Shown: in pieces, positions 1-29,076 of the stretch
Layout: the number at the start of each line of letters is the position of its first letter
Numbering within the stretch: the first letter of the stretch is position 1
IMG/VR virus record: IMGVR_UViG_3300030012_001875
Coordinates: 1 to 29,076 of that record
Source: a virus
DNA length: 29,076 bases
Reading direction: 5' to 3' (one strand)
The notes under the pieces: model-generated
Databases searched by the model: none
The model's input: only the letters and a program-made list of their open reading frames with translations
What the model was told of the DNA's origin: nothing
Program-made: the position numbers and the translations under genes

Positions 1-1
1 A

Positions 2-88
2 GATTATGACCATGATTGGAATGATGGTGGCACTATTCAATGGCGAGTAACTAAACTATACTTAACTATGGAGAATGATAATGAGTGA
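2..88 (+). CDS. possible 3' end of an upstream gene (partial)
   Basis: The frame starting at base 2 is open to a TGA at 86-88 and would encode a tryptophan- and aspartate-rich tail (DYDHDWNDGG then TIQWRV). It would overlap the next start (ATG 81) by 8 bases, the same ATG-in-stop arrangement used by many genes here. A rival frame (3-50) gives a short hydrophobic peptide beginning MTMIGMMVAL. Neither can be confirmed because the gene begins outside the window. Confidence 0.3.
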   Translation, partial: DYDHDWNDGGTIQWRVTKLYLTMENDNE

Positions 89-338
89 TGAAGAAAATAC
101 TAAAATACTAGAACATATTAGTTTTGTGATAACAGGACTAAATGTGTTTCGTGACCGAGAGGATTTACTAACTGATTTGTTTAACCATGTTGAAGCAGAG
201 ATGTTAGAGAACCCTGTGCCTGTGACAGATTACAGAATTACAAAATCTGTGATAGGATTTATGGAGACTTTATGTGCTGAAGCTGTGTCAGAAGCACAAT
301 TAATGGAGATGGCAGAACAAGCGAAGACTATCCTTTAG
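81..338 (+). CDS. small acidic hypothetical protein (85 aa)
   Basis: Not recognised. The product starts MSDEENTKILEHISF; it is acidic and looks helical throughout, with no membrane segment and one Cys. I prefer ATG 81 over the in-frame ATG at 75 because a GGAG at 70-73 lies 7 bases upstream of ATG 81 and too close to 75. Small acidic helical proteins in the leading region of podoviruses are often early host-takeover factors, but nothing in this sequence shows that. A probable terminator hairpin begins inside its last codons. Confidence 0.7.
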   Translation: MSDEENTKILEHISFVITGLNVFRDREDLLTDLFNHVEAEMLENPVPVTDYRITKSVIGFMETLCAEAVSEAQLMEMAEQAKTIL

Positions 339-373
339 ATTAACTATTTTCACACGATACTAGGATAGTTTTT
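324..373 (+). terminator. possible rho-independent terminator after the first small gene
   Basis: ACTATCCT (327-334) pairs perfectly with AGGATAGT (362-369). The stem extends outward to about 11 pairs (324-334 with 362-372, one G-T), and five T residues follow (369-373). The loop is long (27 bases), so it could be weak or act as an attenuator. The left arm overlaps the 3' end of the gene ending at 338. Confidence 0.4.
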
Positions 374-385
374 GCTTATTAGTTT

Positions 386-450
386 GTGACTAAGACGAGA
401 CAGGAGAACAAAGTTAAATATTTATATTACTCCTTGTTAGTTTTAGTCAC
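386..450 (+). ncRNA. long imperfect hairpin, candidate structured RNA
   Basis: Bases 386-406 fold against 430-450: of 21 opposed positions, 16 are Watson-Crick, 2 are G-T and 3 are mismatches. The outer 8 pairs (GTGACTAA with TTAGTCAC) are perfect. The loop is 407-429 and very A/T-rich. No long reading frame or poly-T tract explains it. It is the first of a series of hairpins in the only large gene-free stretch of the plus-strand arm. Confidence 0.5.
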
Positions 451-459
451 AATTTAACT

Positions 460-561
460 AAAGTGTGAGGGTTGGTAGGGAAATTAGCAGTTAATGAACT
501 ACCCAAAGTGTAAAGCCTAGATTTAATTCGGGGTATCTTTGCTAACCCAACTGCCCACTTT
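460..561 (+). ncRNA. predicted closed three-way-junction RNA of unknown class
   Basis: Four helices can form together. AAAGTG (460-465) pairs with CACTTT (556-561). GGGTT (469-473) pairs with AACCC (544-548). GGTAG (474-478) pairs with CTACC (499-503). GTAAAG (510-515) pairs with CTTTGC (537-542). The second and third are contiguous and could stack. The result is a closing stem with two hairpin arms, a layout common in riboswitches and other compact ncRNAs. I could not match it to glutamine riboswitch, purine riboswitch, hammerhead or tRNA consensus features. Derived by eye; folding energy not computed. Confidence 0.4.
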
Positions 562-648
562 TTAGCATGAGATTGAAGATATTAAGTTATCGTTAGATTA
601 GAATGCTAATAGTCTCCCCAGCAGTATGTTGTTGACTGTTGGACGACT
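562..648 (+). ncRNA. two further perfect or near-perfect hairpins
   Basis: TTAGCAT (562-568) pairs with ATGCTAA (603-609) with no mismatch. CCAGCAGT (618-625) pairs with ACTGTTGG (635-642) through 8 pairs including one G-T, enclosed by AGTC (611-614) with GACT (645-648). The first hairpin starts one base after the three-way junction ends, so 460-648 may be one transcript domain. No coding frame accounts for it. Confidence 0.4.
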
Positions 649-789
649 TTAAAAGTGCAAACAACTAGACTGATTTTTCCTCATTGTGTGGGTGTTTTAA
701 TGTCGATAAATAACAAAACACAACAAGCGTGTCTCTTGCTAGTTTAGACACACAAAACAGAACTAGCACTTAACTAAACGGAGAAAATT
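649..789 (+). other. rest of the gene-free leader before the gene at 790
   Basis: No gene seen. Two short hairpins are visible: GTGTTTT (692-698) with AAAACAC (715-721), and GTGTCT (729-734) with AGACAC (746-751). The stretch ends in the ribosome-binding sequence GGAG (780-783), 6 bases before ATG 790. I found no convincing sigma70 promoter in it. Confidence 0.45.
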
Positions 790-1035
790 ATGACTAAGAC
801 TGAAATATATGAAAGACTTTCTGAACTGAGAGAAGGGGCATTAGGACTACTAACTGAGAAGCTTAGAAGTTTTAATAGACATTGTATTGATAGAGAGCTA
901 GAGAGACCTGAAGGCGATGAAGATTATTCTTATATCGCTAGTTGTGCTATTGACTTAGATTATCTAGAAACTATCAATAATGAAGTATTAGATATCTTAG
1001 AGGACTTGGAGAGGCAAAAGCTTTATGATAGGTGA
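790..1035 (+). CDS. small acidic helical hypothetical protein (81 aa)
   Basis: Not recognised. MTKTEIYERLSELREG opens a predicted all-helical, strongly charged protein with a central ESYIA-type segment (EDYSYIASCAIDL) and an acidic C-terminal helix (EVLDILEDLERQ). The start is well supported: GGAG at 780-783, spacing 6. It overlaps the next gene by 11 bases in another frame, so the two are probably translationally coupled. It begins a run of eight small genes (790-2771) before the SSB gene. Confidence 0.7.
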   Translation: MTKTEIYERLSELREGALGLLTEKLRSFNRHCIDRELERPEGDEDYSYIASCAIDLDYLETINNEVLDILEDLERQKLYDR

Positions 1036-1216
1036 ACTTATTTCGCAATACGGTAGACCTCAAAGTCGTGAGGCCTTTATCTTTAAAAATCGACAGGGCT
1101 TTTTTGTCGAGCTTTATCGTGACACTATGCTAGTTAGGGTGGTCGAATGCTTTGACCACTCCCAAAGCTATGCTGAAGATGTGGCAGAGAATTGGGTACA
1201 AAGAATTTTAAACTGA
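1025..1216 (+). CDS. small hypothetical protein (63 aa)
   Basis: Not recognised. The product has an aromatic-rich beta-looking centre (REAFIFKNRQGFFVELYRDT) and no membrane segment or Cys pair. The ATG at 1025 lies inside the last codons of the previous gene, typical of the coupled small genes here. The next gene starts 8 bases after its stop with its own GAGGTG. Confidence 0.65.
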   Translation: MIGELISQYGRPQSREAFIFKNRQGFFVELYRDTMLVRVVECFDHSQSYAEDVAENWVQRILN

Positions 1217-1224
1217 GGTGACTT

Positions 1225-1398
1225 ATGAAAACTTATGAAGTCTATGCTAAACAACCAACCCACTATAAAGTTAGAGTAAAAGCTAATTCTGTGGACGAAG
1301 CTTTAAAACTAGCTGACCAAACCGGTGGAAGTAAGTGGGAACTGGTCAAGCACGGAGCTTGGCAGAACTATCACATTAGCGAGGTGTTTGATGAGTAA
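1225..1398 (+). CDS. small hypothetical protein (57 aa)
   Basis: A short reading frame from ATG 1225 to TAA 1396-1398, starting MKTYEVYAKQPTHYKVRVKA and containing a segment (SVDEALKLADQTGG) that reads as a strand-strand-helix fold. Compact proteins with an 'xYxVxVxAxSxDEAxxxA' pattern are frequent in phages, but the role is unknown. Support comes from the GAGGTG ribosome site at 1215-1220, close packing with both neighbours, and an 8-base ATGAGTAA overlap with the next start. Confidence 0.65.
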   Translation: MKTYEVYAKQPTHYKVRVKANSVDEALKLADQTGGSKWELVKHGAWQNYHISEVFDE

Positions 1399-1498
1399 TT
1401 TAATAGAATTACTACTTGCTCTTATCTTCTTTTCTGTGTTAGCCTTTTTTGCATGGGAGTCAACTAAGCTGGTTGACGACAAGAATAGGAGAAAGTAA
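1391..1498 (+). CDS. 35-aa single-span membrane microprotein
   Basis: ATG 1391 overlaps the end of the previous gene (ATGAGTAA). The product is MSNLIELLLALIFF, then SVLAFFAWE, then a basic tail ending DDKNRRK. About 20 hydrophobic residues are followed by positive charge, which predicts one inner-membrane span with a cytoplasmic C-terminus. Size and topology would fit a small inhibitor or membrane anchor, but there is no direct clue to function. The stop shares one base with the next ATG (TAATG). Confidence 0.6.
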   Translation: MSNLIELLLALIFFSVLAFFAWESTKLVDDKNRRK

Positions 1499-1638
1499 TG
1501 GATTTATTTTTACAAGTGTGTAATGACATTGCCAAAGAACTAACAGAAGACTTACCTACTAAGAAAGAAGTAGAATACTGTGAAGATTGCGGTGACCCTG
1601 TTGATAAGTGTTCTGGTTATAAGTGTTGGATAAGATGA
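1498..1638 (+). CDS. 46-aa cysteine-containing microprotein (possible zinc knuckle)
   Basis: Starts at ATG 1498 in a TAATG overlap and ends at TGA 1636-1638. The N-terminal half is an acidic helix (MDLFLQVCNDIAKELTEDL). The C-terminal half has four spaced cysteines (YCEDCGDPVDKCSGYKC), a CxxC-x6-CxxxxC pattern suited to binding one zinc ion. Such knuckles in phage microproteins often mediate protein or nucleic-acid binding; the partner is unknown. The next gene starts in an ATGA overlap. Confidence 0.6.
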   Translation: MDLFLQVCNDIAKELTEDLPTKKEVEYCEDCGDPVDKCSGYKCWIR

Positions 1639-1832
1639 AAACTAGACAGATAGATATTTTTCTTATGCACAAGTTTGACGAGTATTGTAACGAACAATTA
1701 TATTACAATACCATAACCGAACAAAAAAGCTTTGAAGACTATGTCGAGGCTAATAAAAGTTTTCTTATTAAACTTTATGTGAAACAGAGAAGATGGGCGA
1801 GATGGCATGGGGGTAGAACTTGGAGAGACTAA
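1635..1832 (+). CDS. small basic hypothetical protein (65 aa)
   Basis: Not recognised. I choose ATG 1635 (ATGA overlap with the previous stop) rather than the upstream in-frame GTG 1623, giving MKTRQIDIFLMHKFDEY as the N-terminus. The C-terminal third is strongly basic and aromatic (KQRRWARWHGGRTWRD), which could contact nucleic acid or membrane. No known domain. Confidence 0.6.
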   Translation: MKTRQIDIFLMHKFDEYCNEQLYYNTITEQKSFEDYVEANKSFLIKLYVKQRRWARWHGGRTWRD

Positions 1833-1855
1833 CTAATAACTAACGGAGAAATAAA

Positions 1856-2572
1856 ATGAAGAATATAGTAATATCAACTTTAATAACTTTAGTGCTTGTA
1901 AGTGCTACTTATCTTTTACTTGGCTATCATGTCAAACAAAACATTGGTAACACACAAGAGTATGTCGTAGAATTTAAAAAGACTAAGCAAAATTTATTAG
2001 CTAGAATAAATGCTTTGGAAGTGGAGAATGAAGAACTAAGACTAGAAAATGATGGTATCTTTCAAACTGTTTTACAAACCGAAAGAGCTATTAAAACTTT
2101 AGCAAACTTCGCAGAACTTAGTGAAGCTGAGCAAGAGAGTTTAGCTTTAAGCTTAGCTGAGCTACAAACTCAACTAACTCAGCTAGAAAACACTACAACT
2201 GCTAGTGTGATGAACTTAGCAACACAATTAGAGCTGTTACAAACGAAGCCCTCAGAGGCCACACAAGAGCCGGAAATTAAGACTCCTTATGTTGTCTCTA
2301 ATGCAGTAGAAAAAGCTGTGGCAGAGCCTGTGGCTTGTCCTAAGCCGGTAAAGAACAGAAGTTTCTCTTACTATATTAGGAATGTAACTCTAAAGAACTC
2401 AGTAGCTTTTAGAATTGTGTATGATTTAGCAGAAGGTAAGCCTGTTAATGTTGAATTTGAGTCTAACCCACCCAACAGTCTTAGACGAGCTAGTATGAGA
2501 TACCTAAGTAGCTTAGACTTTGGTACGGCAACAGCTGAAAACTGTTCAATACCTTTTAAAATAAATGTCTAA
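1856..2572 (+). CDS. membrane-anchored coiled-coil protein with TonB-like C-terminal domain
   Basis: The architecture resembles TonB. An uncleaved N-terminal membrane span (residues about 4-23) is followed by a long heptad-rich, Glu/Gln/Leu-rich region (about 35-135) and a short linker. The C-terminal domain of about 70 residues matches the TonB_C pattern: AFRIVYDLAEGKPVNVEFES, then RRASMRYLSSLDF, ending in IPFKINV. Two cysteines flank that domain and could form a periplasmic disulfide. TonB proteins couple inner-membrane energy to outer-membrane receptors; here the usual Pro-Lys spacer is replaced by a coiled coil and no ExbB/ExbD gene is visible. It may bind TonB-dependent receptors to alter uptake or block superinfection (inference). 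GGAG lies before ATG 1856. Confidence 0.6.
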   Translation: MKNIVISTLITLVLVSATYLLLGYHVKQNIGNTQEYVVEFKKTKQNLLARINALEVENEELRLENDGIFQTVLQTERAIKTLANFAELSEAEQESLALSLAELQTQLTQLENTTTASVMNLATQLELLQTKPSEATQEPEIKTPYVVSNAVEKAVAEPVACPKPVKNRSFSYYIRNVTLKNSVAFRIVYDLAEGKPVNVEFESNPPNSLRRASMRYLSSLDFGTATAENCSIPFKINV

Positions 2573-2771
2573 AATGACAGAAAGCATTATATTAAATAAA
2601 GAATTATTTAGAAAATTTGATAATTTTGTAATTATTAATTATGAAAATATCTTTAGTAAAGGTGGAGTAGTCTATGAAGTTGAATGTTTAGCAGACGATA
2701 ACTTTAAGATTACTCTTCATAATAACGAAACCATCTCCTTAGCTAAAATAGTTGAGGAGATTAACTCATAG
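2565..2771 (+). CDS. small hypothetical protein (68 aa)
   Basis: Not recognised. ATG 2565 overlaps the preceding stop by 8 bases (ATGTCTAA). The product is rich in Ile, Asn and Glu and looks like an alpha/beta mini-domain (GGVVYEVECLADDNFKITLH). Its stop precedes the sigma70 promoter -35 box by only 3 bases, so it closes the first plus-strand gene cluster. Confidence 0.6.
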   Translation: MSKMTESIILNKELFRKFDNFVIINYENIFSKGGVVYEVECLADDNFKITLHNNETISLAKIVEEINS

Positions 2772-2774
2772 CTC

Positions 2775-2802
2775 TTGACAGACTTTTGTACAGAGCTATA
2801 AT
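2775..2802 (+). promoter_or_regulatory. consensus sigma70 promoter for the SSB gene
   Basis: A perfect -35 hexamer TTGACA (2775-2780) and a perfect -10 hexamer TATAAT (2797-2802) are separated by 16 bases. Transcription would start near 2809, leaving a leader of about 30 bases before ATG 2838. Perfect hexamers are rare by chance and imply strong use of the host RNA polymerase. This agrees with the absence of any phage RNA polymerase gene in the window. Confidence 0.85.
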
Positions 2803-2837
2803 AGTTTATGCAATTATGCCAAAAACGGAGTAAATTT

Positions 2838-3275
2838 ATGGCAATACAAGAAGGAATAGCCTACTGGGCTAGTGTAACTACTCCTAATACCAAGTATGAA
2901 CCTGTTTATACTGTGGACTTAGTAGTGAGTGATGATGTCGCCAAAGACTTTGAAGCTCGTGGTTTTAAAACAAAAGAAATCACAATAAATGATGAAGTCG
3001 TTGGAAAAGCAATAACTTTTAAAAGAAAGGTGAATGGCCCTAACGGAATGGTTAGACAGTCGCCTAAGCTTTTAGATGCAAACAAAGTTCCAATAGATGA
3101 ACTGGTCGGTAACGGCTCTAAAGTTAGAGTGCAGTATAACGAGTGGGAAACATCTAATAAGTATGGGGACTTCAAAGGCTTGGACTTTCAAGCTATGCAA
3201 GTTATTGACTTAGTTCAATATAAATCTAGTGATGGTTCAGAATTCGATGCCATCGAAGGAGGAGAAGAATTCTAA
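2838..3275 (+). CDS. single-stranded DNA-binding protein, T7 gp2.5-like
   Basis: The 145-residue product starts MAIQEGIAYWASVTTPNTKY; ATG 2838 has GGAG at 2827-2830 (spacing 7). The in-frame ATG at 2808 is rejected because it sits at the predicted transcription start. The body is beta-rich (ITFKRKVNG, GSKVRVQYNEW, GLDFQAMQVIDLV), fitting an OB-fold. The tail is acidic and ends in Phe (DAIEGGEEF), the hallmark of the gp2.5 family, whose acidic tail and terminal aromatic residue contact polymerase and primase-helicase. It coats ssDNA and organises the replisome encoded downstream. Shorter than T7 gp2.5 (232 aa). Strong dedicated promoter and terminator. Confidence 0.75.
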   Translation: MAIQEGIAYWASVTTPNTKYEPVYTVDLVVSDDVAKDFEARGFKTKEITINDEVVGKAITFKRKVNGPNGMVRQSPKLLDANKVPIDELVGNGSKVRVQYNEWETSNKYGDFKGLDFQAMQVIDLVQYKSSDGSEFDAIEGGEEF

Positions 3276-3526
3276 TGATTATTAGTATTAAAAACGATGA
3301 AGGTGAAGTAAATAACTTTGATGTTACTGCTATTGCAGATGAACAGAAAAAGAATGATGCTACTGTGATGGTCAACAAGGTAGGTAATCTATCTGTTGTT
3401 ATCGAAGCTTTAGACTTTGCTAGTCGCACACATAGAGCAAACTTAGAAGAGCTATTAAAAGGCTGTCCTGAGTCGCAAGTGGAAGAAAGTACTGACGAAT
3501 CTACTGAAGATTCTGAGGAAACCTAA
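3275..3526 (+). CDS. small acidic hypothetical protein cotranscribed with SSB (83 aa)
   Basis: Not recognised. It begins at ATG 3275 in a TAATG overlap with the SSB stop, preceded by GGAGGAG inside the SSB tail codons. The first half reads as a small beta/alpha domain (MIISIKNDEGEVNNF, then VGNLSVVIEALDFASR). The C-terminus is a Glu/Ser/Thr/Asp tail (EESTDESTEDSEET). It shares the promoter at 2775 and the terminator at 3549 with SSB, so a replication accessory role is plausible but unproven. Confidence 0.65.
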   Translation: MIISIKNDEGEVNNFDVTAIADEQKKNDATVMVNKVGNLSVVIEALDFASRTHRANLEELLKGCPESQVEESTDESTEDSEET

Positions 3527-3548
3527 CCACAATTTTTCATATATTCTG

Positions 3549-3578
3549 ATAGGGTGTCTTCGGATGCCCTATTTTTTT
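3549..3578 (+). terminator. rho-independent terminator with UUCG tetraloop
   Basis: AGGGTGTC (3551-3558) pairs with GATGCCCT (3563-3570) around a TTCG loop closed by C-G, the exceptionally stable cUUCGg tetraloop. Two more A-T pairs extend the stem to 3549/3572, and a T run follows (3572-3578). It sits 10 bases before the primase-helicase start, ending the SSB transcript or lowering read-through into replication genes. Confidence 0.85.
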
Positions 3579-3588
3579 GAGGTCAAAG

Positions 3589-5259
3589 ATGGAACAAGAT
3601 TTAAAATTTAAGAAGTATCACTTGCCTTGTCCGGCTTGTGGTAGTAGCGATGCTCTTTCGGTTAATGAGAATGGTTCAGCTAAATGTTTTAGTTGTGATG
3701 AATTCTTTCCGAAAGGGGTAGACAATCAAGATAATATCGTATCTAATAAAACTAATATGACAGAAACAGTTAGAGAACTAAATGCTCATGGCGGAGTCTT
3801 CGCCAAACTAGCGGATAGAAATATCTCAAGGGAGACTGCTGAGAAGTATGGAGTCAAGACTGTTTATGATAGTGCTGGTCAAATAGCTCAACATATTTAT
3901 CCTTTGTATATCAACAATGAACTAACATCAAACAAGATTAGATATGTTCGAGACAAAAAGTTTAGCTATGACGTTAGCCCTCAAGGAGTTGGTTTGTTTG
4001 GTCAACAACTTTTCAAAGAAGGTGGTAAGTATTTAACCATAACTGAGGGTGAGTGTGATGCGATGGCCGCTTACGAATTACTAGGCAGTAAGTGGGCAGT
4101 CACTTCTATCATTAGAGGAGCTTCCGGAGCAGTCAAAGATATTAAAGAGAACTTAGAATACATAGAAAGCTTTGATAATATTGTCATTTGTTTTGATAAA
4201 GATAGACAAGGCATTGAGTCAGCTAAGAAGGTTGCTAGCATTCTTAAGCCCGGCAAGGCTAAGATAGTCACCTTACCTAATGGTTACAAAGATGCTAATG
4301 ATATGCTTCTCAAAGGCAAATACAAAGAATTTGTTAGTGCTTGGTGGGATGCTAAACTGTATACTCCTAGTGGTATCATTAGAGTATCAGAGAAGAAAGA
4401 TTCTTTTTTAGATAGAGAGAAGAAAGAGTCTGTGCCTTATCCTTGGGCAGGACTAAATGAAAAACTATATGGACTGAGACAAGGTGAGCTAGTAACTTTA
4501 ACGGGTGGTACAGGGCTTGGTAAGTCTAGTATCACGAGAGAACTAGAGCATTGGTTAGTCAAACAGACAGACGACAATGTCGGTATCATAGCACTCGAAG
4601 AAGACTGGCGAAGAACAGTAGATGGTATTTTATCTATCGAAGCTAATGCTCGATTATATGTTGACCAAGAACGAGAGAAGTTTGATGAGTCTACTTTGGT
4701 CGATATGTTTGATAAAGTTTTTAAAGATGACAAGGTTTTTATTCATGCTCATTTTGGGACTAACCAGATAGATGATATCTTTGCTAAGCTTAGATACTTG
4801 ATTGTTGGTTGTGATTGTAAGTGGGTAGTGGTTGACCACCTCCACATGCTTGTTAGTGCTTTAGAAGAAGGTGATGAAAGACGAGCCATAGACAATATTA
4901 TGACTAGACTTAGAAGCTTAGTAGAGGAAACTGGAGCTGGTTTAATTCTTGTTTCCCACTTGAGAAGAGTAGATGGCAACAGAGGCCATGAGAATGGTAT
5001 TGAAGTTTCTCTATCGCATTTAAGAGGGTCTAATAGTATTGGACAATTAAGTGATTGTGTGATAGCATTAGAGAGGAATCAACAGTCCGATGACCCTGAA
5101 GAGGCTCGGACAACTAGGCTTAGAATCTTAAAGTCTAGATATACTGGAGATGTCGGTATGGCAACTGCTCTAATTTACGATAAAGAAACAGGAAGATTGT
5201 CTGAACACCTTGATACTGAATTTAGTATGGCAGAGAACCAGACATCTATTGCATTTTAA
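3589..5259 (+). CDS. bifunctional DNA primase-helicase, T7 gp4-like
   Basis: The 556-residue product, numbered from ATG 3589 (GAGG at 3579-3582, 6 bases upstream; the in-frame TTG at 3577 overlaps that site), is close to the 566 of T7 gp4. Domains in order: a zinc ribbon with C14, C17, C33 and C36; a TOPRIM primase core with ITEGECDAMAA near 150 and FDKDRQG near 200; and a RecA-like hexameric helicase with Walker A GGTGLGKS (306-313), a catalytic Glu in IALEED, Walker B-like WVVVDHLHM and motif H4 ILVSHLRR. It unwinds DNA and makes primers for the polymerase encoded next, whose ATG overlaps its stop (TAATGG). Confidence 0.95.
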   Translation: MEQDLKFKKYHLPCPACGSSDALSVNENGSAKCFSCDEFFPKGVDNQDNIVSNKTNMTETVRELNAHGGVFAKLADRNISRETAEKYGVKTVYDSAGQIAQHIYPLYINNELTSNKIRYVRDKKFSYDVSPQGVGLFGQQLFKEGGKYLTITEGECDAMAAYELLGSKWAVTSIIRGASGAVKDIKENLEYIESFDNIVICFDKDRQGIESAKKVASILKPGKAKIVTLPNGYKDANDMLLKGKYKEFVSAWWDAKLYTPSGIIRVSEKKDSFLDREKKESVPYPWAGLNEKLYGLRQGELVTLTGGTGLGKSSITRELEHWLVKQTDDNVGIIALEEDWRRTVDGILSIEANARLYVDQEREKFDESTLVDMFDKVFKDDKVFIHAHFGTNQIDDIFAKLRYLIVGCDCKWVVVDHLHMLVSALEEGDERRAIDNIMTRLRSLVEETGAGLILVSHLRRVDGNRGHENGIEVSLSHLRGSNSIGQLSDCVIALERNQQSDDPEEARTTRLRILKSRYTGDVGMATALIYDKETGRLSEHLDTEFSMAENQTSIAF

Positions 5260-7043
5260 TGGAATTAGTATTTGATATAGAAACAAATGGATTGCTTTGG
5301 GAATCTACATTAAAAAACCACGAGACTGGTGAGGTCACAAACTTACCACCGGCTTCTAAAATTTGGTGTATTGTTGCTGTTGATGATACTGATAAAGTGT
5401 ATACCTTTACTCCAGAAAGAATTGACGAGGGCATTGAGTTTTTAAAATCCGCTGACAGCTTAGTTGGGCATAATATCTTAGGCTTTGATATTCCAGCTAT
5501 ACACAGGATTAAGCAGATAGACTTATCTAACCATGCTAATATTCTTGATACTTTGACCTTATCAAGATTACTACATCCTACTAGGGAAGGAGGACATAGC
5601 CTAGAGAAGTGGGGATGGAGACTCAACTGCCCTAAGTCAACTGCTCCAATGTTTACTGAGTATAGTAAAGACATGCTTGATTATTGTATTCAAGATGTCA
5701 GGTTAAACAAGAAAGTTTTAGATAAACTAAGGAAAGATAGTGTGGGTTTCTCTAAAGAATCAGTAGAGATAGAACACAAGACCACACAAATATTAATCGA
5801 ACAAGAACTAAATGGTTTTCTGTTTGATGAGAGAAGAGCAATAGATTTATTAAGTTCTTTAAATAAACGAAAGAAAGAAGTAGAGGATGAAGTTCATGCT
5901 ACCTTTAAACCTAAGTGGATTCCTGTTAAAGAAGTCACACCTAAGTTAAAAAAAGACGGCACCTTATCTAAGTCTGGACTTACCTCCGTTGAGTATCAGG
6001 AAAGAGTTGCAACTAATGACACTACTCCTTTTACCCGAAAAGAACTTAGAGAATTTAATCTCGGCTCTCGTCAACAGATTGGTGAGTATCTAATAGACTT
6101 TGGTTGGCAACCCAAAAGGTTTACTCCAACTGGACAACCTATTGTTGATGAAGGTACTCTTAGTAAAATAGCACACATCAAAGAGGCTCAACTCATTGCT
6201 GAATATTTATTAATACAAAAAAGAGTTGGTCAAATTGAATCATGGATTGATAATATCAAAACAGATAATAGAGTTCATGGTGCTGTTATTTCTACTGGAG
6301 CTATTACTGGTAGGATGACACATAGAAATCCTAACATGGCTCAGGTTCCAGCAGTATACAGTCCTTATGGTAAGGAATGTCGAGCTTGTTGGACTGTACC
6401 TGAAGGATATAAATTAGTGGGTATAGATGCTTCAGGGTTGGAGTTAAGAATGTTAGCCCACTACATGTCAGATGAGGAATACATAAATGAAATTATCAAT
6501 GGAGACATTCACACAACTAATCAGCAGTTTGCTGGACTTAAATCAAGAGATGAGGCTAAAACTTTCATCTATGCACTTATATACGGAGCCGGAGATGAAA
6601 AAATTGGAAGCATCGTTGAAGGAAATCGAGCAGATGGTAAACAACTGCGAGAACAGTTTCTTACTAGTTTACCAACACTTAAGGCTCTTAAGACAAGAGT
6701 TGACACAGCAGCTCAAAAAGGATTCCTCAAAGGATTAGACGGTAGGAAAATATTTTTAAGGCATAAACATGCAGCCTTAAACACTTTACTACAAGGCGGT
6801 GGAGCTATCGTAATGAAGAAAGCTTTAAATCTATTGCATGATAATCTTAAAACTTGTAACATTGATTTTAAGTTTGTTGCTAATATCCATGATGAATGGC
6901 AAATAGAAGTAAAAGCAAACCAAGCAAATCAGGCGGGACAGTTAGCTGTGCAAAGTATTCGTGATGCCGGAGAGTATTTTAACATGCGTTGTCCCCTTGA
7001 TGGCGAATTTAAAGTCGGAGACAACTGGAGTGAAACCCACTAA
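5259..7043 (+). CDS. family A DNA polymerase with 3'-5' exonuclease, T7 gp5-like
   Basis: 594 residues against 704 in T7 gp5. The exonuclease domain has D6 and E8 (VFDIETNG), NILGFDIPAI and DYCIQDVRLN, so proofreading residues look intact. Polymerase motif A is GIDASGLELRMLAHYM (D390, E395), motif B is RDEAKTFIYALIYGAG (R430, K434, Y438), and motif C is HDE (544-546). Motif A and B wording is nearly that of T7. Tyr438 sits where E. coli Pol I has F762, as in T7. The thumb insertion that binds thioredoxin in T7 is shortened (about residues 215-260), which partly explains the smaller size. No DnaJ-type insert is present. Confidence 0.95.
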   Translation: MELVFDIETNGLLWESTLKNHETGEVTNLPPASKIWCIVAVDDTDKVYTFTPERIDEGIEFLKSADSLVGHNILGFDIPAIHRIKQIDLSNHANILDTLTLSRLLHPTREGGHSLEKWGWRLNCPKSTAPMFTEYSKDMLDYCIQDVRLNKKVLDKLRKDSVGFSKESVEIEHKTTQILIEQELNGFLFDERRAIDLLSSLNKRKKEVEDEVHATFKPKWIPVKEVTPKLKKDGTLSKSGLTSVEYQERVATNDTTPFTRKELREFNLGSRQQIGEYLIDFGWQPKRFTPTGQPIVDEGTLSKIAHIKEAQLIAEYLLIQKRVGQIESWIDNIKTDNRVHGAVISTGAITGRMTHRNPNMAQVPAVYSPYGKECRACWTVPEGYKLVGIDASGLELRMLAHYMSDEEYINEIINGDIHTTNQQFAGLKSRDEAKTFIYALIYGAGDEKIGSIVEGNRADGKQLREQFLTSLPTLKALKTRVDTAAQKGFLKGLDGRKIFLRHKHAALNTLLQGGGAIVMKKALNLLHDNLKTCNIDFKFVANIHDEWQIEVKANQANQAGQLAVQSIRDAGEYFNMRCPLDGEFKVGDNWSETH

Positions 7044-7452
7044 AAAAGACCGAAAGAAGTTTGATATTGACCTAGAATATGGCAGTATCAGAGAAGAGAA
7101 AGTCGCAGAGATGCTCTTCAACAAAAAGATTGAAGTTAAATCTGAGAGAGGTATGTGGATGAAGACCGGTAACATAGCTATTGAATATCAGAGCTATGGT
7201 AAACCTTCCGGTATTGAAGCTACTGAGTCAGACTATTGGTTTCATCATCTTTGTGTGGGCGATAAAGAATATTGCACTTTAGTTTTTCATACTGATGTGC
7301 TTAAAACTATTGTCAAAGAACTAGACACTTTCAAAACTGTTTCTGGTGGCGACCATAATGCCAGTAGAATGTATTTAATAAACCTACAAAAACTTTTCTC
7401 ATCTGATGTTATTAAAGCTTTTAAGGAACTAGAAGATGAGCAAGAAAAATAA
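7030..7452 (+). CDS. PD-(D/E)XK endonuclease, probable junction-resolving or nicking enzyme
   Basis: The core reads REEKVAEMLFNKKIEVKSE, then GNIAIEYQSYGKPSGI, then ATESDYWFHHL: a helix with Glu, a strand ending E35-V-K37 (the (D/E)xK signature) and a following strand, as in PD-(D/E)XK nucleases. Position after the polymerase matches where T7-like phages place recombination and host-DNA degradation nucleases, though it is not closely similar to T7 gp3. I favour the GTG at 7030 (GGAG 7017-7020, 14-base overlap with the polymerase gene), giving 140 residues; in-frame ATGs at 6961 and 7000 are alternatives. Overlaps the next gene by 17 bases. Confidence 0.65.
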   Translation: MKPTKKDRKKFDIDLEYGSIREEKVAEMLFNKKIEVKSERGMWMKTGNIAIEYQSYGKPSGIEATESDYWFHHLCVGDKEYCTLVFHTDVLKTIVKELDTFKTVSGGDHNASRMYLINLQKLFSSDVIKAFKELEDEQEK

Positions 7453-8314
7453 ATCATTAGACACTTTAGTAGAAGATATCTACAGCACTATCGGAGTTCT
7501 CTCAGATGGTGAGCAAATAAAAATCTCAGATAAACTTCTGGAAGAATTAGGTATTGACATTGTATCTGCTGTTAAAGAGTGGGCAACTCCGGTTAAAAGG
7601 AATAAAGCTACTAGTCAAACCTTACGGATGTCTAACATTGGTAAACCACAAAGACAGCTTTGGTATGATATGCATGAAGAGAGGGATGGCTCAAGTAAAA
7701 TGGAGCCAGTCACCTTTATAAAGTTTTTGTATGGTCACATTTTAGAAGCCTTGCTAATCTTCTTTGTTAAATTAGCTGGACACAAAGTTACTGGAGAGCA
7801 GAAAGAAGTCTCAGTTAAAGGTATTAAAGGTCACATGGATTGTAAGATTGATGGCGAAGTAGTAGATATTAAGACTGCTTCTGGTTATGCCTTTCGTAAA
7901 TTTAAAGAAGGCACTTTAGCTGAACAAGATAGCTTTGGTTACTTGGCTCAACTTGCTGGTTATGAAGAAGCAGAGAAGACATCTAAGGGTGGCTTCCTTG
8001 CTTTCAATAAAGAGACAGGAGAATTAGCTCTTTTTAGACCTCAAGACCTTGACAAACCTAATATAAAAGATAAAATAGATAAGGTAAAACAAATTATTAA
8101 ATCAGATTCTCCACCTGATTATTGTTTTAACGAAGTACCTGAAGGCAAGTCTGGTAATATGAAGTTACCTAAAGAGTGTACTTTTTGTCCTTATAAATTT
8201 AAATGTAGGTCTGACTCCAATGATGGAGCAGGGCTTCGTGTTTTTACTTATGCTAAAGGTCCAATCTATTTGACAAAAGTAGTTAAAGAACCTAATGTAG
8301 AAGAGATATTATGA
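7436..8314 (+). CDS. Cas4/RecB-like exonuclease with probable Fe-S cluster
   Basis: The 292-residue protein carries the RecB-family nuclease motifs: H101 and E104 (YGHILEAL), D135 (GHMDCKID), D144-x-K146 (VVDIKTASG) and Q172-x3-Y176 (AQLAGY). Cysteines C230, C248, C251 and C257 give the CxxC-x5-C arrangement (CTFCPYKFKC) seen in the C-terminal part of Cas4 and AddB iron-sulfur nucleases. The expected role is 5'-3' or end-processing DNA degradation for recombination, or salvage of host DNA feeding the reductase downstream, replacing T7 gp6. No CRISPR array or other cas gene is present. ATGA overlap with the next gene. Confidence 0.8.
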   Translation: MSKKNKSLDTLVEDIYSTIGVLSDGEQIKISDKLLEELGIDIVSAVKEWATPVKRNKATSQTLRMSNIGKPQRQLWYDMHEERDGSSKMEPVTFIKFLYGHILEALLIFFVKLAGHKVTGEQKEVSVKGIKGHMDCKIDGEVVDIKTASGYAFRKFKEGTLAEQDSFGYLAQLAGYEEAEKTSKGGFLAFNKETGELALFRPQDLDKPNIKDKIDKVKQIIKSDSPPDYCFNEVPEGKSGNMKLPKECTFCPYKFKCRSDSNDGAGLRVFTYAKGPIYLTKVVKEPNVEEIL

Positions 8315-8559
8315 GAGGCAAGAGAGCTAAACAATTAAGAAAAAAAAGTAAGTTACTTCTAGTAGAATGGTTACAGACCATGGTGCCTGAAGGAGAAGAT
8401 TTAACTAAAATAACAACCAAGAACTTAGATAAGTTTTTACCTGAACAAACTCATATTTATGCTAATAATAAAATGATGTTGAGTGCTTATTCTTTAAGAT
8501 GGTTTTATAAAAAAGTAAAGAGAAACCCAAACATAACCTTAAAAGATATAACAACATGA
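8311..8559 (+). CDS. small basic hypothetical protein (82 aa)
   Basis: Not recognised. It starts in an ATGA overlap with the nuclease gene and ends in one with the next gene. The N-terminus is very basic (MRGKRAKQLRKKSK), the rest is helical with aromatic and basic residues (SAYSLRWFYKKVKRNP). Its charge and place between nuclease and nucleotide genes suggest nucleic-acid binding, but no motif proves it. Confidence 0.65.
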   Translation: MRGKRAKQLRKKSKLLLVEWLQTMVPEGEDLTKITTKNLDKFLPEQTHIYANNKMMLSAYSLRWFYKKVKRNPNITLKDITT

Positions 8560-8825
8560 CTATAAAATATAAGTTTAATGAAGATAAAATCTTACAGGAC
8601 ATAAAAGCTTATATTGATTCTACTTACGACCAACATTACTCACAAGGTAAGTATCAAGCTACTGATATGATTATAGATGCCGGACACGGTGAAGGTTTTA
8701 GTATTGGTAATATTATGAAGTATGCTATGAGATGTGGTAAGAAAGATGAAAAGAAAAAAGAACTACTTAAGATAATACATTATGGGATTATCGGTTTATA
8801 TGTAGAGGAAAACAATGGAAGATAA
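8556..8825 (+). CDS. DUF3310-like phage protein (89 aa)
   Basis: The segment GEGFSIGNIMKYAMRCGKK followed by KKELLKIIHYGI matches the DUF3310 pattern (G-F-x-x-GN-x-x-KY-x-x-R-x-GKK, then a K-rich helix). This family is widespread in phages and sometimes labelled nucleotide kinase without firm proof. It is likely small, helical and cytoplasmic. Position directly before the reductase is consistent with a nucleotide-metabolism role. Its last 11 bases overlap the reductase start. Confidence 0.65.
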   Translation: MTIKYKFNEDKILQDIKAYIDSTYDQHYSQGKYQATDMIIDAGHGEGFSIGNIMKYAMRCGKKDEKKKELLKIIHYGIIGLYVEENNGR

Positions 8826-10704
8826 AGTAGGAGCAAAAGAATATTTAGGCATCAAGATTAATTATGATAATGAAAAGCTTTTAGATAAATTTAGTTTAGA
8901 TACTTTAAAAGATAGATATTTTACAGGAGAAGAAACACATGCCCAAGAAGCCTTCGCAAGAGCCTCCGTTTTCGGAGCAACATTCAAAGGAGTTACAGAT
9001 TTTGAACTGGCTCAGAGACTGTACAACTACAGTTCCTTATGCTGGTTCATGTTTAGCACTCCTATACTTAGTAACGGGGGAACAAGTCGTGGGTTACCTA
9101 TTAGTTGTTTCCTTAATTATGTTCCTGACAGTAGAACTGGTCTCTCATCTCATTATGATGAAAATATATGGTTGGCTAGTTCGGGTGGAGGCATTGGTGG
9201 ATATTGGGGAGATGTGCGTAGTAACGGGGTATCTACTGCTCACGGTAGTAAGTCTACTGGTTCAATACCCTTTATGCATGTCGTAGACTCTCAGATGTTA
9301 GCCTTTAATCAAGGTGTCACAAGACGAGGTAGCTATGCTGCTTACATGAACATTTGGCATCCAGAGATTGAAGAGTTCATTAACATGAGGAAAGAATCCG
9401 GTGGTGATATAAATAGAAAATGTTTAAACTTACACAACGGAGTCAACCTCAACAATGAATTCTTACAGGCTGTGGAAAATGATGAAGAGTGGCGATTAAT
9501 TGACCCTAAATCTAACGAGGCTATTAAGACTATTAATGCTAGAGATTTATGGTGGCAACTATTAAATGCTAGAGCAGAAACTGGAGAGCCTTATATTGTT
9601 AATATAGATACTTGCAATAAAGCTTTACCACAAAAACAAAAAGACTTAGGTTTAGAAATTAAACAAAGCAATTTATGTTCTGAAATTACTTTACCAACTA
9701 ACGAGGAAAGAACAGCAGTTTGTTGTTTGTCCTCAGTTAATTTAGAACACTTTGATAAATGGTCTAAGGATAAAAACTTTATTAATGATTTAGTGACTAT
9801 GCTAGATAATGTACTTCAGCACTTTATTGATAATGCTGTTGATACTACACAATTAGGAGAATACAATGCCAACTTCAAAAGATTTATTAAACACATTAAA
9901 AAAGGGAAAGAAGGCTTTACTAAAGCAGTTTACTCAGCTTACAGAGAAAGGTCGATTGGCTTGGGAGCAATGGGGTTCCATGCTTACCTTCAATCTAAAG
10001 AAATACCTTTTGAAAGTATGTATGCTACTAGCTTCAATCACAAAGCATTTAAACATATCAAGACAAAAGCTTTGGAGGCTTCTCAAGGACTTGCTGAGTC
10101 ACGGGGAGAAGCTCCTGATATCTCTGGTAGTGGGCTTCGTAATGCTCATCTTCTCGCTGTTGCTCCTAATGCCTCTTCTAGTATTATTTGTGGTGGAACA
10201 TCTCCTTCGATTGAGCCATACAGGGCTAATGTTTATACACACAAAACTCTTTCGGGTAGTTACCAAGTAAAAAACAAATACTTAGAAAAGCTTTTAAAAG
10301 CTAAAGGCTTGAAAGGTAAGAAACTAACTGAGCTGTGGAAAGAGATAGCTGGTTATGATGGCTCAGTACAACACTTAGATATTCTGACAGCTGAAGAGAA
10401 AGAACTATTTAAAACCGCCAATGAGATAAATCAGATTTGGATAGTAGAACATGCTTATAAAAGACAAGACTTTATTTGTCAGTCGCAGTCAGTAAACTTA
10501 TTTTTTATTTTACCTAAAGCTACTGAGCCTCAAGAAGTCCATGATGATTACATGCAGTATGTCAACGATGTGCATTGGTATGGAGCTTGTAAGCTTAAGT
10601 CTTTATATTACTTTAGGTCTAATGCTGCCAGAAATGCAGAGAATGTAAATGTTAAAATACCTCGTATCAAACTTGATGAGGGTTGTATAGCTTGTGAGGG
10701 TTAA
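8815..10704 (+). CDS. nrdA: class I ribonucleotide reductase, large (alpha) subunit
   Basis: Converts ribonucleoside diphosphates to deoxy forms for phage DNA synthesis. Active-site residues visible: C98 in ISCFLN (redox cysteine), N286-L-C288-S-E290 (thiyl-radical cysteine with its Asn and Glu), C303/C304 (second redox cysteine), LYYFR near 600 (radical-transfer Tyr pair) and a C-terminal CIACEG for thioredoxin or glutaredoxin reduction. At 629 residues it is short against about 760 for E. coli NrdA. It starts almost directly at the catalytic region, with no room for an N-terminal ATP cone, so dATP feedback inhibition is probably lost. Paired with the beta subunit at 11489; four small genes lie between. 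Confidence 0.95.
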   Translation: MEDKVGAKEYLGIKINYDNEKLLDKFSLDTLKDRYFTGEETHAQEAFARASVFGATFKGVTDFELAQRLYNYSSLCWFMFSTPILSNGGTSRGLPISCFLNYVPDSRTGLSSHYDENIWLASSGGGIGGYWGDVRSNGVSTAHGSKSTGSIPFMHVVDSQMLAFNQGVTRRGSYAAYMNIWHPEIEEFINMRKESGGDINRKCLNLHNGVNLNNEFLQAVENDEEWRLIDPKSNEAIKTINARDLWWQLLNARAETGEPYIVNIDTCNKALPQKQKDLGLEIKQSNLCSEITLPTNEERTAVCCLSSVNLEHFDKWSKDKNFINDLVTMLDNVLQHFIDNAVDTTQLGEYNANFKRFIKHIKKGKEGFTKAVYSAYRERSIGLGAMGFHAYLQSKEIPFESMYATSFNHKAFKHIKTKALEASQGLAESRGEAPDISGSGLRNAHLLAVAPNASSSIICGGTSPSIEPYRANVYTHKTLSGSYQVKNKYLEKLLKAKGLKGKKLTELWKEIAGYDGSVQHLDILTAEEKELFKTANEINQIWIVEHAYKRQDFICQSQSVNLFFILPKATEPQEVHDDYMQYVNDVHWYGACKLKSLYYFRSNAARNAENVNVKIPRIKLDEGCIACEG

Positions 10705-10934
10705 TGGCTAAAAAATATATTCACGTCAATCAACACAAAATAAGAGCTAATAAAAAGCATGGCACTAATGAGCCTGTTATCACTATAAAAGAAGGTAGAA
10801 GTAATACTTATTGTCATGCTGTAGAAATATTAGGACCTTCAAAAGTAATGTATGGTGGTAATGAAAAACCTATATTACCTTGTGGAGCTAGAGTAGTTAT
10901 TATGACTGAAGCTCCTATAAAAATAGATAATTAA
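10704..10934 (+). CDS. small basic hypothetical protein (76 aa)
   Basis: Not recognised. ATG 10704 overlaps the reductase stop (TAATGG). The product reads as a small beta-barrel (EPVITIKEGRSNTYCHAVEI, then KVMYGGNEKPILPCGARVVI) with a basic N-terminus (KKYIHVNQHKIRANKKHG). It is cytoplasmic by composition. Its fixed place between the reductase subunit genes suggests cotranscription, not necessarily function. Confidence 0.65.
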   Translation: MAKKYIHVNQHKIRANKKHGTNEPVITIKEGRSNTYCHAVEILGPSKVMYGGNEKPILPCGARVVIMTEAPIKIDN

Positions 10935-10935
10935 A

Positions 10936-11088
10936 ATGGCAACTAGATGGACTTCAACTAAAAACCATGTTCCTGTTACTGGTGTCAGAGGTAAGAAAAC
11001 CTCTCAAGGTCAAGGTAATTTAGCAACAGCTACGATGAACAAACACAAACGAAGAAGTTTTAAAAAATATAAAGGCCAAGGCAGATGA
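10936..11088 (+). CDS. 50-aa very basic microprotein
   Basis: ATG 10936 lies 1 base after the previous stop; TGA is at 11086-11088. The product MATRWTSTKNHVPVTG continues to a Lys/Arg-rich end (KHKRRSFKKYKGQGR) with almost no acidic residues, so it probably binds nucleic acid or is disordered. The next gene starts in an ATGA overlap, supporting it as real. Confidence 0.6.
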   Translation: MATRWTSTKNHVPVTGVRGKKTSQGQGNLATATMNKHKRRSFKKYKGQGR

Positions 11089-11300
11089 CTATGTTTGATA
11101 AAAGAAGAATCAGTGATAATAAATATCAAGTTTATTTTACTGGTTATGAACATCCTCATGTCAAGTCTGGTTATAAAGTAGTAGAGGTAGCAGAAAAAAC
11201 TAAGTATGCTTATCTTAGGTTATTTAATAAGAACATCAAATTACCCATAACAGTTTGGGAACAAATGAAAAAAGGAGCTAAGAAATTAGAAAATGAATAA
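11085..11300 (+). CDS. small basic hypothetical protein (71 aa)
   Basis: Not recognised. The first start codon (ATG 11085) overlaps the previous stop; a second ATG (11091) is also possible. The sequence looks like a beta-rich mini-domain (NKYQVYFTGYEHPHVKSGYK, then YAYLRLFNKNIKLPITVW) and ends in a basic helix (EQMKKGAKKLENE). It overlaps the next gene by 8 bases. Confidence 0.65.
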   Translation: MTMFDKRRISDNKYQVYFTGYEHPHVKSGYKVVEVAEKTKYAYLRLFNKNIKLPITVWEQMKKGAKKLENE

Positions 11301-11505
11301 TAAATTATTTGAAGCTTTGTATGAAAAATACTCAGCACAACAAAAGATAGCTAAGACTAACTTAAGTTTATATCTTAGCAATCCAGTAGCAGTAGCTGAC
11401 CATCCTGATATGGTTGAGACTATTGATAAGTTATTTAAAGAATATGCGGAAGCACAAGAGTACATTAAAATATTAAGGGAGTTAGATTATGAGTTTACTA
11501 AATAA
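11293..11505 (+). CDS. small helical hypothetical protein (70 aa)
   Basis: Not recognised. Predicted as two helices (NNKLFEALYEKYSAQQKIAK; TIDKLFKEYAEAQEYIKILR) joined by a loop, with mixed charge and no Cys. It ends 17 bases inside the reductase beta-subunit frame, and its last codons contain the GGGAG ribosome site used by that gene. Confidence 0.6.
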   Translation: MNNKLFEALYEKYSAQQKIAKTNLSLYLSNPVAVADHPDMVETIDKLFKEYAEAQEYIKILRELDYEFTK

Positions 11506-12472
11506 TAGAGAATACTATAAACCGTTTGACGATGCATGGATGTTTGATTACTACGTCCTACAGAATCAAATGCATTGGATGCCGGAGTCCGTGCCACTAC
11601 ATACAGATGTTAAAGACTGGCAAGACCTTTCAGATGTGGAAAAGAATTTACTAACACAAATCTTTAGATTGTTTACTCAATCAGATGTTGATGTTGGTGC
11701 AGGTTATATTGATAGATACATGAGAATATTTAGAAAGCCAGAAGCTCGTATGATGATGGGTTCTTTTGCAAACATGGAGTCTATCCATCAACATGCTTAT
11801 AGTTTATTACTTGATACTGTTGGTATGCCTGACAATGAATACAAAGCTTTTGCTGAGTATGAAGAGATGTCTGACAAGCATGAATACATTAATGATATTA
11901 AAACTACCAGACAAGATAAAAGAAGTATAGCTAAAACTTTAGCAGTCTACTCAGCCTTTACCGAAGGGCTACAATTATTTAGTAGCTTTGCAATCTTATT
12001 AAACTTTCCAAGGTTCGGTAAGATGAAAGGCATGGGACAGATAGTAACTTATTCTATTCGTGATGAATCTATGCATGTTGAAGCTATGACTAAACTGTTT
12101 AGACAATTCATTCAAGAGAACATAGATATCTGGACTGATGAATTTAAAAAAGAAATATATGATATCTGCAGACAGATGGTTGAGTTAGAAGATAAATTCT
12201 TAGACTTAGTTTTTGAGATGGGTAACATCCAAGGTCTAACAAAAGAAGATATGTATAAATACAATCGTTACATTGCAGATAGAAGACTTTTACAATTAGG
12301 TCTTAAAACTAATTACAATCAAAAAGAAAATCCTCTTACTTGGTTAGATGAAGTTATGGGTGTTGAACATCAAAACTTCTTTGAAGGCCGAGCCACTTCT
12401 TACATGAAAGCTGGTTTGAGAGGTAGACAAGATAAAGTTACCTTTAGTAACTTAGAAAATATAAATGAATAA
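11489..12472 (+). CDS. nrdB: class I ribonucleotide reductase, small (beta) subunit
   Basis: Forms the di-iron tyrosyl-radical cofactor for the alpha subunit at 8815. The metal and radical set is complete: D66, E97, H100 (MESIHQHAY), E159 (FTEGLQL), E193 and H196 (IRDESMHVEAM). Y104 is in the position of the E. coli radical Tyr122, seven residues after the first Glu, as in classical class Ia/Ib enzymes rather than the Tyr-less class Ic. 327 residues, near normal beta-subunit length. The C-terminus (FSNLENINE) would dock on the alpha subunit. Start ATG 11489 has GGGAG upstream. Confidence 0.93.
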   Translation: MSLLNNREYYKPFDDAWMFDYYVLQNQMHWMPESVPLHTDVKDWQDLSDVEKNLLTQIFRLFTQSDVDVGAGYIDRYMRIFRKPEARMMMGSFANMESIHQHAYSLLLDTVGMPDNEYKAFAEYEEMSDKHEYINDIKTTRQDKRSIAKTLAVYSAFTEGLQLFSSFAILLNFPRFGKMKGMGQIVTYSIRDESMHVEAMTKLFRQFIQENIDIWTDEFKKEIYDICRQMVELEDKFLDLVFEMGNIQGLTKEDMYKYNRYIADRRLLQLGLKTNYNQKENPLTWLDEVMGVEHQNFFEGRATSYMKAGLRGRQDKVTFSNLENINE

Positions 12473-12683
12473 TAAAGAAGCAAACTTAATTAGCTTTAAA
12501 GTTTTATTAACTAGAGAAAACAAAATTGTAACAGAGTTTAGTATGTTGCCAGAAAACAAGATTGATATTATTTTTCCTCTACATGAAAGAGAAATTATTA
12601 AGAGTATTGTTAGGAATGGTAGAGTTAAACTCGAACCACTACATAAATTTCTAGAAAAAGAAGTTAATGCTCTGAAAAACTAA
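12465..12683 (+). CDS. small hypothetical protein, last gene of the plus-strand arm (72 aa)
   Basis: Not recognised. It starts in an 8-base overlap with the beta-subunit stop (ATGAATAA). The product mixes strands and charged helices (NLISFKVLLTRENKIVTEFS; HEREIIKSIVRNGRVKLEPL). It is the last plus-strand gene before the convergent junction with the adenylyl cyclase gene. Confidence 0.6.
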   Translation: MNNKEANLISFKVLLTRENKIVTEFSMLPENKIDIIFPLHEREIIKSIVRNGRVKLEPLHKFLEKEVNALKN

Positions 12684-12807
12684 ATCTGTGAAAAAATGAC
12701 CTCACAGAATCGCTTGTATCGAACGTAAGATATTCAAGTAATACTATACGTCCAAAATCTAACAAAATTGCTTAGAAGCGATATCTGTAGCTCTCACAGC
12801 ATTTAGC
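12684..12807. other. convergent intergenic junction between the two transcription arms
   Basis: 124 bases where plus- and minus-strand transcription meet. TCTGTGA (12685-12691) pairs perfectly with TCACAGA (12702-12708), and ATTGCT (12767-12772) pairs with AGCGAT (12777-12782) through one G-T. Neither is followed by a proper poly-T tract on either strand, so they may act as weak or bidirectional terminators. No promoter, gene or attachment site is seen. Confidence 0.4.
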
Positions 12808-14538
12808 CTATATTGTGTAGATTTTTACTGGTTTTTCCTTACCTTTGACAAGAATAGACTCTAACTCTGTTACTTCACCCTCATATTTGCTGATGGTTGC
12901 CTCACCTATAACTAAATTTTTACCTACTGTTTTACATGAAGACTCTAATCGAGCTGCTAGATTACAAGCATCGCCTAATACACTATATTCAAAACGAGAT
13001 GCACTACCCATATTTCCTGCAACAACTTCTCCAGAATTTATTCCAATACCAATTTCAATATCTAACTGTGCTTCTTGCATTGCGTGTCGTATTTGAAGGG
13101 CTGTCTCAATAGCTTTCTGTTCATGGTTCTCAACATCTACTGGAGCATTCCAAACTGCCATCATAGCATCGCCAATATATTTATCTACCATCCCTTCGTT
13201 AGCTTTGACCGCATCTGCTTGAATAGTTAAAGCTTTGTTCATTATCTCAATAACTTCTTCTGGTTCTAGTTTCTCTGACATAGAAGTAAAACCTCTGACA
13301 TCGGTAAACATTATCGTACAGTTTCTTCGTTCACCACCTAATCTTAATAACTCTGGATTCTTTTGTAGCCTAGCTACTTGTCGAGGGTCAAGATAAGTAG
13401 AAAACTGCTTCTTGATTTGTTGTCTAAGTTTAAACTGAGTTCTAAAGTTTAGATAGAACTGTTGAGCAGCAATCAGAAACAAACTTATTAGAGTCCATGT
13501 AACATCTATTAAAAGATTCTGCTGTATAAAAGACCAACCAAGATAAGCTACTCCACCAAAGATAGTTAAGGCTGAGACTAAGCCTGTAGTAATACCTAAG
13601 AAACCAGTTAAGATAGCCACTAGTAAACCAGCTACTACTAAGATACTTAGTTCGGCAAACAAACGATAGTCCGGTATGTTGGGTGTCTCTAATAAAATAG
13701 ACTCAGCTAGAGCTGCTTGAATTTTATGTGGCTCTAACAAACCCACAGGAGTTGCTAGTTGTCTTTGTATTCCTGCTGCAGTAAAACCAACAAAGACAAA
13801 CTTACCCTGCACATCCATTTCAGTTAGGTTAGTCTCTGGTGTTTCGACCCAACTAATCCATTTCTTACCTGTCGAATCTGTTGGGATAGGCGGTATACCT
13901 TTTACTCTTATCATCTCTATACCATTCTCATTAGTTTTGATTTGATAAGTATTACCACCTCCTAGTATCTTGAGAACTTCTGTACCGAAAGAAGCTACCC
14001 AACCATCTGGAGTTTGTTGGATAAGAGGTATCTGTCTAACTAGGTTATCTATATCAACCGGCACTGACACAGCTCCTTGAGCTGCAGAGTCTTTTAAGAC
14101 TTGGATGTTTTCTAAAAATCCTGAAGCATGTACTAAACTAACATCAGGTCCTAAGATAACTGTCCCGTGTGTCTGTGGATATTTATTATTGTTTACTTCG
14201 GGCATTGCTATGACACTAGGAGCTAGACCAAGCATCTCAGCAAAGGCTTCATCGCCTCCTAGTCTATCAGGATGAGGAAAGAGTATTGTCCAACCAACTC
14301 CTAATGCTCCTTGTTGTAGTAATTTAAGATGAATATCTGCTAAGGTCTGCCGAGGTAAAGGGTAACCGCCTTGCTGGTCTATAAACTCTTCATCAATGTT
14401 AAGGATAGTAAAGTAACCAGTAGGCTCTGGAGTCTTGACAAGGGCATCAAAGGTTTTAAGTCTTAGTATTTCCAAAGGCGGAGCATTAAAGACTAGAGGT
14501 AGTATTAGTAGAAATAAAAGTAAACTCGCCCACTTCAT
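12808..14538 (-). CDS. CHASE2-domain transmembrane class III adenylyl cyclase
   Basis: Predicted inner-membrane receptor cyclase, 576 residues. An N-terminal span (4-19) precedes a periplasmic CHASE2 sensor domain (about 25-285). Three spans follow (about 294-360), then a cytoplasmic linker (QFSTYLDPRQVARL) and the cyclase domain (405-576). Catalytic residues are all visible: metal aspartates D413 (MFTDVRGF) and D457 (GDAMMAVW), adenine-selecting K453 (VDKYIGD) and D523 (VLGDACNLAARLE), and transition-state N526 and R530. This predicts cAMP as product. Bacterial CHASE2-cyclases are often encoded next to FecR-domain genes, as here. ATGA overlap with the gene upstream. An intact receptor cyclase is highly unusual for a phage. 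Confidence 0.93.
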   Translation of the reverse strand: MKWASLLLFLLILPLVFNAPPLEILRLKTFDALVKTPEPTGYFTILNIDEEFIDQQGGYPLPRQTLADIHLKLLQQGALGVGWTILFPHPDRLGGDEAFAEMLGLAPSVIAMPEVNNNKYPQTHGTVILGPDVSLVHASGFLENIQVLKDSAAQGAVSVPVDIDNLVRQIPLIQQTPDGWVASFGTEVLKILGGGNTYQIKTNENGIEMIRVKGIPPIPTDSTGKKWISWVETPETNLTEMDVQGKFVFVGFTAAGIQRQLATPVGLLEPHKIQAALAESILLETPNIPDYRLFAELSILVVAGLLVAILTGFLGITTGLVSALTIFGGVAYLGWSFIQQNLLIDVTWTLISLFLIAAQQFYLNFRTQFKLRQQIKKQFSTYLDPRQVARLQKNPELLRLGGERRNCTIMFTDVRGFTSMSEKLEPEEVIEIMNKALTIQADAVKANEGMVDKYIGDAMMAVWNAPVDVENHEQKAIETALQIRHAMQEAQLDIEIGIGINSGEVVAGNMGSASRFEYSVLGDACNLAARLESSCKTVGKNLVIGEATISKYEGEVTELESILVKGKEKPVKIYTI

Positions 14539-14978
14539 AAGTCACCTGCTTTATGCATGACGTAAAGATTATTGAGCAGTACTAAGCGATACAGAGTATT
14601 GATATTTGTTATCTGTTGAGGAGAAGCATCTCTAATAATCAAATAACTACTAGCACCTTTAAGAACTAGTAACAACTCTAAGGAAGGTTGTTTGGGTAGT
14701 AGAGGATTAGCTTCTAAAGCATAGCCTTTAATATTGACAGCTCTGTGTGTGGTATAGATATCCAAAAGCTGTAAGGCTATAAATTCTTGGTAAGGTTTTT
14801 CTTGTAGTTTAAAATGTAGCTGAGCTTTAGGTAGACTGTAATCTACATAAGCCTCTGGTTTGTTGAGGTAAGGTGCTTTAGTAATCCGCCAATAGATATC
14901 AGGCTTAGCCGGAAGACTGCTTGATAGTAATGGAAGAGTCACTACCGCCATTAAGAGTAATAGTAATTGCTTTGCCAT
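14535..14978 (-). CDS. small membrane protein with signal-like N-terminus (147 aa)
   Basis: Starts MAKQLLLLLMAVVTLPLL, a signal peptide or first span, followed by a short extracytoplasmic segment (KPDIYWRITKAPYLNKPEAY). Three hydrophobic stretches follow near 66-80, 99-115 and 128-142. The motif LLDIYTTHRA with ALEANPLLP resembles small DUF5658-type membrane proteins, which carry a Leu-Asp-x-x-Thr-Thr helix and an E-x-NP turn; this is recall, not a search. It lies between the FecR and cyclase genes, overlapping the first by 74 bases and the second by 4, so it probably belongs to the same membrane complex. Function unknown. Confidence 0.6.
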   Translation of the reverse strand: MAKQLLLLLMAVVTLPLLSSSLPAKPDIYWRITKAPYLNKPEAYVDYSLPKAQLHFKLQEKPYQEFIALQLLDIYTTHRAVNIKGYALEANPLLPKQPSLELLLVLKGASSYLIIRDASPQQITNINTLYRLVLLNNLYVMHKAGDL

Positions 14979-16020
14979 CTTGTATAATTAAAACCTTGTA
15001 ACTGTTGTTCGTATCTAAATCTAATCTTACTGTGTCTTCTACCTGTCTTAAGAAAGTTAGCACTGTGTCAGTAACAAAAGTATTTACCTGTGTGTTAGAG
15101 TCAAAACCAAAAGCTGTGCCTTGAACATTAATGTCACCAGTGTTCAAAACATTTTGTTCTAACTCATCTACTTCCTCTATGATACTCAAGAGGTCTTCTA
15201 AGAAATTTACATCTAAGTAATTGATGTCAAGTTCGGTAAACTCTAGGTTATCTTCTGCTAAGTAGTCTTGTTCTAGTTCATCAAACTCTAAGTAGTCTAT
15301 GTCTAGGATATTATCAGAGCCATCTGTTTGTTCTTCTTCGCTAACAAAGTTTGGGTCTTCCTTTGGTGGATTGACAATCAACATGTTGTCAATAATATCT
15401 AGAGTCAAGTCTAGGATAACAGGACTACTAGGTGCCGACTCAAACAACTCAACTGTAGTAGCTTGATAGGGCTTGTTGAGAACTACTTGTCCTACTAGAG
15501 TAGAAACAACTATCTCACCGGAAGCAATACCGTTCTCATCTGGTAGTAGTATTATCAAAGACCTGCCGAGTTCATCGACAGTAACAGTAAAGTCTGTGCC
15601 TCTAATACCAATGGTAGCACTAGGAGTCTCGATAGATATGTTTTCTTTATTGATAGTAGCTAGTTTGCCACTAATAAACCTAGCTGTGCCACTAGCAAAC
15701 TGTAGAGCCATCTTAGATTTAGATGGGTCAGGGTCATAGATAAACTCATCTATAACTAATTGTGAATGTTCTGTGAGACGGACTTGAGATTCGTCAAGAA
15801 AGGTAATGCCTATCCGACCATTAGAAGTCTCAACATTATCAAAACTATTAATAGCAAAGGAGAGAGCAGCAGCAAAGGGGTCTTGTTCCCTTACTACTCT
15901 CCCTAAGCCTTTTAGTTCTGTTATGCTTCCTATACTAGCAACTTGTGCTGGTGCCGCCATCATTTTGTATGATGCAGACAGTACCACTATTGCCAGTAGA
16001 AATAATCTTAAGCCAATCAC
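14905..16020 (-). CDS. secreted FecR-domain protein with acidic Leu/Asp repeats
   Basis: A signal peptide (1-23, cleaving near MAAPAQ) leads to a FecR domain (about 30-185) with the family signature: VRLTEHSQLVIDEF, ASGTARFISGKL and IETPSATIGIRGTDFTV. A strongly acidic region (about 225-290) has repeats such as DYLEFDEL, DNLEFTEL and NYLDVNFLEDLL. The C-terminus ends in beta strands (AITITLNGGSDSSITIKQ) reminiscent of one curlin repeat. Classical FecR senses iron citrate; stand-alone FecR proteins beside CHASE2 cyclases are thought to form envelope sensors, which fits the neighbour at 12808. The start is GTG 16020, inside the curlin gene (86-base overlap), without a clear ribosome site; internal ATGs at 15963/15960 would lose the signal peptide. 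Confidence 0.82.
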   Translation of the reverse strand: MIGLRLFLLAIVVLSASYKMMAAPAQVASIGSITELKGLGRVVREQDPFAAALSFAINSFDNVETSNGRIGITFLDESQVRLTEHSQLVIDEFIYDPDPSKSKMALQFASGTARFISGKLATINKENISIETPSATIGIRGTDFTVTVDELGRSLIILLPDENGIASGEIVVSTLVGQVVLNKPYQATTVELFESAPSSPVILDLTLDIIDNMLIVNPPKEDPNFVSEEEQTDGSDNILDIDYLEFDELEQDYLAEDNLEFTELDINYLDVNFLEDLLSIIEEVDELEQNVLNTGDINVQGTAFGFDSNTQVNTFVTDTVLTFLRQVEDTVRLDLDTNNSYKVLIIQDGKAITITLNGGSDSSITIKQSSG

Positions 16021-16639
16021 TTGCTAAGGTTGAACTCTGTGTAATATTAAATGCTCGGCTATCCCCTGTTTGGTCTAGATAAAAGTAACCATCAGCATAG
16101 CCACTACCATTGTAGACTAAACTGTTTGAGTCACCATCTATATCTAGATAGGATGTAGCTCCATCGACATCTATTGTGTAGTCTATGGTATTTGAATCAC
16201 CATTGATAACCCAGTCGAGGTCTAAGTATTCTGCTAAAGCATTGGTAGCAATATTTAATTCAAATTCATTGCTTGACCCTGTAACGTCAACATTATAGTT
16301 ACCGCCATCGGCACTATAAGTATCTGTTGGGTCTACTTGAATTTCAAATATATTACTATCACCGTCAAATTCAAAAAAACCTACTAGTGAATCTAGGACA
16401 ATGTCCCCAATAAATTTGTTGGAATCCCCTAATTGATTGATGTCTAAAGTCATAGAACTACCAGCTAATTCTAGAGCAGTCATTTGACCTGAAGCAGCAT
16501 CAAGACCACCAATAAGGTTGGAACCACCTAGCTGTTCAACATCTAAGTTTAAAGTTGCACCAACTTGATTGATGTATATTTCATTATCGGCTTTAACCAT
16601 AAAGCCTAAGAAAGCTAACAATATAATTATTCTATTCAT
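15935..16639 (-). CDS. curlin-repeat-like secreted protein (amyloid fibre subunit candidate)
   Basis: A 234-residue protein with a signal peptide (MNRIIILLAFLGFMVKA) and then about ten curlin-like units centred on G-[DS]-S-N. Examples are INQVGATLNLDVEQ, LDINQLGDSNKF, DGDSNIFEIQV, TGSSNEFELNI, NGDSNTIDYTI, DGDSNSLVYN, DQTGDSRAFNITQ and TGNSGTVCIIQ. The central Gly residues fall at about 27, 38, 60, 71, 93, 121, 147, 169, 192 and 216, spacings mostly near 11 or 22, as in CsgA/CsgB strand-loop-strand repeats. Outer repeats keep the Gln; middle ones replace Gln/Asn by Asp. It would be exported through the CsgG-like pore encoded just upstream (8-base overlap) and may form fibres on the infected cell. 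No CsgE gene is seen. Confidence 0.75.
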   Translation of the reverse strand: MNRIIILLAFLGFMVKADNEIYINQVGATLNLDVEQLGGSNLIGGLDAASGQMTALELAGSSMTLDINQLGDSNKFIGDIVLDSLVGFFEFDGDSNIFEIQVDPTDTYSADGGNYNVDVTGSSNEFELNIATNALAEYLDLDWVINGDSNTIDYTIDVDGATSYLDIDGDSNSLVYNGSGYADGYFYLDQTGDSRAFNITQSSTLASDWLKIISTGNSGTVCIIQNDGGTSTSC

Positions 16640-17450
16640 AACTCCAAAATCTCCTCTCTATTCCTTGTTGTACTATTTCTAGTACACTTGTCTCTATCGC
16701 TTTCTGGAGAGCAATAGATACACTTTCGTTTTGTGTAACACCAGATTCTATTTCTACTAACTCTGTCCCAGCTTCAATAAATCTAAAGACATCGTTAGAG
16801 ACTCCTACAGATAGGATAGTCTTTGATGTTAGTACTTCTATTAATATCTCTCCGGTATTAACAGAAACTAATCGTAAAGATACTGTAACAGTGTCCTCAC
16901 GATACTGACGGCTCATGCCGATACCTAGATATCTAGCACCATTACCACCACTTTTTAGGTTCGTGTCATACGAAATGACCCCACCCTGAACCAGTAGACC
17001 TGCAAAGATAAGAGGGTTTAACTCTGTATTATCTTCAAAGTCTTTACGGGTTGTTCTAATTATTTGTCGTTCTTTAGTTAGGTTATCTAAACCTACTCTC
17101 TCGACAACTGTAAAAAACTGACCATCTGCAGCATGTTTAAAAGCTCTGATAAGTAAGGAATCAGGTGACTGTGTAATAGCAGAACTGAATAAAGCAAAGG
17201 TACTGTTACTCTTTCTTTGCCCTGTTAGGTCTGTGAAGCTATTAGGATAAATAGCAATAGTCGGCTTAAGCTTAGCCGGTCTTAAGTTTTTTAACTCCTC
17301 TGACTGTAACTCTAATACGGTACTTGGTCTTTTCTTTGAATAAGCTCCTATAACATTCTCATCTAGGAGAGAACTATGTCTAAGACTTGAACAACTAGAA
17401 AGTAAAAGAACCGATAGGAACAGTAATCTCTGTAACATTCCCTTCTGCAT
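16632..17450 (-). CDS. csgG: CsgG-family outer-membrane curli secretion pore (lipoprotein)
   Basis: A lipoprotein signal (LLFLSVLLLSSC, lipidated Cys20) is followed by a mature domain with the CsgG landmarks in order: TIAIYPNSFTDLTGQ, VVERVGLDNLTKERQIIR (116-132), GGVISYDTNLKSGGNGARYL, GIGMSRQYREDTVTVSLRLV, VNTGEILIEVLTSKTILS and NDVFRFIE. The length (272) matches E. coli CsgG (277). CsgG forms a nonameric outer-membrane channel for unfolded curlins. In the pore-constriction loop the Tyr/Asn/Phe set of E. coli is only partly kept: GQRK is followed by SNSTFALF, with one extra residue and only the Phe clearly aligned. The start is ATG 17450 or 17438, both inside the csgF gene. Confidence 0.93.
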   Translation of the reverse strand: MQKGMLQRLLFLSVLLLSSCSSLRHSSLLDENVIGAYSKKRPSTVLELQSEELKNLRPAKLKPTIAIYPNSFTDLTGQRKSNSTFALFSSAITQSPDSLLIRAFKHAADGQFFTVVERVGLDNLTKERQIIRTTRKDFEDNTELNPLIFAGLLVQGGVISYDTNLKSGGNGARYLGIGMSRQYREDTVTVSLRLVSVNTGEILIEVLTSKTILSVGVSNDVFRFIEAGTELVEIESGVTQNESVSIALQKAIETSVLEIVQQGIERRFWSYE

Positions 17451-17868
17451 CTGTAATCTTTAATGTAATCATAGTGCCATCAGCACTAACACTGTATTCT
17501 ATGGTGTTACCCATTAGCTCTAAAGTCCCGAAAGTACTTGGGTTTTCACCAAACAAAGCATCTACTAGTTGTCTGGATAGTTGAGCATATATTCTTGATT
17601 CTAAGTTTCTGATAAATCTTGCTAGAGTTGTATTGTCTGCTTCTCTTTCTAGCTCTTCTCGATAAGCTCTGATTTCAGCTTCAATAGCTGCCTTTCTATT
17701 AAACTCTTGATTCTCTATGGTTAGGTAATGAGCTGAGCTATTGATGCCACTAAATGATGGCGACTTAAATTTATGTACTAACTCATCGGCAAAGATATTA
17801 CCGCTAACACTTAACGTCATAACTAAAAACCCTGCAATTAATAGGGTTAGTTCTATAGTTTTTAACAT
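17395..17868 (-). CDS. csgF: CsgF-family curli assembly factor
   Basis: 157 residues. ATG 17868 is chosen because GAGGAG lies just upstream and the product then starts with a clean signal peptide (MLKTIELTLLIAGFLVMTLS, cleaving near FADE); the longer frame from 17904 would put a charged tail before it. The mature N-terminus, VHKFKSPSFSGINSSAHYLT, matches the CsgF motif F-x-F-x-N/S-P-x-F-G/S-G that plugs CsgG. A charged helical middle (AEIRAYREELEREAD) and a beta C-terminus (GNTIEYSVSADGTMITLKIT, EGNVTEITVP) also fit. CsgF extends the CsgG pore and helps nucleate curlin at the surface. The csgF-csgG order is the same as in bacterial curli operons. Confidence 0.9.
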   Translation of the reverse strand: MLKTIELTLLIAGFLVMTLSVSGNIFADELVHKFKSPSFSGINSSAHYLTIENQEFNRKAAIEAEIRAYREELEREADNTTLARFIRNLESRIYAQLSRQLVDALFGENPSTFGTLELMGNTIEYSVSADGTMITLKITDAEGNVTEITVPIGSFTF

Positions 17869-17875
17869 AATCTCC

Positions 17876-18163
17876 TCAATCTTTTCGTTGGTCTTTCTTT
17901 CCATCTGCCCTTGCTAACCTATCTACATCTACAGGTATACCCATAGCTGTGCGACACATTGTGTCTATTCTTATTATATCGTTGTCTATTTGTCTTATCC
18001 TATCTATTAAAGCTACTATCATGCCATGTTGGGTATCTAATTTTTTATGAACATCTGCGATTAAATGATTAAATAGTTTCCAAACCATCCAACCTGCAGC
18101 TACAGCAAAAGCTGCTGGAATTCCAACAGTTTCTAAAATGTCCATCCACGTTCGTGTATTCAT
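17876..18163 (-). CDS. single-span membrane protein, possible holin or lysis accessory (95 aa)
   Basis: One hydrophobic segment (ILETVGIPAAFAVAAGWMVW, about 9-28) is followed by a heptad-like charged region (KKLDTQHGMIVALIDRIRQI) and a basic C-terminus (ARADGKKDQRKD). Small proteins of this shape sit in lysis regions of many phages. It is coupled to the membrane gene before it (shared stop/start base) and its stop overlaps the csgF ribosome site. Holin function is inferred from topology and position only. Confidence 0.5.
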   Translation of the reverse strand: MNTRTWMDILETVGIPAAFAVAAGWMVWKLFNHLIADVHKKLDTQHGMIVALIDRIRQIDNDIIRIDTMCRTAMGIPVDVDRLARADGKKDQRKD

Positions 18164-18606
18164 TATCTACCCTTAACCAAGCTACCACCAAAGTACATAC
18201 CTATAATTGCTGAGACTAAGTTAGTGTCTAGTTGTGTTATTACCAAGCCCTGAAAAGTAACCCATTCAAATATTTCTCTACCTTCTTTAAAGAACCAGAA
18301 GCCCGGGTTCCAGTTAGTGTAACCAACAGTTACAGAGACATCCGGATAGTAGACTGCTACTAGTTTAGGCAGTAACACAATAGCAAAGACTGAAGTCAAA
18401 GCTATGATTCGTCTAGTCCAAGCAAAACCTTTGTCTTTTAAACCGTGGTCTAAGGACTGTTGTCTTTCTTTCATACCAAACTCACCACGAGTTATTAAGA
18501 GCTTTTGTTGTTCTGCTTTAGCTTTTCTACTTTCAGCCCAGACACTCATCAAACCACCAAGGATTGTCGAGGCCAACATAGTTATTATCTCAAAAGGGAA
18601 ACCCAT
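18163..18606 (-). CDS. two- or three-span membrane protein, possible holin (147 aa)
   Basis: An N-terminal hydrophobic stretch (GFPFEIITMLASTILGGLMS) precedes a charged helix (ESRKAKAEQQKLLITRGEF), then a span (TRRIIALTSVFAIVLLPKLV), a periplasm-like aromatic loop (NWNPGFWFFKEGREIFEW) and a final hydrophobic region (TNLVSAIIGMYFGGSLVKG). The arrangement recalls membrane proteins found near lysis genes of marine phages; this is recall, not a search. It is coupled to both neighbours by one-base overlaps. Together with the next gene it is the best holin candidate here. Confidence 0.5.
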   Translation of the reverse strand: MGFPFEIITMLASTILGGLMSVWAESRKAKAEQQKLLITRGEFGMKERQQSLDHGLKDKGFAWTRRIIALTSVFAIVLLPKLVAVYYPDVSVTVGYTNWNPGFWFFKEGREIFEWVTFQGLVITQLDTNLVSAIIGMYFGGSLVKGR

Positions 18607-18755
18607 TAAAATTCTCCTAACATAAACTTTTCCATCTCTTCTTCAAATAAAGGTCGGTAGTCTTCAATAGTAAACCAAGGTAAACCAAGACCTGCTCTAA
18701 CCTTACAGTTCTCCTGCCAAGCTTCTTCTAGTTGTTGTTCTGTGTAGAGTATCAT
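18606..18755 (-). CDS. small conserved-looking phage protein (49 aa)
   Basis: I take ATG 18755, one base after the stop of the large virion gene, giving MILYTEQQLEEAWQENCKVR, then LGLPWFTIEDYRPLFEEEME. A longer frame from 18803 would extend deep into the virion gene with an unlikely hydrophobic head. Amphipathic and acidic; short proteins with an 'LPW-x-T-x-E-x-YRP-x-EEE' pattern occur near lysis genes of marine phages (recall). Function unknown. Confidence 0.6.
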   Translation of the reverse strand: MILYTEQQLEEAWQENCKVRAGLGLPWFTIEDYRPLFEEEMEKFMLGEF

Positions 18756-18756
18756 G

Positions 18757-21700
18757 TTAATTATTTTGTGTTTGTTGTTCAATAGAAGAACCAAGACCAC
18801 CAAACTTTACAGCCTCTACAAGACTTAAAGCTTTGCTAATTTCTTCTTCTTTTATATTTTCATGTCCTTCAAATATAGCAACACTTCTAGCATACTCTTT
18901 CATTACTTCAGGGTCATTTAAATTTATTACTTCGTCAGGTCTAACGTTTAAATTTTTGGCTACCATTTTAATAAATTTTTCTTGATTTGGATTTTCACTT
19001 TTACCTTTAACAATGTCGCCTTTTTCAGGAGCATGTATTTTTATTAATTTTTCTACGGTGTTATTACCTCTATTATAATGAGTGTATGTATTTTTTATAC
19101 CAGCTCTAAACCCCATGACATTATCTTCAAACACTTCAAACGTATCTTCAATTTTTGGGTTGTGTGGAACTTTACCTTCCCATGGTATTTCTTTAGCTCC
19201 TATAGCTGGACCATAAACTAAGTTAAATGGATTATTATTCCTAGTTGCTCTATTAGCAACAACTTCTTCACCCTCAGCAAAACCTAGCCGTCTAGGTTTT
19301 AAACTTTCAGACATAGTGTTTATTAAATCTTCAAAAGCTTTATCTTTTTCTTCAGAGGTAAAAGCATTAGCTTTAAGTTTTATTTTAAACTGCTCAGCTT
19401 CTTTATCTGAAAGTTCTTTGTAGCCTGTGTTACCTACTACACCACCAAAGAAGAATCCTTTCCTTTCATTAAACATATCAGCGATAATTTTAGCAAAGCC
19501 ATAAGGATTACCTTCTACATCAGGCCAGTTTTCATTATGTTTAGAGTAACCCCTAAACTCAGTAGGGTCTTTAAAGGCTTTTTCTATATCTGCAAAACTT
19601 TTAACACCAATAATATCTTTACTTTTTATAATTCCTCCTGAAAATTTAACGGAGGGTACATAGTTATCATAAGTACCAAGTATCTTGTTTGTTGCAAGGT
19701 CTATTATTTCTTTTTTATCATATTTAATATTTAATTTTTCAAGTCCTTCTGGACCAAATAAACTTCTAATATCAGGAGCTTGGTCTGGCTCCCATTTATA
19801 ATTTGATTTTTTAATTTTAATTAAAGCTAGTTTACTATTATCTATATTAAAGTAATGTTGTTGAGCAAAAGCTACAGCATCTGCTGGGTTTTTAAAAGCA
19901 TATACAGCAGGAGAGGCTTGATACCTTTCTCCTGTTCCAGCTTTTACAAAGTTAGAAGTTTTTAGTGGATTCAACCCTTCTTTCTTAATCTTTTCAGCCT
20001 TTGCTTTGGATGTAAAATGATAAACATAATCACCATCTACTAAGTTTTTCTTTTGACTTTTAGTTAATTGTTGAGCAACTTTTGACACTGTACGAGCTAC
20101 TAAACCTCCAATATTAAATGGTTGTCTTTCTTCAAACTCTGAAGTAAATAAAGCTGTTTGAGCTGAATAAGGTAAACCAGTCAAGGGGTCAATTCTATTT
20201 GCTGGGTTATCTGTCACATCAGTAACATCTTTAGAAACATCGCCACCTTTATAGTATGTCTTTCTTGAAGGTAAAGATAATACTTCAACTAATTTATCTC
20301 TTTGTTCTTTAATAGGCTCGTCTGCTTTTTTAGCTGCTTGAACAACAGTATCATAGTCAAAACCAGTGTATCTTTTAATTAAGTTCTTACTGCCATATAA
20401 AGGTAACTTTCTAGCTCCTGTTTCTAACAAGCCTCTATCATAAATAGCCATATTGACAACATCACCTATAATAGGGCCGCCTAATGAAGCAGCTGAGACT
20501 AAAGGATTTTTACCATATCTACTTGCCTCTCCCCATCTAATACCTATATCAATAGGACCAGCCATTCCTGTTCTTTGTAGAGCTTTAACAACATCTCTAT
20601 AACTAACACCTTCTTTATCTATTTGTTTTTGATATGACTCGGGACTTCTCCAGTAGTTAGTTGCTAAAGCTACATTAGTTGCCATCAAACCAAAAGCTGC
20701 AACTCTTGGTGCATTAACTCCCGGGTTTTGTATAGAATCTCTCGCAAAGTTTTTAAGAATAGTATTACTAAAGACATAAGGATATCTTAAAAATTGAGTT
20801 AAAATATCCCATTTAGGGTTAGACATATAAGTAGGAACTTTAGCTCTTTCTCTGCCTGTTTGTAAGATGACAGAGTTAGTAAATCTACCAGCACCTCTTA
20901 CAACCTGACGATAGAAATTATCGTTTTGTTTAGCTCCTTGACCTATCCATCTTAAACCATCTTCAACATCAATACCTAATTCAAATAATTCTGACTTTAG
21001 ATGCTTGATTCTAGATAAATTATCTTTAGCTCCTGTCTTAGAAATACTGTCCATAATACCTTTTAATCTACCTTTATCAGGTGCATTAGCTATGGCTTTT
21101 CTTATTAAAGCATCATCATCAAGAACATTAATACCATTATCAACAAGATTTCTAAGTTTTGTTAGGTTATCATAAATTAAATCTTTACCTGTTGAGAAAG
21201 AAGCAAGTTGTACTGTTTTAGTCCAAGGAATTAAAAGGTTAAATCTAAAAAATCTTTTTGCCATTTTTTTAGTAAATTCATTTTGTAAACCTTCACCAGC
21301 TAATCTGTTAGTAACATCTCCCATAGCTTCATCAACACCAATCCAAACACTATTCATTTCACGAATAAGTTGGTCATTTGACATTTTATATTTATCTTTG
21401 AGTATCTGTCCTATTTCTTTAGTAAATATTTTATGTCCTTTGGTCAGACCGTTAAAAGCTCCTTTAACAGCACTAGAAGGCTTGGCTTTAGCTAAAGGAA
21501 TAATAGCCTCTGTTACAGATGATAAAGTTGCTAAAGGTAAATAAGCCATTGAGTTAGCTAATTTCATACCATCATATAAAGCTTGTACAGTATCACCGTA
21601 GTAGCTGACATTACCTGTTACTGAATTAAATAAATCAACAATCTTTTTTTCATCATTACCAGTAAATCTACCGCCAGCTTCTCTAATTTCCTCTTTAATT

Positions 21701-23325
21701 TTATTAACATATCTCTCTCTAAATTGGTCTTCTAAAGATTGTTTATATAATATAAGATTTCCTTCAGCAGTTTTACCTGATATTTTTACAGGCTTACCAG
21801 AACTTAAAAAGTTTTTCTTTATTTCAATAGACCTAGCAGCATTTAAAAGATAGTTAGATGAAACTTCAACTAAATCATTAGTCAAGAATTTTTCAAACTC
21901 ATTATCTGGTAAGCCCTTAAAAGTTCTTGCCTGTCCTAGTAAGTGGGAATGAGAAGCATATAGTTCATCTTGTTTATTGAGCATACCAGTAACAACATCG
22001 TCTACTTGATTTGGTTCAACAATTTTATATTTTTTCCCGTCTTTTGTTCTTTGTTTTGTTAGTAATCTTTTAAATTCTTTTGGGTCTGCTTCAATAGCTT
22101 CTCTGCTCCAAGAACGAGCAAACCAATTTTCAACGTACTCTGGAGCCATATTAGCTTCATCAGCATGTCTGTAAACAGAATCAAATACTTTTCTTAATCT
22201 AGCTGCAGTATCTACAACCTCTGGTGATATTTCTTTATTATTTAAAAATAATTTATTGTTTTTAGTTTCAGGTTTAGCACCTCTTAAGATTCTAATAATA
22301 TTTAATTCATCAGTCGGTGATACACTTCCTGTTTTTCTAACAGGTTCTAAAGCAGCATCTAAACCTTGAATATAACCAGCCCTTCTATTATCTAAATCTT
22401 CAGCAAAACTATAATCAATTCTTCTAGTTGCTCTTGGACCTGTTAATTTTTTTTCAAAATCATCAACAAAAGTTTGTCCTAGTTTCCGAGCAGTTGGTGA
22501 TACTTCAGCCATAGTATTTAAAATACTAGCAGCAGAACCACCTATTTTAGCAAGTCCTGTATCTATACCTTTTCTAATTTCAAAAAAAGCTGGAGCTGTT
22601 CTACGGTAGTCATCATTAGAATATAAACGACCAACTCTACTATTATATAAAGAATTTTTTTGAGCTAGATTACCAAAAATAGCACCAGTAACAGCACCTA
22701 AAGCTGTAGCTCCTACTGTTTCAGAATTAGAGTAAAGCTTTCTTAAACCTGTATTTATTTCTGTATTTTGTCTAAAATGATTATCAAGACCTGTCCAGCT
22801 ACCAGCAATGGCTGCTGAACCTAGTGTTGCTTTTTTAATTTGGTCTTTACCTATATCTTTTATTTTATTTGTAGCAATAGCTTTTGAGCCTTGTAGAGCA
22901 GTTGATGCTAAGGCTTGACGAGCTGCTAATGACGTGCCTCCAGTAAACGGAGCTGCTAAGGCTGCAGCAATAGTAAAAGGGTCAGTAACCATATCGACTG
23001 CACCGTCTTTGATAAGTTCAACATATTGTTTCATGCTACCCATATCAGCTTTATCAAACATGCTTCTTAGATAAGCATAATCTTTTTTTTGTTGGTCAGT
23101 AAATTTACCAGACTGAGTAGCTCTTGTCATGCCTGATACTAAATTAAAATCAGAGTCTCTTAGGTACTCAAAAATATCATCAGAGTTTTCACCAACTGAT
23201 TCTAAAAATCTTTCAGCAACTCCTTGAAACTTATCATCATTTTCAAGGTCGTCTAAATTATAATTAACTTTACCAGACGGACCAAAACTACCAGTAAGCA
23301 ATCTTCTGTTTCTAGTTACTGCCAT
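18757..23325 (-). CDS. giant virion ejection protein with C-terminal peptidoglycan-hydrolase-like domain
   Basis: 1522 residues, in size and place like T7 gp16, the ejected inner-core protein. The N-terminal 1000 residues are helical with Ala/Gly-rich amphipathic stretches (DPFTIAAALAAPFTGGTSLA) suited to crossing membranes. Residues about 1100-1240 form a separate domain starting DYVYHFTSKAKAEKIKKEGL with SPAVYAFKNPADAVAFAQQH, possibly ADP-ribosyltransferase-like. Residues about 1360-1515 (RNNNPFNLVYG, IPWEGKV, MGFRAGIKNTYTHY, IKIHAPEKGD) match the RNNNPGN-type domain of phage structural peptidoglycan hydrolases. T7 gp16 carries its transglycosylase at the N-terminus; here it is at the C-terminus. 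Cell-wall opening during DNA entry is inferred. Confidence 0.75.
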   Translation of the reverse strand: MAVTRNRRLLTGSFGPSGKVNYNLDDLENDDKFQGVAERFLESVGENSDDIFEYLRDSDFNLVSGMTRATQSGKFTDQQKKDYAYLRSMFDKADMGSMKQYVELIKDGAVDMVTDPFTIAAALAAPFTGGTSLAARQALASTALQGSKAIATNKIKDIGKDQIKKATLGSAAIAGSWTGLDNHFRQNTEINTGLRKLYSNSETVGATALGAVTGAIFGNLAQKNSLYNSRVGRLYSNDDYRRTAPAFFEIRKGIDTGLAKIGGSAASILNTMAEVSPTARKLGQTFVDDFEKKLTGPRATRRIDYSFAEDLDNRRAGYIQGLDAALEPVRKTGSVSPTDELNIIRILRGAKPETKNNKLFLNNKEISPEVVDTAARLRKVFDSVYRHADEANMAPEYVENWFARSWSREAIEADPKEFKRLLTKQRTKDGKKYKIVEPNQVDDVVTGMLNKQDELYASHSHLLGQARTFKGLPDNEFEKFLTNDLVEVSSNYLLNAARSIEIKKNFLSSGKPVKISGKTAEGNLILYKQSLEDQFRERYVNKIKEEIREAGGRFTGNDEKKIVDLFNSVTGNVSYYGDTVQALYDGMKLANSMAYLPLATLSSVTEAIIPLAKAKPSSAVKGAFNGLTKGHKIFTKEIGQILKDKYKMSNDQLIREMNSVWIGVDEAMGDVTNRLAGEGLQNEFTKKMAKRFFRFNLLIPWTKTVQLASFSTGKDLIYDNLTKLRNLVDNGINVLDDDALIRKAIANAPDKGRLKGIMDSISKTGAKDNLSRIKHLKSELFELGIDVEDGLRWIGQGAKQNDNFYRQVVRGAGRFTNSVILQTGRERAKVPTYMSNPKWDILTQFLRYPYVFSNTILKNFARDSIQNPGVNAPRVAAFGLMATNVALATNYWRSPESYQKQIDKEGVSYRDVVKALQRTGMAGPIDIGIRWGEASRYGKNPLVSAASLGGPIIGDVVNMAIYDRGLLETGARKLPLYGSKNLIKRYTGFDYDTVVQAAKKADEPIKEQRDKLVEVLSLPSRKTYYKGGDVSKDVTDVTDNPANRIDPLTGLPYSAQTALFTSEFEERQPFNIGGLVARTVSKVAQQLTKSQKKNLVDGDYVYHFTSKAKAEKIKKEGLNPLKTSNFVKAGTGERYQASPAVYAFKNPADAVAFAQQHYFNIDNSKLALIKIKKSNYKWEPDQAPDIRSLFGPEGLEKLNIKYDKKEIIDLATNKILGTYDNYVPSVKFSGGIIKSKDIIGVKSFADIEKAFKDPTEFRGYSKHNENWPDVEGNPYGFAKIIADMFNERKGFFFGGVVGNTGYKELSDKEAEQFKIKLKANAFTSEEKDKAFEDLINTMSESLKPRRLGFAEGEEVVANRATRNNNPFNLVYGPAIGAKEIPWEGKVPHNPKIEDTFEVFEDNVMGFRAGIKNTYTHYNRGNNTVEKLIKIHAPEKGDIVKGKSENPNQEKFIKMVAKNLNVRPDEVINLNDPEVMKEYARSVAIFEGHENIKEEEISKALSLVEAVKFGGLGSSIEQQTQNN

Positions 23326-23326
23326 T

Positions 23327-25066
23327 TTATTTATTAAAAGATGCTAATAAATCTTTTTGTTTTTTATTTTTATTTTTTTCAATAAGCTTAAGAGCATTAC
23401 TATCAGTAATTACACCTCGATAACTACCATCATTAATATCATAAGCTTTGTAATTATTTCTTAAAGGATTAAATACTACATAATAAGAATCTTCTAAAAA
23501 ATTAAAAGTTTTAATATTTTTAAAACCTGAAACTTGCACAGAGTTTTTTGGAATATTTTCTAAAATACTTTCTAATTCAACTTTTTCTTTTGTAATTTCT
23601 AGTGCATTTTTATTTGGATAAAAAATATTGTTTAAGGAATTTATAGCTTCTATTTTTTCATCTTCATTAACATTAGCTAGGTCAACAACATTAGTAAAAA
23701 ACTGATAAGCATTATCTTTGTATTGACTATCAAATTCTGTATTAATTAAATTTATTTCTTGTAATAAACCTCCAACACCTTCAGTACCTGTAATATCTAA
23801 GAAAACTTGATTTAATTGATTACTATCAAGACCTTCAAGATTTCTTGTATAAGGATAAATAGCAAACTTACCAACTTGAGTCATTACTGGTTGATTATTA
23901 TTGTTATTTCTTTCAGTTAAAACATATTGAGCAGCATAGGTTTCAGCTGCAGTTTTACTACTAAAATAAGATTTAAATGATTCACTAACTTCTAATATTT
24001 CTTGAGCAATATTATTAGGTAATTTTAAATTGTTACCATCATTAATTTCTAAGTCTTCAAATATAGTTGTAAAATCATCATCGCCTTGAACAAGAGATTT
24101 TACTGTATCATTTATCCTGTTATAATCTGTAGTGCTATATTCTATTTCTTTTTTAGGTTTAAAATCTGTTGTACCTAACTCAATATTTCTAACTTCATAA
24201 CGACCATTTCTTTTAACAGTAGTTCTCATAAATTGTTTAGTAGCTGTGCCGCCTTGAACAGGAACTTTGTAACTAACAAACTCTGGTTTAGATTCTTTTA
24301 ATACTTTAAAGTCTACTTCGTTCCCTACATCTTTGTAAGCTTTTTCAACCGCTTCAAACATTTCTAAAAAGTTTTCAGAATTAGAAAGTTTGTCATAAGC
24401 TCTTTGAGCTACATCAGCATCACCAAATTCTTTAAATCTTATAGCTAACTCATCTTCACCTATTCTTTGCATATCTTCTTGAGTCTTACCATTAAACAGG
24501 TTTTTAAGACCTCTAGTAGCCCAATTAAAAACATTAGAAGGTGCTTTTTCTTCAACCCAATCACTCCATCTTTCTTCTAATTGAGCAGTATCAGTAGGCA
24601 TTTGTGCATACTTTTTACCTAAGTTTTGCCATTCACTATTTCTTTTAGTTGCTAGTTCTTGAGCTTGTTTAACTAAAAAAGCTTGAGCTGGAGCTGTTAA
24701 CTCGTAATTAGAATACATACCACCTTGACCAAACTCTCTAGTTAGTTGAGTTCTATAAAAGTTAGTCCAGTAGTCCATTGAATTACCAGCAAAGCTATTA
24801 TCAATAACATTTTGTACATTATCATACTCAGTTTTACCGTTAGCTATGTCTAATAGTTTTGCTTTTTTATATTGCTGACTTTGCTCAAAAGCATTGAATT
24901 GGTCAGTAACATAACTACTTAAACCTGAAGTAACAAATTTACCAAGAGCTAAGTTTCTATCTATCTTTTCTCTTCTCTTTCTTTCACGTTCAACATCTTT
25001 TTTAGTTTGTCCTAGTAAAGACATACCAAACTCTACTGAACCCATTGATTTATAATCGTCTGCCAT
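23327..25066 (-). CDS. probable internal virion / ejection protein (579 aa)
   Basis: No domain recognised. It starts MADDYKSMGSVEFGMSLLGQ, then has a highly charged helix (KKDVERERKRREKIDRNLAL) and long hydrophilic, helix-rich sequence with many Asn, Lys and Glu and no signal or membrane span. Its stop lies one base from the start of the 1522-residue gene. Position and size resemble T7 gp15, the partner of gp16 in the ejection nanotube; the assignment rests on gene order and composition, not motifs. Confidence 0.55.
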   Translation of the reverse strand: MADDYKSMGSVEFGMSLLGQTKKDVERERKRREKIDRNLALGKFVTSGLSSYVTDQFNAFEQSQQYKKAKLLDIANGKTEYDNVQNVIDNSFAGNSMDYWTNFYRTQLTREFGQGGMYSNYELTAPAQAFLVKQAQELATKRNSEWQNLGKKYAQMPTDTAQLEERWSDWVEEKAPSNVFNWATRGLKNLFNGKTQEDMQRIGEDELAIRFKEFGDADVAQRAYDKLSNSENFLEMFEAVEKAYKDVGNEVDFKVLKESKPEFVSYKVPVQGGTATKQFMRTTVKRNGRYEVRNIELGTTDFKPKKEIEYSTTDYNRINDTVKSLVQGDDDFTTIFEDLEINDGNNLKLPNNIAQEILEVSESFKSYFSSKTAAETYAAQYVLTERNNNNNQPVMTQVGKFAIYPYTRNLEGLDSNQLNQVFLDITGTEGVGGLLQEINLINTEFDSQYKDNAYQFFTNVVDLANVNEDEKIEAINSLNNIFYPNKNALEITKEKVELESILENIPKNSVQVSGFKNIKTFNFLEDSYYVVFNPLRNNYKAYDINDGSYRGVITDSNALKLIEKNKNKKQKDLLASFNK

Positions 25067-25067
25067 T

Positions 25068-25664
25068 TTATCCTCTCTCTAATAAACTTGTATTTTCTTC
25101 ATCTGGCCTAGCTAGTAAACTATCTGAAGGTTTAAATTCTTCTATTTGTTGTTCTACTGATTCTGGTAGTTCAACTTGTTCTAATTTTTCTTTTGAAACT
25201 TTTGGTATTTTACTTTTAATTATATCTGGTAAGTCTTCTTCGTCTTCTTGGTCAACATCAAACTCATCATCTTCGTAATGTTCACCTTCATATAAAATAT
25301 ATTCAATACCTGATTTTTCAGCTAAAGCCATCATAACGTACATTAAAGGCTCGGCTAACATTAACATTAAGTCAGGATTAAAAAGACCTTTAGAAAACCC
25401 TTGTCTTAAAATAAGAAAAGCAATATCACTAATAGGTACACCTTTACTAATACTATCAAGAATAACCATAACTCTATCTTCTTCTAATAACTCTGCAACA
25501 ATATAGTCTAAAGCTTCTTGATGTTTAACAAATCTAGGCGGTTGCTCCCAAGGATAAGGACTTTTCGGGTCGTTAGTTAATGATTGTCCCGGTATTGAAA
25601 CACCCGGATTTCCTTCAAACTGTCTAATTACTTCTGGATTAAATTCTTGTAATGTTGGTTTCAT
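25068..25664 (-). CDS. acidic probable virion-associated protein (198 aa)
   Basis: The N-terminus has GVSIPGQSLTNDPKSPYPWE then QPPRFVKHQEALDYI, a 'PGQSLT...PWE-x-PP' pattern I associate with virion proteins of marine podoviruses and cyanophages (recall, unverified). The middle is helical and hydrophobic (NPDLMLMLAEPLMYVMMALA), and the C-terminus has a very acidic stretch (YEDDEFDVDQEDEEDLPD). It overlaps the upstream gene by 4 bases. It may be a minor core or scaffold-type component. Confidence 0.5.
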   Translation of the reverse strand: MKPTLQEFNPEVIRQFEGNPGVSIPGQSLTNDPKSPYPWEQPPRFVKHQEALDYIVAELLEEDRVMVILDSISKGVPISDIAFLILRQGFSKGLFNPDLMLMLAEPLMYVMMALAEKSGIEYILYEGEHYEDDEFDVDQEDEEDLPDIIKSKIPKVSKEKLEQVELPESVEQQIEEFKPSDSLLARPDEENTSLLERG

Positions 25665-26689
25665 ACAAAACCTCCTTGTCTTGGTGGGTTAAAAGCATTT
25701 TCTGCTTCGTCATAAAAAACTGCTAAGCTTGGAGTATAAGTATCTCCTTTTTGAAAGAAATTTTGTGTTGATATAGTTTTACCAATTCTTTCCCAATCAT
25801 TAAAAGCAATACTTGTATCAGTTTCTTGTGTGCCATAAACAGACTCATCAATTCTATTAGACATCCATTTACTTGCATATTCACCGGCTTTATTTTCAAC
25901 AAAGTCTTTAGCTGTTTCTCCCCATTTTTCTAGAGTACTTTCTGGAGTAACAGGAGCTATATCAACATTAACTGAGGCTTGTAAGTTTTGATATAAATCT
26001 GGTTGATATTCTTTTAATTTTTCTAAGTCACTTTCAGTTAAATTATCTAAATAAGTTTGAGCTTGTTCTTTAGTATATTTAGGTTTTTCAACAACTTTAC
26101 CTACTTCAGAACGTGGTATAATTTCTGTAGATGTTGTGGGTTGTACTCCAGCTGCTGTTAATTGTTCTGAGGTTGCTCCTATTTTTGTACCACTAAATAA
26201 AAAATCATTAGTTGCTTGGAAACTATTAGTATAACCAGATTGAACTGCATTTGAAAAACCTTCAATAGGATTAGGAAGTCCTGTAGCATTAGCAATAGCT
26301 TTAAAACCATTATTAATAAACTTAGAAGCTCCACTAATTATTTTACCAGCAGTTGCTCCGGCATGATAGACTCCTCTAGCAATGCCTCCTACAGCTTTTG
26401 CAAAAACATTTGATTTACCCATCATATTACCTGCCCAGTTACCAAAGCCATTCCAAGTTGCACTAAGGCCTCCAGCAGCATTACCAACTAAACTACCTAA
26501 GCCCGACATGGCATAAGGCATAACTAACATAAGACCAAGTTGTCCTACAATTCCTGCTTTATTGATAGCTTTCATAACTTTACCACCAACTTTTTTAATT
26601 CCTTTCCAAACTTTTTTTTGGACTTTAACAATTTTTTTAGCTACTTTTTTAATTCCTTTAGCTATTTTTTTAAATAATTTTTTAAACAT
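25661..26689 (-). CDS. lysine-rich, glycine-rich membrane-active virion protein (342 aa)
   Basis: The first 45 residues repeat a Lys/hydrophobic pattern (MFKKLFKKIAKGIKKVAKK, VWKGIKKVGGKVMKAI), resembling a cationic amphipathic peptide. A hydrophobic, Gly/Ala-rich stretch follows (GQLGLMLVMPYAMSGLGSLV, NAAGGLSATWNGFGNWAGN). The remainder is soluble-looking with a Lys/Glu-rich linker. This composition suits insertion into the host membrane during genome ejection, or packaging against DNA. It is flanked on both sides by virion-type genes. No family could be named. Confidence 0.55.
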   Translation of the reverse strand: MFKKLFKKIAKGIKKVAKKIVKVQKKVWKGIKKVGGKVMKAINKAGIVGQLGLMLVMPYAMSGLGSLVGNAAGGLSATWNGFGNWAGNMMGKSNVFAKAVGGIARGVYHAGATAGKIISGASKFINNGFKAIANATGLPNPIEGFSNAVQSGYTNSFQATNDFLFSGTKIGATSEQLTAAGVQPTTSTEIIPRSEVGKVVEKPKYTKEQAQTYLDNLTESDLEKLKEYQPDLYQNLQASVNVDIAPVTPESTLEKWGETAKDFVENKAGEYASKWMSNRIDESVYGTQETDTSIAFNDWERIGKTISTQNFFQKGDTYTPSLAVFYDEAENAFNPPRQGGFV

Positions 26690-26702
26690 TACTTATTCTC
26701 CT

Positions 26703-29009
26703 TTAATCAAAAATATCACCTATCATATCTACTATGTTTGAGTATGAACTATAGTGTTTACCAATCGCTGAAGCATTATCAATAGCTTGTTGGATTAAAG
26801 CATTCTTTCTATTTAATTCATTTTCTTCGTGTCTCCACTGTCTATCAGCATTATCTCTTTGTTCTTGCCAAATAAAACTTAAACTAGCTGTATTTAAATT
26901 ATAAGCATTCATAGCATTCTGCATATTAATTTGATTTTGCACAGCTGTATTAGCTAAATTAGCTTTTCTTCGCCATTCAAAGTTTGACTGAGTAATAGCT
27001 TGTTGGTTAGCAATATTAAATCTATCTCTTTCAAAAGCTACTTGAGAATTATATTTATTTATATCATTTACTATTATAGCATTAGATTTAGCAACTTCCA
27101 TTTCATTAGCGACTCTTCTAGCTTCAGCAGAGTTTTGAGCAGCTGCATTAAATTGTTTAGCACTATTTATTTGAGCAGCATTAAATTTATCTATATTAGA
27201 AGCTAAGTTAGAATTAAATTGTTCTACTTGCATTTCTGAAGCTGCATTAAATTGCTCAGCTGCATTTAAAGCTCCTTGATTAGATAACATTCTTTGTTGT
27301 TCTTGTTGAGCTTCTAGCATAAATGATTGTTGTGTATTACTTAAGTTAGCCATATCCATAGCTAAAAAGTTTTTAGCATTTGATATTTGAGCTTGTTGAA
27401 ATAAATTAGCTTCAGCTATATTTGCTTGTGACATAAGAACAGCATTTTGTACCACAGCTTGTTGTCTATTACTTGCTTCAGTTAAACTTACAGTTTGTAA
27501 AAATTTACTATTAGCTAATTCAGTTTGTTGGTCAGCACTAAACTGAGCCATGTCCATTTGAAAAACAACATTAGCTCTTTGTAATGCAGCTTGTTGTTCT
27601 CTTTGAGCATCTGCTTCAAAAGCTTGAGCTTCAATGCTTTTTTGTTGTGATACAGATTGTTGAATAGCTTGAGCATTTGCTTGTGCTAAAGGTATTGAGG
27701 ATTGAATAATAGTATTAATTAAAGTATCTCGACCAACTGTTGAAGCTGACATACCTCTTTCTGCTAACATTTTTTCAACACTAGCTACAGCAGGTTTAGC
27801 CCATACTGGTATCTCACCTGATTCTAAACCATCTAATAAAGTATTAAGTTGATTAGAGACTAAAGCTTCTTCAGGTAAACCTTCAATAATACCTCTTTGT
27901 GCTTCTGTAAAATCTGTAAGTCTATCTTCAAGAGCTTCTGGTTCATTACCAAGCTCTGTAATATCTTCTTCAGATAAACCAGCATTTCTTAATTGTTTCT
28001 TAGCTCTAGTAAGTCTTGATAAAGTTAATCCAGCATTTTTAGCTGCTTCAGCTTTAGCTTCAGGACTTAAAACTCCAACAACTCTTTTAGCTAAAGCACC
28101 CTCTTCTATTTCTACTTTAGCTGCTTTAATTTCTCCTACTCTTGCAATATTAATTTGTTGAGCAATAGCTTTTGGACTTAGTTCTCCAGTTGCAACTTTA
28201 ATAGCAACATCTTCTGGAAGAGTAGTTACATCTAATATTTTTTTAACTTGAACTTCAACAGGGTCTCCAGCTTTTTGAATGTTTTCTATTTCTTGTATTT
28301 GTTCTTGACTTGGTTGTGGTAGAGTAGCTATTTCTGACATTGGAATACCAAAGTCTTGCTCAATTTTGTAAGCAGGAATATCTTCACCGATAGGAACTTC
28401 TTCAACCGCAGGAATTTGTGGAGCTTGAAAGTCTCCACTTAATATATCTTCAGCTAACTTTCTACCTTCTGAAGGAGAAGGAGTAGGAGCTGGAGTAGGC
28501 TCAGGTGCAGGTGTTGGTTCCGGTGCAGGTGTAGGTTCCGGTGTTGGTTCTTGTCCACCCGGGTCAGTCGGGTCAGGCTCAGGCTCACCATCTCTAGGTG
28601 GCTGGTCTCTGTCATAATCGCCAAAGGCTCCGAAGTCTCCAAATCTTGAAGTGCCTGATAAGTCTGGTTGAGCTATAGGAGCAGGACTAGCAATAGGAGC
28701 TGCTTTATCTGTCGGTACTTCAACTGGCTGACTAGGTGCAGGTGTAGGGCTAGGTTCCATACCAACATCAGGTCTACCTGTTTTAGCTCCTTTCGGCACT
28801 GCACCAAAAGTAGGTTCTGGTTGAGCTGGTTGATTAAGCTCATCTATTTGTGCTTGGCCTTCTCTTGCTAGATTTCTAAATCTACTAAGTTGTCCAGACC
28901 TAACAGGACTACCACCTGTAAACTTTTGTTCTCTTTCGACTTTACCACCTTTTCTGTAATCTTGTCGTACAGATACTGTTCTTGCTCTTTTGTTTTTATT
29001 TTTTGCCAT
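26703..29009 (-). CDS. proline-rich, Ala/Gln coiled-coil virion protein (768 aa)
   Basis: A basic N-terminus (MAKNKNKRARTVSVRQDYRK, then GGKVEREQKFTGG) is followed by a disordered Pro/Glu/Thr/Ala stretch (about 145-180, repeats of PEPTPA) and a helical middle. A segment (WAKPAVASVEKMLAERGMSA, STVGRDTLINTIIQSSIPLA) recalls the 'GLS-x-S' region of internal core proteins in other podoviruses. The last 320 residues are almost all Ala, Gln, Asn and Ser in long helices (QFNAASEMQVEQF, QFNAAQINSAKQFNAAAQN). It is the first complete gene of the minus arm in this window. I infer an internal core or ejection component, or a tail-associated fibrous protein. Confidence 0.5.
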   Translation of the reverse strand: MAKNKNKRARTVSVRQDYRKGGKVEREQKFTGGSPVRSGQLSRFRNLAREGQAQIDELNQPAQPEPTFGAVPKGAKTGRPDVGMEPSPTPAPSQPVEVPTDKAAPIASPAPIAQPDLSGTSRFGDFGAFGDYDRDQPPRDGEPEPDPTDPGGQEPTPEPTPAPEPTPAPEPTPAPTPSPSEGRKLAEDILSGDFQAPQIPAVEEVPIGEDIPAYKIEQDFGIPMSEIATLPQPSQEQIQEIENIQKAGDPVEVQVKKILDVTTLPEDVAIKVATGELSPKAIAQQINIARVGEIKAAKVEIEEGALAKRVVGVLSPEAKAEAAKNAGLTLSRLTRAKKQLRNAGLSEEDITELGNEPEALEDRLTDFTEAQRGIIEGLPEEALVSNQLNTLLDGLESGEIPVWAKPAVASVEKMLAERGMSASTVGRDTLINTIIQSSIPLAQANAQAIQQSVSQQKSIEAQAFEADAQREQQAALQRANVVFQMDMAQFSADQQTELANSKFLQTVSLTEASNRQQAVVQNAVLMSQANIAEANLFQQAQISNAKNFLAMDMANLSNTQQSFMLEAQQEQQRMLSNQGALNAAEQFNAASEMQVEQFNSNLASNIDKFNAAQINSAKQFNAAAQNSAEARRVANEMEVAKSNAIIVNDINKYNSQVAFERDRFNIANQQAITQSNFEWRRKANLANTAVQNQINMQNAMNAYNLNTASLSFIWQEQRDNADRQWRHEENELNRKNALIQQAIDNASAIGKHYSSYSNIVDMIGDIFD
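28483..28550. repeat. short tandem repeat encoding the PEPTPA stretch
   Basis: The unit GGTGCAGGTGTTGGTTCC at 28504-28521 recurs as GGTGCAGGTGTAGGTTCC at 28522-28539 and partially at 28540-28550, with a diverged copy before it. In frame it encodes repeated Pro-Glu-Pro-Thr-Pro-Ala on the minus strand. It is likely to expand or contract by slippage or recombination. Confidence 0.75.
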
Positions 29010-29020
29010 TGTTCTTTTTC

Positions 29021-29076
29021 CTACTTTTTAGAGTTGTTAAAATCTTTGAAGGTATAGTAGCTATAGAGACGACTAA
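29021..29076 (-). CDS. possible 3' end of an upstream late gene (partial)
   Basis: On the minus strand a frame open from the window edge encodes SRLYSYYTFKDFNNSKK and stops at TAG (29021-29023). Its stop overlaps the AGGA ribosome site (29019-29022) of the 768-residue gene, the tight spacing usual in this operon. The rest of the gene is outside the window, so identity is unknown; a tail or structural gene would be expected here. Confidence 0.35.
   Translation of the reverse strand, partial: SRLYSYYTFKDFNNSKK

Follow-up and report, generated by a model that had tools for sequence, protein, structure and literature searches.

Several described classes of small structured RNA resemble, each in part, the arrays that we report here. 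The type III antitoxins (ToxI, CptI, antiQ) are small H-type pseudoknots with A-rich loops, several of which lie in a row (PMC3475682; PMC5086642). A phage counterpart is known from PhiTE, which evades ToxIN by expressing pseudo-ToxI repeats carried on its own DNA, that is, by an RNA pseudoknot decoy (PMC3475682). Mobile hairpins, such as the mitochondrial double-hairpin or repetitive hairpin-forming elements and the bacterial REP/BIME and palindromic elements, are small structured cassettes that insert between genes and into the loops of other structures, with many near-identical copies per genome. Orphan RNAs (GOLLD, ROOL, IMES, RAGATH and similar) are conserved RNAs with structure but no known function, from phage or environmental DNA; they are single families with a fixed architecture. 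Exonuclease-resistant RNAs (xrRNAs) are compact pseudoknots in viral transcripts, and some of them feature a hairpin whose loop pairs downstream. The known xrRNAs belong to RNA viruses that infect eukaryotes, and it is Xrn1 that they withstand.

The locus and its genomic context

The window, namely the whole stretch of 29,076 bases that was analysed, is a virus record with its replication genes on the + strand. These code for a single-stranded-DNA-binding protein (2808-3275, + strand; match to phrog_112); a DNA primase (3577-5259), with blastn matches to genes annotated as primase in Pelagibacter phages; a DNA polymerase-like protein (5259-7043), an identity taken from the parallel gene order in HTVC104P and HTVC115P; an exonuclease with a Cas4 domain; and the two subunits of ribonucleotide reductase. 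Among cultured phages, HTVC103P, HTVC104P and HTVC115P of Pelagibacter are nearest in DNA sequence and have a similar gene order, and a related primase is found on hundreds of uncultured marine contigs. The source virus is a marine podovirus. None of the modules described below was found in a cultured phage, and Pelagibacter is at most a putative host of the window phage.

The replication genes are preceded by the only large gene-free region of the window (339-789), as had been claimed: the ORF list has two other gaps, one about 150 nt long (10935-11084) and one of 124 nt (12684-12807). The original prediction placed a cluster of RNA structures in part of this region. We find that the array runs past that interval on both sides, from about 327 to 768, and comprises about eight RNA modules: the hairpins M0, M1 and M3 and the pseudoknots M2 (with M2b nested inside it), M4, M5 and M7. 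The features are as follows, with contig counts taken from searches that used the module cores as patterns:

75-338, + strand: upstream flanking gene, small protein; open frame, kept at the site in three related loci (L010, L004, L162)
327-369, + strand: M0, hairpin with repeat arms 327-334/362-369 and a long conserved loop; overlaps the end of ORF 75-338
384-452, + strand: M1, long hairpin with a 13-bp basal helix (384-396/440-452), an 8-bp upper helix and an AT-rich loop; fold statistics and homologues
459-562, + strand: M2, pseudoknotted domain with P1 459-465/556-562, P2 469-473/544-548, P3 474-478/499-503 and pseudoknot 487-492/549-554; covariation, 21 viral contigs
504-541, + strand: M2b, small module in the third arm of M2, with helix 504-508/537-541 enclosing a near-invariant core 509-536 (TGTAAAGCCTAGATTTAATTCGGGGTAT); 52 viral contigs
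562-609, + strand: M3, hairpin with a variable basal helix 562-568/603-609, inner helices 571-574/596-599 and 578-581/588-591 and near-invariant internal loops; covariation, 19 viral contigs
611-665, + strand: M4, hairpin 611-614/645-648 plus 618-624/636-642 and a pseudoknot between loop 628-632 and the downstream linker 661-665; covariation, 24 viral contigs
667-721, + strand: M5, pseudoknot with an A-rich linker, P1 668-670/702-704, inner hairpin 679-682/688-691 and P3 692-697/716-721; covariation, 27 viral contigs
729-767, + strand: M7, H-type pseudoknot with an A-rich loop, P1 729-734/746-751 and P2 738-744/761-767; covariation, 20 viral contigs
790-1035, + strand: downstream flanking gene (MTKTEIY...), small protein; open frame, kept behind every array variant at the site

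Further units, M6 and M8-M12, occur in relatives only; of these M9 was found in 19 viral contigs by core-pattern search. M0 is the opening element of the array in 9 architectures. Its arms vary jointly in L006 (ACTACCCTT/AAGGGTAGT), and in the window it is followed by TTTTT and is hence terminator-like; the copy in L155 has no T run. The M3 terminal loop bears a passing likeness to the anticodon loop of tRNA-Leu, on which no reading rests.

The two flanking ORFs (75-338 and 790-1035) have no PHROG match (0.001), no Pfam match above the curated cut-off and no PADLOC match. Further downstream, positions 1225-1398 encode a protein of 57 aa that matches the Pfam RNA_pol_inhib model below threshold (13.7 bits; cut-off 27): it is possible that this is a small inhibitor of the host RNA polymerase in an early operon.

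Folding and compensatory changes

The two checks that the original prediction had put forward, namely folding energy against shuffled sequence and compensatory changes in homologues, were both run, and neither went against it. The segment 381-655 folds at -74.1 kcal/mol (z -4.04), and 0 of 200 dinucleotide shuffles fold as well; the density of structure is not due to chance, as had been proposed. For 339-789 the z-score is -3.3 on the + strand versus -2.3 on the - strand. The chain of structures is real and larger than the interval first reported. The 21-position stem placed at 386-450 is present; it actually spans 384-452, where an internal loop and a bulge accompany helices of 13 bp and 8 bp. 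Likewise, the three-way junction seen at 460-561 exists as 459-562, with an outer helix, an inner helix and a hairpin, and holds in addition the module nested in the third arm and the pseudoknot 487-492/549-554. Both hairpins proposed at 562-609 and 611-648 were recovered, the loop of the second also pairing with the linker 661-665. Beyond the reported end lie two further pseudoknots (667-721, 729-767), and ahead of the array the hairpin 327-369.

Comparisons across homologues point to base pairs upheld by selection in six module families. Since the structures were partly derived from the same sequences, the percentages of paired cells given here are inflated, and the shuffles leave relatedness in place. 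In M1 100% of cells are paired (52/52; 90.3% shuffled), with double-sided changes at 6 of 13 pairs among just four divergent homologues. The corresponding values are 97.0% versus 88.2% for M2, with double changes at 9 pairs, the pseudoknot, which covaries in L152, included; 95.0% versus 82.6% for M3 (8 of 15 pairs doubly changed); 97.6% versus 88.9% for M4 (3 of 5 pseudoknot pairs doubly changed); 92.9% versus 84.3% for M5, where 5 doubly changed pairs span all three helices; and 100% versus 94.0% for M7, with 4 double-changed pairs among 9 distinct sequences and not one of 500 shuffles reaching that level. When the partner strand is displaced by 1-3 columns, pairing falls to 16-56% for all six (M1, M2, M3, M4, M5, M7).

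The strongest independent check on the pairing is the out-of-sample result for the M4 pseudoknot, which was defined on eight sequences and then tested on eleven others. In these 11 later-found sequences 54 of the 55 predicted pairs form, versus 46.4 with shuffled partners; 2 of 10,000 partner shuffles reached 54. A single comparison illustrates the same behaviour: the window and its closest relative, L010, are nearly identical near M4, and the pseudoknot reads GTTGT/ACAAC in the former and GATAC/GTATC in the latter, with both halves changed and the intervening segment identical.

The unpaired positions also carry a signal. In M2, M3 and M4 their identity is 0.94 versus 0.82-0.88 for paired positions, a pattern that speaks against bulk structure and in favour of a recognition or a fold that is specific; M5 and M7 show no such excess over the paired positions.

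Exchange and nesting of whole modules

When the region is aligned with relatives it matches piecemeal, and the matching pieces are whole structural units. Profile-based annotation recovered 37 distinct multi-module architectures among the loci compared, seven of them at the orthologous site between the same two genes. In L010 M3 is missing as a clean 48-bp absence. Nesting is equally modular: M3 sits within an M9 loop in L082 and L164 and within an M8 loop in L096, L098 and L100; M2b lies directly inside M9 in L152 and inside M10, itself inside M9, in L027, L157 and L165; and in L011 the M2 arm is occupied by M6 where the window carries M2b. The host flanking helix is intact in every nesting case. 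M2b thereby occurs in many differing host helices, being found alone or nested in M9, M10 or M2. Upstream of the primase gene in relatives, a basal helix of the GAGAG/CTCTC type is kept, with a top that bears either M3 or M2b. Within the 21 large records, M2, M2b, M3 and M5 have 0 or 1 copy each; L100 holds two diverged M5 units within one array, and L152 two M2b units. A match of HTVC104P to the M3 model (24 bits) lies inside a CDS and was rejected as chance. The modules are thus almost certainly independently folding RNA cassettes that are gained, lost, swapped and nested as whole units.

Some sequence details at the junctions are recorded here as observations. In L140 (636-731) M2b stands upstream of an M2-like core, with AACTGT before and GAAATTAACAGTTACTGAACT after it, and M2 looks circularly permuted there. 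M4, M5 and some M7 copies share the opening word TAG(T/A)C(T) (window 610-614 and 666-670; L006:1067), and TTAGTTTG precedes both M9 and M1. Such short shared words could possibly serve as microhomology for cassette recombination.

Transcriptional setting and neighbouring genes

Across paired cells G-U outnumbers A-C by 79 to 8 (24 to 7 by columns), and by 47 to 8 when the invariant G-U pairs of M3 are excluded; the sense-strand RNA is therefore the folding molecule. The modules are almost always intergenic and oriented as the neighbouring genes: for M2 both neighbours are co-oriented in 18 of 19 cases and opposite in 0, and for M2b they are co-oriented in 46 of 58. The apparent exceptions stem largely from spurious short ORFs of a simple caller, which also creates some false gaps where genes overlap and whose whole-contig gap counts carry no weight here. 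Window 1-1300 yielded no sigma-70-like promoter, against 4.1 expected by chance. G005 (locus L214), a close relative, has promoter-like sites 5' of the operon, ahead of the genes that precede the array. From this placement the array would most simply lie within an early polycistronic transcript.

The genes next to the modules vary. By crude k-mer clustering, the ORFs 3' of modules fall into roughly 50 dissimilar clusters, and hence no gene is cognate to them. The loci L085 and L099 have an M3-M4-M5-M7/M7' string 3' of a gene or away from genes, which is not a leader position. M7 has a median of 41 nt to the next ORF and lies directly 5' of start codons in several phages; in the window its end is about 12 nt 5' of the Shine-Dalgarno of ORF 790-1035, which lies outside any modelled helix. 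Different genes follow M7 in L045, L115 and L155, and the M7 of L099 has no nearby gene start.

Comparison with described RNAs

Rfam 15 at the gathering threshold gave 0 matches in the window, bearing out the remark that no RNA family is recognizable, and 0 in 16 related loci (127,699 bases). Permissive matches (E 0.5-3.7) are at the level of chance; a RAGATH-27 match at 696-768, with 20.6 bits against the 76.1 required, was set aside as such. Searches of 50,697 phage records with the arrays of the window and of L162 returned chance pieces only, and no exact match to the cores of M3 or M2b, the two tested, was present in 84,980 bacterial and archaeal genomes. A literature search, from whose reach most subscription papers were excluded, found no description of such arrays. 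The lack of Rfam matches, the strong covariation and the sense-strand G-U bias favour the earlier suggestion of a phage non-coding RNA. Two spacers of HTVC115P (L170; 2117-2303 and 2738-2874) look pseudoknotted by eye, with pairings of GGCGG/CCGCC and GTGGTTT/AAACCAC; their fold statistics are weak and convincing homologues are lacking, and they are not claimed as members.

With the type III antitoxins the window array shares a row of small H-type pseudoknots with A-rich loops, and M7 and M5 covary as pseudoknots. However, the tandem repetition of one pseudoknot unit that is the hallmark of ToxI is absent from 300-830, where the modules differ in sequence and fold, and no endoribonuclease toxin stands beside the array: ORF 790 and nearby ORFs have no Pfam match above cut-off and no PADLOC toxin match. 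With no tandem unit, recognized toxin or Rfam match, and several unrelated folds per array, we rejected a type III antitoxin. The M4 hairpin, whose loop pairs just downstream, resembles some xrRNAs in topology, without a sequence or model match. The presence and absence of modules at homologous sites (M3 present in the window and absent in L010; seven architectures) recalls REP elements and MITEs. In contrast to such mobile hairpins, the modules are mostly single-copy and sense-oriented, several are pseudoknots, and multiple near-identical copies were not seen for M2, M2b, M3 and M5 in the 21 large records. Unlike orphan RNAs such as GOLLD and ROOL, they constitute many small families recombined into varied arrays. 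One small gap holds at least seven structured RNA elements, and its relatives about fourteen, without an Rfam match; the arrays lack a match in annotated phage genomes, and evolution by swapping and nesting of whole folded units within viral transcripts is, as far as we could find, undescribed.

Possible functions of the cassettes

A function that travels with the module, is tied to no particular gene and mostly needs one copy suggests autonomous domains that act on proteins. We tentatively favour, at slightly under an even chance, a function that faces nucleases or other proteins. Each cassette would act alone, wherever placed in the transcript, by offering a protein an RNA surface of specific three-dimensional shape; host enzymes that cut, degrade or sense RNA would be the likeliest partners. 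The knots might either block such enzymes, as a shield for phage mRNA, or occupy them, as a decoy, and the turnover of cassettes would follow shifts in hosts or defences. M2, M3 and M4 have near-invariant unpaired cores within helices that drift, which is consistent with this, as are sense intergenic placement, the absence of a fixed neighbour gene and the 0 or 1 copy per large contig; pseudo-ToxI of PhiTE is a precedent for a phage pseudoknot decoy (PMC3475682). However, the conserved unpaired residues could serve tertiary folding alone, those of M5 and M7 show no excess of conservation, and the doubled M5 of L100 and M2b of L152 depart from single copies. The related cultured phages also infect Pelagibacter, whose streamlined genomes are thought to be poor in defence systems, and this counts against a shield or decoy.

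It is conceivable, if unlikely, that the modules are generic cis-acting mRNA elements, compact folds between cistrons that stabilize, process or insulate the early mRNA and are interchangeable in that compactness alone matters; REP hairpins and exonuclease-resistant RNAs offer a parallel. The sense-only placement in gaps of polycistronic mRNA, the interchange of M3-bearing and M2b-bearing tops on one basal helix ahead of the primase gene and the xrRNA-like topology of M4 all fit. Generic structure, however, has no need of near-invariant unpaired cores over dozens of contigs, and modules also occur 3' of a gene or far from genes (L085, L099).

Selfish RNA or DNA cassettes, spreading by recombination at short shared junctions (e.g. 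TAGTC, TTAGTTTG) and harmless in the loops of structured spacers, would explain the nested insertions, the clean 48-bp presence or absence of M3, the many non-homologous sites and the shared junction words. We consider them improbable: copy number is 0 or 1 per contig, no mobility gene is encoded, the cores are strongly conserved, and those of M3 and M2b are absent from the 84,980 prokaryotic genomes.

A regulatory leader of the gene at 790, be it riboswitch-like or a protein-binding translational operator, had also been suggested, and the location of M7 just before start codons and before the Shine-Dalgarno of ORF 790 speaks for it. We regard it as very doubtful. The same modules precede roughly 50 dissimilar ORF clusters, so that a riboswitch-like stable tie to one downstream gene or pathway is absent; they are sometimes 3' of a gene; M2-M5 have no fixed gene, and M7 itself precedes different genes; relatives retain the 790 gene yet alter most of the array; no Rfam riboswitch matches; and the Shine-Dalgarno is free of modelled helices.

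A DNA-level element (replication origin, packaging site or recombination hairpin), the other role once proposed, is highly improbable. The inverted repeats, the AT-rich loops and the location 5' of the replication genes would suit it. Against this, G-U is tolerated ten times as often as A-C, orientation follows transcription, the modules have moved among many sites, and individual ones are missing in related phages; neither the fixed position nor the DNA-level symmetry of an origin was found. Chance structure, for which one might cite the ease with which AT-rich RNA folds in general, is to all intents dismissed by the shuffle z-scores, the covariation and the out-of-sample pairs of M4.

To return to the protein-facing function that we favour, an extended form of it, which we would not bet on, is that marine phages have in common a combinatorial library of RNA domains that work autonomously and in many cases are pseudoknots; as cassettes they would be recombined in early transcripts, and each might occupy or block a different host RNA-acting enzyme. 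Such a library would do in RNA what the exchangeable anti-defence cassettes of phages do in protein. Should the cassettes indeed target RNA enzymes of the host, phage counter-defence by non-coding RNA becomes directly testable; if they stabilize mRNA, they show transcript protection in phages of AT-rich ocean bacteria. Either way, they supply strongly covarying families for structural work.

Gene-free regions in related contigs

Two relatives have another gene-free region, of roughly 800 nt with dense short hairpins: L214:6680-7506 (record G005, 46,680-47,506) and L215:4449-5237 (record G010). In both, sigma-70-like promoters adjoin a terminase-like gene; the L214 region has two perfect divergent promoters (TTGACA, a spacing of 16-17, TATAAT), and L215 has similar sequences by eye. 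Transcription from the leftward promoter could yield a long non-coding RNA. Finally, the gaps L215:1807-4082 and L217:12601-15001, at opposite ends of record G010, are identical or nearly so in length, composition and folding energy, which suggests a terminal direct repeat of more than 2 kb or an assembly wrap-around.

Follow-up and report, generated by a model that had tools for sequence, protein, structure and literature searches.

By its gene content, the phage studied here is a podovirus of the HTVC103P/HTVC115P-type lineage. Where its late transcription unit reaches the 3′ end, it carries what is probably a transferable module for curli export (type VIII secretion), equipped with an envelope sensor of its own and akin to an operon of the Alphaproteobacteria. 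The encoded proteins suggest that this module would form a fibre and signal through cAMP. New here are a third phage family with the module (HTVC103P/HTVC115P-type), from which most of the podoviral copies that we fetched come, three bacterial chromosomes with the same gene set, and a predicted cAMP signal for which the presumed host has no known receiver. The analysis covered a stretch of 29,076 nucleotides, positions 1 to 29,076 of IMG/VR record IMGVR_UViG_3300030012_001875, hereafter the window.

A preliminary description had named six genes in a single co-oriented block. All six reading frames are open on the minus strand between 12808 and 17904, every module gene lies on that strand, and the identities claimed for the genes were borne out, the matches to CsgF, FecR, CHASE2 and the class III cyclase domain all exceeding the Pfam cut-offs; these identities also support the earlier reading of the block as curli-type export combined with an envelope-anchored cyclase. 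The set itself required amendment, since a seventh gene (P95) is part of the module and the 147-aa gene (SM) is optional. With the longest starts assumed, neighbouring module genes overlap by 4–86 nt. The internal ATG at 17868, the position at which the preliminary description ended the block, is the probable start of CsgF because it gives a better signal peptide, and the overlap with the preceding gene, P95, disappears when CsgF is started there. The terminator-like hairpin (read 12708–12685) lies 100 nt past the cyclase stop, between two convergent transcription units. At the other end, the predicted holin-like gene is native to the phage lineage and lies outside the module.

Table 1. Features of the module and its borders in the window.
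Feature	Position	Strand	Evidence or remark
Terminator-like hairpin with T-rich tail	12685..12708	(-)	End of unit
CHASE2-transmembrane-class III adenylyl cyclase	12808..14538	(-)	Pfam CHASE2 1.5e-30, Guanylate_cyc 2.1e-24
SM, 147 aa, fold without known family	14535..14978	(-)	Optional gene
Exported FecR-domain protein	14905..16020	(-)	Pfam FecR 3.7e-11
Curlin-repeat protein with signal peptide	15935..16639	(-)	Family profile, homologue matches to Curlin_rpt
csgG-like outer-membrane secretion pore	16632..17450	(-)	Pfam CsgG 1.6e-50; lipobox LSSC
csgF-like	17395..17904	(-)	Pfam CsgF 4.9e-15; PHROG 35372
P95, 95 aa	17876..18163	(-)	PHROG 18771; upstream of csgF
Holin-like membrane protein	18163..18606	(-)	61% identity to HTVC103P gp50 (L140 18167-18604)

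The phage had been called T7-like, a label that did not hold: its relatives are HTVC115P and HTVC103P, which have HMO-2011-type structural genes. The DNA polymerase of the window is 53% identical to that of HTVC115P and 51% to that of HTVC103P, and the structural and nucleotide genes likewise follow these two phages and share their layout. This group has been described as HTVC103P-type, with morphogenesis genes of HMO-2011-type (PMC8528129). The hosts are probably SAR11-like bacteria, as judged from related isolates only. In HTVC115P and HTVC103P, other small genes occupy the region that separates the large late ORF from the plus-strand block of replication and nucleotide genes; because these module-free relatives differ at this place, the module looks like an insertion at the late unit's convergent end.

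The secretion part of the module is represented by CsgG and CsgF. The identity of CsgG is certain from sequence comparison: in addition to its Pfam match, the protein hit the E. coli CsgG structures in the PDB (8.5e-43), and the lipobox cysteine, Cys20, is invariant across the CsgG alignment. At the constriction, which we take to be F56, Y51 and N55 in E. coli numbering, Phe is found at the F56 position and neither Y51 nor N55 is kept, a difference that we counted against the favoured reading. The CsgF sequence gave no match in the PDB, and the CsgE gate was not matched among the window proteins scanned, which likewise weighed against the favoured reading. Measured against type VIII secretion, the window thus has a CsgG pore with a lipobox, CsgF and a curlin-repeat subunit, and no CsgE was found. 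CsgC, CsgD and CsgE are missing from the alphaproteobacterial modules too (PMC9599517); because CsgE does not define the system there, its lack leaves the assignment to type VIII secretion standing.

The curlin assignment rests on a family profile, not on a single-sequence Pfam search, in which the window protein alone gave only a chance-level match (E 0.11). Among 33 curlin homologues, six matched Pfam Curlin_rpt (best 6.8e-6), and the family profile hit a solved curlin-repeat protein, PDB 8c50, in three stretches (5.9e-5). The GxxN motifs of the window protein are mostly spaced 22–28 residues apart, and AlphaFold2 predicts an all-beta structure with evenly spaced strands (pLDDT 83). Compared with the PDB, this model found nothing convincing (best E 0.09), which again counted against the favoured reading. 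The preliminary description had allowed that the CsgG-like and curlin-like genes might fall in unrelated families; profile searches placed CsgG in Pfam CsgG and six of the 33 curlin relatives in Curlin_rpt. Myoviruses carry a second, larger curlin, to which a PA14 domain is fused in HTVC008M. We favour an exported fibre or adhesin over a bare pore because the curlin gene is universal (89/89 full-span loci) and because of this second curlin, PA14-fused in HTVC008M.

The FecR protein consists of a signal helix, a FecR beta domain, a disordered linker and a C-terminal beta part (AlphaFold2 pLDDT 61, low). After the signal-like helix only the FecR domain was matched, with no anti-sigma half, and no sigma factor partner was found among the window proteins scanned. 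The protein is therefore not a classical sensor of the FecI-FecR type. We also considered whether its C-terminus is a curlin-like tail, given the shared ...ITIxQ ends, and rejected this (hhalign probability 1.6%, not significant). The neighbouring SM gave only a chance-level match in Pfam (E 0.11). Homologues of SM occurred at 18 of 81 HTVC103P-type loci and at none of the other 63, and FecR and cyclase lie at most 120 nt apart in 63 of the 81. In myoviruses, the slot of SM is taken by the second curlin.

P95 was judged by eye to have one membrane helix and a coiled coil. In each of the 89 viral loci with enough flank, a P95 homologue precedes the csg genes, and both HTVC008M and Melnitz have two copies. 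The gene was absent from the module-free phages HTVC103P, HTVC115P and HTVC023P and was not seen in the three bacterial modules. The published module is headed by a "histidine kinase, sometimes two" (PMC9599517). We equate P95 with this "HK" by position only, having set it against that paper's description and not its sequences. As far as domain searches tell, the gene at the published place of the histidine kinase is one without a kinase domain: HisKA/HATPase was matched in 0 of 12 P95 homologues.

Stretches encoding CsgG relatives numbered 137 in one scan of IMG/VR and at least 588 in a second. Gene order and co-occurrence, which the preliminary description had suggested scoring, were compared across 89 viral loci with enough flank, selected with the window, HTVC008M and a single HTVC023P-type copy as queries and including some contigs fetched twice. 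All 89 keep the order P95-CsgF-CsgG-curlin-FecR and 87 also have the cyclase; in a few myovirus loci, the P95 copy scored after csgF is a second one. The order is fixed across HTVC103P-type (62 loci), HTVC023P-type (4), myovirus (16) and unassigned (7) lineages, shares that do not stand for abundances because the loci were chosen by similarity to three queries. Such conservation leaves next to no room for an assembly chimera or a chance set of neighbours, as many independent contigs, which come from different metagenomes, have the same junction and order. The particular worry of a chimeric join at about 17870 was checked and ruled out by synteny: independent contigs have the same junction, and continuity upstream of it, through the holin-like gene and the large late ORF, was also found in independent contigs (e.g., L003, L004, L010, L011 and L014).

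When the window was compared with near relatives, dN/dS was about 0.1 for CsgF, CsgG, curlin, FecR and the cyclase, and it was lower still for P95 in relatives with the same version of that gene. In trees, HTVC023P-type copies fell at two places within the HTVC103P-type copies. We did not retain the idea that HTVC023P-type phages gained the module twice, as a single clade was not rejected (AU p = 0.066 for CsgG and 0.36 for the concatenated alignment). Likewise, a clade that unites all phage CsgG and excludes those of the three bacterial modules was not rejected (p = 0.30).

The last gene of the module belongs to the CHASE2-type class III cyclases, with both the CHASE2 sensor domain and the catalytic residues (D413, K453, D457, S519, N526 and R530) present. 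In class III cyclases, two Asp bind metal, Lys together with Thr, Ser or Asp recognizes adenine, and Asn and Arg stabilize the transition state. D413, K453, D457 and R530 were invariant in 82 of 82 cyclases and N526 in 81, the sole exception being the Melnitz cyclase, which has no transition-state Asn.

It had been suggested that cAMP rewires host metabolism; a route through CRP is unsupported because the Pelagibacterales, the presumed host order, are without CRP-type receptors. None of 97 Pelagibacterales genomes encodes a class III cyclase, six of the 97 match cNMP_binding (all near 28 bits, and mostly in one large open frame), and no HTH_Crp_2 match exceeded the cut-off. The cNMP_binding domain was equally lacking in 12 of 12 phage records, and each of the three bacterial module carriers has 4–7 cNMP-binding domain matches. 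As for csgG, one of 297 Pelagibacterales genomes has it, there on a phage-like 3-kb contig. Yet the phage cyclases have retained their catalytic residues. The puzzle leaves three options: a receiver of another kind, a non-transcriptional route, or hosts unlike the SAR11 sampled. We put forward tentatively, as a possibility, that the phages bring a second-messenger circuit into an order without cyclases or CRP-type receptors, where cAMP would act through an unrecognised receptor or non-transcriptionally, coupled to a phage-encoded surface amyloid.

Taken as a fibre-exporting module, the genes suggest the following course. Late in infection, CsgG and CsgF would form an outer-membrane pore that works without CsgE, and the curlin-repeat protein would pass through it out of the periplasm and build a fibre on the cell surface. 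Sensing of the envelope or fibre state would fall jointly to the FecR-domain protein, which is exported, and to the CHASE2 domain in the periplasm, and would set the activity of the cyclase in the cytoplasm. What the phage most likely gains is altered stickiness of the infected cell, which may hold neighbours or released virions or shield the cell from other phages. We counted against a fibre that Melnitz-infected OM43 cells did not clump (PMC9004378). That study proposed the pore itself as the useful part in Melnitz, opening the outer membrane for nutrient import or for pinholin- or secretin-like lysis timing, and on such a reading the remaining genes would regulate the pore. We regard this as unlikely. 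In the window, the module does come after the holin-like gene in the late unit, and with no CsgE gate found the pore may stay open, a point made in PMC9599517 as well; however, a curlin-repeat gene with a signal peptide and under purifying selection occurs in all 89 full-span loci, and the module of HTVC008M lies between an ssDNA-binding/oxygenase block and a tail gene, away from the lysis genes. The premise that Melnitz is without fibre genes fails because its gp103 matches Curlin_rpt above the cut-off (1.9e-4), and this match, together with a curlin gene that is never missing, weakens a pore-only function.

Another way to order the parts would make the FecR protein and the CHASE2 cyclase the core, as a sensor of envelope stress or superinfection, with the fibre as the sensed ligand and not an adhesin. 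The short distance between the two genes in most HTVC103P-type loci fits this arrangement, as do their company with curli genes in phages and three bacteria alike and catalytic residues that, Melnitz N526 excepted, never decay. Against it, neither the presumed host order nor the 12 phage records show a cAMP receptor, and we consider a sensor core quite improbable.

On the favoured reading, a curli module with its own sensor, phages of the ocean's commonest bacteria repeatedly retain a 5–6 kb operon that would supply the host with three things absent from it: a cAMP cyclase, a fibre and a system for secretion. Cultured SAR11 phages of the HTVC103P-type lineage without the module (HTVC103P, HTVC104P and HTVC115P) offer a natural comparison, and the bacterial operons allow FecR, cyclase and curli to be approached genetically in a cellular setting. 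With no cAMP receptor found, what was a loose account of regulation becomes a question that can be put to the test.

The gene set had been thought undescribed in full, but it was published in 2022 as HK-CsgF-CsgG-CsgA/B-FecR-(CsgA/B)-AC in HTVC023P-type podoviruses and SAR11 myoviruses (PMC9599517, mSystems). That study reported alphaproteobacterial affinity and expression in metatranscriptomes, proposed sibling capture and superinfection defence as uses, and employed HTVC103P/HTVC115P-type phages only as a reference lineage in a PolA tree. For HTVC103P-type phages we found no report of the module in the literature searched, most subscription journals lying outside the search. The window shares the published gene set and order, from the short "HK" gene through CsgF, CsgG, curlin and FecR to the adenylate cyclase, and differs in its lineage, in having one curlin and not two, and in the optional 147-aa gene found where the published set has its other curlin. 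The genes csgF and csgG were reported in pelagimyophages (PMC7029224, 2020) and in Melnitz (PMC9004378, 2022). Pelagibacter phage HTVC008M (gp011-gp019) and Methylophilales phage Melnitz (gp97-gp104) share two P95 homologues, CsgF, CsgG, curlin, FecR, a second curlin and the cyclase. Their CsgG is 48% and 44% identical to that of the window, respectively, and their cyclase 35% and 33%; unlike the window, they are large T4-like myoviruses, with a second curlin and another genome position for the module.

Curli export and FecR/CHASE2-cyclase pairs had been taken for separate systems in bacteria. This is not general, because three Caulobacterales chromosomes carry csgF, csgG, curlin(s), FecR and CHASE2 cyclase in one row: Hyphomonas sp. 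TMED17 (L152, on a 705-kb contig) and two Caulobacteraceae MAGs (L153 and L154). Judged by eye from the sequences, the flanking ORFs resemble bacterial genes more than phage genes. Such rows are rare. About 42 of 398 Caulobacterales genomes have a true CsgG (E below 1e-60); among the best 30 of these that were fetched, CsgF was of phage type in the known carriers only, and no further carrier was found in 385 sampled Alphaproteobacteria or 105 Hyphomonas-family genomes. The bacterial rows have the gene order and domain make-up of the window, with 36–38% identity for the cyclase and 36–40% for FecR, but they are cellular, are without P95, and have classic curlin repeats and an extra C-terminal part of the cyclase. 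With the E. coli curli system (CsgBAC-DEFG), the window has CsgG, CsgF and curlin repeats in common; CsgE, CsgC and CsgD were not found in it, and a FecR protein and a cyclase are its additions.

Base composition sets the window's module slightly apart, with a G+C content of 36-39% across 12808-17904 compared to 27-36% in most surrounding late genes. In one HTVC023P-type branch, that of loci L084 and L085, a different small conserved ORF occupies the slot between the FecR and cyclase genes. Both module-free relatives, HTVC115P and HTVC103P, contain genes annotated as toxin-activating lysine acyltransferases.

Coordinates of genes in related phage loci
Gene	Locus	Position	Description
Small ORF, ~106 aa	L085	6955-7329	FecR-cyclase slot; begins MSKPTLQKVYEKM
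Small ORF, ~106 aa	L084	2704-3078	FecR-cyclase slot; begins MSKPTLQKVYEKM
Lysine acyltransferase	L139 (HTVC115P)	28510-28959	Toxin-activating (annotation)
Lysine acyltransferase	L140 (HTVC103P)	9458-9907	Toxin-activating (annotation)
gp018	L001 (HTVC008M)	5639-6961	Annotated hypothetical
gp101, gp103	L002 (Melnitz)	4016-6810	Curlin-repeat genes (annotation)

Whole or partial phage-type modules also occur on MAG contigs L151, L150, L161, and L192, from bins assigned to Sphingobacteriales, Flavobacteriales, Pelagibacter, and Pirellulales; L151 appears to come from a T4-like phage and to have been wrongly binned with a bacterial MAG. A weak cNMP-binding-like domain, mostly inside an 870-aa open frame, is common to six Pelagibacterales genomes (G811, G831, G841, G847, G857, and G869) and is a possible non-CRP cAMP receiver.

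Among the myoviruses, HTVC008M gp018 contains a PA14 domain (2.7e-6) fused to curlin repeats (5.2e-8), domain matches that mark it as a fibre subunit, perhaps with a glycan-binding head. In the Melnitz cyclase, Ser stands in place of the lost transition-state Asn. Melnitz has been described as lacking fibre genes (PMC9004378), a statement at odds with its curlin-repeat genes gp101 and gp103.

Follow-up and report, generated by a model that had tools for sequence, protein, structure and literature searches.

A receptor-type class III nucleotide cyclase at the end of a phage curli module, with FecR as its putative CHASE2 partner

Results

A curli module that ends in a cyclase gene

The window, by which we mean the whole stretch of DNA analysed here, is a linear IMG/VR virus record of 29,076 bases. 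A leftward block of genes starts at 29009 and has a nucleotide cyclase as its last gene (12808..14538, minus strand). Beyond the cyclase lies a terminator-like hairpin (12685..12708, minus strand), picked up by a consensus scan that returned seven such sites in the region and 3.3 in shuffled sequences. Because the cyclase closes this minus-strand structural block, the module described below is presumably transcribed late.

Leftward from position 18163, the minus strand encodes a 95-aa protein, CsgF, CsgG, a curlin-like protein, a FecR-domain protein, a 147-aa protein and the cyclase, that is, a curli (type VIII secretion) module. CsgG, the outer-membrane curli secretion pore (16632..17450), matched its Pfam family at E 1.6e-50 and the NCBIfam CsgG model at E 3.6e-47, the latter under that model's own cut-off; CsgF (17395..17904) was assigned by Pfam at 4.9e-15. 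The 234-aa curlin-like repeat protein in the CsgA/B position (15935..16639) matched no Pfam family at a useful E value and was assigned by homology to gp016 of HTVC008M, annotated as 'curlin-associated protein, CsgB' (32% in tblastn). At the head of the module, the 95-aa protein (17876..18163) falls into phrog_18771 (2.6e-21, function unknown). It showed no kinase domain and no Pfam family at a useful E value, and in our reading it may consist of a membrane stretch and a coil. Relatives of its gene precede csgF in HTVC008M and Melnitz, and at three other loci (L038, L040, L051) genes of this type are paired. Next to the module lies a 147-aa membrane protein (18163..18606, minus strand; phrog_38283, 2e-8, function unknown), which we presume from resemblance to be perhaps holin-like. 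The other 147-aa protein, between FecR and the cyclase (14535..14978), appears to be accessory: it has a weak likeness to DUF5658 (E 0.11), the stop of its gene overlaps the cyclase start, and it was not found in most relatives, being confined to close ones, with a 57% variant in L012.

A CHASE2 sensor joined to an intact class III cyclase domain

The cyclase gene encodes 576 aa. An earlier note, made from the sequence alone, had described an open reading frame at exactly this place as a CHASE2 protein with membrane spans and a class III cyclase domain, and both profile searches and structure prediction bore this out. Pfam placed CHASE2 at residues 10-304 (E 1.5e-30; 107 bits against a cut-off of 26.3) and Guanylate_cyc at residues 405-574 (E 2.1e-24; 86.6 bits against a curated cut-off of 21.9). 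The AlphaFold2 model, built from 44 sequences, had a mean pLDDT of 89.8 and a pTM of 0.71 and shows a mixed domain between one N-terminal helix and a set of three further helices, with the cyclase domain at the end. Taken together, the protein is laid out as a helix (residues 2-16), CHASE2 (about 17-290), helices at 292-313, 316-339 and 347-379, and the cyclase domain (403-575). As in CHASE2 receptors, a CHASE2 domain above its cut-off is thus followed by membrane helices (292-379) and an output domain. The solved folds closest to the model are class III cyclases, both adenylyl and guanylyl, including CyaC, CyaB and Cya2, and a sequence search against the PDB likewise returned class III cyclases (top match 6fht, E 2.3e-33). 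In a viral structure library, an uncultured Caudovirales protein labelled 'COG4252 Predicted transmembrane sensor domain' matched over nearly the full length (TMq 0.91), and among the PHROGs, phrog_35576 (function unknown) covers residues 3-575 at E 4e-127.

Every catalytic residue named in the earlier note is present at its position. D413 and D457 are, we assume, the metal aspartates, and N526 and R530 the transition-state Asn and Arg of class III cyclases. The adenine-specifying pair of this class, which we take to be a Lys together with an Asp, Thr or Ser, is here represented by K453 and D523. Sequence and model together support a class III cyclase of the receptor type, with a periplasmic CHASE2 sensor, an intact active site and four predicted membrane helices; its cyclic nucleotide product would probably be cAMP.

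The FecR-domain protein

The FecR-domain protein (14905..16020, minus strand; 371 aa; phrog_37870) matched Pfam FecR at 3.7e-11, with 43.7 bits against a cut-off of 24. It comprises an N-terminal helix, by position a signal peptide, the FecR domain (about residues 31-200) and short C-terminal beta strands. Its sequence had no match at E<=1 among solved sequences. The model, with a pLDDT near 90 over the FecR domain, moderate values over the C-terminal strands and a mean of 70.3, resembles the cell-surface-signalling domain of PupR (VIA-align Z 15.8, rmsd 2.5, 136 residues; Foldseek E 1.3e-4) and the 'cell surface anchoring domain' 5ix9 (Z 9.5, rmsd 2.2, 73 of 76 residues; Foldseek E 0.024), the latter presumably serving to anchor a giant RTX adhesin that binds ice. 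Where FecR acts as an anti-sigma regulator, it normally stands beside a FecI-type sigma factor and a TonB receptor; neither was found among the eight other window proteins scanned. We read FecR, from its model and by analogy, as a periplasmic part that would sense or hold the secreted fibre and speak to CHASE2.

The extreme C-terminus carries a tail, NGGxxSxITIxQ, that is near-invariant in 81 distinct phage-type FecRs (last Gln in 98%), a set that includes five sampled loci on MAG contigs resembling phage DNA. The tail was absent from the 10 cellular FecRs checked, at least one of which is cut by the fetched stretch. The pattern [SN]x5Q lies no more than four residues from the end in 67 of the 81 tails, compared with 5.6% in shuffles and none of the 10 cellular proteins. 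Reading this tail as a curlin repeat was rejected, the likeness to phage curlins being not significant (hhalign probability 8%) and a hint at most; a curlin fold was not among the fold matches of the FecR model, which barely cover the C-terminal part. An acidic stretch between the two structured parts, at about residues 215-290, was modelled at very low confidence; it is conserved and carries repeats of a D-x-L motif (about residues 225-290).

Phage kinship and likely host

The DNA polymerase encoded in the window is closest to those of the Pelagibacter phages HTVC115P, HTVC104P and HTVC103P (51-53% identity). HTVC115P also shares the plan of the window, with polymerase and ribonucleotide reductase genes running rightward, followed by a leftward block. 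On the basis of this kinship and plan, the host is presumably SAR11-like. Curli and cyclase genes were not found in HTVC115P, either in its annotation or by CsgG and cyclase searches, and bases 1-25000 of the window gave no nucleotide match to phage records.

The cyclase is conserved across phages

A scan of viral contigs returned 33 near relatives of the cyclase (59-100% identity), and a second, profile-based scan yielded at least 574 confirmed relatives among the 600 matches listed, which makes the cyclase abundant in IMG/VR contigs. We kept 80 of the second-scan relatives, four of them already in the first set; both scans combined, with HTVC008M and Melnitz included, gave 111 viral loci. 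FecR adjoins the cyclase in 98 of these, and the remaining 13 have less than 1.5 kb upstream of the cyclase, too short to judge. In 94 of the 98 loci FecR lies upstream on the same strand. The gap is 139 bases or less in 80 of the 94 and 370-1,797 bases in the other 14, where the intervening DNA holds the 147-aa gene, a gene for curlin or other frames. The conserved phage order is small protein, CsgF, CsgG, curlin (by homology only), FecR and cyclase. Four loci (L066, L068, L076, L079) have FecR and the cyclase on opposite strands, the cyclase running in the same direction as the ribonucleotide reductase genes. Joint transcription with FecR is thus not obligatory, and an inversion or move of the gene has been tolerated.

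No internal stops were seen within the matched stretches of the cyclases at the 111 viral loci. Among 107 distinct phage copies, D413 (105/105), K453 (106/106), D457 (106/106) and R530 (105/105) are kept in every copy that covers the position, and N526 in 104 of 105, with Ser once. The adenine-specifying pair of the earlier note stands in the window itself, but is less constant than the note implied: of 105 distinct copies, 94 have Asp at position 523 and 11 have Ser, which leaves room for a product other than cAMP in some of them. In pairwise comparisons with seven relatives, the cyclase gave dN/dS values of 0.06-0.18, similar to those for the ribonucleotide reductase large subunit (0.06-0.14) and the polymerase (0.09-0.21). 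The gene is kept in both podovirus-type and myovirus phages. The cyclase is a conserved phage gene under purifying selection.

FecR and CHASE2 also pair in cells

To make the count less biased than one over genomes reached through the cyclase, 142 genomes were sampled from the class of one genome with a cellular cyclase relative (G008), of which 67 held CHASE2; FecR was searched in 43 of the 67. FecR lay within 1.5 kb of CHASE2 in 21 of 92 listed cellular places (0.28 expected) and within 3.5 kb in 31 (0.56 expected). The other 71 places had no FecR within 1.5 kb, a count blurred by contig ends and unlisted places; the pairing is therefore common, not a rule. Several of 14 genomes reached through cyclase relatives also have FecR and CHASE2 side by side; in G003, G004, G005, G006 and G009, for example, FecR is within 500 bases upstream of CHASE2 on the same strand. 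In Campylobacterota, the accessible text of PMC9239204 reports CHASE2 cyclases that are mostly clustered with FecR.

Two arrangements outside the phages bear on how such a pair is built. In Pelagibius marinus, a 2,169-aa protein directly upstream of the CHASE2 cyclase (L041:3216-9725) has FecR near its N-terminus and RTX repeats; a group of alphaproteobacterial cyclases that includes this one is among the nearest cellular rows of the tree, which leaves its fork to the phage clade open. The MED657 MAG contig encodes a 1,317-aa FecR protein with coiled-coil-type hits, a TolC-type OEP, HlyD and a cyclase that places just outside the phage clade. These arrangements suggest that the cellular version of the device may pair a CHASE2 cyclase with a surface-type protein that carries FecR, sometimes accompanied by its secretion system; in the phage version the secretion system is curli. 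In one SAR11-family genome (G112, locus L142), the output domain of a CHASE2 protein is a SpoIIE phosphatase; a 435-aa protein comes next and FecR is 2.4 kb from CHASE2, making up an apparent native FecR-CHASE2 device with another kind of output.

A sender apparently without its usual receiver

The inferred host family was picked through four 16S probes, which we take to be from SAR11 and which all matched the same two alphaproteobacterial genomes; one of the probes, searched through the alphaproteobacterial sample, was held by 2 of 385 genomes. The family of one of these two genomes supplied 60 genomes, drafts of undisclosed completeness. Among these drafts PF00027, the cNMP-binding family, was found in two. 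In one of them it lies in a protein that we read as FNR-type because of an N-terminal cysteine cluster; in the other (G404), a MAG that also carries a phage module, it lies in two ABC exporters. Neither appears to contain a convincing cAMP receptor. HTH_Crp_2 exceeded its cut-off in one of the 60 genomes, in the FNR-type gene, and 13 more fell weakly below it. In 21 phage records, some of them fragments (20 with the cyclase, including the window, plus HTVC115P), PF00027 was absent even at E 1. All nine tested genomes holding cellular cyclase relatives had 10-27 PF00027 matches each; in G005 and G008 these include matches close beside a CHASE2 gene, and in G005 a cNMP-binding ORF, FecR and a CHASE2 cyclase stand in a row.

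A native SAR11 class III cyclase was considered and rejected. The two matches among the 60 genomes (G404, G440) share contigs with the only two CsgG matches, and their cyclases are phage-type (55% identity with FecR upstream, and 36-37%); because of the neighbouring CsgG and the phage-type sequence, we take them as phage modules in MAGs. The phages thus seem to carry a sender without the usual receiver, in so far as the profile, which could miss an odd receptor, and the inferred host allow, and with no receptor found the signal is one without a known reader.

Discussion

Relation to known systems

A phage curli module with a cyclase is already published. The accessible text of Wittmers (2022; PMC9599517) describes it in nine HTVC023P-type genomes and in myoviruses, together with FecR and an 'adenylate cyclase', proposes roles in aggregation, superinfection defence or import, links FecR to iron, and suggests that AC, HK and FecR constitute another route to T8SS (curli) regulation. 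Part of the credit for seeing the cyclase as serving the curli module therefore belongs to its authors. Their module consists of an HK-labelled gene, CsgF, CsgG, curlin, FecR, sometimes a second curlin, and AC. The window has the same order of CsgF, CsgG, curlin, FecR and AC, with no histidine kinase ahead of csgF, and we take the 'histidine kinase' label, rather than the 95-aa gene, to be the odd part; it differs further by the additional 147-aa gene that separates FecR from the cyclase. Whereas PMC9599517 reads FecR through iron-citrate regulation, we read it as the partner of CHASE2, a domain that the main text of that paper does not name.

Two papers, one of 2020 on pelagimyophages (PMC7029224) and one on Melnitz (PMC9004378), treat the CsgGF part, and the word 'cyclase' is absent from both main texts. 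The isolate records of HTVC008M (NC_020484) and Melnitz (MZ577097) already annotate the cyclase. These proteins share 33-35% identity with ours over 96% of the query and stand in the same module, but the genomes are far larger (141-147 kb), the cyclase proteins are longer, and FecR is followed by another gene before the cyclase is reached (a curlin repeat protein in the Melnitz annotation); the Melnitz cyclase has Ser at the N526 position. The earlier note had presented the cyclase as a new way for a phage to control its host, a claim that the 2022 module and these annotations precede, and it had missed the curli/FecR context. In the main texts searched, PMC9599517 was the one paper found on a pelagiphage adenylate cyclase, and within the same scope CHASE2 was not mentioned in the phage papers listed. 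For phage-encoded adenylate cyclases as auxiliary metabolic genes, the papers listed were two on Pseudomonas aeruginosa phages. What is added here is FecR as the likely CHASE2 partner and the scarcity of recognisable receptors in the inferred host family.

Cellular systems offer parallels. According to the accessible text of PMC9239204, the Campylobacterota clusters likewise hold FecR and a CHASE2 cyclase together, but add a phosphodiesterase and a TPR protein, do not have curli genes named, and occur in a group in which 86% of species have a CRP-like protein. In Sinorhizobium meliloti, as far as the accessible texts go, the outer-membrane component NsrA signals to inner-membrane adenylate cyclases (PMC7529298), in a system that has CyaK, CyaD1 and CyaD2 and includes CHASE2 cyclases (PMC5498481, PMC13001267), and CyaD1 without CHASE2 makes cAMP constitutively (PMC5498481). 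That system differs in having a known cAMP receptor, Clr, and a plant protein as candidate signal, and no curli pore is mentioned in those texts (PMC7529298, PMC13001267, PMC5498481).

A possible FecR-CHASE2 relay and its alternatives

We propose, as a reading with an even chance of being right, that a trans-envelope FecR-CHASE2 relay, with the cyclase as its inner-membrane end, monitors the secretion or assembly of curli and turns it into a nucleotide signal at a late stage of infection. The curli module, including the cyclase, would be transcribed late; periplasmic FecR would read the status of CsgG-mediated curlin secretion or of the fibre; FecR would engage the CHASE2 domain of the cyclase; and the cytoplasmic cyclase dimer would make a cyclic nucleotide, probably cAMP. 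This proposal draws on the adjacency of FecR in phages and cells, its fold likeness and selection on the cyclase, while interaction, activity and expression are predictions. Several results weigh against it: the resemblance between the FecR tail and curlin repeats falls short of significance, the cyclase lies opposite to FecR in 4 of 98 loci, 71 of 92 cellular CHASE2 places have no FecR within 1.5 kb, D523 is replaced by Ser in 11 of 105 copies, and no receptor was found. If the cyclase does signal, infection would provide SAR11-type cells with a second messenger seemingly absent from the uninfected cell. The FecR-CHASE2 link would give the published pelagiphage module a testable mechanism, and it is the missing receptor that most deserves further work: what reads the signal?

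Possible, yet on balance improbable, is a further reading, in which the phage carries a sensor for the secretion of its own fibre that makes a second messenger, and FecR is a periplasmic anchor for the fibre, like the FecR domains at the base of the giant RTX surface proteins whose genes neighbour CHASE2 cyclases in cells. The signal would then be read by an undescribed receptor of host or phage, or act outside the cell, the host family being seemingly without a class III cyclase or a recognisable receptor. It is unlikely, in our judgement, that the first steps run as in the relay and the signal is read by a host or phage receptor outside the cNMP-binding fold. Such a reader would account for catalytic residues kept by selection despite the absence or near-absence of PF00027 in the phages and the host family, but there is no candidate protein, and missing PF00027 in drafts and fragments is not proof.

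Somewhat less credible still is the view that the cyclase merely came along with a bacterial curli/FecR module and that its product does nothing for the phage. The apparent lack of a receptor in the host family fits this view; the low dN/dS (0.06-0.18), the metal aspartates invariant over distinct copies, the retention in podovirus-type and myovirus phages and the wealth of relatives (at least 574 among the 600 matches listed) argue against it.

The earlier note had favoured phage cAMP, made on a periplasmic signal, reprogramming the host through CRP-family regulators. This now looks doubtful, and is disfavoured for the inferred host. The intact adenylyl-type active site would suit it, as would the PF00027 proteins in 9 of 9 genomes with cellular relatives, in G005 and G008 beside CHASE2 itself. 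The inferred host family, by contrast, has PF00027 in 2 of 60 genomes, in an FNR-type protein and two ABC exporters, with HTH_Crp_2 in one, and the 21 phage records have none.

The same note also raised a decoy or counter-signalling role in view of Pycsar. We consider it very improbable that the cyclase is a decoy or counter-signal in which cAMP competes with the messenger of Pycsar or CBASS defence. The PADLOC PycC models do match the cyclase domain (best 6.7e-29), but this domain is common to class III cyclases, and a membrane sensor tied to FecR and curli would be superfluous for a decoy. The cNMP-binding domain is moreover absent from the window and the 20 other phage records and almost absent from the inferred host family. 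Membership of Pycsar itself was rejected, since PycC shares with the phage protein just the class III cyclase domain that its models match. Pycsar systems have a cNMP-binding effector gene beside the cyclase. The phage cyclase has instead a CHASE2 sensor and a curli context, with no such effector found: PADLOC gave no match in the seven neighbours scanned, and PF00027 was absent from the window at E<=1.

Host DNA contamination or an assembly artefact, which the earlier note had named as a way in which its reading could fail, is refuted by the 33 near relatives in other viral contigs and two isolate groups, by the presence of FecR next to the cyclase at 98 of the 111 viral loci, and by the phage genes that flank the cyclase of relatives wherever the viral contig is long enough. 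Phage-type cyclases also occur on six contigs filed in Bacteroidota, Neomarinimicrobiota and Planctomycete MAGs (L037, L038, L039, L040, L051, L052); other module genes accompany the cyclase on five of the six, and these contigs are probably phage DNA in those bins.
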